Source of the DNA: a virus
Reading direction: 5' to 3' (one strand)
IMG/VR virus record: IMGVR_UViG_3300009161_000008
Location: 1-42,912 of that record
DNA: 42,912 nt
The notes beneath the pieces are model-generated. The model was given only the letters and a program-made list of their open reading frames with translations, was not told the DNA's origin and ran no database searches. Of the stretch, positions 1 to 42,912 are shown in pieces; within the stretch, counting starts at the first letter, position 1; every line of letters begins with the position of its first letter. A program made the position numbers and the translations under genes.

Positions 1-123
1 AAGAAGTTGAAAAGGCTTCTGGACAGGCAATCTGGATGAAGAGATTTGTTGCTGAAGGTTCTGGGTTGGATTCTGGACCAATACCAGAGTCTATGAGGGA
101 GCGTCCTGCTCCAGAAGGTGGAG
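1..123. repeat. Terminal redundancy, left copy
   Basis: Positions 1-123 are identical to 42790-42912. A direct overlap of this size is what an assembler leaves when a circular or circularly permuted genome is closed. It lies inside a coding frame that is continuous across the junction, so it is more likely an assembly overlap than a physical terminal repeat. The unique length is then about 42,789 bp. Confidence 0.95.
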
Positions 124-164
124 TTTACCCAGCCAACCGCTACAACAAGCCTGCACCACGATGA
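1..164 (+). CDS. C-terminal end of giant virion protein (continues from 34782)
   Basis: This is the 3' end of the giant gene that begins at 34782 and runs off the right edge. Because 1-123 equals 42790-42912, the reading frame carries over, with codons starting at position 3, and ends at TGA 162-164. The final residues are a Pro/Arg/Asn-rich tail. The stop overlaps the holin start as ATGA (161-164), so holin translation may be coupled to the last structural gene. The closed gene would encode about 2,723 residues. See the entry at 34782 for domain comments. Confidence 0.85.
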   Translation, partial: EVEKASGQAIWMKRFVAEGSGLDSGPIPESMRERPAPEGGVYPANRYNKPAPR

Positions 165-469
165 ACAACGACGACCAATCGTTTCGGGCGGTAATATCGG
201 ACTTTAAGGCTGGAGGTTGGGTAGTAATCATACTTGGAGCGATGGGAGCGTTTGTTAAGTTAGTAATCACTAACGAGAAGTATCAAGCGTTTGTTTGGGG
301 CCGGAAGATATTTGCAGGTGCTTGCGTTGGAGTTTTGACATACTGTGCCTTGTATTACGTTGATATAATGCCTATCTATAAAGGTATCCTATATTCAATC
401 TCTGGTGCTGTATCAAGTGAACTATTTGACATTGTTAGGTCTAGACTTATAAAGGAAGAAACTAAATAA
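161..469 (+). CDS. Putative holin, three membrane segments
   Basis: This 102-residue protein is mostly membrane. Predicted transmembrane segments lie near residues 19-37, 50-68 and 73-92, with a short charged N-terminus and a basic/acidic C-terminal tail (RSRLIKEETK). Size and topology fit phage holins, which form inner-membrane lesions that release the endolysin. It sits directly before the endolysin (1 nt gap), and its ATG overlaps the stop of the giant structural gene. The family is judged from topology and context only. A generic small membrane protein is the alternative. Confidence 0.75.
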   Translation: MNNDDQSFRAVISDFKAGGWVVIILGAMGAFVKLVITNEKYQAFVWGRKIFAGACVGVLTYCALYYVDIMPIYKGILYSISGAVSSELFDIVRSRLIKEETK

Positions 470-470
470 C

Positions 471-1097
471 ATGGGACTATTTGATTCAATATTTGGTAAG
501 GATGAACCGCCAACTACACCTTCTGCAAAAGGAACAGAAAAGCCAGCAACGCTAACTCCTGTTAATCCTAGTGCTATTAACACTCCTCCTGTTACATTGG
601 CTACACCTGCAGTTCCAGCAAAAGTTCCTAAAACTCACTTTGAAATGGCTGGTCCATTTATACAAAGAAAAGAAGGATTTGCTCCAGAAGCACATTTAGA
701 CACAAATGGTAAATATGTAATTGGTTTTGGACAGCAATCAATTGATGGAAAACCAGTTACAAAAGGAATGAAAATTACAAAACAAGAAGCAGAAATAGCA
801 TTTAAAGCAGAGTATGATAGAAGAGAAGCAATATTAAATAAATATCCAAATACTAAAAACATGACACCTGGATTAAAGGCAAGAACTATGGAAGGTATTT
901 GGAATGGAGACCCAACTCAAATTGAGAGATGGCCTAAAACTAAAGCAATTTTATCATCAACAGACCCAGCGGAATTAAAAAAACTTGATGCTGAACTTTT
1001 GACAATTCGCAAAGGAAGAATAAACGGAGAACTTGTTGTCATTCCTGCCTTAGAAAAACGACGAAAAGAAGCACAAGAAGAACTTAAAGACGAATGA
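471..1097 (+). CDS. Endolysin, GH24 (T4-lysozyme-type) muramidase
   Basis: This 208-residue protein has a Pro/Thr/Ala-rich N-terminal extension (about residues 12-53) followed by a T4-lysozyme-like domain that would cleave the MurNAc-GlcNAc bond of peptidoglycan. Glu68 (in KEGF) and Asp77 have the Glu-x8-Asp spacing of the family catalytic pair, followed by the usual aromatic/IGFG stretch. The family's third active-site residue, a Thr six positions after the Asp, appears to be Val83 here. The C-terminus has the typical Arg/Glu helix (EKRRKEAQEEL). No signal peptide or SAR anchor is obvious, so export through the upstream holin fits. It overlaps the next gene by ATGA. Confidence 0.85.
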   Translation: MGLFDSIFGKDEPPTTPSAKGTEKPATLTPVNPSAINTPPVTLATPAVPAKVPKTHFEMAGPFIQRKEGFAPEAHLDTNGKYVIGFGQQSIDGKPVTKGMKITKQEAEIAFKAEYDRREAILNKYPNTKNMTPGLKARTMEGIWNGDPTQIERWPKTKAILSSTDPAELKKLDAELLTIRKGRINGELVVIPALEKRRKEAQEELKDE

Positions 1098-1825
1098 TTA
1101 AGTATATCTGCATTGCTGGGTTTATACTGTCAATGGCTGGTTGTGCAACTGCACCAGAGCCTACCTTGGTGGTCTTGGACAACAAGGAGAAGGACGTATA
1201 CATCAACCGAGTGGAGCAGGTCATTTCTGACGCTGGGGCTGGCATACAAGCCGTCTTGGAGGTCACCCCTAGGGATTCCATCGCCTATGCCGTCCTAGAG
1301 GCTCAGGGGGTCAGGCTTGGGGGCATAAAGCCCCCCACAATTCCAAAATTGGCTGAACAAAGAGCGATTGTCGCGAACAAGGATGTCAAGTCCGCCGAAA
1401 AAGACAAAGTTGAAGCCCAGAAGATTGACGAGGAAACCAGTGCTCTTTGGGAGAGGGTTGAGACCCTTGACGGAGAACTTGCCATAGCAAATGCCGCAAA
1501 AGAACTTGCAATCGAAGAGAAGGCTAGGGCTGTCAAGGAACGAATACTCTTTATGATAACTTCTGTAGGTCTTCTTATTGCTACGATTGGTGTAATGGTA
1601 GTAGCGTTCACTACAAAGAAGATTGGAGGGTCCGTGTTGATTATATCTGGGTTTCTCGCAGTATCGTGTGCGTGGATATTTGATAGTCAATGGTTTCATT
1701 GGATTGCCGGTATTGGTATTGGTTTTATAGTTGGTGATATAGTATTTATTGTGATTAAGAAAACAATCGACTTTCTACGGACGAAAAGAACTGGACAAAA
1801 TGAAAATGATGGGCAGACTAAATAA
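1094..1825 (+). CDS. Lipoprotein with C-terminal membrane segments; candidate spanin-type lysis protein
   Basis: This 243-residue protein starts with a lipoprotein signal ending in a lipobox (SMAGC, Cys17). A charged, probably helical or coiled-coil stretch follows (about 85-150), then three hydrophobic segments (about 151-172, 178-196, 201-222) and a polar tail. An N-terminal lipid anchor plus C-terminal membrane anchoring is the layout of unimolecular spanins such as T1 gp11, which connect outer and inner membranes, though those have one C-terminal segment. Position after holin and endolysin supports a lysis role. Base composition of roughly 1120-1530 is richer in GC than its flanks. A membrane-bound accessory protein is the alternative. 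Confidence 0.55.
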   Translation: MIKYICIAGFILSMAGCATAPEPTLVVLDNKEKDVYINRVEQVISDAGAGIQAVLEVTPRDSIAYAVLEAQGVRLGGIKPPTIPKLAEQRAIVANKDVKSAEKDKVEAQKIDEETSALWERVETLDGELAIANAAKELAIEEKARAVKERILFMITSVGLLIATIGVMVVAFTTKKIGGSVLIISGFLAVSCAWIFDSQWFHWIAGIGIGFIVGDIVFIVIKKTIDFLRTKRTGQNENDGQTK

Positions 1826-1941
1826 TTGAAGGCACTTGGTCTTGCAGAGGATGTTGTTCATGTGTTTCGTTGTTTCCGTTGGGTGCTAAGTGCTTTTAAT
1901 GGTTTCATCGTCACTACTGCAAGGGCGATGTTACCTCCCTT

Positions 1942-2148
1942 TTATTTGGAATCGGCATCACGAATGCCAAAGGTATTGTTAATAACGAACTTGAACTGGT
2001 CTGATGCGAAATGGCGAATAGTGCCGTCTTTGTCTAGGACAACAGCGAACACATCGTTAGAGAATGTCCCTCCGTCACGGACATAGATTACCATACCATA
2101 CCCTAGCGGTGTCTCGACTGGCATAGGGTTGCGGAACTCGTGTATCAC
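1942..2148 (-). CDS. Hypothetical protein, last gene of the leftward operon
   Basis: This small protein of 68 residues is rich in beta-type sequence (GYGMVIYVRDGG, FAVVLDKDG, IRHFASDQFKF). The chosen start is GTG at 2148, forming GTGA with the stop of the upstream gene, with AAGGAGG ten bases before it. An earlier GTG at 2178 in the same frame would add ten residues. The family is not recognised. The plus-strand frame across the same bases lacks a plausible start and protein-like composition. It converges on the lysis cassette, with 116 bases between the two stops. Confidence 0.65.
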   Translation of the reverse strand: MIHEFRNPMPVETPLGYGMVIYVRDGGTFSNDVFAVVLDKDGTIRHFASDQFKFVINNTFGIRDADSK

Positions 2149-2396
2149 GACTGCTTGCCCTCCTTGGCGGCGAGCCACGCTTCCGCTTCTTCACAAAGTT
2201 CATCGTTATCCCAACGCTTCTGAAAGAAGTTAAGGCGAGTTTGCATCGCATCCCCCGCCTTGGTCAGACGCTCTTTATCTTCAAGGCATCGCAACCAGCG
2301 AGCGTTATCCGTCTCGGCTTCAATACGCCAATAATTAACTTGATGTTCCAGTCGCTCGACCTCGGCTTTGAGGCGGGCGTTCTCGTGTTCGCTCAT
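2145..2396 (-). CDS. Small coiled-coil protein of unknown function
   Basis: An 83-residue, highly charged protein whose first half has heptad-like spacing (ARLKAEVERLEHQVNYW), indicating a coiled coil. Short coiled-coil proteins of this kind are common in phage early regions and have no assigned role. Its ATG at 2396 overlaps the stop of the upstream gene as ATGA, and its stop overlaps the next start as GTGA, so it sits inside a translationally coupled chain. Confidence 0.75.
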   Translation of the reverse strand: MSEHENARLKAEVERLEHQVNYWRIEAETDNARWLRCLEDKERLTKAGDAMQTRLNFFQKRWDNDELCEEAEAWLAAKEGKQS

Positions 2397-2632
2397 TTTA
2401 GTTTGAAGTGAGGAACTGGACGAACAAGCGTTTTGCTTACATATGTGTTAAACTTTTTAACAATTATAGCACCCACCTTTATTTCTTTTCGTAGTTTCTT
2501 ACTAGTATATGATAGAGACTTATTCCACTCTGTTGATAGTTGCTGTGTAGTAAACCACCCAAGGGGGATTTGGTCTGGCGGATTCTTTGGTGTGTTTAAG
2601 GCTTTGATTAGGTTTTTGATTGTTGTTTTCAT
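2393..2632 (-). CDS. Small basic protein, possible winged-helix fold
   Basis: A 79-residue basic protein. The central part (GWFTTQQLSTEWNKSLSYTS) looks like a helix-turn-helix or winged-helix recognition unit, followed by a beta-hairpin-like stretch (VGAIIVKKFNTYVS). That suggests nucleic-acid binding, but the family is not recognised. The start is ATG 2632, because it forms ATGA with the stop of the upstream gene. An in-frame upstream extension to 2677 would overlap that gene by almost 50 bases and is less likely. Confidence 0.65.
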   Translation of the reverse strand: MKTTIKNLIKALNTPKNPPDQIPLGWFTTQQLSTEWNKSLSYTSKKLRKEIKVGAIIVKKFNTYVSKTLVRPVPHFKLK

Positions 2633-3015
2633 TTTACGTTTTGTTTGGAAAGTCCGTTGTCGCATACCCATCGACATACAGTTGAGTGACTTGTTTTAAG
2701 TTCCTTTGCAATGTCTTTATAAAGCATTCCTTTAGCAAGCATTTTAGGGATAAGGTTTATCCATTCCTTTTTATTATAGAAGGGACAAGGTTGATAGTTG
2801 TATGGCGTTATGTCTAGTATTTGTAAATACTTACGCATAGTCGGCTCAGACACCGCCAGACGAGCACACATATCTGGAATGTTGAAACGTTCCTTCTCGT
2901 TCATATCACGGATGAACTGTTCGTTTTCAGATACAAAATCTGCTACACGCTTCGTCATACGGATACCTTTGAAGACGACCATAGTTTGATTAGTTTGTCG
3001 TTTGAATTTCTTCAT
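2629..3015 (-). CDS. Protein with two helix-turn-helix segments
   Basis: This 128-residue protein carries two HTH-like segments. One is at about residues 45-68 (IPDMCARLAVSEPTMRKYL). The second is at about 88-118 (MLYKDIAKELKTSHSTVCRWV), which matches the A-x-x-L-x-x-S-x-x-T-V-x-R-W pattern of resolvase- or transposase-type HTH motifs. A DNA-binding regulator of phage or host genes is the likely role. It is coupled on both sides by ATGA overlaps. No catalytic domain is present. Confidence 0.75.
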   Translation of the reverse strand: MKKFKRQTNQTMVVFKGIRMTKRVADFVSENEQFIRDMNEKERFNIPDMCARLAVSEPTMRKYLQILDITPYNYQPCPFYNKKEWINLIPKMLAKGMLYKDIAKELKTSHSTVCRWVCDNGLSKQNVK

Positions 3016-3299
3016 TTACGCTTTTTAAGTTCGTCGTTTGAATAAGTCCATTCTTTTCCAGAGGTCTTACCGTCCTTTGACAGTATGGTTACATATGACT
3101 TGAGTTCGTTTATGGTCATTGATTCAAAGACCTTTCGGTCTGCAAACTCCCATTCTGATATAAGACTTGGAAACCCGTATCGTCGTTTAAGACCAGCAAG
3201 CGAGTTATGGTTAACCTTGTAAAAAGCACCCGCTTGCTTTGCAGTCATACCTTTTACAAGTGCCTGTCGATATATTACTTTAAGGTTCTGTGATTTCAT
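3012..3299 (-). CDS. Small HTH-containing hypothetical protein
   Basis: A 95-residue protein with an HTH-like segment near the N-terminus (YRQALVKGMTAKQAGAFYKV followed by a second helix with KRRYGFP). The second half is polar and basic. It may be a small DNA-binding protein related in design to its downstream neighbour. The start is ATG 3299, which overlaps the phosphoesterase stop as ATGA. A TTG eighteen bases earlier is in frame but less likely. Function unknown. Confidence 0.65.
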   Translation of the reverse strand: MKSQNLKVIYRQALVKGMTAKQAGAFYKVNHNSLAGLKRRYGFPSLISEWEFADRKVFESMTINELKSYVTILSKDGKTSGKEWTYSNDELKKRK

Positions 3300-4063
3300 T
3301 TTGCCTTGTGCTTCCAAGTGCGGATTTCGTTAGTCCAAATCCACCCGTCATTGAAGCGGTGGGCTTGCCAGACCTTCCATTCATTACCTTCGATGACTCC
3401 GTATGTCCAGCCTAGACCCCACATAGAGGTAGCCAGTCGGTTCTTGGCATAGTCCATCTCGTCTTTCTTACACATACAGCCACCAGAAAAGCCTACGACC
3501 CCTCCGTGACGCTTTGCATTGGTCTGCTGGATGCTATGGATGTGACCCATAATAACAGCACCGCCAACCTCTCCGTAGTGGATAGCGTGTTCCTGCACAG
3601 CACGGACACCACAAGTGTAGCCGTGCACAGCCGTAATAGGACCGATTCGATAATAGCCTTTATCCGCGTGATATGGTAAGATACTTTTGCAACCATTGCG
3701 ACGAAGTATTGATTTAATCTTAACGTCTAAATCACCAGCATAGTCACGAATAGCACCTATGCTACTTCCAACTTGCAACTGATGCAAGCGGTCTTCGTGA
3801 TTACCATATAGAAATGCCGTAGGCTTCATTGCTTCGATAAACTCGACTCCGCATTCAATATCGTCAACCAACGATTCGTGCGATTCGCTATCCGCAGAGG
3901 ATACACCTCGGCGTAATGAACGGAAGTCGAAGCAATCTCCAAGGTGAATGCGATGCTGTGGCTTAAAGTCCTTAATGAACTCTTTTAATCCTGCAAATGC
4001 CATAGGGTCACACATATCACCGTGGTTATCTCCTACACAAAGGAAAGTCTTATATTTACTCAT
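3296..4063 (-). CDS. Calcineurin-like metallophosphoesterase
   Basis: A 255-residue protein with the full metallophosphoesterase motif series: D-x-H (GDNHGD, residues 11-16), GD (HLGDCFD, Asp43), GNHED (87-91), a later His (VHG, His147) and GHIH (173-176). These bind two metal ions and hydrolyse phosphoester bonds. Phage members may act on nucleotides, RNA ends or DNA ends, and the substrate cannot be told from sequence. In place within the replication/recombination operon it may process nucleic-acid ends. Coupled to both neighbours by ATGA overlaps. Confidence 0.9.
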   Translation of the reverse strand: MSKYKTFLCVGDNHGDMCDPMAFAGLKEFIKDFKPQHRIHLGDCFDFRSLRRGVSSADSESHESLVDDIECGVEFIEAMKPTAFLYGNHEDRLHQLQVGSSIGAIRDYAGDLDVKIKSILRRNGCKSILPYHADKGYYRIGPITAVHGYTCGVRAVQEHAIHYGEVGGAVIMGHIHSIQQTNAKRHGGVVGFSGGCMCKKDEMDYAKNRLATSMWGLGWTYGVIEGNEWKVWQAHRFNDGWIWTNEIRTWKHKAK

Positions 4064-4398
4064 TGGGCGTTAGTATTAAACCAGTCAAGCCATTGCTTCT
4101 TAGCCATCTTATGTTGAACTCGATACAGTTCAGTATTGGTAATGGATTCGGATGCGTCCTTATGTGGCTCTGGAAGGATAAATGCAAAGGCAACGGCACA
4201 CTCCTTGAGTTTCTTGAATGAATCCTCAAGTTTTTCGTTTTGCTCGTATAACTTCTTATACATTTCGGAGATTTGACGACGCTCGTTTTCCTTAACGGAG
4301 GCAAGCATCTTCATATCAAGAAGTTCTTCGGTTTGTTCTACTGTCAATCCTAGCGACATTGCCGCTACTTTAATTGAACTATTTTGTTTTTTACTCAT
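4060..4398 (-). CDS. Hypothetical coiled-coil protein
   Basis: A 112-residue protein with an N-terminal helical segment resembling a small HTH (AAMSLGLTVEQTEELLDM), then a long charged helix (about residues 35-70, EMYKKLYEQNEKLEDSFKKL) likely to form a coiled coil, and a W-rich C-terminus (KKQWLDWFNTNAQ). No family recognised. Its ATG overlaps the end of the upstream zinc-ribbon gene by eight bases and its stop overlaps the phosphoesterase start as ATGA. Confidence 0.7.
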   Translation of the reverse strand: MSKKQNSSIKVAAMSLGLTVEQTEELLDMKMLASVKENERRQISEMYKKLYEQNEKLEDSFKKLKECAVAFAFILPEPHKDASESITNTELYRVQHKMAKKQWLDWFNTNAQ

Positions 4399-4588
4399 CG
4401 TTGGTTTCGTCGGTTTCTTTAGCGTCTTTGGTTAAGTCTGGGTGAATGCGTTGACCGCACTTAGGACAGTATTCGCAGGTATAACCGATGAATTCTTTGC
4501 AATCTCCATCAGCATAGGTGACATACATATACGGACCAAATATTCGTGGATTGAATTTTTCAATGTGTCGGCAATCTCGTTTGCTCAT
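4391..4588 (-). CDS. Small zinc-ribbon-like protein
   Basis: A 65-residue protein with a Cys cluster CEYCPKCG (about residues 38-45) plus an earlier Cys and His, resembling half of a rubredoxin/zinc-ribbon knuckle, and an acidic C-terminal tail. Metal binding is likely, but only one clear CxxC pair and an extra Cys are visible, so a complete four-ligand site is uncertain. It starts just downstream of the tRNA-Arg on the same strand. Function unknown. Confidence 0.7.
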   Translation of the reverse strand: MSKRDCRHIEKFNPRIFGPYMYVTYADGDCKEFIGYTCEYCPKCGQRIHPDLTKDAKETDETNDE

Positions 4589-4602
4589 TTTGGTTATGAA
4601 AG

Positions 4603-4674
4603 TAGCCCTGCTAGGAATCGAACCTAGATAACTCGCTTAGAAGGCGAGTGTTCTATCCATTGAACTACAGGGCT
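4603..4674 (-). tRNA. tRNA-Arg (anticodon UCU)
   Basis: Read on the minus strand, a full cloverleaf is present: a 7-bp acceptor stem (agccctg with cagggct), D-arm, anticodon stem ctcgc/gcgag with loop cttctaa giving anticodon TCU, and T-arm ctagg/cctag with TTCGATT loop. CCA is not encoded. It decodes AGA, the dominant Arg codon in the late genes. It sits between the ERF gene and the zinc-ribbon gene, apart from the other tRNAs. Confidence 0.95.
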
Positions 4675-4688
4675 ATTTCAAGTGTTAG

Positions 4689-5441
4689 TTAGAAGGGTAT
4701 TGCGTCCTCAGAGGGTTCATCATTCTCGCCATCGGACTCGGAGTTCTTGAGAACCCAGAGTGCTTGTGCGGATGACTTGAGTGTCAAATCCTTAATACCA
4801 ACCTTGCCCGTCTTTTCCCACGGCTTCGGTTCCCAAGTGTTAGCCCAGTAATTCAAGTCATTGGGGGCTAGGTCTTGCAGGGCAGTTCCCTTTGCCTTAC
4901 CGAATGGAACTGGCAATGAGAAGTCAACATCGCTAGACGATGCTACAGGAGCATTGTTGGTTGCAATCAACTTCTTAGGAGCAATAGCCTTGTAGGTAGC
5001 CTTTACAGCAGGAGCAGATGCAACAGTTGCATTAGCATCATCATCATCAGTAGCAATACCAGCAACAGCGGCGATAGAGTAACGGCGAAGGTAAGAGTAG
5101 ATAGAACCAGCCTCCTGTGCTTTGATTCCAGCAGTTACTGGGATGCTTGCTTCGAACTCCATCGAGCCACCTTGATTATGGATAACCTTTGTGGTAATGC
5201 CAATAGAGCCGTTATGACCAGTAGGGCATTGAATGATAGCCAGTCCGTGCTTTGCAAAGATTGGCTTAACGAGGGCAAGGTGTGCGTTAAGGGACGCATA
5301 ATTGCTCTTGTGGAACGGATTAACGCTATCTGCGTGGACTTCTGGAGTCTCTGCGATTGCATCAACAAGTGCCTTTTGTAAGGCGTTTTGTTGCTTAACC
5401 AATGTGAGTGAATAGGTGTCGAGTGTGTTTTCTAATGACAT
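4689..5441 (-). CDS. erf: ERF-family single-strand DNA annealing protein with SSB-like C-terminal tip
   Basis: A 250-residue recombinase that would bind and anneal single-stranded DNA for recombination-dependent replication. The ERF core (about residues 15-140) shows NYASLNAHL, GLAIIQ, a GSIYSYLRRYS segment and the acidic GIATDDDDAN end. Residues 178-230 (VPFGKAKG...LNYWANTW) resemble the small domain found C-terminal in exonuclease X-like proteins. The last residues, acidic and ending EDAIPF, resemble the C-terminal tip of bacterial SSB. The start is ATG 5441; the longer in-frame extension overlaps the DnaC-like gene and is not protein-like. Its partner is the exonuclease at 6826-7638. Confidence 0.9.
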   Translation of the reverse strand: MSLENTLDTYSLTLVKQQNALQKALVDAIAETPEVHADSVNPFHKSNYASLNAHLALVKPIFAKHGLAIIQCPTGHNGSIGITTKVIHNQGGSMEFEASIPVTAGIKAQEAGSIYSYLRRYSIAAVAGIATDDDDANATVASAPAVKATYKAIAPKKLIATNNAPVASSSDVDFSLPVPFGKAKGTALQDLAPNDLNYWANTWEPKPWEKTGKVGIKDLTLKSSAQALWVLKNSESDGENDEPSEDAIPF

Positions 5442-5487
5442 ATTATGTATGGGTGAGAAGTTAGGTATGGGTATAATTTGAATAAGG

Positions 5488-6291
5488 TCAAGGGGTATTT
5501 TCGTCTTTTTTCGTTGCCCCCACGCAATCAAAGAAGTCTTTGAAGCGACCAATGAGTGCCTTGCCGAGTTCAACATCATCGAATCGGTCAAGCAATCCAG
5601 ACGACGTAAAATTAGTCGTAATGATGGTTGGACGCTGGTTGATGGTTCGCTCGTCAATAACGGCAAACAAGTCACAGGCGATGCGGGCGGTCATCTTCTC
5701 CTTGCCCAAGTCATCAATGAATAGGAATGGGACATTAATCATATTCGTGACTAACTGGTTGTGGTTAAACTTGGCGAAGCCCTCCTCGATGTTCTGTTCG
5801 AACTTACGCATCGTGTTGAATTGCTGACGCTTGTAGTTAGCCTTCCAGTAGCGACGAGACACTTCCCACGCCGCACGAGACTTACCTAAGCGGGTAGTGC
5901 CGTGAAGCAACAGAGAACGCTTACCCCACGAAGCCCAGTTTGTAGCCACATCACGCATCTTGGGACAGGGGATTTTATCTGCTACTGTATCTTGAAACAC
6001 TACTGGCATACCAATGGGTTCGTGTGCCCAAGTTAAGCGACTATAGCGAGAGTCATTCTCCCAAGTATATTGGTCCTTACAGGCGTAACAAAACCAGTCG
6101 GGCCAGATAATCTTACTGCCGTCCGTCATTGGCACTTTAAACGCCCCACAGGAGCATTTAGAAGGATTCGTGGTCACTTTCTGTGAGGGGCTTGGTCGGT
6201 TGCTTGGAACGATAGGAGTTTCCCCCGCTAGGAGGGAAGATACCAAGCCATCCATTTCGGATGCTGAGAATAATGGATTGTGTTGCGTCAT
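5488..6291 (-). CDS. DnaC-like AAA+ helicase loader
   Basis: A 267-residue ATPase. A Cys pair at 46/48 and another at 68/71 suggest an N-terminal zinc knuckle. The AAA+ core has Walker A GTTRLGKS (131-138), Walker B FLFIDDLG (189-196), a sensor-1-like TTNF (226-228) and an Arg-finger-like GRF. This is the DnaC/IstB-type organisation, and the protein would load the host DnaB-type helicase. It lies next to the O-like initiator, as lambda P lies next to O. The chosen ATG 6291 makes a 134-base overlap with that gene. A later ATG at 6252 is possible. Confidence 0.88.
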   Translation of the reverse strand: MTQHNPLFSASEMDGLVSSLLAGETPIVPSNRPSPSQKVTTNPSKCSCGAFKVPMTDGSKIIWPDWFCYACKDQYTWENDSRYSRLTWAHEPIGMPVVFQDTVADKIPCPKMRDVATNWASWGKRSLLLHGTTRLGKSRAAWEVSRRYWKANYKRQQFNTMRKFEQNIEEGFAKFNHNQLVTNMINVPFLFIDDLGKEKMTARIACDLFAVIDERTINQRPTIITTNFTSSGLLDRFDDVELGKALIGRFKDFFDCVGATKKDENTP

Positions 6292-6829
6292 TTTCGTTTA
6301 GGTTGGATAGGAATTCAATTTGTTGTTTGATTGTTGTTGGTGTTAGTGGTTTCTTGCGTTCGTTGCGGTATTGCATCCAGTCGTTCCAGACTTTGCCGAA
6401 GGCTTCTGAATGAGGAACAGGTTGAAGGAGCAAACCCTTTGTATCTATATTACTATGTTTATCTTTAGTCTTATATGGTGCTAGTTTTCCGGCGGGGGGG
6501 CGATTGTTTTCTGGCGGGGGGGCGATTGTTTTCTGCTGGGGGGGTAGGAAGGATGCCGAGGAACAAGTGCGGATGGTTCGAGTGCCACATTCGTTGATTA
6601 CTCGGTGAATATAATTCTTCTTCACCAAGTCTCCGATAGACGCACGAACCGATGATTCAGACAGTCCTAGCATATTTCCAATGTATTCATTGCTCGCAAA
6701 GCAACCCTTGTCGTTGTCAAGCGACTGGATAATTGCGAAGATAATCTTGCCAGACGCAGAAATGTCTGCGTCCAGCAAAACTTCACGAGGGATGAATACC
6801 CCTGCAAACATTGGTTTATTGTCGCTCAT
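6158..6829 (-). CDS. Lambda O-like replication initiator
   Basis: A 223-residue protein with an N-terminal winged-helix region (about residues 10-90, including ASNEYIGNMLGLSESSVRASI), a Pro-rich linker (95-118) and a C-terminal domain with the pattern seen in phage replication proteins (FGKVWNDWMQYR, KPLTPTTIKQQIEFL, IRNGWLGIFPP). It would bind origin iterons through the N-terminus and recruit the helicase loader through the C-terminus. The linker is encoded by three 22-bp DNA repeats, as in lambda O, where the origin lies inside the gene. ATG 6829 overlaps the exonuclease stop as ATGA. Confidence 0.8.
   Translation of the reverse strand: MSDNKPMFAGVFIPREVLLDADISASGKIIFAIIQSLDNDKGCFASNEYIGNMLGLSESSVRASIGDLVKKNYIHRVINECGTRTIRTCSSASFLPPQQKTIAPPPENNRPPAGKLAPYKTKDKHSNIDTKGLLLQPVPHSEAFGKVWNDWMQYRNERKKPLTPTTIKQQIEFLSNLNENDATQSIILSIRNGWLGIFPPSGGNSYRSKQPTKPLTESDHESF
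6437..6481. other. AT-rich stretch beside the iterons, candidate unwinding element
   Basis: Immediately to one side of the iteron array lies an AT-rich run (about 6441-6480) inside the initiator gene. Lambda has the same arrangement, with iterons followed by an AT-rich strand-opening region. A closely similar AT-rich stretch flanks the second iteron block (16771-16806), supporting function at the DNA level. Unwinding is inferred, not shown. Confidence 0.5.
6482..6547. repeat. Three tandem 22-bp iterons inside the initiator gene (candidate origin)
   Basis: Three direct repeats of 22 bp occupy 6482-6503, 6504-6525 and 6526-6547. Each has a T4 run, a (c/t)(c/t)GGCG-type core and a G7 run. Because 22 is not a multiple of three, each copy is read in a different frame and the peptides differ (PPQQKTIA, PPPENNR, PPAGKLA). 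The conservation is therefore in the DNA, not the protein. The position between the DNA-binding and C-terminal domains matches lambda ori in gene O. Confidence 0.75.
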
Positions 6830-7638
6830 TCAACAATGATAGGCGAACTCTCGGCAGGAAGTCCAGCGTAGATTCCAGTTTCTTTGGCGTTCTGCATACG
6901 CACCAACTCAACATCTACAACCTGCTGAACCTCATCAATACGCCATTGAGGTAATTCGTAGAAACCAATCGAGTAAGGCTCTTTCTTCTCGATGAAGGCA
7001 AACAGGAACTTGGGCTTCGTGCCACTTACGATTTCAACACCCTTCTGGTAGAAGAAGGCTTGCACGTCGTAACCCTTCGAATAAATCTCAGACTTAACGG
7101 TTCGCTTAGTAGGAGTGTCGTTGATAGTCTTCCAGTCGATGATTACGTTTTGGCTGGCGTTGTAGAAATCCAAGCGACCCTTAATCTTAACGCCAAGATA
7201 TTCACACTCAAAACCTGCTTCTACGTAAAGATTATCATTCCAGTCATTGCGTAATTTCCAGAACTGATTCTCACGGACACGGCTCATCATACCATCAACC
7301 ATTGCAACTTCTTCTTGGAACAGGAAGTTATCTTGCTTTGCATTCAAGCCAGAAGTGAATTCAGTCCAAGCAAGTTTACCAGCAGTCGTTCGGCGGTCAA
7401 CATCTGGAGCGAACATATAACGCTGTGGGAAAATGTCTGGTTCAAGGATTGCCATATGAACGGCAGTCCCGATACGGAACGCATCGCCAACCTTTTCGTC
7501 TGCCTTGCCGTCAATCCAAGTCTTGTAGTGAAGCGGGCTTACCAGAAACTTCTTGAGGGACGAGGCGTTGATGCCAGTCCATCCGTCATACATTGTTTGA
7601 CCGATTTTATTAACTAACTGTCCTGTTTTGATGTGCAT
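6826..7638 (-). CDS. RecE-like PD-(D/E)XK exonuclease
   Basis: A 270-residue nuclease. The N-terminus has the SSLKKFLVSPLHY and FRIGTAVHMAILEP motifs typical of exodeoxyribonuclease VIII-type phage nucleases. The catalytic core is GRLDFYN (Asp157) followed by IIDWKT (Asp168, Lys170). It would resect double-stranded DNA ends to produce single strands for the ERF annealing protein encoded in the same operon. ATG 7638 is chosen because it begins the conserved part and avoids an unsupported ten-residue extension. The stop overlaps the initiator start as ATGA. Confidence 0.88.
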   Translation of the reverse strand: MHIKTGQLVNKIGQTMYDGWTGINASSLKKFLVSPLHYKTWIDGKADEKVGDAFRIGTAVHMAILEPDIFPQRYMFAPDVDRRTTAGKLAWTEFTSGLNAKQDNFLFQEEVAMVDGMMSRVRENQFWKLRNDWNDNLYVEAGFECEYLGVKIKGRLDFYNASQNVIIDWKTINDTPTKRTVKSEIYSKGYDVQAFFYQKGVEIVSGTKPKFLFAFIEKKEPYSIGFYELPQWRIDEVQQVVDVELVRMQNAKETGIYAGLPAESSPIIVE

Positions 7639-7683
7639 ATGTGGTGTGGGTGAAAGCACAGTATCCACATAATGAAGGGCTGG

Positions 7684-8115
7684 TCAAGGGGCAATCTGCT
7701 TTAATTTTATCAAGATTTTCGGAGTGCTGGAATGCTTCTTGGAAGTCGTCTTTAGGCAGATGATAGAGTCATCCACTAGGAATCCTTCGTCCGTAAGTGA
7801 ATCGAGGACAACCTTTTCCATATTATCTAAGTCAGGGCGAGTAGTCTTCCATTCCTCCTTTAACAAATATTTTTGAGGAGTGCTTTTATTCCAAGGAAAC
7901 TTAAACTCTATGTTTACTTCAGTTGGACAATCCCAGGGCTTTGCCGGTCTATGCTTTCTAATCTTTAACTTAAACTCTTCAATCCATTCTTTAATGGCAC
8001 TCTTAGCAAACTTACCTACAAACATCTGACCAGATTTACGTCTCATTATTCGTAAAGATGATTGATGTGTAGCCTTGGTGGGAATGATATTGACATCTAT
8101 TATGATTTCGTCCAT
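7684..8115 (-). CDS. rusA: RusA-type Holliday junction resolvase
   Basis: A 143-residue protein with the RusA signature: RPDLDNMEKVVLDSL (residues 93-107) followed by DDS (115-117) and a basic segment (KTTSKKH). The acidic residues bind metal and cleave four-way junctions made during recombination and replication. It is the first gene of the leftward operon and fits functionally with the exonuclease and ERF. ATG 8115 is chosen over an in-frame TTG nine bases earlier. Only 23 bases separate it from the divergent gene at 8139. Confidence 0.88.
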   Translation of the reverse strand: MDEIIIDVNIIPTKATHQSSLRIMRRKSGQMFVGKFAKSAIKEWIEEFKLKIRKHRPAKPWDCPTEVNIEFKFPWNKSTPQKYLLKEEWKTTRPDLDNMEKVVLDSLTDEGFLVDDSIICLKTTSKKHSSTPKILIKLKQIAP

Positions 8116-8120
8116 ATTAT
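8090..8120 (+). promoter_or_regulatory. Candidate sigma70-type promoter for rightward genes
   Basis: TTGACA at 8090-8095 and TATTAT at 8115-8120 are separated by 19 bases, longer than the usual 17. It reads toward the gene at 8139 and lies within the start of the resolvase gene, because the divergent intergenic gap is only 23 bases. The match is good at the hexamers, but the spacing lowers confidence. Confidence 0.4.
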
Positions 8121-8138
8121 GCAACTACACCAATATTT

Positions 8139-8630
8139 ATGGATTATCAAGCAAATAGCGAATCACTTAACGACCCGACGAAGAATATTCCTAAGCCAGT
8201 AAGAAAGATAGCAGAAAAACTTTTACAAGAAGGAACGAGTTGTGAAGAAACAGCAAAACTAGTATCTATCAGAAAGTCAACTATTGTTTCCGTAAGACAA
8301 CAAATGGAGGCTGACGGAAAACTTGAACTCGGTGCGTGGAAGCGTGAAGTGGCTGGGCTTCTGGGAGACTTTGTTCTCAAGGGGGCTACCAGACTATCAG
8401 AACAAGCGGAAAACATCCCTATAGGGCAACTGCCTATGGCTATCGCTATCGCCATCGACAAGGTTAGAGACTTGGCTGACGCTCCAACAGTCCGTATCGA
8501 GGCTCGCCTAAAGATTACGCAGGATGAACTTAATCGTGCTTTCGACATTGACACGACCGAGATTATAGGCAAAGTCGTAGATGCCAACCCAATACCAAAT
8601 AACGAAAATGACCCAAAACACCAGCAATAA
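8139..8630 (+). CDS. HTH protein, possible small terminase-like or regulatory protein
   Basis: A 163-residue protein with an N-terminal HTH (about residues 19-52, AEKLLQEGTSCEETAKLVSIRKSTI) and a helical middle with LPMAIAIAIDKVRDLAD, then PTVRIEARLKI near the C-terminus. This HTH-plus-helix plan is seen in small terminase subunits and in phage regulators. No other small terminase was recognised next to the large subunit at 18811, so this is a candidate, but its place as first rightward early gene argues for a regulator. Both readings remain open. Confidence 0.7.
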   Translation: MDYQANSESLNDPTKNIPKPVRKIAEKLLQEGTSCEETAKLVSIRKSTIVSVRQQMEADGKLELGAWKREVAGLLGDFVLKGATRLSEQAENIPIGQLPMAIAIAIDKVRDLADAPTVRIEARLKITQDELNRAFDIDTTEIIGKVVDANPIPNNENDPKHQQ

Positions 8631-8982
8631 CGTATCATTATCAGGCCCGCTTGTCGTGCGTATACTTGATGAAGCAAATGGATGCCTCGATGAAAATCGA
8701 GCCGAGATTACCCGCCTAAACTCAATTAACGAAGGGTTGAAGGACGCTCTCAATAAGGCAACGATTAAGGTTTCGGTGCAAGAAACCCTCTGGGTCACCT
8801 CCCAGAAGGTTCTCGGCGAGCAACTAGAGACCATTAACCATCTAAACGCACAAGTTGAATTCTTTAAACAAGAGTTCGAGGATGCATCCAATCAGCACTT
8901 GCAGTCGCTGTATGTTCTACAGGCTTTAAAAAAGAGCCTTGAAAATATGGTTGACTCTATCCACAAAGTAGAAAATAAGTAA
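8608..8982 (+). CDS. Hypothetical coiled-coil protein
   Basis: A 124-residue protein, acidic and helical, with long heptad-rich stretches (about residues 30-120, for example LETINHLNAQVEFFKQEFED). No family recognised. It overlaps the end of the preceding HTH gene. ATG 8608 gives the N-terminus MTQNTSNN, similar in style to the next gene (MTNNSNEQ). An in-frame ATG at 8581 would add nine residues. Likely cotranscribed with its neighbours. Confidence 0.65.
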   Translation: MTQNTSNNVSLSGPLVVRILDEANGCLDENRAEITRLNSINEGLKDALNKATIKVSVQETLWVTSQKVLGEQLETINHLNAQVEFFKQEFEDASNQHLQSLYVLQALKKSLENMVDSIHKVENK

Positions 8983-8990
8983 CTCTCCCT

Positions 8991-9425
8991 ATGACTAATA
9001 ACAGCAACGAACAGGACGGCATTCCTTCCTGCATTTTCACCAGCAACATTCTCGTTGAGAAAGAACCCATCGGTATTATCCAGATGATTAACCAAGGAGC
9101 GATTAGCCGTTTTGAAGCGTGGCAAGTCCTTCAGTTGATTCATCAAGATGAAATCAAATGCGGTCTTCCTCAGTATGGAGTGCTTACTGTATTCTCTCTC
9201 GCAAAGGATGTTAAGCAATTCCAAGAAATGTTTGAGCAGGGATGCGATATGCTTCGTGACGCTGGCATCATTGATGATGAATTTGAAAAGGCTACATTCG
9301 AAGCAATGAACAAAATCATTGCCAAGCAAAAGAAAATGAATGTGATTTCACCCCTTGACAAGAAGCCCAAGAAAGGCAAACTCAAGAAGTCCAAGAACAA
9401 CCCTTCCACTAAAAAGAACAACTAA
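8991..9425 (+). CDS. Hypothetical protein with Lys-rich C-terminal tail
   Basis: A 144-residue protein with a helical body (GIIQMINQGAISRFEAWQVL, FQEMFEQGCDMLRDAG) and a strongly basic C-terminal tail (from about residue 120, KKPKKGKLKKSKNN). The tail suggests binding to nucleic acid or another polyanion. No family recognised. The start codon follows a leader without a Shine-Dalgarno motif (actctcccta). Part of the small early rightward cluster. Confidence 0.75.
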   Translation: MTNNSNEQDGIPSCIFTSNILVEKEPIGIIQMINQGAISRFEAWQVLQLIHQDEIKCGLPQYGVLTVFSLAKDVKQFQEMFEQGCDMLRDAGIIDDEFEKATFEAMNKIIAKQKKMNVISPLDKKPKKGKLKKSKNNPSTKKNN

Positions 9426-9426
9426 T

Positions 9427-9882
9427 ATGACCAAATCAATCAGCCCAGAAACCAAGTCTTCGCCTATGTTCGCATACGCAAAGATTAATAACTTAAACAA
9501 TCGTGAAGCAACCCGTTTCGCAGAACTGTTTGTAGACACGCTAGACTTCGAAACCTTATGCAAGTCGCCAAAGGGACAACTAAAGTTGTCTTCTTATCGA
9601 GCATTCTGCCGTGAACCTAATATTGATAAAAATCAATATTATTATGTAACGACAGGTGTAGCAGAACCAGAAGCACGTCCTTCTCGCTCACAACTCGTGA
9701 TGGCTTATGAGAAGCAACGCAAGGCATACCTCAAGATAAAGGAATTGCGAGCAATCAAGCCGACTGAAGTAGATGAGATTATGTCAAATGCTAATCCATA
9801 TGAATTGTCTATTCCAGCCGGTCTGACTTATCGCACCGCAGTCTTGCAGGAAATCCTACGATACATCAGCACGACAAAGTAA
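9427..9882 (+). CDS. Hypothetical protein
   Basis: A 151-residue mixed-charge protein of no recognised family. It begins MTKSISPETK at ATG 9427, one base after the previous stop. The upstream in-frame extension is a basic shadow of the preceding gene and is rejected. The C-terminal half is helical and basic (AYEKQRKAYLKIKELRAIK). It ends the first block of rightward small genes and is followed by a terminator-like hairpin. Confidence 0.75.
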   Translation: MTKSISPETKSSPMFAYAKINNLNNREATRFAELFVDTLDFETLCKSPKGQLKLSSYRAFCREPNIDKNQYYYVTTGVAEPEARPSRSQLVMAYEKQRKAYLKIKELRAIKPTEVDEIMSNANPYELSIPAGLTYRTAVLQEILRYISTTK

Positions 9883-9892
9883 TCAAATTTCT

Positions 9893-9929
9893 GCTTGCTA
9901 GTTCGGAGATAGCGAGCATTCTTTTATTT
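9893..9929 (+). terminator. Rho-independent terminator after the early small-gene block
   Basis: An 8-bp stem (9893-9900 with 9910-9917, one G-T pair) with a 9-base loop is followed by a T-rich run (attcttttattt). It lies ten bases after the stop of the gene ending at 9882. The run is interrupted by A residues, so termination may be partial. Confidence 0.65.
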
Positions 9930-9936
9930 CGTAACG

Positions 9937-10027
9937 AACCGCACCTTGAAACTGCGGTTGACTGACGAGAGGGTTCTTGGACTCGATGAGTCAAGGACGA
10001 AAGTGGCACTAAGCCAGCCCTCTTTTT
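9937..10027 (+). ncRNA. Candidate structured RNA: hairpin plus three-way junction ending in a T-run
   Basis: A 7-bp hairpin (9937-9943 with 9953-9959) precedes a compact fold. An outer 6-bp stem (9968-9973 with 10018-10023) encloses two hairpins, one with 3+5 bp and a bulged G (9976-9984 with 9988-9995), the other with 4 bp (10004-10007 with 10013-10016). TTTTT follows at 10023-10027, 30 bases before the next gene. This could be a small RNA, a leader sensor or an elaborate terminator. It does not match a riboswitch class I can name. A hammerhead reading was tested and rejected. Confidence 0.5.
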
Positions 10028-10057
10028 AGTTTTCCTTTCTACCAATAATACAACACT

Positions 10058-10291
10058 ATGAGTAACGAAGAATTGCCAGAAGACCAGTTTTATGAAACCG
10101 AAAACATTGCTTTTAAAGAAGTTCTTGTAAAGTATTTCGGCGGAGAAGTTCCTACCGAAAAGGCTCGCAAGAGTGCTTTCAAGTTATTGTTTGATACTAC
10201 TGTCTTTAACGCTCCAACCGAAACTAGCGACCCGCTTGATGGTATGAACCCAACGGAACGCCAAGAGTGGATGGATTTTAACTCCTACTAA
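10058..10291 (+). CDS. Small acidic hypothetical protein
   Basis: A 77-residue acidic protein, no family recognised. Its middle (KARKSAFKLLFDTTVF) looks helical, and the ends are polar and acidic. It starts after the structured RNA candidate with a leader lacking a Shine-Dalgarno motif (aatacaacact). Small acidic early phage proteins often bind host enzymes, but nothing here shows a target. Confidence 0.7.
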   Translation: MSNEELPEDQFYETENIAFKEVLVKYFGGEVPTEKARKSAFKLLFDTTVFNAPTETSDPLDGMNPTERQEWMDFNSY

Positions 10292-10313
10292 TCAACAACC
10301 AATAACGAACACA

Positions 10314-10817
10314 ATGAGCAACCAACCCGTCGAGTGGGCTTACAACAACCTCACTATCAGCACAATCAATAACGAGAAGAAGGACGCACTAGACTTATTC
10401 TACCTGCAAGAAGAACTGGTAGACTTAGATGACAAATCTAAGTTAACATTCTTTACGCACTCTCCTATCCCAATTATGTTGATTGAGACTGCTGGTGAGA
10501 ATGATGAATTCACTATGAGTCAGAACATTGAGATGACTGGATACGCTACCCTGCACGAATATACAATTAAGAACTGGGGCTGTCCTACTGATGCAATTGA
10601 TGTTGAGTTCAGCCAAATCAATGAATACGCACTCAACTATGAGTTCCGCACACGCTCCTGTTCCCCATTGAAATGGATGAAGGAAGTCTCCGAGCAATAC
10701 CCAACCTTAATGTTTGAGATGGAAGGCACTAATGAGTTTGAACTCTGGGATGAGTTTAATATGGTTCTTATTGATGGCAAAGAAGTCGTGATGGAATATA
10801 AGAAGAAGCAACGCTAA
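10314..10817 (+). CDS. YubB/Api92-like ferredoxin-fold protein (DUF1281-like)
   Basis: A 167-residue acidic protein. An early aromatic/Asn pattern (WAYNNLTIS) and the central NWGCPTDAIDVEF followed by YEFRTRSCSPLKWMKEVSEQYP match the layout I know from the YubB/Api92 ferredoxin-like family, in which a conserved NWGtkwd motif is followed by a substituted FeTaWsPP-type segment and the wl..ls..yP helix. The family is common in phages and plasmids and has no firm function. It is the last protein gene before the tRNA cluster, five bases upstream of tRNA-Gln. Confidence 0.65.
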   Translation: MSNQPVEWAYNNLTISTINNEKKDALDLFYLQEELVDLDDKSKLTFFTHSPIPIMLIETAGENDEFTMSQNIEMTGYATLHEYTIKNWGCPTDAIDVEFSQINEYALNYEFRTRSCSPLKWMKEVSEQYPTLMFEMEGTNEFELWDEFNMVLIDGKEVVMEYKKKQR

Positions 10818-10822
10818 TTTAC

Positions 10823-10893
10823 ACCCGCATCGTGTAATGGTAGCACGGAAGGTTTTGGTCCTTCTAGTCTAGGTTCGAGTCCTAGTGCGGGTA
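10823..10893 (+). tRNA. tRNA-Gln (anticodon UUG)
   Basis: Acceptor stem acccgca/tgcgggt, anticodon stem gaagg/ccttc with loop ttttggt (anticodon TTG), and T-arm ctagg/cctag with TTCGAGT loop. CCA is not encoded. First of five closely spaced tRNAs. Confidence 0.93.
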
Positions 10894-10907
10894 TGTTCTT
10901 TCACATC

Positions 10908-10992
10908 AGAGGGTTGGCAGAGTGGTCTATTGCGTCAGTCTTGAAAACTGAAGTGGGTAACACCACCATCCGTTCAAATCGGATACCCTCTA
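10908..10992 (+). tRNA. tRNA-Ser (anticodon UGA)
   Basis: Acceptor stem agagggt/accctct, anticodon stem tcagt/actga with loop cttgaaa (anticodon TGA), a long variable arm typical of tRNA-Ser, and T-arm atccg/cggat. The 85-base length fits a class II tRNA. Confidence 0.93.
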
Positions 10993-10998
10993 CTTTTC

Positions 10999-11071
10999 GG
11001 GCGTGTAACTCAGCGGTTAGAGTGGAGTCTTTATAAGGCTTAAGTCGGGGGTTCGATTCCCCTCACGCCCA
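10999..11071 (+). tRNA. tRNA-Ile (anticodon UAU)
   Basis: Acceptor stem gggcgtg/cacgccc, anticodon stem gagtc/ggctt (with wobble pairs) with loop tttataa giving anticodon TAT for the ATA codon, and T-arm ggggg/cccct. A UAU anticodon is used instead of the more common modified CAU tRNA for ATA. Confidence 0.92.
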
Positions 11072-11078
11072 TACTTTC

Positions 11079-11151
11079 ACGGCAGTAACTCAACTGGTAG
11101 AGTATCTGCTTTCCAAGCAGGATGTTGCGGGTTCGACCCCCGCTTGCCGTA
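11079..11151 (+). tRNA. tRNA-Gly (anticodon UCC)
   Basis: Acceptor stem acggcag/ttgccgt (terminal G-T), anticodon stem tctgc/gcagg with loop tttccaa (anticodon TCC), and T-arm gcggg/cccgc with TTCGACC loop. Confidence 0.93.
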
Positions 11152-11155
11152 ATTT

Positions 11156-11227
11156 GCATCTGTAATTCAATGGTAGAATACCTGTTTTGTAAACAGGCTG
11201 TTGTCGGTTCAAGTCCGTCCAGATGCT
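11156..11227 (+). tRNA. tRNA-Thr (anticodon UGU)
   Basis: Acceptor stem gcatctg/cagatgc, anticodon stem cctgt/acagg with loop tttgtaa (anticodon TGT), and T-arm gtcgg/ccgtc with one T-T mismatch. Last of the tRNA cluster. Confidence 0.92.
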
Positions 11228-11850
11228 CACTTTACCAAATAGATTCATTCAAATCAAAACTGTAACGCTATTATACATTACATTTACCAAATAGATTCTA
11301 CCAAATCAAAACTGTAACGCTATTAATAGTAGACTGACCCCTGGCCCACCAGCGGACGCGGAAAAAATAAAAGTCAGAAAAATACAAAACACACCAAACA
11401 CCGGCTGCTACTAATCAGTATCTGACCGAAATACAACTATTCCAAACAACTGCAAATATGTAAAACGCTGTAAACTTAAAGAAGAGTGATTGCTACCTGA
11501 TTGAAATTGCCTAGTTAAGTTTTACCTACGTCAACAATACATTTACTGTATGTTCTAGACTTGTTGTGAATTATATAATTACGTCGATTTACGTTTACTG
11601 CATTTAGTATTTTTGATTATTCAGTTGTTATATAATATTACTATTAACAATAGAGTCCATCTATCTATGTCCATTTAGTCAAATGATGGCTTGCGGTATT
11701 CAATACACTTGATACTATTACATCTATGAGTCCTAGTAGTGCAACTATACAAAGCAACAGTTCAATTAACTCGATTGATCGAACTATGCTATTGATTGTA
11801 ACAGTCGTTGCATAGCACCACTAGTATTCATACAACAAAACAATAAACAT
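11228..11850. other. AT-rich non-coding region upstream of the amidotransferase gene
   Basis: About 620 bases with no plausible gene on either strand. It holds the 43-bp direct repeat pair (11231-11325) with two GTAACGCT octamers, then AT-rich sequence with short inverted repeats. One potential hairpin (11784-11789 with 11810-11815, with an inner 4-bp stem) ends 35 bases before the amidotransferase ATG. It probably contains the promoter and control sites for the 11851-15223 genes, but I could not place a convincing promoter. Confidence 0.6.
11231..11325. repeat. Pair of 43-bp direct repeats with GTAACGCT octamers
   Basis: Copies at 11231-11273 and 11283-11325 match at 40 of 43 positions and begin 52 bases apart, close to five helical turns. 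Both start TTTACCAAATAGATTC and end with GTAACGCTATTA. The same octamer recurs in the array at 15408-15685 beyond the amidoligase genes, suggesting a common DNA-binding protein. Confidence 0.85.
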
Positions 11851-12948
11851 ATGTGTAAGATGATTGCAATTAGCCGTATTGCTACTAAAAATAGCAAACA
11901 GGCATCAGCACTAGTGCTGAAAATGTCCCTATTACTAGGGGCATCACAAAAAGATGGATTCGGTTATTCTATTAAACATCAAGGCGGTCAATACACGGAA
12001 CGGTATCTTTCACCAGATGCTGTTGCTGGTATGGGCACTCTTAAAGAGAGCGTTGATATGCTTAAGACGAATATCAAAACGAAACTAGTCGAAGGAATCG
12101 ACTTTGATGTGAATGGTAGCAAACCTAAAAAGGGTGCAATTCACGGTTCTATTATTGCTCACGGCCGAACTGCTACTTGCAGTAAGACTATTGAGAACAC
12201 TCATCCATTCACTGGTTCTAACGAACACGGGACTTATACGATTGCACATAATGGTGTAGTCGAGTGGTCTGGTGTAAAACTACCATTACATACTACCTGC
12301 GATTCGGAGCATATCCTTAATTGCTTCCTTCACCTTAACGGCGAGCAATCCTTTAAAGATGGTCTTGCTGGTTATGCTGCAGTTGTAGGATTTGATTCAA
12401 TCGGTAATATGTTCGTATTACGAGATAACCGAGCACCACTATATATGTCGTATATCGTCGAATTAGACAGTTACGTCATTTGCACAGATAAGACGCATTG
12501 TTCCGAATTGACCAAGATGTTGTGCGACTTTAATTCGATCAAAAATCCTAATGTATCAACTCCAATGATGCTAGCGGACTATGTAAAGCACGTGTTTCAA
12601 GCAAATGGTGAAGTCACCTCATCGGAGTTTCCCAAGTTCAATAGTGCTATGTCTTATGCTAGCACCGCTAGTGTTTACCGGAGTCTTGGTAGTGCTGGTG
12701 CTAGTGGTTATACTGGTGGTTATAGCGGTGGTTATTCACCAGGAACATACAAGTCCTATGTTCCATATACTCCTCCTACTCCTATCACCCCTGCTACTCC
12801 TAGCACTCCTGCTAAAGAACCAGAAGAAGTAGTCACAGAATCCGAGAAAGCGATGTTAGACGCTTATCACAAGCGTTCGATGGAACAGTCGAAAAAGAAT
12901 AGTCGTAAGCAAACCAAGGCTTGGAAGGATTCCGACTGGGGCTACTAA
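11851..12948 (+). CDS. Class II glutamine amidotransferase (Ntn-type)
   Basis: A 365-residue protein. Removal of Met1 would expose Cys2, the nucleophile that releases ammonia from glutamine in class II amidotransferases. Supporting motifs are DGFGYSI (35-41), HGRTAT (104-109), NTHPF (116-120), AHNGVV (132-137) and CDSEH (150-154), in the family order. The domain ends near residue 240. The C-terminal third is low complexity (Gly/Tyr/Ser repeats, then Thr/Pro repeats) with a basic tail. No synthetase domain is fused, so the ammonia is probably passed to the amidoligase encoded next. The use of ACTAGT-like codon pairs differs from the structural genes. Confidence 0.88.
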   Translation: MCKMIAISRIATKNSKQASALVLKMSLLLGASQKDGFGYSIKHQGGQYTERYLSPDAVAGMGTLKESVDMLKTNIKTKLVEGIDFDVNGSKPKKGAIHGSIIAHGRTATCSKTIENTHPFTGSNEHGTYTIAHNGVVEWSGVKLPLHTTCDSEHILNCFLHLNGEQSFKDGLAGYAAVVGFDSIGNMFVLRDNRAPLYMSYIVELDSYVICTDKTHCSELTKMLCDFNSIKNPNVSTPMMLADYVKHVFQANGEVTSSEFPKFNSAMSYASTASVYRSLGSAGASGYTGGYSGGYSPGTYKSYVPYTPPTPITPATPSTPAKEPEEVVTESEKAMLDAYHKRSMEQSKKNSRKQTKAWKDSDWGY

Positions 12949-13013
12949 TCATTAGGTTTGATCAAAATCCTTCAATTCATCAATTACCATAGTTCAAAAA
13001 CAGAACTAAATTG

Positions 13014-13050
13014 AGTTTTAAGGCATCCCTAGTAATAGGGATGTAAAACT
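13014..13050 (+). promoter_or_regulatory. Long stem-loop between amidotransferase and amidoligase genes
   Basis: Two 7-bp helices are stacked with a three-base bulge: 13014-13020 pairs with 13044-13050, and 13024-13030 with 13037-13043, around a six-base loop. It ends 14 bases before the amidoligase ATG at 13065. The bases after it are pyrimidine-rich but not a proper T-run, so it may be a weak attenuator, an mRNA processing or stability element, or a translation control hairpin. Confidence 0.6.
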
Positions 13051-13064
13051 TTCCCCCCTTTCCT

Positions 13065-14606
13065 ATGAATCCGGATAATCCTACAATCAGTAGCGACCCG
13101 AGTGAAGTAGTAAAAACCAAAAAACAAGAAAACATGAGTCAAGTAGTTAGTAATAATGACAAGAAGGAACAACTCCTTCTTTCCAATAACCCCACGCTTA
13201 AGAAGAAACAGTTGGAAGTGTTCAGTATGTTGGTTACTAATACTCGTATTGGTCGCCAATTCCGCACGAAAGAAGAAGGACTAGCGGAAACGGTTTTCGT
13301 CTGGAACTCGAGTCCAGAGTGTGTTCGGAATAATCCGACCCTCATTAAGATGGTAGTAATGGGAAGCCAGTATTACGAGTATGACCAATGTGCAGACATT
13401 ACTATGCCTACTATTGTTAGCCGAGTTAACATTCTGCTACGTATGGAGAAGATTAAGTTAACTGGTAAGAAAACTAGTAACTTCCTTACTTGGCTTGGTA
13501 AGAATCATCAAATCGTAGCAAATACGTATGTCTACAGTCCGCAGGGATTGATTGATTGCTTGGAATCTGCTATTTATACGGATGAGATGGGCAATACAAT
13601 CCATCAAGACTGCAAGTTTACTAGTGATAGTGATAAGTTGACTGCTATTAATATGCACAACGACACTATTACTGTGGCTCGCTGGTTCGCTCGAATCCAT
13701 ATTCGTCGCAGTCGTCGTAAGGCTAGTTTCCTAGCAAACGGAGCAAATCAGTCTTTGCCTCAACGCTTCAATCGTATAATTGAGAATATCGTGCAAACCC
13801 GTCCGCACAACTGGATGCGTAGTCTTAATAGTCATAGCCTTGCTATTGCTAATCGACTCCGACCATCTGGTGAATGCCTAGGAATCGAGTTAGAGTTTGT
13901 TGCTACTCGTGGTAGTGATATCACGAATTGGGATTCAGATGGATTCCCTCATCACCCGTGGTTACAGTTTAAGGGTGATGGTTCGATTCGTAGTAATCAA
14001 ACAAACGAGTCGTTAGCACATTACCAGGAATTGACGTGGTTCATCAACGGCTCTAGTCCGAAGGATTGGAAGTCAATGCAGGAAGTGTTAAAGACTATGA
14101 CTGATAACGGTGCTAAGGTTAATAACACTTGTGGGAGTCACGTTCATATTGATATGCGTCATCGCACGAGTCAGTCGGCTTTACGCACCGCTACTAAACT
14201 GCGTGATGCTATTAATGGTTGGGCACATCGAACTGTGTCTTTCACCCGTTCCCACAATCACTACTGTGGCATTGACCGCGACCATCACGGTAATCGCTAT
14301 ACTGCTGTCAATACCCAATGCCTAACGGAGCATAATACTGTAGAAGTCCGACTAGGTATGCCAACACTCAACTTCCACAAGTTGAAGTATTGGTGTGCCT
14401 TGATGCAATACTTGGCTAAACCTTATACTAGTGTTGCTACATTCGAGGACTTCATGCAGTCCGATGCTCCGTTTGACTTGAAGCATTACGTCATTCAACG
14501 CATCCTTAAGTTCCAACCAACCTATGTAGCAGCATCATTGCCTGTATTGAAAGATTTCGATACTTATGCGATTGCTGTTATGTCACAAGAAGGGACTATC
14601 GAATAA
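13065..14606 (+). CDS. Putative amidoligase (COOH-NH2 ligase, glutamine-synthetase-like fold)
   Basis: A 513-residue protein. The C-terminal part (from about residue 268) has amidoligase-family motifs: GIELEF (about 273), a GDGS stretch followed by an ELTW segment (about 305-330), GSHVHIDM (about 357), RY-x-AVN (about 408) and TVEVRLG (about 425). These correspond to metal/ATP-binding acidic and His residues of the GS-like fold, which joins a carboxylate to an amine or ammonia. The first 260 residues are an unrecognised basic helical region. The adjacent amidotransferase would supply ammonia. ATG 13065 is used; ATG 13134 is an alternative. Confidence 0.8.
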   Translation: MNPDNPTISSDPSEVVKTKKQENMSQVVSNNDKKEQLLLSNNPTLKKKQLEVFSMLVTNTRIGRQFRTKEEGLAETVFVWNSSPECVRNNPTLIKMVVMGSQYYEYDQCADITMPTIVSRVNILLRMEKIKLTGKKTSNFLTWLGKNHQIVANTYVYSPQGLIDCLESAIYTDEMGNTIHQDCKFTSDSDKLTAINMHNDTITVARWFARIHIRRSRRKASFLANGANQSLPQRFNRIIENIVQTRPHNWMRSLNSHSLAIANRLRPSGECLGIELEFVATRGSDITNWDSDGFPHHPWLQFKGDGSIRSNQTNESLAHYQELTWFINGSSPKDWKSMQEVLKTMTDNGAKVNNTCGSHVHIDMRHRTSQSALRTATKLRDAINGWAHRTVSFTRSHNHYCGIDRDHHGNRYTAVNTQCLTEHNTVEVRLGMPTLNFHKLKYWCALMQYLAKPYTSVATFEDFMQSDAPFDLKHYVIQRILKFQPTYVAASLPVLKDFDTYAIAVMSQEGTIE

Positions 14607-14618
14607 TCCTACGGGTGT

Positions 14619-14646
14619 GGGTAGTCATCAATTCCGGTGACTACCC
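14619..14646 (+). promoter_or_regulatory. Perfect 9-bp stem-loop after the amidoligase gene
   Basis: Bases 14619-14627 pair perfectly with 14638-14646 around a ten-base loop, with no following T-run. It lies 12 bases after the amidoligase stop and 24 before the next start. It repeats the pattern of the hairpin at 13014-13050, so each gene junction of this module carries a strong stem-loop. Confidence 0.6.
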
Positions 14647-14670
14647 TAATCCCTCAAAACTATCAAGACT

Positions 14671-15111
14671 ATGAAGACTCGGACTAAAGTTCAATATGTT
14701 CCTACCGTATTGCTAGACAATGTGTTAGCAATCAAACTCAAGCAACACAAGAAAAAGAAGAAAAATATCAATATTAGCCGAGCCAGCAGTTCTCATAAAG
14801 TTGTAATCTATAAGATGATATCAACTGAGGAATGGAAGAAAAAAGAGGATGCTCGTATTGCTAAGGAAGCAAAACTAAAAGAATCTTCCGAAAAGCCTAA
14901 ATTAGAGAGTTCTATCTATGCTATGTGTCAATCCGTTGGGTTATTCAAGCGAACACCTCAATCCCGTAAGGAGAAGCGATTGCAGTATAACGAGTATTAC
15001 TTCTTAAATAAAGAACGCTTGCAACTCGCTCAAGCCAAGTATCGCCAGCGTTGCAAGGACGGGTTGATTGTTCGTAAACCTAAAATCCCACCAACCGATG
15101 CAAACGCATAA
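14671..15111 (+). CDS. Lys-rich hypothetical protein of the amidoligase module
   Basis: A 146-residue, very basic protein. The N-terminal half has Lys-rich runs (KQHKKKKKNI). The C-terminal part (NEYYFLNKERLQLAQAKYRQR) resembles the basic Tyr/Asn/Lys helices seen near some phage HNH endonucleases, but no HNH motif is present. Function unknown. Being next to the amidoligase, it could be a substrate, an accessory factor or an unrelated nucleic-acid-binding protein. Confidence 0.7.
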   Translation: MKTRTKVQYVPTVLLDNVLAIKLKQHKKKKKNINISRASSSHKVVIYKMISTEEWKKKEDARIAKEAKLKESSEKPKLESSIYAMCQSVGLFKRTPQSRKEKRLQYNEYYFLNKERLQLAQAKYRQRCKDGLIVRKPKIPPTDANA

Positions 15112-15223
15112 GCCTGTTGTTGACAGTAATCAGCACGTGATAGATTACCAGCGTTACTGGCATAATATTCACTACATATTCACACAATACGAGCATTCCC
15201 ACTACGACAGTTGGTTTGACTAA
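15098..15223 (+). CDS. Small His/Tyr-rich ORF (41 residues)
   Basis: ATG 15098 begins an overlapping frame that runs to TAA 15221-15223 and encodes 41 residues with an unusual content of His, Tyr, Trp and Gln (for example YQRYWHNIHYIFTQYEHSHY). It overlaps the end of the previous gene by 14 bases and stops 23 bases before a strong terminator, which is where a last operon gene would be expected. The small size makes coding status uncertain. No family recognised. Confidence 0.45.
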   Translation: MQTHKPVVDSNQHVIDYQRYWHNIHYIFTQYEHSHYDSWFD

Positions 15224-15246
15224 TCCTGGTAATAGTGGGAATCAAC

Positions 15247-15269
15247 AGAGTGCTTCGGCACTCTTTTTT
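15247..15269 (+). terminator. Strong rho-independent terminator ending the amidoligase module
   Basis: A 7-bp stem (15247-15253 with 15258-15264) is capped by a TTCG tetraloop and followed directly by a six-base T-run (15264-15269). This is a textbook intrinsic terminator and marks the end of the rightward transcript from the amidotransferase module. Confidence 0.92.
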
Positions 15270-15352
15270 GTGCCTATCTATCAACGCTGGTATTCCTATC
15301 AACACACCTATCTGTCAATTTACGCAGTTCCAACAGACGAAACCAAAGGTTG

Positions 15353-15378
15353 AGTCAATACACCAATACCTATTGACT
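15353..15378. promoter_or_regulatory. 8-bp inverted repeat, possible operator
   Basis: AGTCAATA at 15353-15360 and its exact inverse TATTGACT at 15371-15378 are separated by ten bases, giving half-site centres 18 bases apart. That spacing suits a dimeric HTH protein. No promoter was identified around it, so the operator role is inferred. Confidence 0.4.
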
Positions 15379-15407
15379 AATCAGATTGAATAGACTAATT
15401 ACAACTA

Positions 15408-15685
15408 GTAACGCTAATACTAATAAGGGTAATTTAATGGAACGGGGGTTATTAGGGGGTATGAAACTAATCTTGTCAAGCAAATAATGGTTTTGAAAAC
15501 ACGATTGTTTGATAGTTCTAATAGTCGTAACGCTTTAATACTAGTAACGCTAGTAATGATCGGATTATTGGAATAAATGAATAGTAGTAATGCTTTAATA
15601 CTAGTAACGCTATTAATACGTGTTCAATCGGATAGATTGATAGTTGTAATAGTAGTAACGCTATAATAGTGGTAACGCTATTAAT
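15408..15685. repeat. Array of paired GTAACGCT octamers
   Basis: Octamers start at 15408, 15527, 15544, 15587 (one mismatch), 15604, 15655 and 15672. Six of them form three pairs, each with starts exactly 17 bases apart: 15527/15544, 15587/15604 and 15655/15672. The pairs repeat every 60-68 bases together with flanking GGATTATTGGA and GATAGTT-TAATAGT sequences. The same octamer occurs at 11262 and 11314, and inverted at 15150-15157. This is consistent with cooperative binding of a phage protein or an iteron-type element. Confidence 0.75.
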
Positions 15686-15794
15686 ATGTGTGTGGTTGGA
15701 TTATTGGATAGTTGGGTCGCACCGCCGGTAGAAACCGCGCGAAGCCAGGTTGATCAAAATCCCCGGGTGCTAGTGCCGCCAGTAAAACAGGCAC

Positions 15795-15818
15795 AAAAAA
15801 GCCCCCATCGCTGGGGGC
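15795..15818 (-). terminator. Rho-independent terminator for the leftward gene
   Basis: On the minus strand a GC-rich stem (15813-15818 with 15801-15806, six-base loop) is followed by six T residues (15800-15795). It lies about 20 bases beyond the stop of the leftward gene at 15837 and has no T-run in the plus direction. Confidence 0.85.
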
Positions 15819-15836
15819 TTGTCCTCACTTCACCTA

Positions 15837-16187
15837 TTATGCGGATTCGCCAGTGTCCTCTTTCGTGCGAACCTCGGGTTCTAACTCGCAACCTAACTCG
15901 CCGACCGCATCAGTGACGGACTGGACGGAATCGGAATCCGCTTTCCAGTATACGACAGCAGGAGTCCACTGACCCTTGCAGTCGTCGATGTCCTCGAATC
16001 TGACGAGGATGATGGCGAGAACCTTACCACCAATCACTACCCGCCCACGCAGTGCCTTTTTGCCCATCCCCTTATCTTGGTAGAGGTTGACTGCCTCTAC
16101 GAGTGCTACCTGCTCGGGGTTCGACTGCTTTGCCTTTGCCAGTCGATACTCCTCGAACGTCATAACTGACTTTTTGGGGTTCGCCAT
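15837..16187 (-). CDS. Hypothetical protein, isolated leftward gene
   Basis: A 116-residue protein with a basic N-terminus (MANPKKSVMTFEEYRLAKAK), a central beta-type stretch (RGRVVIGGKVLAIILVRFED) and an acidic C-terminus. No family recognised. ATG 16187 is preferred, and an in-frame TTG at 16220 would add 11 residues. It is the only leftward gene in this half of the genome, has its own terminator, and is GC-richer than its neighbours, suggesting separate acquisition or separate regulation. Confidence 0.65.
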   Translation of the reverse strand: MANPKKSVMTFEEYRLAKAKQSNPEQVALVEAVNLYQDKGMGKKALRGRVVIGGKVLAIILVRFEDIDDCKGQWTPAVVYWKADSDSVQSVTDAVGELGCELEPEVRTKEDTGESA

Positions 16188-16421
16188 CGGATTTTGGTGT
16201 CTCCATTTACTGGGCTTCAATCACTACTCGGCTCGGGTCAACTGACCCTTACTGATTCCGCTTTCGTTCGCTCTAGGCGTTCTACTCGGCTGGAACCCCC
16301 GCAGTTGGCGAGGAGTGATTAACTAGACCCTATCAATGAACAACACCACCATACAATCCGAACCTAGCGGGTATGACGATGCCTAATTTCAGTTATTTTT
16401 ACCCCCCCTTCCAGTCCAGTC

Positions 16422-16565
16422 AAACCCCAGTTTAGGGTGTCAATCGAAACACCCCATTTGACCCCTTCAAATGCCCCCTAGGAGGCGTTTTGATTCTCGG
16501 GTCATACCATTACCCCATCTAGCCTGTTTTGGGTGTCAAAACCGATGCCCGAAACCCCAGTTTAG
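16422..16565. repeat. Repeated 14-mer and 9-mer with hairpin potential
   Basis: AAACCCCAGTTTAG occurs at 16422-16435 and again at 16552-16565. GGGTGTCAA occurs at 16435-16443 and 16531-16539. The first GGGTGT pairs with ACACCC at 16449-16454 (8-base loop), and the second has a wobble-paired partner ATGCCC at 16545-16550. The repeats frame a 130-bp segment. Role unknown. Confidence 0.6.
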
Positions 16566-16657
16566 AACAATTCTAACTGGCGGGGCGGGGGGCGACCAGA
16601 GCCGGTAGCCGAGCCAGCCGCAAATCATCTTCACTTGCATAATTTATTGTAAAAAGG

Positions 16658-16689
16658 TTGACACATTGCGTATATTAGGGGTCTGTAAT
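16658..16689 (+). promoter_or_regulatory. Weak promoter candidate ahead of the late region
   Basis: TTGACA at 16658-16663 is followed after 20 bases by TGTAAT (16684-16689), five of six matches to TATAAT. The spacing is too long for a standard sigma70 promoter. It lies just upstream of the second origin-like block and about 170 bases before the first late gene. Confidence 0.25.
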
Positions 16690-16699
16690 CTACGCATGA

Positions 16700-16806
16700 C
16701 CCCCCGCCAGTTTTCTGGCACCCCCCCCACCTATTTTCTGGCGGCCCCCCCGCCAGTTTTCTAGCACCATATAAGACTAGAGTATATAAATAGATTATTA
16801 GATACA
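16700..16806. repeat. Second origin-like block (inverted duplicate of the initiator-gene iterons)
   Basis: Three units with about 23-bp spacing carry the T4 run and CTGGC/CTAGC core next to C7-8 runs. Two units form GCCAG-TTTT-CTGGC-type palindromes (16706-16719, 16752-16765). The 19-mer CTAGCACCATATAAGACTA (16761-16779) is identical to the reverse complement of 6466-6484, and the AT-rich bases after it (to about 16806) align with the AT-rich flank in the initiator gene, ending TAGATACA in both. Here the block is non-coding, so the match is not due to protein conservation. Confidence 0.75.
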
Positions 16807-16856
16807 GGCGGTGAATTAAATCGACATATTAAAAGTGATGTGTAGATTAGGAATCC

Positions 16857-17345
16857 ATGTTCAAAGAAAAGCACATCATTGCCGAGTATCCGTTCACCAA
16901 AACCGAGTTAGTTGCTTATCGGGCTTCTGACAAGTATAAGGAGGGGGTTGACTGGATAAAGGAGGAGGATAAAACGTTTCGACGTGGGGCGTTCTGTTGG
17001 ACGATGAAAGGGATGATAGCCTTGTTAGCGTCAAAAGGTCTGGAAGCACCCAAGGTAGAGGCGGAAGCGGTAACTCCAGTTGCTTACCCCACCCCCGATT
17101 CCCCTGTGGTGGCGGAGAAGGTTGTTTCTGTTCCTAAGTCAATAGGAATTGTCAAGCGTATCTACCCTAACCGCAGATTGATAGATTGCGAGATACGAGG
17201 GCAAAAGCACCGAGTAAAGGTCTGGGATAACCGATTTATGAAACTTGGGACATTCATAGATATCATTGAAAACCCGAGTGGGTATGTCAGCACCGCAAGA
17301 TTCGATGTCCGAGGAAGACCACATGGCGAAAAAAAAATCTCGTAA
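16857..17345 (+). CDS. Hypothetical two-domain protein
   Basis: A 162-residue protein with an N-terminal basic/aromatic region (about 1-63, with DKYKEGVDWIKEEDK and a WTMKGMIALL helix, possibly DNA-binding), a Val/Pro-rich linker (about 64-98) and a C-terminal small beta domain (about 99-162, IRGQKHRVKVWDNRF). No family recognised. First gene downstream of the second origin-like block, 50 bases away. It overlaps the next gene by 23 bases. Confidence 0.7.
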   Translation: MFKEKHIIAEYPFTKTELVAYRASDKYKEGVDWIKEEDKTFRRGAFCWTMKGMIALLASKGLEAPKVEAEAVTPVAYPTPDSPVVAEKVVSVPKSIGIVKRIYPNRRLIDCEIRGQKHRVKVWDNRFMKLGTFIDIIENPSGYVSTARFDVRGRPHGEKKIS

Positions 17346-17583
17346 AAACGCAGTTCTAACTGCTCACGCAGAAGAACAGATGGAGGCTTATGCCAAGGCT
17401 TTTCTGACTAATCTGGAGCATTACGGGGCTAGCGGAGTGCTCTTTATTAAGATACCAGATGCAGATGAGAACATCTTTGTCTTCTCTGCTAGCGACGAAC
17501 AAGTTGAGTATGTCAAGTTACTGAAGGAGTGTGGCAAGGTTTCCGAGGTTGCAGTCAAGGCGTTACTTGACAAGAAGGAATAA
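17323..17583 (+). CDS. Small hypothetical protein
   Basis: An 86-residue protein with a Lys-rich N-terminus (MAKKKSRKNAV), a helical middle, and a short strand (ENIFVFSASDEQVEYVKLL). ATG 17323 is chosen because GAGGAAG lies five bases upstream. The longer TTG-initiated frame from 17266 lies within the previous gene and is not needed. Function unknown. Confidence 0.7.
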   Translation: MAKKKSRKNAVLTAHAEEQMEAYAKAFLTNLEHYGASGVLFIKIPDADENIFVFSASDEQVEYVKLLKECGKVSEVAVKALLDKKE

Positions 17584-17607
17584 ACATTTACATTGCTTGA
17601 TACTACT

Positions 17608-17754
17608 ATGAAGAACTCAGAAAAGGCACAGAGTGATGCTAAGAAGCACAAGGCTGCTGAACAAAAGGTTGGCAATTCTAAGATGGCAATGATTGAAGGT
17701 AAGATGCACGGCAAGATTTCCGGTCCTAGAGGCAAGAATTACAAGGGTAGATAA
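17608..17754 (+). CDS. Very small Lys-rich protein (48 residues)
   Basis: ATG 17608 to TAA 17752-17754 encodes 48 residues, about a third of them Lys, Arg or His, ending in Gly/Lys-rich sequence (KISGPRGKNYKGR). It fills the gap between two genes with six bases to the next start, so coding is likely. It may bind nucleic acid. No family recognised. Confidence 0.6.
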   Translation: MKNSEKAQSDAKKHKAAEQKVGNSKMAMIEGKMHGKISGPRGKNYKGR

Positions 17755-17760
17755 ACCAAT

Positions 17761-18807
17761 ATGGAAGAAGGACCACCCAGAGGAAACCCCCTGCTAGAAT
17801 GGCAGGACTATATGGCTGCTCGTAGGTATGGTGCTGAACAGGCTAAACTAGATGTTATTCATAAATCAGGACTAGGAAATGAATATAGGGTTAGAAGTCT
17901 TGTAAATGCTTATGGAGAAATGGTTAATTATGTTCCTAAAACTCCGCCAGCATTTTTTGATGGAGTGTATACAAATTACGACATAAATACTGCTCCATTG
18001 GCTAGTGTTCAAGACCCTAATTATTGGCAGCAACACGCCTTACAACACAGTCAACGAGCAGACCAATATAATTGGATGTTTAAAAAACTCTCAGAACCAA
18101 AAAACGGAGCATTAAATACTTCACAGGATGCCTTAGAATCTCTTGCGAAAGAATGGAAAACAAGAAATAATCTTGCTACTAATTCTAAAATAAGACAAGA
18201 CATTGCTCAAGAGGCTTATAGTAGGCAGGTTTATATTAAACAAATGAGGGACGGAACAATAGGTGTTCAAGACACTTTACCAGTTAAGGCTACAGCAGAA
18301 TTAGCAGAACAAGCAGCAAGAGATTATGAGTTTGCAAGTCCTAAAAATAAATATAATGCTCACCTTAACTTAAATAAATACCTTGGAGACTGGAATGAAC
18401 TTGCAGGTAAACTTGGTGTAGGCATTAACAAAGGTGGCTACTTGCTATCCAACGCTGTTGGAAATATTCCAATGATTGCAGACGCAGGAAGACTTATGGG
18501 TGGTGGAGGTATTGGAATAAGCCCAGATGGTCTTCCAATGATTCAAAGCAAATCCGAAATGCAACAGGATGCTGGTATCCCAGAAGAACTTAGAGGCTCA
18601 TTCCGAATTTCAACCGACGAAGAAATGGCTGCTTGGAGAAAAGACCTTGAAAAACAAGATGCTGAAAACAAAAGACTTGAAGAAGTTGGTAAAGTTTTAC
18701 TTGCAAAGCAGGAAAAAAAGAAAATGAATAATGCCATTGATGCGGGTGCTGAGATGATGAACAAACTATCTACTAACGAAAACTGGAGCAAGATACTTGG
18801 ATTCTAA
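17761..18807 (+). CDS. Hypothetical protein upstream of the large terminase
   Basis: A 348-residue, mostly helical protein with many Gln/Asn/Ala residues, a Gly-rich patch (RLMGGGGIGISPDG, about 240-255) and a charged C-terminal helix (about 280-330). It ends three bases before the terminase gene. Its AT-rich codon use (AGA, GGA, AAT) resembles the ejection-protein genes far downstream and differs from the terminase. It may be a virion or ejection protein, or a packaging accessory. Not recognised. Confidence 0.7.
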   Translation: MEEGPPRGNPLLEWQDYMAARRYGAEQAKLDVIHKSGLGNEYRVRSLVNAYGEMVNYVPKTPPAFFDGVYTNYDINTAPLASVQDPNYWQQHALQHSQRADQYNWMFKKLSEPKNGALNTSQDALESLAKEWKTRNNLATNSKIRQDIAQEAYSRQVYIKQMRDGTIGVQDTLPVKATAELAEQAARDYEFASPKNKYNAHLNLNKYLGDWNELAGKLGVGINKGGYLLSNAVGNIPMIADAGRLMGGGGIGISPDGLPMIQSKSEMQQDAGIPEELRGSFRISTDEEMAAWRKDLEKQDAENKRLEEVGKVLLAKQEKKKMNNAIDAGAEMMNKLSTNENWSKILGF

Positions 18808-18810
18808 AGA

Positions 18811-20430
18811 ATGAGCACCATTCTTGACAAGATGAGTGAGCACCCGTTGCTAATAAAGCCAACGGAGGAGCAACTCAAGACTATGATTGAGCGTGATGGC
18901 ACAGAAAAGGTTGCTGAACTCATACAATTACGAGAAGACAAAATTAACGCCGAGAAGGAAGACCCCTATCGCCACGGATACGAGCCGTTCCATTGGAAAG
19001 ACGCAGATGAGATTTTGCAAAACAAGGAAGAACTGTTAATTCTTGGTGGAAATCGTGCAGGAAAGACTGAATATGCGGCTAAAAGAGCCATTTTTACGCT
19101 TTGTAACAAGCCTAATTCGATAGTTTGGTGTATCCACACTACTTCTCAGTCATCTATTCAGATGCAACAGAATGTTATTTGGAAATATATCCCGTCCGAA
19201 TACAAAACAATGAAGAAGGGACGTATTACAAATATCCAATACAGTCTAAAGAACGGATTTTCTCATAATTCCTTTGTGTTTCCTAACGGAAGCCAATGTA
19301 TTTTTATGAATTACGCACAGGACAAGGTTGTCATTGAAGGCGGAGAGCCAGACTTCATTTGGTGCGACGAACTTGTGCCCCTTGACTGGGTTCAAACCCT
19401 CAGATACCGCATTCTTACCAGAAGAGGTAGGTTGTTAATAACTTTCACTCCTATCGGGGGTTTCTCTCAAGTAGTCAAGGAGTATGTCAATGGCTGTAGG
19501 TTTACCAAAACCAAGAAAGCCGAGATACTTCCTCAGAACTTGATACACGTTGCTGGTTGTCCAAAGGGGCATATGCCTTATTTGGCTGAAGGTCGTTCAA
19601 AAACCTCTGGTATAATCTGGTTTCACTCAAAATTCAATGTTTACTCACCATTTGACCAGATGGTGAAGCAATTAGATAACAAAACCGACTATGAAAAGAA
19701 AATCCGAGCGTATGGGTGGGCACAAGCCCTCGTCGGTTCGCAATTCCCGATGTTCGGTGAAACGCACATCATCTCGGAAGATAAAATCCCCCAAGAAGGC
19801 ACGAACTATATGTCGTGCGACCCAGCGGGGGCGAGAAACTGGTTTATGCTCTGGTGCAAAGTCACGAAAGAAGGGGACTACTACATATACAGGGAATTCC
19901 CGGACGAGACTTACGGCGAGTGGGCACTTCCTGACTCTAAAGCAGATGGTAGAGAAGGCCCTGCACAGCGTTCGAGTGCTGGTCGCGGTATTGATGAGTA
20001 TAAAGGACTTATTCGAGGCTTTGAGGGAGGAGAAGAAGAAATAGAGGAGCGTTACATTGACCCTCGTGCTGGTGCTACTCAAGCAATCGGTAAGGATGGT
20101 GGAGTTACGCTTATCAACTTACTTGATGACGGAGAAGACCCAATGTATTTCAAGCCATCCGCAGGTATCAAGATTGACCAAGGTGTGTCAATCATAAATG
20201 ACTGGTTATACTTTGACCAAAGCCAGCCTATCACATATATAAACAAACCTAAGTTGTTTATCTCCGACAAGTGTCAAAACCTAATTTACTCAATGCGAGA
20301 GTGGACTGGAAGCGACGGAGACAAGGGTGCTTCTAAAGACCCTATTGACGCATTGAGATATATTGTGGTTATGAACCCAGTATATGAAGATTCTAACTCA
20401 TATAAGCCTCTTGGCGGAGGTTCTTATTGA
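18811..20430 (+). CDS. terL: Terminase large subunit
   Basis: A 539-residue packaging motor. Walker A is GGNRAGKT (79-86). Walker B with the catalytic Glu is DFIWCDE (181-187). The C-terminal RuvC-type nuclease begins with SCDPAG (Asp about 337), and a late acidic position lies in DPIDALRY (about 505-512). It would drive DNA into the prohead and cut concatemers. It precedes the portal by 30 bases. No classic small terminase lies immediately upstream; the HTH protein at 8139 is one candidate. Confidence 0.95.
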   Translation: MSTILDKMSEHPLLIKPTEEQLKTMIERDGTEKVAELIQLREDKINAEKEDPYRHGYEPFHWKDADEILQNKEELLILGGNRAGKTEYAAKRAIFTLCNKPNSIVWCIHTTSQSSIQMQQNVIWKYIPSEYKTMKKGRITNIQYSLKNGFSHNSFVFPNGSQCIFMNYAQDKVVIEGGEPDFIWCDELVPLDWVQTLRYRILTRRGRLLITFTPIGGFSQVVKEYVNGCRFTKTKKAEILPQNLIHVAGCPKGHMPYLAEGRSKTSGIIWFHSKFNVYSPFDQMVKQLDNKTDYEKKIRAYGWAQALVGSQFPMFGETHIISEDKIPQEGTNYMSCDPAGARNWFMLWCKVTKEGDYYIYREFPDETYGEWALPDSKADGREGPAQRSSAGRGIDEYKGLIRGFEGGEEEIEERYIDPRAGATQAIGKDGGVTLINLLDDGEDPMYFKPSAGIKIDQGVSIINDWLYFDQSQPITYINKPKLFISDKCQNLIYSMREWTGSDGDKGASKDPIDALRYIVVMNPVYEDSNSYKPLGGGSY

Positions 20431-20460
20431 TTTTTCCATAACTATTGATAAACAACTACC

Positions 20461-22656
20461 ATGTCCGAACAATTTTGGCTTAACGGCACAGACAAAATCG
20501 CCCAATCAAGCGATACCCCAGATATAGAATACTTAAATGACGAACTTAATCGCTCTATGTTTTATGGTGGTAATATGTCTCGACTCACAACTTCTGACGA
20601 CCAGAGAATGTGTCGCTGGGAAGGTCAGTCGGATGATGGACGAAAGCACGAAGATGCTCTGGGCTTTGAGCCTTTTCCTTTCGAGGGTGCTTCCGATGTA
20701 AGAGTAAGACTTATTGACGACGTTATCAATCAACTGGTTGTCTTATTGATGACCTCTTGGACAAGAGCCAACATCAAGGTGTCGGGGATAGAAGTAAATG
20801 ACGCAGAGCAATCATCTGCAGCCCAGACATTAATGATTTGGGTCGTTAATAACAAGATTCGTGCTGAACTTGAAAGAGAAGCAGAACTCTGGATTCAATA
20901 CACAATGCAATTTGGCTGGTCGGCAGTTCACATTGGATGGAATAGAGTCATCTCAAAGAAGAATGACATAATCAGAATGGAAGACCTTGCCCAAGCCGCA
21001 ATGCAAGGCAATGGTATGTTGGCTACTGCGATGCAACAGATTCAAGCAGACCCAGACACGGACTTGGGTGTAATGATGATTCAACAGTCCTTGATGTGCA
21101 CGGAAAAGGATGCCAAGACCATCTGCAAAAACCTTAATAGGCAAGGATGGTCTGAATACGAACAGCCCTACATCTCACTAAACTTGCCGGTGGTAGCAGC
21201 ACTTAAGCCGTTTGACGAGATTGCCTTCCCTCCAGAGACAGTTGATATCCAAGACGCTAGAGTTATCTTTAAGAGAACATTTATGTCCGAGGTTCAGATG
21301 CGAACCATTGGTAGAACAGAAGGTTGGGACGAAGACTTTATGGAACAGGCGGTAAATACCGCTGGAAAGACTGGGTATTTGCAAGATTCTAATTTAATTC
21401 CGCTTATCAACACAGTTCCCAATGCTATTGAAAAAGCCAATAATCTCATTGAGATTGTTTACTCCTATGCTCGACAACTAGATAAGGCTGGTAACTCCGC
21501 TATCTATTATACTGTGTTCTGCCCGATGGTTGAAGAGCATCTCTTTGGTAAGCACGAAATCCTAGAATACGCTCACGGACAATATCCGTTTGTTGAGTTC
21601 AGAAGAGAAAGACTTAGACGCTCAATCGTCGAGTCAAGGGGCATCCCAGAGGTGCTATATACAGAGCAAGAAGAATTGAAGGCACAGAAAGATGCCATCA
21701 GAGATAGAACAGCACTTGAGGTTAGCCCTCCCCTTATGGTCAAGAAGCGTTTGGCTTCTCAGACAAGAATTGGTCCTGGACAGTTGCTACCTGTTAACTC
21801 ACCAGATGAATACCAGTATTTGAGTGGTCCAAGTGGAACGCCCGCTACTGCTTTCAGTTTGATGGAACGTATTGAACTCAAGGTTGCACAGCAGTTTGGT
21901 CTATACCATCCGCAGGTCGTGCCTACGCACACGCAGATGACACAGCAGTTTGCTGTGAATAACTTCTTCAATGCTTGGAGTTCGGTCTACAAGCAGGTGT
22001 TCTCGCTTTGCATCCAGTTTATGTTACCAGACGAAATTACCAGAGTTACTGGAGTTCCTATTACGGCTACATTTATGGAAAACCATCACCAGTTCGACTT
22101 TATGGTGAAATTCGATATTCGCGAACACGATACAGATTTTGTCCTTGAGAAGTTAAAGACCATTAACCAGTTTATTCTTCCAATGGACTCGACTGGGACA
22201 ATTGACCGTTCTAAGTTAATAGTTAAATTGGTTCAAGCCGTTGCTCCAGAAACCGCACACGACATTCTGGTTGACCAGAAGACCGCTACACAGAAGCAAT
22301 ACAAGGAAGTCCAAAACGACCTTGCCTTGATGATGTTGGGTCTTGAGGCTCAATATACAGAGAATGACCCTATTGCTGGACAGAAGTTGCAAGCGATGCA
22401 GGATATTATGTCAAAGAACCCCAAGGCACAGCAAGCGTCACAGTCTGACCCTGTATTCCAAGCCCTGTTCCAGAACTACTCAAAGAACCTACAAATGTCA
22501 ATAACCCAACAGCAGAACGCCCAAATTGGAAGAACCGGCGTTTCTCCAGTAGGTAACAAGTTCGCTCAACAAGCACAAAGCGGTGAGCAGCAAGAACTTG
22601 CAGAACCTACCGATATGCAACAGGCTATTAATCCTGTTGGAATTGGACCTCAATAA
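20461..22656 (+). CDS. Portal protein
   Basis: A 731-residue protein located between terminase and scaffold, where the portal is expected. It has the DALGFEPFPFEGASDVRVR, KPFDEIAFPPET and YGHGQYPFVEFRRER-like patterns (the last as AHGQYPFVEF) typical of large podovirus portals of roughly P22 size, a helical C-terminal region and a Gln-rich tail (about 640-731). It would form the dodecameric ring for DNA entry and tail attachment. Confidence 0.88.
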   Translation: MSEQFWLNGTDKIAQSSDTPDIEYLNDELNRSMFYGGNMSRLTTSDDQRMCRWEGQSDDGRKHEDALGFEPFPFEGASDVRVRLIDDVINQLVVLLMTSWTRANIKVSGIEVNDAEQSSAAQTLMIWVVNNKIRAELEREAELWIQYTMQFGWSAVHIGWNRVISKKNDIIRMEDLAQAAMQGNGMLATAMQQIQADPDTDLGVMMIQQSLMCTEKDAKTICKNLNRQGWSEYEQPYISLNLPVVAALKPFDEIAFPPETVDIQDARVIFKRTFMSEVQMRTIGRTEGWDEDFMEQAVNTAGKTGYLQDSNLIPLINTVPNAIEKANNLIEIVYSYARQLDKAGNSAIYYTVFCPMVEEHLFGKHEILEYAHGQYPFVEFRRERLRRSIVESRGIPEVLYTEQEELKAQKDAIRDRTALEVSPPLMVKKRLASQTRIGPGQLLPVNSPDEYQYLSGPSGTPATAFSLMERIELKVAQQFGLYHPQVVPTHTQMTQQFAVNNFFNAWSSVYKQVFSLCIQFMLPDEITRVTGVPITATFMENHHQFDFMVKFDIREHDTDFVLEKLKTINQFILPMDSTGTIDRSKLIVKLVQAVAPETAHDILVDQKTATQKQYKEVQNDLALMMLGLEAQYTENDPIAGQKLQAMQDIMSKNPKAQQASQSDPVFQALFQNYSKNLQMSITQQQNAQIGRTGVSPVGNKFAQQAQSGEQQELAEPTDMQQAINPVGIGPQ

Positions 22657-22659
22657 TTG

Positions 22660-22920
22660 ATGCGAACACAAAAAGAAGAAGAACAAAAGAAGAAGATTCA
22701 AAACTCTCTTTTATTTCACCAAAACGACGTTTGGGATACTATCCTCTACATCCTTGATGAAACAATCAAGCAGGAGTCAAGTCTTGCTATAAATCAAAAC
22801 ATTGAAGAGGAAAAACGAAGCCATCAGGCTGGACGAGCAGATGGAATTGTTTACTTTAAGGAACTCATTGAAGATACAAGAGCAATGGCTCTGAAGTTGA
22901 AAGACCGAGAAGGTTCTTGA
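22660..22920 (+). CDS. Small charged helical protein
   Basis: An 86-residue, highly charged helical protein (EEEQKKKIQNSLLF, KELIEDTRAMALKLKDREG). ATG 22660 is used instead of the TTG directly before it. It lies between portal and scaffold, so a structural or assembly-accessory role is likely. No family recognised. Confidence 0.7.
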   Translation: MRTQKEEEQKKKIQNSLLFHQNDVWDTILYILDETIKQESSLAINQNIEEEKRSHQAGRADGIVYFKELIEDTRAMALKLKDREGS

Positions 22921-22981
22921 CAAAACTGAATCAATGGTTAACTTATCAAATTAAGTTTCTGCGAACTCTAAACGCTGACTG

Positions 22982-23983
22982 ATGACTACACAAAATGCCG
23001 ATAACGGAGAGGCACTAAATCCCGTGGAAAGTGATATCGGAATCACTCAAAATGATAGCCCACTCTCAGCACAACTGAGAAACATCCTGTTCTCCGACGG
23101 ACAAGATGAAGGTCAGCCAGAACCTCTAGGAGAAGAAGGCGAAGTCCAGACTGAGGAAAGGGGTGAAGAAGTTGATACACTAGATGACGGTCTAGTTGAG
23201 GATACAGAAAACACTACCGAGGCCCAAGATGGCGAAGAAGTTCTTTCACAAGTAGAGACGGAAGAAACCGCTGAACAAACAGGTGTTCAGAAGCGTATCG
23301 ACAAACTGACGGCATTGCGTAAGACGGCTGAAGAGCAGGTTGAATCAATGAAGCAGGAAGTTGATAAGTATAAGTTACAGATTGCGGAGTTTGAACAGAA
23401 TAGCGATAGAGTGCAGCCTACGGCTGATAGCCCTTTTGCAGACCTCACATCACACGATGCAATCAAGAACGAATACGAGCAAGCGAGACAAATCAGATAC
23501 AAGTGCGAAGCCAATCCCGAAGGCTTTGAAATGGGTGATACATACTTCAATGCCGAACAGGTTAGAAATATGAAACTCAATGCACTACAGGCTATGGAAG
23601 TTCACCTTCCTAAACAGGTTGAGTTTGTAAAGGCAAGAGAGCAATGGAAACCCGTTGCTTACGAAAGTTACCCTTGGTTGAAAAACAAGGAATCTACCGA
23701 ATACAAGTTAGCCCAGCAAGTTCTGAAGACATTCCCGCAGTTTAAACGCTTCCCAGACTTTGAGTTGTTCATTGGAGACTATGTTAGAGGCTACACCTCT
23801 AGAACTAGTCAAATTGCTAAGAAAGGTGTCCCTATCAAGGGAACGCAACAATTGGCAGTAAAACCGTCCTCAGCAAATACACAATCAAGCAGAAGTGATA
23901 CTACTGCGAGGAGTGTTGAATCTCGATTCGCAAGAAACGGGAACCGTGATGACTTAAAGACGATAGTGTCAAAATACCTCTAA
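22982..23983 (+). CDS. Putative scaffolding protein
   Basis: A 333-residue protein with a very acidic N-terminal third (about 1-100, Glu/Asp-rich), a coiled-coil segment (about 105-140, IDKLTALRKTAEEQVESMKQE) and a basic C-terminus with Ser/Thr/Arg. This composition and position just before the major capsid gene fit podovirus scaffolding proteins, which shape the prohead and then leave. Identification is by position and composition. Confidence 0.8.
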   Translation: MTTQNADNGEALNPVESDIGITQNDSPLSAQLRNILFSDGQDEGQPEPLGEEGEVQTEERGEEVDTLDDGLVEDTENTTEAQDGEEVLSQVETEETAEQTGVQKRIDKLTALRKTAEEQVESMKQEVDKYKLQIAEFEQNSDRVQPTADSPFADLTSHDAIKNEYEQARQIRYKCEANPEGFEMGDTYFNAEQVRNMKLNALQAMEVHLPKQVEFVKAREQWKPVAYESYPWLKNKESTEYKLAQQVLKTFPQFKRFPDFELFIGDYVRGYTSRTSQIAKKGVPIKGTQQLAVKPSSANTQSSRSDTTARSVESRFARNGNRDDLKTIVSKYL

Positions 23984-24005
23984 CCTCTAATATACATATA
24001 CTACT

Positions 24006-25073
24006 ATGGCTATGCTCACAGAACGCAACCTTTCACAAGCCAATAAACTTGGTCGTCGTGAAGAGATTGCTAACCTAATTTCCCTCGTTGACGCGAAGGA
24101 TACCCCACTTACCTCAATGGCTAAGAAGGGTTCACAACCTCAACAGACCCTGTTCCGCTGGCAGGTGGACTCGCTCCCCGACCCGGTTACGACTGGAACT
24201 GTTGATGGCACGGACGTTGCCGCTGGCGACTTCGAAAACTATGTCAAGGAAGGTGCGACTCAATACCGCAACGAACTTGCCGCCCACATTCAGATTTTCC
24301 GCAGAAAGACCAGAGTCTCAAAACTCACTCAGTCTTCTGTTACGAACATTGCTGGTGTTAAGGACGAACTCGCAAACAATGTCGCTAAGGCAATTACGCT
24401 TCTGAAGCGTGACATGGAAAAGACCTTTGGTTCTGCCAATGGTTCTCAAACCGATAACGGAACAGTTCCTTACCTCACCCGTGGTCTGGACAAGTGGCTT
24501 GTTAAGGCTGCTGATAAGGATACCCACGCCGCTACGCTTGTTCCAGATGCCTTCTGTCTGCCTTACAATGCTGGTGATGCTACCTCCTCGTCTGTCACGA
24601 CTGGTGCTGTTGGTGACCTTACTGAACTGCAAGTTCAGAATGTGCTTACATCCATCTACAAGCAGACTGGTCAGTTCAAGACCTACGACTTGCTTTGCGG
24701 TCCTCTCCTGAAGAGAGCGTTCACAAATCTTGTCTATACAACAAAGGAAGTTGCTGGCACAGCGGCTGCTCCTCTCACATCACAATCCCAGAGAAACTAC
24801 AATAGAGATGCGTCTGATTCGTCATACCAGTCTTCTATCGACTTGTTCGAAGGTGACTTTGGTGGTCTGAGACTGCATCCTTCGCTGTTCCTCAAGAATC
24901 ACACAGTCGGTTATGTCATCCCGTTTGACATGGTTGAAGTTCGCTATGGTGGCAATGTCGCCGAAGTGACTGCTCTCCCTGACAATGGTGGTGGTCCTGC
25001 CAGACTTATCGAAGCCGTTGCTGGCCTCGTTGTTCATAACCCTCTTGCCTTCGGCAAGTTGGACCTCACATAA
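24006..25073 (+). CDS. Major capsid protein, SU10-like (DUF5309-type)
   Basis: A 355-residue protein following the scaffold gene. The sequence plan fits the SU10-type major capsid family: an N-terminal helix, a LFRWQVDSLPD strand, a YRNELAAHIQIFRRKTRVS segment, a long helix (NNVAKAITLLKRDMEKTF), YLTRGLDKWL, and a DLLCGPLLKRAF segment. It would assemble the HK97-fold shell. Codons favour C- and G-ending forms (CTC, ACC, CGC) compared with flanking late genes, consistent with high expression. Confidence 0.85.
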   Translation: MAMLTERNLSQANKLGRREEIANLISLVDAKDTPLTSMAKKGSQPQQTLFRWQVDSLPDPVTTGTVDGTDVAAGDFENYVKEGATQYRNELAAHIQIFRRKTRVSKLTQSSVTNIAGVKDELANNVAKAITLLKRDMEKTFGSANGSQTDNGTVPYLTRGLDKWLVKAADKDTHAATLVPDAFCLPYNAGDATSSSVTTGAVGDLTELQVQNVLTSIYKQTGQFKTYDLLCGPLLKRAFTNLVYTTKEVAGTAAAPLTSQSQRNYNRDASDSSYQSSIDLFEGDFGGLRLHPSLFLKNHTVGYVIPFDMVEVRYGGNVAEVTALPDNGGGPARLIEAVAGLVVHNPLAFGKLDLT

Positions 25074-25083
25074 GCGAGGTGTC
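25061..25083 (+). promoter_or_regulatory. Hairpin over the gene start after the capsid gene
   Basis: ACCTC at 25063-25067 pairs with GAGGT at 25076-25080. The downstream gene starts with GTG at 25079-25081, partly inside the 3' arm, and the capsid stop lies in the loop. Such a fold could limit translation of the next gene relative to capsid. There is no T-run, so it is not a terminator. Confidence 0.35.
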
Positions 25084-25450
25084 GGACTTTATCCAAAGTC
25101 TGGCTGACGTTATTCCCTCCCATCTCCGCAAGGAGGTGGAGAGGGAACTTCGTTTCGGTTGGAATCAGCAAGCGATTAAAGCCCAAACAGAAGCCAAACA
25201 ATTGGCTATCTTTGGTCACGCTAACGAAGCCAAAGCCATTGATGGCGTTGGCGAAATGGTTGCCAGAATTCCCAGAAGTGCATTCCACTATTGGGGGCAA
25301 CGCCTCGGCTATGAATGCTGGGAAGACAAACAATTCAGAAATGAGTTCATTCGGGACAACCCAGAAGTTGCTGTCCGCAATCGAATGAAACGCACCTGTG
25401 TCAATGGATACAGCGGTCTATTTGATTCTTCTGGAACACTTACAAAATGA
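25079..25450 (+). CDS. Hypothetical virion/assembly protein after the capsid gene
   Basis: A 123-residue helical, basic protein (LRKEVERELRFGWNQQAIKAQTEAKQ; RIPRSAFHYWGQRLG; NRMKRTCVNGYSG). It starts at GTG five bases after the capsid stop and overlaps the next gene as ATGA. Position between capsid and the tail adaptor suggests a head-completion or virion role. No family recognised. Confidence 0.7.
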   Translation: MSDFIQSLADVIPSHLRKEVERELRFGWNQQAIKAQTEAKQLAIFGHANEAKAIDGVGEMVARIPRSAFHYWGQRLGYECWEDKQFRNEFIRDNPEVAVRNRMKRTCVNGYSGLFDSSGTLTK

Positions 25451-26298
25451 GAACAGTTGATTTTGAAACAGTCCTTGCCCAATCAATGCAATTGACTGGA
25501 CTTGACAGGCATAATGTTACAACTCAATCATTCTCTCAGATAAGAGATTTTGCTAATAACCGCATCCAGTTTGCTTGGGAGCACGATGCTTGGCCTGACC
25601 TTATCAGAAGCACACTTTTTCCAGTTGTTAATTCTGGGGATTTGCATTACGTTGTAATCCCTACGGGTAATTTAATTACAAACTCGGAAGGCACATTTAA
25701 GATTGATATCGGCACTATTATGCAGGTCACCCTTGAAGACCCTAGAATTAAGGGTAAGGTAAAGGAAATTGGCTTTAGTTTTGACGAATATGAAACCCTT
25801 GTTGATGGAGAAGTTTACAATACTGTCAGACGTATCATCATTGATATTGCTGACGCTACTGAGGTTTATTTGACATATAGACTTAACTGTCCAGAGTTCG
25901 TAGGCGAACTGTATGACTCAACAATCACCTACAGACCGGGACAGACTGTTTACTGGGCATACCTTGCCGACAACTACTTTGCACCTACTACTGGTGCTCT
26001 CTACGCAGGGAAAAAGGGTAACTTCTGGAAGTGCCTAGTAGAGACTAACACTAAGCCTAACATCAATGGTAATAGCGAGCCACTTGGAACTGATAAGTGG
26101 GAGAAGGTAAAGATTCCTGCTATGTTTGGTCAGTATCTTATAAAGGGTATTCACGCGGATTGGCTTAGGTCTGAAATGCAACTTGACTTTGGCGACAGGG
26201 TTAATGCAGAAGCCAATGCATTGCTTGACATGGAAGTTAATAAGGCTATTGTCCAGCAAGGCATTCAACCAAGAATGAAATTTAATCAAATATACTAA
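25447..26298 (+). CDS. Head-tail adaptor / tail-tube-like protein with a carbohydrate-binding-like insert
   Basis: A 283-residue protein. The N-terminus (FSQIRDFANNRIQFAWEHDAWPDL) and C-terminus (LIKGIHADWLRSEMQ...ANALLDMEVNKA) follow the pattern of podovirus adaptor proteins between portal and nozzle. Between them, about residues 160-220, is a Trp/Tyr/Gly-rich insert (YRPGQTVYW, NFWKCLVETNT, TDKWEKV) resembling small CBM5/12-type modules. The insert could bind surface glycans. Confidence 0.7.
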   Translation: MRTVDFETVLAQSMQLTGLDRHNVTTQSFSQIRDFANNRIQFAWEHDAWPDLIRSTLFPVVNSGDLHYVVIPTGNLITNSEGTFKIDIGTIMQVTLEDPRIKGKVKEIGFSFDEYETLVDGEVYNTVRRIIIDIADATEVYLTYRLNCPEFVGELYDSTITYRPGQTVYWAYLADNYFAPTTGALYAGKKGNFWKCLVETNTKPNINGNSEPLGTDKWEKVKIPAMFGQYLIKGIHADWLRSEMQLDFGDRVNAEANALLDMEVNKAIVQQGIQPRMKFNQIY

Positions 26299-26302
26299 TA
26301 CA

Positions 26303-26602
26303 ATGTCTCACATTAATATCTCAACCCCATTTAGTAGAAAGTTTGTTCACGCTGACTTTACGGCTGGACTTACTGCTGCAAACCTAGTTGCTTCTTCCGT
26401 TCCCGGCGAAAGAAGAATTAGCACACTTATTCAAAACAAGTCTGCTACAGCAACAATTACACTTATATTAAATGATACTGGGTCTGTTGGGATTACCCTT
26501 CCGCCAGCAACTTTATTTTCAATTGATAACTATGCTGGAACGATTAGAATTTCTGCAGATGCAGCCTCTACTCCTATTCACATTGCATATTCTATTGTAT
26601 AA
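26303..26602 (+). CDS. Small beta-rich virion protein
   Basis: A 99-residue protein dominated by Thr/Ala/Ile beta-strand patterns (ATITLILNDTGSVGITLPP, GTIRISADAASTPIHIAY). It could be a small tail or head decoration protein. The family is not recognised. It follows the adaptor by four bases. Confidence 0.7.
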   Translation: MSHINISTPFSRKFVHADFTAGLTAANLVASSVPGERRISTLIQNKSATATITLILNDTGSVGITLPPATLFSIDNYAGTIRISADAASTPIHIAYSIV

Positions 26603-26633
26603 GCAAATTTGTTAGAATCATACTTAATAATTT

Positions 26634-27464
26634 ATGTCCATCCAAATCAGCCCAAATCTTCCTGCAAATGTAGTTGAGATTGGCAATGAGATTACTCAAG
26701 CCAAAGTTGATGAAATTAATGCTGGCACACTAGCCCTTCAAACTTGGGTTAGCGATGACTATTTGGCTAAAACTGGTGGAGAAATGACTGGTGGTATTGT
26801 CTTTGATGCAGTAGGCCAGCAGAACATTAGCAAGGGCACATTTGATAACAGTCTTGGGGGTTACAATGGCATCAGCCTTACTTGTGCTGTGGGCTATGAG
26901 TTAAACTGGCAGGGCGGTCACTTGGGTAATTGGTATAGTGGGGCCTATAATTTAATTACAATCGATAGCCCAGTTCACATTACGCATATCGATGGTTTAA
27001 CTGTCGAAAGCGGAATGACTGTTAATGGTCCAATCATTAGCGATGAGTCTGCGACCTCGGGTTTCACGACTACCCTTAATGGAATCGGCCTTCAAATGGG
27101 AGGCGGTCAATACATCTCCCAAGAGGAGACACTTGTCTACGGGTTCAATGTTCAACTACCAGTCAGCGGCTCGATTACTTTTGGTGACTCGACTACGCAA
27201 TCCTCGGCTGGAGTCTCAAGCGACAAGGCTATTGCCAACGCCTTTGCCGCTTCAATGTGGTATGCGTGGGACGGCTATGACAATGCTAGGAATGGTGTCG
27301 TAAATACTAATTACATTGGCGGGAGTTTTTTAAGTGCTGGCATTAGCGATGGCACAACCTTTGCGGCTGGCTTCCCTGCGACAAATGCAACCCTCGACAC
27401 GGGCAGTTATTGGTATGTCAGTATCAACGGCACTCTTTCGGACCTCTTTATCTATAGCCCCTAA
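26634..27464 (+). CDS. Tail fibre-like protein
   Basis: A 276-residue protein with phage fibre hallmarks: an N-terminal helical segment, the YLAKTGGEMTGGIVFD repeat-like motif (about 43-58), Gly/Thr/Asn-rich beta sequence and a SITFGDSTTQSSAG segment (about 180-195) typical of trimeric fibre shafts. It would contribute to host recognition. GC content rises toward the 3' end (about 26990-27460), which may mark a swapped tip domain. Confidence 0.75.
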   Translation: MSIQISPNLPANVVEIGNEITQAKVDEINAGTLALQTWVSDDYLAKTGGEMTGGIVFDAVGQQNISKGTFDNSLGGYNGISLTCAVGYELNWQGGHLGNWYSGAYNLITIDSPVHITHIDGLTVESGMTVNGPIISDESATSGFTTTLNGIGLQMGGGQYISQEETLVYGFNVQLPVSGSITFGDSTTQSSAGVSSDKAIANAFAASMWYAWDGYDNARNGVVNTNYIGGSFLSAGISDGTTFAAGFPATNATLDTGSYWYVSINGTLSDLFIYSP

Positions 27465-27468
27465 CCCT

Positions 27469-27603
27469 ATGTTTACATTCCTACTACTCCTTATAACCCA
27501 CAGTATCTTCCTTATTGGAGGAATTTGGATTGGATACAAGAATTCCAACTCCTCAAAGGTTCAAAAGGCTAAGACTCTGCTGGAAGAAATCAGCGGTAAG
27601 TAA
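27469..27603 (+). CDS. Small membrane protein (44 residues)
   Basis: ATG 27469 to TAA 27601-27603 encodes 44 residues with one clear transmembrane segment (about residues 2-22, FTFLLLLITHSIFLIGGIW) and a basic/polar tail. Its stop overlaps the next gene's start as TAATG. It could be an accessory lysis, membrane or virion protein. The longer in-frame extension overlaps the fibre gene and is rejected. Confidence 0.6.
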   Translation: MFTFLLLLITHSIFLIGGIWIGYKNSNSSKVQKAKTLLEEISGK

Positions 27604-29219
27604 TGGCTGGACAGGCACAACAGGCTGGAAGTTACCTTGTTGATGGTGACCAAGGCTTCTTAGGGTTCAACTCCAAGGATAATCCGCAGTCTTTGAAGGA
27701 AGGGACTCTCTCGTTGTGTCAGAACTTCAGACTTAACAGGGGTATTGCCGAGTCCAGAAAAGGGCTTCAGAAACTTACCCCTGCCGGTGTTGACAATGTT
27801 CCATTAAGATATGTAACTACATTTAAGACTACTGCGGGGGTTGACCTTGTTGTTTTAATTGCACAAACTGGTCTTTATTACTTCAACACAGTTACTTCAA
27901 CCAGAACTGGCCCTATTGCGTTCCCTGGAACGGAAGAAATCCTATCTACTGACGAAGTAGGTGCATATCAAGCGGGTGGAAGTTTGTATATATTAAGAGG
28001 TCTTTCAAAGATTCCTTTGAAGTGGGTTGATGGTGGGGGAAGTATTATAACTGTTCCTCAATCTTCCGCAACTGATATGCCCAATGGCATACAGGGTATA
28101 TACATTGGCAATAGGGGTGTAATTCAGAGTTCTTCTGACGAGATAAGCGTATCTCATTACTTAGACCAGACAACATTTTCATTAATGGACGTGTTTAAGA
28201 TTAACGATGGGTCTAATGAATCTATCGTTGCTATAGCACCTTGGGTGTTGAATGAGTTTGTGGTATTTATGCGTAATCGTATGTATTATGCTTCTGTTGG
28301 GGCTGGTGCTTATGCTGCAGGAGATGCCCCAGTAGCCGCAGACTCATATGTCAAAGTTCTAGCCACGGATATCGGTTGCGTGGCAAGGGGGTCAATAGCC
28401 CAAGCCGCGGGTGGTATGATGTTCCTTGCTGACGGAGGGGTATATATGCTCACTCCACAGGCTGCAACGACTCCTGAGGGTATGCGGGCGGGTGTATTGG
28501 GTGAGCCATTGAGTGCACCAATCGACGATATAATCCAGAGAATAAACCAGAACGACGTATCTAAGGCAGTCGGTATTTACTTCAACAACAGATACTATCT
28601 GTCAATACCGGTAGATGGTAGTGCGTATAACAACGTAGTAATTATATTTAACTTTATTAACAAGCAATGGGAGTCCATTGACACATTCCAGTCTGGTATG
28701 GATGTGTCGTTTATGGTTACTGGCATTTACAATGGTAAGAGAAGGCTCTTCTTTGTAGATGAAGAATTTGGTATCTTCCTTGCTGAAGAATTGCTTGATG
28801 GTGACCACTACGACAACAGCACTTTAAATAATGTGCTTCCTCTTGAGTTGCCATTCCTTCTATATGACCCATTAGACCCTGATGCGTTTACCAGATTCAA
28901 GATTGACAGTAAACTGATTACTCGTTCCTACAGTTTTGGGTTCTCTGAGGATAAGCGTTATTCGCAGGTTGAAATTGACCTAAAGGCTGACGCTGGTTCG
29001 CAGATAGAAACTACAGTCTTAACCGAAAATCCATACTTCGAAACACTCATTGACACATTCGGAGTGCCAGCGTCAACTTTCAGCGTAAGAGACTTGCCTA
29101 TTCGCAAAGTTTGCTCATCCTGTCTAATCAAGATTGAATCTTACAACAACCCTTCGTCTGTTAGGTCTTTGTTTATCACAGGAATAAGAACAGGCACTAA
29201 CATACGCTCTACTACATAA
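27603..29219 (+). CDS. Tail nozzle / DNA-stabilisation-type protein
   Basis: A 538-residue protein that begins with a pattern common in podovirus nozzle or stabilisation proteins (FLGFNSKDNPQSLKEGTLSLCQNFRLNRG, then RKGLQKL). Many beta strands with repeated GGxxFLADGGVYMLTP-like and YYLSIP-type motifs suggest a beta-propeller-like body. It would close the portal channel and connect to the fibres, in the manner of P22 gp10 or T7 gp12. Identification rests on pattern and gene order. Confidence 0.75.
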   Translation: MAGQAQQAGSYLVDGDQGFLGFNSKDNPQSLKEGTLSLCQNFRLNRGIAESRKGLQKLTPAGVDNVPLRYVTTFKTTAGVDLVVLIAQTGLYYFNTVTSTRTGPIAFPGTEEILSTDEVGAYQAGGSLYILRGLSKIPLKWVDGGGSIITVPQSSATDMPNGIQGIYIGNRGVIQSSSDEISVSHYLDQTTFSLMDVFKINDGSNESIVAIAPWVLNEFVVFMRNRMYYASVGAGAYAAGDAPVAADSYVKVLATDIGCVARGSIAQAAGGMMFLADGGVYMLTPQAATTPEGMRAGVLGEPLSAPIDDIIQRINQNDVSKAVGIYFNNRYYLSIPVDGSAYNNVVIIFNFINKQWESIDTFQSGMDVSFMVTGIYNGKRRLFFVDEEFGIFLAEELLDGDHYDNSTLNNVLPLELPFLLYDPLDPDAFTRFKIDSKLITRSYSFGFSEDKRYSQVEIDLKADAGSQIETTVLTENPYFETLIDTFGVPASTFSVRDLPIRKVCSSCLIKIESYNNPSSVRSLFITGIRTGTNIRSTT

Positions 29220-29220
29220 A

Positions 29221-30348
29221 ATGCCAGTCCAACTATCAGCAGGAGAAGTCTTTGCAAACGGTCAACAAGTTGACGGAACAAGACTTAACAATCATATCAA
29301 TGGTGCTATTGTATTAAAGGGAGCAATTACAGAACAGACTCCAATTGAGTCACCTATACTTGCTTCAGACGATAAGTTTCTTGTTATTGATACATCTGCT
29401 GATACATTGAGAAAAGTTAATGCATCAAGTCTCGTTCAAAGCAACTTGCCTGTGATTTCATCGTTAATTACATCAAGTAATTACTTAGCACAGCCAAATG
29501 AGGATGTTTCAATTCTTGCTAATGATGGAGTTGTTGTAACTGGTAAGGAGTTTACATCTATTAATGGAATCAACGTAACAATAACTTCAATAGCACACGG
29601 ACTTGTTGCAAGTCAAGTAATTACAGTAACCGCATCCATTGCTGCGTATAGCGGAAAATACAAGATTACATCAGTAACAACAGACACGATTGTATATACA
29701 CTTAGTGCTGCAGTTACTATTGGTTCTGGCACTTGTAATTACCAGAAGGTTGGAACGGTATTTACTAATGACCTTTTTGTCGTTGGTGATGAGTATGTTA
29801 CTGGTAATGTTACTCAAACTGGTAATGTAACTCAAACTGGCACGGTTAATATAACTGGTGCTCTACAGGTCAACGGAACTGTTGGTTATGTGCTGACTAA
29901 TATTGTTGAAGAAACAATGACTCCGTATACTGCTACTACTCCCGGAGTTTTTACTGCTGTCTGGACTTCAACCGCATTTGTTAAACCCTCTGAGGAAATC
30001 TGGGTGTTTGAAACTGTTTCTGCTCATAGTGGTATTACTGGATGGACTTACGATTTTGCTTTTAGATATGGAAGTCAAACAGCACAAAGTGGACAGTATC
30101 TTTCATATAATGCCCAATTTGATTCAGGCAACTCGAGCCTTAAAACCTTTAATGTAACTACGAATAGATGGGTTGTTCCTGCTGGAACTGCCATTGCCTC
30201 TGATACAGTTAATGTAGATGTATATGCTGGAAGTGGTAGTCAGATGACATTGTTTCAAACTACAATGCCAATTACAAATATTACTAGCACTCTTGGCGGA
30301 ACGATTGCCTCTTCCAAGTTCCGCATCTACAAATACAAAACCGCTTAA
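29221..30348 (+). CDS. Tail fibre/spike-type protein with a beta-sandwich insert
   Basis: A 375-residue protein. The N-terminal domain (AGEVFANGQQVDGTRLNNHINGA, residues about 7-30) is like virion-attachment regions of phage fibres. Residues about 115-182 (NVTITSIAHGL...KYKITSVTTDTIVYTLS) look like a small beta domain common in phage adhesins. A short heptapeptide-like repeat follows (GNVTQTGNVTQTG). The C-terminus is beta-rich. A host-binding or accessory fibre role is likely. Confidence 0.7.
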   Translation: MPVQLSAGEVFANGQQVDGTRLNNHINGAIVLKGAITEQTPIESPILASDDKFLVIDTSADTLRKVNASSLVQSNLPVISSLITSSNYLAQPNEDVSILANDGVVVTGKEFTSINGINVTITSIAHGLVASQVITVTASIAAYSGKYKITSVTTDTIVYTLSAAVTIGSGTCNYQKVGTVFTNDLFVVGDEYVTGNVTQTGNVTQTGTVNITGALQVNGTVGYVLTNIVEETMTPYTATTPGVFTAVWTSTAFVKPSEEIWVFETVSAHSGITGWTYDFAFRYGSQTAQSGQYLSYNAQFDSGNSSLKTFNVTTNRWVVPAGTAIASDTVNVDVYAGSGSQMTLFQTTMPITNITSTLGGTIASSKFRIYKYKTA

Positions 30349-30351
30349 TTT

Positions 30352-31215
30352 ATGGAATTAACATACAGCATGGGCATTGAAAATGCCAGACGGCAAAACG
30401 CTGCACCTAATTATGGTGAGTTTATGACTGCTGATGCACAGCAGTATTACAATGAAAACATGGGGGCAATTGCAGCCCAGAAAAAGATTATTCCTGCGTC
30501 TATCCAAGCAGAGGAAGCAATGCTTCCGCAACTGCAAGGGTATCAAGCAAGGAGTATGGGTTCGCAATCTCAAAACCTACTTGGTCAATACCAAGGAATG
30601 CAGGATTACTCGCTACAAGCCCAACATCAGTATCAAAATCAGTTGATGGGAATTTACGGACAAGGCGGACAAATGGCTACTAATTACGCCGTTCAAAGTC
30701 TTGGACCACAGGGTGCTCAGAATTACAATATGTTCCAGCAACAGGCTGGCGAAGGTCTTGCAATGGGTTCTGGACTTGGTTACCAAGACCAAATGTATGC
30801 CGAGCAGTCCGCAAGAGCAGCAATGTCAGCCAGAGGATTGACAGGCAATCAAGCCGTTGGTCAAGAGGTGCTTAACTCTTATCAACTTGGAAATCAAAGA
30901 CTCCAACAGCGTCAAGCAATGGGTGCACAAGCATATCAAATGGCTGGTCAACAGCAATCTTTTGGTCATCAAGCCTATAATGCTCCAGCAATGCAAACGT
31001 CACAGGGTTTGTATGGGGTTGGAGAACTTTATGGTGCTACCCAGAACTCGTTCCAAAATATGGGTTCTCAATTCCTAACACCAGAGTCTCAATATCTTGC
31101 TAATATTAGAAGTAATAGAATTTCCCAAGAAAATGCAAATAAAGCGGCTAGCGCATCAAATACTGCTGGTATTGTTGGCGGTGTTGCTACTGTCGCTGCT
31201 GCCGCCTTCATTTAA
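30352..31215 (+). CDS. Gln-rich internal virion protein (gp14-like position)
   Basis: A 287-residue protein very rich in Gln, Ala, Gly, Met and Tyr, with a hydrophobic Ala/Val/Gly C-terminal segment (AGIVGGVATVAAAAFI) that could insert in a membrane. Composition and position just before the large ejection-type proteins resemble the T7 gp14 role of forming the outer-membrane part of the DNA ejection channel. Its stop overlaps the PAPS-reductase-family start as TAATG. Confidence 0.65.
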   Translation: MELTYSMGIENARRQNAAPNYGEFMTADAQQYYNENMGAIAAQKKIIPASIQAEEAMLPQLQGYQARSMGSQSQNLLGQYQGMQDYSLQAQHQYQNQLMGIYGQGGQMATNYAVQSLGPQGAQNYNMFQQQAGEGLAMGSGLGYQDQMYAEQSARAAMSARGLTGNQAVGQEVLNSYQLGNQRLQQRQAMGAQAYQMAGQQQSFGHQAYNAPAMQTSQGLYGVGELYGATQNSFQNMGSQFLTPESQYLANIRSNRISQENANKAASASNTAGIVGGVATVAAAAFI

Positions 31216-32015
31216 TGACAAAAGAGGAAAGAAGTCTTGATATAATTCAACGAGGACTTTCGTTGTCAAATAAGTCGGCGGTTGCTTGGTCTGGCGGAAA
31301 GGACTCTATGGTTCTTTTGCATTTGATGCTTAAGGCGGGCAGTAGATTCCCTGTAATCTTCTTTAGAGAACCTTGGCAGCCTTGGAAGTATAAATTCCAA
31401 GATAGGACTATACAAGAGTATGGGCTTGAGGCATATACTTGGCATCCTCAAAAGTCGTCCTTTCAACAAACTGGAGATGAGTTTGAAATTCAAAATGTCT
31501 ATTCATTTGACACAACGATTGTTACTTGCCCAAGCGGTATAACAAAACCTGTTGTTGGAAAGCCTTGGGTATGTTCGTTGGATATGCTTAATAGACCTAA
31601 GCAAATGAATCTTATCTCTGGATGGGATATGGTATGGGTTGGTCACAAGGCTTGCGATAGCGACCCTATCTATGGTGGAGACGCTGGGACTAGAACTGAA
31701 GTTAGAGTTGTTCCGGGACAAGCCACTATGATGTTTCCCCTTCGTGATTGGACTCACGAAGATATTTGGAATTATACTGTAGCCAACAACATTCCGATTG
31801 ACCTTGACAGATATGAACAAGTTAACGGAAAATGGGGCGAGAAAGTTGACAAACTCACCAATGTTGACTATGTTCACGCTTGCACCGCTTGTGTTGACAG
31901 AAGGGCTACGGCAAACAAGTTTGTTTACTGTCCTAAGTATAATGGAGTAGTGGAAAACTGCTCTGATAAACTTCCTTGGTTTGACCAAGCAATCCCTTCT
32001 TATATGAAGGACTAA
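31215..32015 (+). CDS. PAPS reductase / ATP-pyrophosphatase family protein
   Basis: A 266-residue protein with the PP-loop SGGKDS (residues 26-31), a central TEVRVVPGQATMMFPLRDWTHEDIW-type segment, and C-terminal Cys pairs (HACTACVDRR and YCPKYNGVVENC). The family adenylates a substrate with ATP or handles adenylyl sulfate. Phage copies have no firmly known substrate. Its position inside the virion operon, with overlaps to its neighbours, suggests late expression. A DNA phosphorothioation enzyme is less likely, as no partner dnd genes are present. Confidence 0.85.
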   Translation: MTKEERSLDIIQRGLSLSNKSAVAWSGGKDSMVLLHLMLKAGSRFPVIFFREPWQPWKYKFQDRTIQEYGLEAYTWHPQKSSFQQTGDEFEIQNVYSFDTTIVTCPSGITKPVVGKPWVCSLDMLNRPKQMNLISGWDMVWVGHKACDSDPIYGGDAGTRTEVRVVPGQATMMFPLRDWTHEDIWNYTVANNIPIDLDRYEQVNGKWGEKVDKLTNVDYVHACTACVDRRATANKFVYCPKYNGVVENCSDKLPWFDQAIPSYMKD

Positions 32016-32031
32016 TTTACAAATACTATTT

Positions 32032-34740
32032 ATGCGACCACAACAATCTAATGCTCCGGGAAACGCAAACCCGTTTACGCGATATTCTGGTGAACAAGTT
32101 CAACAAATACCTGCTGGTTATGTTGAGGGAATGAGTTCTTGGGGCAGAGTTGCTCAACAAACTGCATCTTCTATTGCTGGAATGATGGGCGACCAAGCCA
32201 AACTTGAATCTGCCGCAAGGCAGGGAACTATTGATACCAGAAAGGCTGATGCACTTGATAAAGCAAATGCACTAAAGCAACAAGGTCTTGATGCTGAAAG
32301 TGCATTTAAGGCTTACAGCCTTGCGGCTACTTCCGAAGATAACACATACACTAGAGCAAAAGATGCTACTTCTGCACTTGGTGGTTCTATTGGAATGTTG
32401 AAGGAAGAAATTGGCAACAAAGATACAACTGAAGAAAGAAGAAGAGAAGCAGCACTTGAGTTAAAGCAAGCCAAAATTGATTTTGCTGAATCTACAAAAA
32501 GAATGGTTAATTTGGCTAAACAACCTCCACTTACCTTTGATTCGTTCCAAGAAAGTCAACAAAAGATTAGAGAACAAAGACTAAGAGAGGCGATGCCAGG
32601 GGCTGCACTTCCAGCAAGACCTGCAACTCCTGCAACAGTTCCTACTAGTTACTATCAATCTCCAGCATTTCAATCGCCATTCTCAACTGGAATGGAAGAC
32701 AATGCTACAAAAACAGTAGCATTTGGAGGTTCACCAAAAAAAGCCGAAGTGGTAGGGGGAAGGGTTTCTTCGGTAGTTACTCCTGATGGGACAAAGCATA
32801 GAGTAGGCGGTTGGGTATCAGAGGCAGACCTTCCAGCAATTAACCAAGTAGTTACTGCTATGGAAGCATCTAGTGCTGGCAATGCCTATGGGACTCCATC
32901 TGGTGCTGAAACGCCCGGTCCTACACCTGCTCCAGTTGAAGAAAAGGTTGCGTTAAACGGACCACTAAACAGTAAGTATTTCCATACAGAACCTCTTACT
33001 CCTATTAACGGGTCAAGTAATAGGGACAATAGACACGGAACGATATTCTTTGAAGAAACCGTGAGTCCAAGCACAGGTGAAAAGACCAGAACTCCTATTG
33101 TTAAATATAACTCCAATCAACTTGTTAATGCGGATGGAAGTCAAAACGCAGACGCACATATGGAGTTGAGAAGACTTACTTTAATTAATGAAGTCTTAAA
33201 GAGTGGCGAACATAAGAATACATCACCAGACCAAGCAGAAAGAGATGCTGCAGATGATGCCTTTGGAACAGCAGATAACGCACTTGATATGCCAGCAATT
33301 AGACAGGCATATGCATTTGTTGATAGAAACCTTCAAAATAAGTCAAATGGAGGAATTGAAGCCGATATGTGGGGTTCTAGATTTGAATTAAAATATGGTC
33401 AACGTCCGTCTGCATTTATTGCTCAAGGTGATGCAATTGTTGAAGAATACATTACTCCGTCTGCCGAAGTTGCACTTAGAGCAACCGCGAATGGAAGAAT
33501 GGCTAGAGCACTAGAAAATACGTCAAGTGCACCAGAAAGACCTGCAGGACTTGATGAATCAATTGCGGCAAATGATACAGCACTTAAATATTGGAAAGGT
33601 GAAATTGCTAGACTTGACAAACTTCTTGGTGACCCAAACACCGTTAATCACAAACCTACACTTGATGCGTTAAAAAATAAGCGAGCAGGTGCTGTAACCC
33701 AACTTGAGGCTGAAAACAAAATTACTCAATCAATTCAAACACAGGTTTCTAATTTAGATGTTAAAAACAGACAATTTATAGCAAACCAGAAACTTGCGGC
33801 TGACGAATTGGCATTAGATGAGTCAGTAGGAAGACTTGACAAGATGGGAAGAGAAAAGACCGACGACATTGAAAAACTTGTCTCAAGATGGATTGGCATT
33901 CGTCCTCAGGACTTAAAAAGAACTAATGGGTTTGTTGCTCAAGGACTTAAAGATTTGCCCAAGATTTTACAAGAGATTCCTATTATGATTAATGGGAAGA
34001 AAACTGGCAAGTATTACTCTGACAGACTTGACAGCGGTGAATTACTGGAAGCATTAAGAAAGAATGGGGATTATAAAACAATTGCAAAACTTACAAGAAA
34101 TATGCCTACACCAGAGCAACTGACAAATAACCAAGGAACTGGCATTTATGATAAGCAGAAGAAATGGGATGAATCACTTTACCCTATGAATAGACTTTAT
34201 GAGTTGAATCAAGAACTTATTAAAGAACAAAACAGCAAAGGTGGCAGTTGGGCATCCGTAGCATTAATGAAAGTAAGAATGCCTAATGGGGATTTAGCAA
34301 CTGCTGGAACATTGCAAAAGGTTTTAGTTGGTGCTATTCGTGAATCTGTTGTTGGACCTGGAAATCCTTCTAACTACGAGCAAGAAGTCCTTGCTTCAAT
34401 CATTCCAGACCCTTCTCAAATTGCGACAATTCCATCAAGACAGAAAGCGAGACTTCAAGCGTTGGCTACAATCTCAATGCTTCACCATTACAATAGCATG
34501 ATTTCAAATGGTATGTCTCCTACGGAAGAGACATTAAAGATGTATAGTAAACAAATAGGTAAAGTTCTTGGATATGAAGTTACCCCAGAAACCTTTAAGG
34601 GGTTATACGATGACTGGGATAGACAAAAGACCATGTATCGCAATAGCGAGACTGTTAAAAGTCCTAACGAAAACATCCCTAAGGAGTATGCCCAAAGACT
34701 TATTGACAGTCTGGAAGCAAGAACAAAGGAATCTAAGTAA
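32032..34740 (+). CDS. Large internal virion/ejection protein (gp15-like position)
   Basis: A 902-residue, mostly helical, Gln/Lys/Ala-rich protein with coiled-coil stretches (about 50-165 and 515-620) and a Pro/Thr-rich segment (about 185-310). It lies between the Gln-rich protein and the giant gene, as T7 gp15 lies between gp14 and gp16. A role in the DNA ejection tube is inferred from this order and composition. No enzymatic motif was found. Confidence 0.65.
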   Translation: MRPQQSNAPGNANPFTRYSGEQVQQIPAGYVEGMSSWGRVAQQTASSIAGMMGDQAKLESAARQGTIDTRKADALDKANALKQQGLDAESAFKAYSLAATSEDNTYTRAKDATSALGGSIGMLKEEIGNKDTTEERRREAALELKQAKIDFAESTKRMVNLAKQPPLTFDSFQESQQKIREQRLREAMPGAALPARPATPATVPTSYYQSPAFQSPFSTGMEDNATKTVAFGGSPKKAEVVGGRVSSVVTPDGTKHRVGGWVSEADLPAINQVVTAMEASSAGNAYGTPSGAETPGPTPAPVEEKVALNGPLNSKYFHTEPLTPINGSSNRDNRHGTIFFEETVSPSTGEKTRTPIVKYNSNQLVNADGSQNADAHMELRRLTLINEVLKSGEHKNTSPDQAERDAADDAFGTADNALDMPAIRQAYAFVDRNLQNKSNGGIEADMWGSRFELKYGQRPSAFIAQGDAIVEEYITPSAEVALRATANGRMARALENTSSAPERPAGLDESIAANDTALKYWKGEIARLDKLLGDPNTVNHKPTLDALKNKRAGAVTQLEAENKITQSIQTQVSNLDVKNRQFIANQKLAADELALDESVGRLDKMGREKTDDIEKLVSRWIGIRPQDLKRTNGFVAQGLKDLPKILQEIPIMINGKKTGKYYSDRLDSGELLEALRKNGDYKTIAKLTRNMPTPEQLTNNQGTGIYDKQKKWDESLYPMNRLYELNQELIKEQNSKGGSWASVALMKVRMPNGDLATAGTLQKVLVGAIRESVVGPGNPSNYEQEVLASIIPDPSQIATIPSRQKARLQALATISMLHHYNSMISNGMSPTEETLKMYSKQIGKVLGYEVTPETFKGLYDDWDRQKTMYRNSETVKSPNENIPKEYAQRLIDSLEARTKESK

Positions 34741-34781
34741 TTTACTTGCTATTTATTGACTCCTATAGACTATAATCCGAT

Positions 34782-37700
34782 ATGGCTGAGACACCTGCTT
34801 CTGGTTTACCTAAGAAAACATCCCCGCTTGACCCTTTGACTGCAGGAGTAGCCACAAGACCAGTTCAGGCTATTGCAAATGAGATTGAGACAAAGGCAAT
34901 ACAAAGGGGGGAACAACCCCCATTTATACCAGTAAAGAAGGGTGAATCGTCCTTTGTGCCTCCTATTGAACTTCAAGACGGAAGCCCAGAATCCGAGCAA
35001 GCGTATCAAAACATCATTACTCAGAAAAATCCTCTTGGTTACCAGATTAACAGAAAGGTTATTTTTGCACTTGAATCACAAAAGTCATACCTTGAAGACT
35101 TAAAGAAGTGGGATAAGGAAGCAACGATGAATGCTAATGTCCTTCCCGGTGGTGGAAGTGTTCCACTTAGAGAAATTCCCACATTACATCCAAAGGCACA
35201 ATTCCTTGTTAATTTTGGGAAAACACCAAAAGATATATTAATTGGAATAGCCAGAGCACAGGCTAAAGCACAGCATTTTGCTGGCAAATATCAAGACGAC
35301 CCTCGTTTTCAAAGATTACTTCAGAGCGACGATACGCTACTTAAAACACCAATAGCATTGGCTGATGCTATGTCTAAGAGTGGTGGTATGTTTGAAACAA
35401 AAGAAGAAGAAGAGTTCTTCAGAGCGTCTGCTGAAAACCCTAACTCAATAGAATACGACACAAGCCCATTTAGACTTCTTCAAAGAATGAATCTAGAAGA
35501 AATTGGCAAAAGTGGAACTTTCCATCCATCTCAACTTGAAGTTGAAATGAGAAAGACTGGCTTTTTGTTAAATCCTAAAAACCCTAGAGATGTAAAGATG
35601 TGGAGGGCGTTCCGTAAATGGAACGACGAACACCCAGACCAAAAGGGAATAATGGAAACCTTTGGAGAAAATTCAATAGGGGCAATTAAAATGCTTACTG
35701 ACGCTGTGGTTAATACTGGTTACACATCAGTAAAATCCGTTGGTGACCCTCAAATTGGTTGGAATCCAGACTTTAAGGACGAGAAGTCAAAGGCTGCATA
35801 TCAAACCCTTCTCCTTACTTTAATTTCGGCAAAGCAAAACGGTGAGGTTTTAAAGGGCTTTTCGGAAGATGCAGCACTTGATATGGTTGATAAACAATTT
35901 GCTGCATCTGGCAAAATAGACTGGGATTTTTTTGATTCAAAAGCAAGAGACCAGTTGCCACAAATGGCAATTGAACTGGCACATATGCATAAGGATTTAG
36001 ATTCTAGAGGTGCTTTTACTGCCAAGAAGCAAGGAATTACTCAACTAATGACTTTGTTTTCTGCTGCAGTTACCGGAACTATCGGTATGGCAGGAATGGG
36101 AATTGATACAGGTCCAGATAGATGGTGGAGTCAAAGTTTGGCTGGTATTTCAACTATGACAAGCGGACTTGCTGCGTCTGTTGGAGATGTAACTGGAAAC
36201 CCAAGCCCAGACCTTACTCGTGCAGAAAGAGTTGAACAAGAAGAAATGAAGCGATTTAATACAGGAGTTACATACAGTCGTTGGCATCATCATTTGTCTA
36301 CTAATGGTATATTCCCGTCAATGACGGACACTAGATACCATCGAGATGCTTCAATGTTTCTTACGGCAATTGAAGGTGCTGCTTTACTTAAGGGCGGTTG
36401 GGCTGCTGGTAGGGGTGCTTTGAGATATGCTGGAATTAAGACTGGCGGTCAAGGTTATTTAAGTTTCATGGAAAGCACCGGCTTACAGGCTACAAAAGAA
36501 GCAATGACTGTTGAGTTGAGAAGACTAGCAGCCCACGGAGTTGATTTTACTTCAGCGACTGAAAGTCTTGAAATTAGAAGAGTTCTTCAGGAAATCAAGG
36601 AGGCTGCAAAACTTGAAAATGGTGGCAAAGGTATTGATGACTATGAAGCCATTGAAAGAGCATTTAACGGAACTGGAAAGATTAAGAATCCAAAGAATCC
36701 CAATGAACTAATTGAAGTTCCAAGAGAAACGTTAAATCAATTAAGTCAAAATATATCAAACAAGGCTGCTGGAGTTCAAACTGTAAGAGATGCTATTGCA
36801 AGGGCGGCTTGGGTTGGTAAGAACATCAAGTATTCTCCACAGGCTCAAATAACAATTCAAAAGGCTAGAAAGATTCTTGCTGATGCATATCCAGACATAA
36901 ATGTTGATGGATTGGAAGATTCTGTAATTTACGACAGAATGAGAAGAAGTAGTTTTCCAAAAGGAAAGGGAGATGGAGTAATTAACGCAAACGAACTTCG
37001 TGCTATTGAGAAGGAAGTTGGTGCGACTTGGAAGGCTATTGACCCAGATGGAATTGCTGGAATGAAGAGAGGCGGACTTGGCCCTCTTCAAATTGATTAT
37101 ATTAATCAAAATCATTTATTTAGAGGGATTACAGGGCTATTAAAGAGTGGAAATTATTTTGCGGAACGACTTGAGGACTGGAACAGAGTTCACGGACTTC
37201 CCGTTTCTCCACTTATATCATCGGCAAAACTTTCTGCTCCTGCTGGAACTTCAGTAGCAACTCTCCAAGAAGGAGGAATGCAAGCCGCCCAAAGATATAC
37301 GTGGGCATCAATGATTGTTCCGTTTCTGAGAATGGCTGGTGCTACTGGAGAACTTGGTGACTTTATAATGGAATTCAAAGCGTTAAACAAGGTTACGATG
37401 GGCGGTGAATACAACTCTACGCTCTTGGCAATGCGTAATAAATTCAACAGGGAAAAAAGAGCCTTATTGATTGAAAAGGCATCAATTAGTCCATCTGACT
37501 GGCCTACAATTAAAGCAGAACTAGAAGCACTTGGAGAGACAACCGTAAAGGAAGTTCCACAAACTACTGCTTCATCAGTTAATGTTGAAAGGGAATTAGC
37601 AAGAATTGAGAAGGAATATGAACATCTAAATCAAAAGGATTGGTGGGCACACAATCTAAGTTCTTGGTCAAGAAATGGTCTTATTGCTGGTGCTACAAAG

Positions 37701-40700
37701 TTATTCCGTGATGGTTCTGTTGGTGCAGCAACTAATGAGGCTTTTTTTGGAATGTTTTCTGGTATGCAAGGAATTGGTAGTGGAACTGGATTTGCTGCAT
37801 TTGGAACTGGCGTAAACTCAATCAGTAGTGGTTGGGTTACTCACTTCACAAAGAACAAGAAACAGCAGGAAAGAATGACTTATGACTTAGATGAAATAAG
37901 AGCAAGAATGTCTGACAATGTAGGAGTTGAAGGAGATGTTCAGAATATGTATATCTTAAAGACTCTTGCTACCTCAAGAGATAATGCTGAAGGAATTAGA
38001 AAGCAAAAAGGCGACGAGGCTGCAGACACATATTTAGCCAGAGAGATATTCACAATAGCAAACCTATTTAGAATAGGAGCAACGATTGAATTGACTGATG
38101 CTGGCGTAAGACACGGATTAGTTTCATTGATGGAGTCTTTGAATATGGCAGACCCAGAACACGCAGATAAATTGCGTGACCATTATATGTCCGTTGCCAC
38201 AAGACAGGGGCTTACCGGTGAGACTGCTACTCAGTATGCTAATCAAATGATTGAGCAAACAGTTAGGAATAACGCTGCTGGTGTTAGAAGAGGTTCAATT
38301 GGTAAGGAGAGAGGTTTGCTTGAAGCAAGAAGACAAAGACTAAAAGAAACAACTGGCAAAGAAGTAGACGAACTTGCACTTGCGGCTGAACAACTTGCAA
38401 AGGAAGCAGGTTTGTCCCCAGATGCATTGTTTAGTGCAAATGAAATTCCTACCCCATTTGTTCCAGAGCCTTATCCTAACCCCACTCCAATTTCTCCGAA
38501 CGCAACACCAGTTGAAAGACGAAAGATTGAGCAAGAGAACCTTGCTAGACGTGAGGAAGTTGACATTAGAAATAAAGCAGCAGAAGTAACGCATAGAGAA
38601 AATATTGACACAAACAGAACAATTGGTGGAGTTCCGACTGCTGGTCTTCCTGCAAATATTGTTGATAAAATTAATACTTTCAGAGAAGAATTCAAACGAA
38701 TCAAAAACACTCAATGGAAGAATAACCTTGAGGTTCTTGACATTACGAAACAGTTAGAAAATCTAGACATTGAAGCAAAGTCTATTGAACAAAGCAATCC
38801 AATTGCAGAATATAGAGATGGTGCAATTACTATGGGTCCAGATGGTGCATTCCTTACTTCTTTTAAGAACGGTATAACTGTTTGGGAGCAAAATGGAAAA
38901 GTAAGAATTTATTTAGACAAGGATAAGTTTTCTACTGCCGATGCTAGAGAAGAAATTTCACACGCATTGTTCTATACAGAGAATATGAGAGACTCTAGAC
39001 CATATCTCCGAAATATAATTTTTGGTCAATATAAGGTTAATGAAAGCGGTCAAAGAGTATTAGTTAAAGGTCCGCTTATTGGTAAAACCGTTGAAGACTC
39101 AGTTAAGATGTTGGATATGTTTATAGATGCACACGCAACTACTATGAGCGACCAAGAGGGTGCTTCCTTTAAGGCTAGATGGGAACAGGGAAAGAAGAAC
39201 CTAGCAAAGAACCCAGATGACACCAGACTTTTACAGGCTGGCTTTATTGAGTTTGCTGGAAGACTGTATCAAGCAAGAATGGAACTTGCTAATCCTCAGT
39301 TTGGAAGGATTGGACAACAGGGAAGCAGTTCCTCTGGTTCTCTTGAATATGGTAACCTTCCAATCCCTCAACAGCCTAACAACGCACAGGCTGGAAGGCT
39401 TTCTTGGTTCTTAGGTCCAAATGCAAGCATTTCTGGTAAACTTGAACCAAAGGCAAGATTGTTAATGAAACTTACTGTTGGGGACTTGACTATTAATGAT
39501 ATAATAAATGACGGGAATCCCATTAACGGCACAGATGTTGATTTTAGCGGAAAAGGACCAGATGAATTAAAAGATAACGTAAAGGCTACATTGGCAGAAA
39601 ATGTGAGAATGGCTGCAAACTTCTTGAAGATTTTCAAGGTAAATGGTGCTTGGGATGGAATGTTGTGGGAATATTCAAAGGGTAAGTTGCAAGACCTTGG
39701 ATTTGTTATTGACGACGCTCGTTCGACTCCAGATTTGACATTCTACAAGACTGGACAAATCAGAAACCCAATGACCGGCGAATTGAATCCAATTGACCCA
39801 GTAGCAATGAGATGGGCAGAGCAGATGATTATTTCAAGCAGAAACAGAGGCGGTAAAATTGACACATACGATATCTTCAGCACAGAAAGCGTTTTCTCAA
39901 GAGAGAACGACCCATCTCCAGAAGCAAAGAATCAGAGATGGCAATGGGCGTTAGCATCTGGTCGTGCTCACTTCATTAACCCAGATACATTGATGTTCAA
40001 GAAATCACTTGATAAGTTAATGCACGACGAATGGCAACCACTACGCACCCTTGCGGAGAGAGTCATTAAGCCTAGAATGGGTGAAGGAGAAGATTGGTCT
40101 GGACTTACTGTCAAAAAGACTGTTGATGGAAGAACCGTTCTTATTGGTGCTCCTAATTTAGCACAAACTAAAAGAATCCTTGAACACATAAAGACTGAAT
40201 ATGCCAATGTTGGTTCAGAAGGTAATCAAGCGGTAATGGAAAACCTTGGAATCTTTATGGAGGCAATTGCTAACGGTAATATGTTTGACCCTGGTGCTCC
40301 AAAAGAAAACCGCGGTTGGACACAATTATTTATGGGAGAATACGAAGGTGCTACCCAAGGAGTAGGTGAGGGAACTGCAGCAAGAACAAAAAGAACAAAT
40401 GTTCAACAACGATTGCTAGCCCCAATGAGATTGGTCATTAGACCTTCTGGTTTGGACATTGGAGGTAAAAAGTATGAAGATGGTTCAGTATCAGACCATA
40501 TTTACATTGAGGCACTTGATATGGTGGCTCTCGGTAAGTCAGTTCGCAATGGTTGGAATAACCTTATATTTGGTGAAAATGGTATTCCTTATTGGGGAAC
40601 TGCGGCTAAAAACTATACTGATGGAAAACAACAATTGCAGGATTTATTCCACGGAAGACTAGAGAATTTAAACGAAGGCATTAGTCTTGTATTAACTAAC

Positions 40701-42912
40701 TATCAAAACGGTGGTAATATTCAAAGAGCAACTGGTCCTACTGCTCAAAGACCTCCAAATGAATCTTGGGAGGTTTTACTCCCTCTTGCTAGAGGAAATC
40801 CCGGAACGGCAAAATTGATGGCTTCAGCCATTAACAGAATTCTTGGGTTTACTAGAACTGAATTTGTTGAACTTAATGGATATGAGCATATGGAAGTAAA
40901 GGCAATGAGTGCTGCCCAGAAAGCAAGAAGAGAGGAATTAAGAGATAAGTTTGACCCAGAAAACGAAGACGACAGAGGCTTTAGCCCACTTGAAGGCATC
41001 TCTGCGGCTGAAAAGAAACTTGCTAGACTATATGGTGAGCATCCAAACTCCCTTGGCGGTGAAAGAATGAGAGATACGCAAAATCCTTTTTCTCTGTTCA
41101 GAATTGACAGATTCCAAGGGACGGTAACTCCTCACGAAACCAACAATGGTCCTTCAAAGGTGCAATTTAATCAATTCACACAAGGGTGGGGTGCGGCTAA
41201 CTATTCTTCTAAGAATTGGGTTCAAATGACCCCAGAAGATGTTGCGTCCAACAAAAAGATGTTTAATATGCAAGGACAAGACCTTACTGAAGGCTACCTG
41301 CATAAGTCTGGATATAGCATTTTCAGACAAGAAAGAACTACTAAGGGAGGGAAACGACCAGATGGAACTACAGCCCCAGATACTGTTAGAATGGAATATT
41401 TGGTGTTTGACCCAACACGCGGATTAGCAGGTAGAGGCTTTAATGATAAGGAAAAGGCGTTTGACTTTGCCTCTGAACACTCAACCACACTTACTCTTCC
41501 GCCAGAAAGAGCAAACACTCTTGAACTTGCGTTAAGAGACGAAGGTTGGCTTCCTAAGGGTATAAACTTTATAGGGACAATTAGAGATACCTTTGTTTCT
41601 AAGGATGGCAAGTGGCAAGCAGAGCGTAAGGTCTATAAAGGACAGAATGGATATCAACTGGTTGATTTGGCTAGCGGTCTTACTATCTTCCAAGGCATAA
41701 AGGTTGGTTTCCTTTCCGATGGACTAACTCCAAATGTCAAAGACCTAAATGCGGCAATTAAGGCTGCACAGGAAGGTAATATGGTAGAAATCGCTGTTGC
41801 TGATAAGTTTGAAGCAGATGTAAAGGGATTCAAGCATCCAATTACTGGTCAAAAAGGACTTGCTGATTATTTTATTGTTCACGGAGATACTGGTGCTCCA
41901 GACAAACAGTTAATTGCAAAGAGAAATCCTATTTACTACGAGATGAGAAAGCGTTTTGCCGAAACAATGGGATGGAATGCGGTTAACACTATTACTGCTT
42001 TAATGCGTAAGGAACTTGGAGATAACGTAGTTAACAATGACCACAAGGCGGTTAGCGACTGGGTTGAAAAGTGGACTAATGAATGGTCTGCTGAGAAGTT
42101 AAAGGAAATGACCAAGACAGCATCAGATGAGGCTAAGTTTGAATTAGAACAAACACTCTTAGATAAACAAGCAGTTGATATGTTGAATCTTGGTCAACAA
42201 TGGTCTTGGCACAGACCTAAGAAACCAGCAGGACTCAAGCAAAGTGCTACACAAGAACAAAGAGATGCCTTTGACCAAGCCCAAAAAGACTACTTACAAG
42301 AATCAATTGAATGGGATAAGCAACAGAGAGCCATTAGAGAAAGACCAATTAATGAAGAAGAAATTAGTTCTCTTATTGCTTACGCTAAGTCAATGAAGGG
42401 TAGACAGTCTGAATTTGAAGGTCTTGTTGGCGTTCTTACAGGTCTTTCTGACCAAGCAAACAAAATTGCGGAAGGCAAGGAAGTTGCTGGTAAGTTGGCT
42501 CAAGTTAGAAACAGTATGAGAGAAGCCGAGGTATCCGCAGAGGCTACTTTCTATGTAAATAGAATGGGTTTCATAATTCACCAATTAATGCCAAAAGCAC
42601 CTAAATCTTTAATGGGCATAGATGTTGTTATGCCTACTATTATTTCTCAGCAAAAAGGCTCTATAGACATTCTTGGAAAGAGAGTGCTTGGGAAGGGTGA
42701 CCCAACTGATATTCGTAAGTCTAACTTTGTTATCTTCGCAAGTGGTGGCAATATAATTGCCAGAGTAAAGACCCTTGAGGAAGCCCACAAAGAAGTTGAA
42801 AAGGCTTCTGGACAGGCAATCTGGATGAAGAGATTTGTTGCTGAAGGTTCTGGGTTGGATTCTGGACCAATACCAGAGTCTATGAGGGAGCGTCCTGCTC
42901 CAGAAGGTGGAG
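34782..42912 (+). CDS. Giant virion/ejection protein, N-terminal 2,710 residues (continues at 1-164)
   Basis: One open frame runs from ATG 34782 through the end of the window and finishes at 164, about 2,723 residues in total. It is helical and Lys/Asn/Glu-rich, with hydrophobic stretches near residues 415-445 and 985-1015 and a Pro-rich piece near 1220-1245. Near residue 1388 the sequence REEISHALFYTE resembles a zincin helix (HExxH) that has lost its first His. No lysozyme or transglycosylase motif was recognised. Order and size suggest a gp16-type ejection protein or a polyvalent injected protein. Arg is almost always AGA, matching the phage tRNA-Arg. Confidence 0.85.
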   Translation, partial: MAETPASGLPKKTSPLDPLTAGVATRPVQAIANEIETKAIQRGEQPPFIPVKKGESSFVPPIELQDGSPESEQAYQNIITQKNPLGYQINRKVIFALESQKSYLEDLKKWDKEATMNANVLPGGGSVPLREIPTLHPKAQFLVNFGKTPKDILIGIARAQAKAQHFAGKYQDDPRFQRLLQSDDTLLKTPIALADAMSKSGGMFETKEEEEFFRASAENPNSIEYDTSPFRLLQRMNLEEIGKSGTFHPSQLEVEMRKTGFLLNPKNPRDVKMWRAFRKWNDEHPDQKGIMETFGENSIGAIKMLTDAVVNTGYTSVKSVGDPQIGWNPDFKDEKSKAAYQTLLLTLISAKQNGEVLKGFSEDAALDMVDKQFAASGKIDWDFFDSKARDQLPQMAIELAHMHKDLDSRGAFTAKKQGITQLMTLFSAAVTGTIGMAGMGIDTGPDRWWSQSLAGISTMTSGLAASVGDVTGNPSPDLTRAERVEQEEMKRFNTGVTYSRWHHHLSTNGIFPSMTDTRYHRDASMFLTAIEGAALLKGGWAAGRGALRYAGIKTGGQGYLSFMESTGLQATKEAMTVELRRLAAHGVDFTSATESLEIRRVLQEIKEAAKLENGGKGIDDYEAIERAFNGTGKIKNPKNPNELIEVPRETLNQLSQNISNKAAGVQTVRDAIARAAWVGKNIKYSPQAQITIQKARKILADAYPDINVDGLEDSVIYDRMRRSSFPKGKGDGVINANELRAIEKEVGATWKAIDPDGIAGMKRGGLGPLQIDYINQNHLFRGITGLLKSGNYFAERLEDWNRVHGLPVSPLISSAKLSAPAGTSVATLQEGGMQAAQRYTWASMIVPFLRMAGATGELGDFIMEFKALNKVTMGGEYNSTLLAMRNKFNREKRALLIEKASISPSDWPTIKAELEALGETTVKEVPQTTASSVNVERELARIEKEYEHLNQKDWWAHNLSSWSRNGLIAGATKLFRDGSVGAATNEAFFGMFSGMQGIGSGTGFAAFGTGVNSISSGWVTHFTKNKKQQERMTYDLDEIRARMSDNVGVEGDVQNMYILKTLATSRDNAEGIRKQKGDEAADTYLAREIFTIANLFRIGATIELTDAGVRHGLVSLMESLNMADPEHADKLRDHYMSVATRQGLTGETATQYANQMIEQTVRNNAAGVRRGSIGKERGLLEARRQRLKETTGKEVDELALAAEQLAKEAGLSPDALFSANEIPTPFVPEPYPNPTPISPNATPVERRKIEQENLARREEVDIRNKAAEVTHRENIDTNRTIGGVPTAGLPANIVDKINTFREEFKRIKNTQWKNNLEVLDITKQLENLDIEAKSIEQSNPIAEYRDGAITMGPDGAFLTSFKNGITVWEQNGKVRIYLDKDKFSTADAREEISHALFYTENMRDSRPYLRNIIFGQYKVNESGQRVLVKGPLIGKTVEDSVKMLDMFIDAHATTMSDQEGASFKARWEQGKKNLAKNPDDTRLLQAGFIEFAGRLYQARMELANPQFGRIGQQGSSSSGSLEYGNLPIPQQPNNAQAGRLSWFLGPNASISGKLEPKARLLMKLTVGDLTINDIINDGNPINGTDVDFSGKGPDELKDNVKATLAENVRMAANFLKIFKVNGAWDGMLWEYSKGKLQDLGFVIDDARSTPDLTFYKTGQIRNPMTGELNPIDPVAMRWAEQMIISSRNRGGKIDTYDIFSTESVFSRENDPSPEAKNQRWQWALASGRAHFINPDTLMFKKSLDKLMHDEWQPLRTLAERVIKPRMGEGEDWSGLTVKKTVDGRTVLIGAPNLAQTKRILEHIKTEYANVGSEGNQAVMENLGIFMEAIANGNMFDPGAPKENRGWTQLFMGEYEGATQGVGEGTAARTKRTNVQQRLLAPMRLVIRPSGLDIGGKKYEDGSVSDHIYIEALDMVALGKSVRNGWNNLIFGENGIPYWGTAAKNYTDGKQQLQDLFHGRLENLNEGISLVLTNYQNGGNIQRATGPTAQRPPNESWEVLLPLARGNPGTAKLMASAINRILGFTRTEFVELNGYEHMEVKAMSAAQKARREELRDKFDPENEDDRGFSPLEGISAAEKKLARLYGEHPNSLGGERMRDTQNPFSLFRIDRFQGTVTPHETNNGPSKVQFNQFTQGWGAANYSSKNWVQMTPEDVASNKKMFNMQGQDLTEGYLHKSGYSIFRQERTTKGGKRPDGTTAPDTVRMEYLVFDPTRGLAGRGFNDKEKAFDFASEHSTTLTLPPERANTLELALRDEGWLPKGINFIGTIRDTFVSKDGKWQAERKVYKGQNGYQLVDLASGLTIFQGIKVGFLSDGLTPNVKDLNAAIKAAQEGNMVEIAVADKFEADVKGFKHPITGQKGLADYFIVHGDTGAPDKQLIAKRNPIYYEMRKRFAETMGWNAVNTITALMRKELGDNVVNNDHKAVSDWVEKWTNEWSAEKLKEMTKTASDEAKFELEQTLLDKQAVDMLNLGQQWSWHRPKKPAGLKQSATQEQRDAFDQAQKDYLQESIEWDKQQRAIRERPINEEEISSLIAYAKSMKGRQSEFEGLVGVLTGLSDQANKIAEGKEVAGKLAQVRNSMREAEVSAEATFYVNRMGFIIHQLMPKAPKSLMGIDVVMPTIISQQKGSIDILGKRVLGKGDPTDIRKSNFVIFASGGNIIARVKTLEEAHKEVEKASGQAIWMKRFVAEGSGLDSGPIPESMRERPAPEGG
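42790..42912. repeat. Terminal redundancy, right copy
   Basis: Identical to 1-123. See that entry. The giant gene reads through the junction without a break. Confidence 0.95.

Follow-up and report, generated by a model that had tools for sequence, protein, structure and literature searches.

A second, inverted copy of an initiator-gene repeat block before the late operon of a phage is probably an origin module resembling SPP1 oriR

The window, by which we mean the whole stretch of 42,912 nucleotides analysed (IMG/VR record IMGVR_UViG_3300009161_000008), contains two matching blocks of GC-rich repeats followed by AT-rich DNA: block A inside the gene of a lambda-O-like replication initiator, and block B in front of the late operon. 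Because related phages keep the two copies matched, sequence comparison makes it almost certain that block B is functional. Since the layout of the genome is SPP1-like and the same kinds of proteins are encoded, block B is judged to work like oriR of the Bacillus phage SPP1; that is, it is probably a second initiator-bound origin module, serving as a late origin and/or a fork barrier in a switch from theta to sigma replication.

The window begins and ends with the same 123 bases, and because of this terminal repeat it is taken to be a complete genome (42,789 unique bases), with the two blocks as the full count; no third block was found when the whole of this genome was searched. The 19-mer CTAGCACCATATAAGACTA occurs exactly twice in the window, once on each strand (table 1), where the chance expectation is 0.01 with up to three mismatches allowed. 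The original prediction stated that the two occurrences are exact reverse complements and that the flanking units and the AT-rich tail, up to a shared TAGATACA, also align in opposite orientation about 10 kb away; exact search confirmed the former and local alignment the latter, the distance between the inverted blocks being 10.3 kb. Each block consists of three GC-rich units of 22-23 bp with a dyad, followed by an AT-rich tail (80% AT in A and 82% in B, against 57% in the genome). The pieces common to both neighbourhoods are GCCCCCCCGCCAG units, dyads of the form GCCAG-WWWW-CTGGC and the end of the tail. The blocks differ in unit spacing (22 bp in A, 23 bp in B) and in the central four bases of the dyad units, which in the window are AAAA in A and TTTT in B. 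Just 0.18% of the 38-mers of the genome are as AT-rich as the tail of block B, and the dyads of this block fold strongly as single-stranded DNA (z = -6.3). A reading of the tail as a DnaA-trio element, prompted by TAGTAATAG strings in relatives, was rejected, the lag-3 identity being at shuffle level (z = 0.16).

Table 1. Positions of the two blocks and of the genes and signals discussed in the text
Feature	Position	Strand	Basis or remark
Block B iteron array, dyad GCCAG-TTTT-CTGGC	16700-16768; units ~16700-16721, 16722-16744, 16745-16768	+	sequence comparison
Block B core 19-mer, exact inverted copy of 6466-6484	16761-16779	+	
Block B AT-rich tail, putative unwinding element	16769-16806	+	82% AT, ends TAGATACA
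Block A iteron array inside initiator gene	6483-6543; units 6527-6543, 6505-6521, 6483-6499	-	22-bp spacing
Block A core 19-mer	6466-6484	-	
Block A AT-rich tail	6438-6477	-	80% AT
Lambda-O-like replication initiator gene, contains block A	6158-6829	-	PHROG 678 E 6.5e-21; Pfam HTH_36 E 2.9e-8
DnaC-like helicase loader	5488-6291	-	PHROG 50 E 5.1e-17; IstB_IS21 E 7.4e-7
ERF single-strand annealing protein	4689-5675	-	Pfam ERF E 7.8e-19
Exonuclease VIII-like nuclease	6826-7668	-	PHROG 412 E 7.3e-38
RusA-like Holliday junction resolvase	7684-8124	-	PHROG 140 E 2.2e-25
Promoter-like pair TCGACA-16-TAGATT between block B and first late gene	16821-16848	+	consensus match 9/12 only; aligned in relatives
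First late-operon gene	16857-17345	+	without family match
Large terminase (TerL), bait for relatives	18811-20430	+	Pfam Terminase_6N E 6.3e-9; PHROG 2

The units and tail of block A (6438-6543) lie entirely inside the initiator gene, the product of which has both a winged-helix N-terminal domain (HTH_36) and an O-like family match (PHROG 678); sequence search returned no relative with a solved structure. The minus-strand run of genes to which it belongs also encodes the RusA-like, exonuclease VIII-like, DnaC-like and ERF proteins, and this predicted set fits theta-to-sigma replication. Block B is located in non-coding DNA between the minus-strand ORF 15837-16220 and the first late gene, which opens the run leading to TerL, an SU10-type capsid protein and other structural genes. 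A 15-bp near-palindrome, TTAGAACAATTCTAA (16562-16576), which is kept as TTAGAAYNATTCTAA in L007, L008, L009 and G004 and is probably an operator, stands about 130 bp upstream of block B. A shared AT-rich element upstream of B was noticed by eye in relatives but not confirmed, since a pattern search for it gave no match in the window. Elsewhere the window has six tRNA genes (10823-11228 and 4602-4674), of which five (Gln, Ser, Ile, Gly, Thr) are clustered and the sixth, for Arg, is encoded on the opposite strand; a class-II glutamine amidotransferase-like gene adjoining an amidoligase-like gene (11851-14606), an unusual pair for a phage; and, inside the late region, a phosphoadenosine phosphosulfate reductase-like gene (31215-32015). 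Two TerL relatives of 51% identity (L133 and L135) are found on metagenome bins labelled Pedosphaera and Verrucomicrobia, from which a host among the Verrucomicrobiota is tentatively suggested.

To gather relatives, the initiator, TerL, the exact 19-mer and a degenerate form of the core were used as queries, and these yielded a set of related viral contigs; a DNA-level search of annotated phages gave no match. Every one of the 11 records with this initiator class carries block A in the initiator gene and block B upstream of the late operon, namely the window and ten relatives (G001, G002, G003, G004, G006, G009, G011, G013 and G033, all with units of the window type, and G029, whose units differ), and the coordinates place A and B 8.5-11.7 kb apart. 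Block B is also present in L007, L014, L131 and L081, where the initiator gene was not found; at least the first three of these are fragments. If this genome is viewed alone, the exact 19-mer appears recent, as it would if block B were a recent or inert duplicate of the origin, and recent copying was among the earlier suggestions. However, B is present throughout a group in which TerL identity to the window falls to 77%; therefore recent copying is unsupported, and block B is, by this comparison, old. Among the nearest relatives its units are as conserved as the flanks or more so, and B is conserved and co-varies with A in two clades. A recent duplication is rejected on this conservation, which already contradicts an inert copy as well; only short-tract conversion could keep such a copy matched. 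Overall, a recent or inert duplicate is highly improbable.

The co-variation between A and B was measured over 24 aligned bases comprising the core and the start of the tail. Identity between the two blocks averages 0.84 within a genome and is 0.63 (sd 0.04) with partners permuted between genomes (P = 2e-5, none of 50,000 permutations reaching the observed value), a result that is inflated by relatedness among the genomes; for this reason single parallel changes are the stronger point. The initiators of the window and G001 share 99% identity; the two genomes differ in a single core base (CTAG versus CTGG), and do so in both A and B. The change between G011 (CTAG) and G009 (CTGG) is likewise present in both copies, as is that between G013 (GGCGAC) and G002 (GGCACC). 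The parts most alike between A and B include the start of the AT tail. In G029 the initiator gene has units of another kind (GTGAAATGTATTTCCTA), and its block B matches them, with GGGGGGTGAAATGTATTTCCTA units and then TTTCCTACATATAGAATAGAGGATAG, which matches TTCCTACATATAGAACAGAGGATAAG of its block A; block B of G030 is as in G029. On the TerL tree these two genomes stand apart from the window clade, and the presence of B needs two changes. From this co-variation it is likely that the initiator binds both sites. Two of the earlier proposals, a second origin and selection on the DNA element itself, are thus well supported at the level of sequence, since B is conserved, co-varies with A and recurs with different units in a second clade.

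A packaging or recombination target had also been proposed; in this reading block B would be a pac-like site, or one for recombination, in the vicinity of the terminase genes. B is indeed situated about 2 kb ahead of TerL, with dyads that form strong hairpins, but its units follow the initiator gene of the same genome and not the terminase, and relatives with 61-63% identical TerL are without it; hence such a target is very unlikely. Block B is accordingly, on the sequences compared, a trait of two clades and not of the whole TerL family. Three further unit types are present inside initiator genes (in G020-G022; in G014, G017 and G024; and in G016, G018 and G025), and a search of the whole records, some of them fragments, with their own units gave the initiator copy only. 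Where the region before the late operon could be read in these clades, it has no units, and tRNA genes or promoter-like DNA are found there. Relatives lacking the second block, which the original prediction had named as evidence against it, are therefore found only where the initiator gene carries other units, and none are found within the initiator class of the window. The clades with one copy thus show that this genome plan can in general do without a second site. By eye, tRNA-like genes occupy the place of block B before the first late gene in L049, L051 and L058, a clade with GCCGAAAAATCGGC units. Among L095-L108, related O-like initiator genes have at least five different iteron types at one and the same position, each followed by an AT-rich tail, and this diversity forms a natural series for the co-evolution of initiator and site.

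The main rival to the origin reading is control of late transcription. Block B could be an initiator operator only, which represses or activates the late operon and ties late expression to the initiator level without origin activity. Block B is always at the start of the late operon; in most relatives, whichever of the two clades they belong to, it is no more than about 100-130 bp from the first late gene and next to the promoter-like pair. This constant position also suits transcription control; the promoter call, however, is a weak consensus match. The tail points towards the late gene in the window and in its closest relatives, whereas in four genomes (G003, G009, G011 and L014) block B is reversed relative to that gene, with units on both sides of the tail. 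An activator that needs a fixed geometry becomes less plausible with such reversal, which is in keeping with an origin or a fork barrier. Of the earlier suggestion of late-transcription control, the promoter-like pair between B and the late ATG thus speaks for it, and the flipped orientation speaks against it. Moreover, every B retains its AT tail, the start of which is one of the stretches that A and B share most closely; a plain operator would not need this feature, which counts for an origin module. On balance a pure operator seems rather unlikely. Orientation also bears on block B as a transcription terminator or attenuator hairpin: CTGGCGGCCCCCCCGCCAG-TTTT at 16738-16756 scores terminator-like, but the block is reversed in the four genomes, and the T-run is AAAA in the B of G013 and in the A copies, where the dyad is kept and the terminator feature lost. 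Because the T-run is not kept, this reading was rejected as extremely improbable.

GC skew was considered as a further marker of an origin module. In the window it is slightly negative in the interval from A to B and positive beyond it, as it is in most relatives for which enough sequence is available; on this pattern B would be near a skew minimum. In most of the relatives checked, the sign changes close to A and B. However, skew at third positions of the late genes is close to zero, and the measure is confounded by gene direction. Therefore, GC skew is suggestive only and is given little weight.

Arrangements comparable in part are found in other phages. The ori of phage lambda has iterons and an AT-rich region inside gene O, as block A has inside the O-like gene, but only a single such origin is known in lambda. 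Phage P4 has two separate repeat clusters, ori1 and crr, bound by one initiator; in that case, however, the initiator is the alpha protein, a primase-helicase, and crr is not known to be a full origin. Literature searches for further two-origin phages and for P4 crr found nothing more. SPP1, compared here by description, is the closest in layout, with one origin in the gene of its initiator G38P (gp38) and a second in non-coding DNA 12-13 kb away, repeats and an AT-rich unwinding element (putative in the window) at both sites, a genome of about 44 kb, and genes for a helicase loader, an exonuclease, an annealing protein and a resolvase (PMC6316719, PMC3485210). In the window the corresponding proteins are the DnaC-like, exonuclease VIII-like, ERF and RusA-like ones, block A is the candidate origin within the initiator coding sequence, and block B is the distant site with the same repeats and AT-rich element. 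Three differences are highlighted: first, block B heads the late operon and is 10.3 kb away and inverted; second, the units are dyads with C-runs; third, no phage DnaB-type replicative helicase, the counterpart of gp40, was found among the proteins scanned, which were part of the ORFs.

According to the SPP1 model, theta replication is initiated by G38P at oriL, within the gene for this protein. When bound at oriR, G38P may halt the fork and so set off sigma replication, aided by the exonuclease, the annealing recombinase and the resolvase (PMC3485210, PMC6316719). By analogy, the O-like initiator would bind the dyad units both of block A, in its own gene, and of block B, ahead of the late operon; once it had opened the AT tail, the DnaC-like loader would load the helicase. 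Block A would start theta replication, as in SPP1. Block B would come into play at a later stage and serve as a second origin, as a place of fork arrest by bound initiator, or as both, and the exonuclease, the ERF protein and the RusA resolvase would turn the stalled fork into concatemer-making (sigma) replication. An extended form, which we regard as unlikely, adds an early-to-late switch to the second origin, in which initiator assembly or fork arrest gates the adjoining late promoter; if this were true, concatemer formation and late gene expression would start together at one site.

SPP1 is the only studied phage found in our literature searches that has an origin in the initiator gene and a matching distant one, and what its second origin does is so far described by a model. 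The present phage group provides an independent comparative series, in which two clades with different units each have a matched second site and sister clades are without it. With this series the role of a second origin can be tested comparatively, and also with plasmids in which matched pairs are exchanged for mismatched ones.
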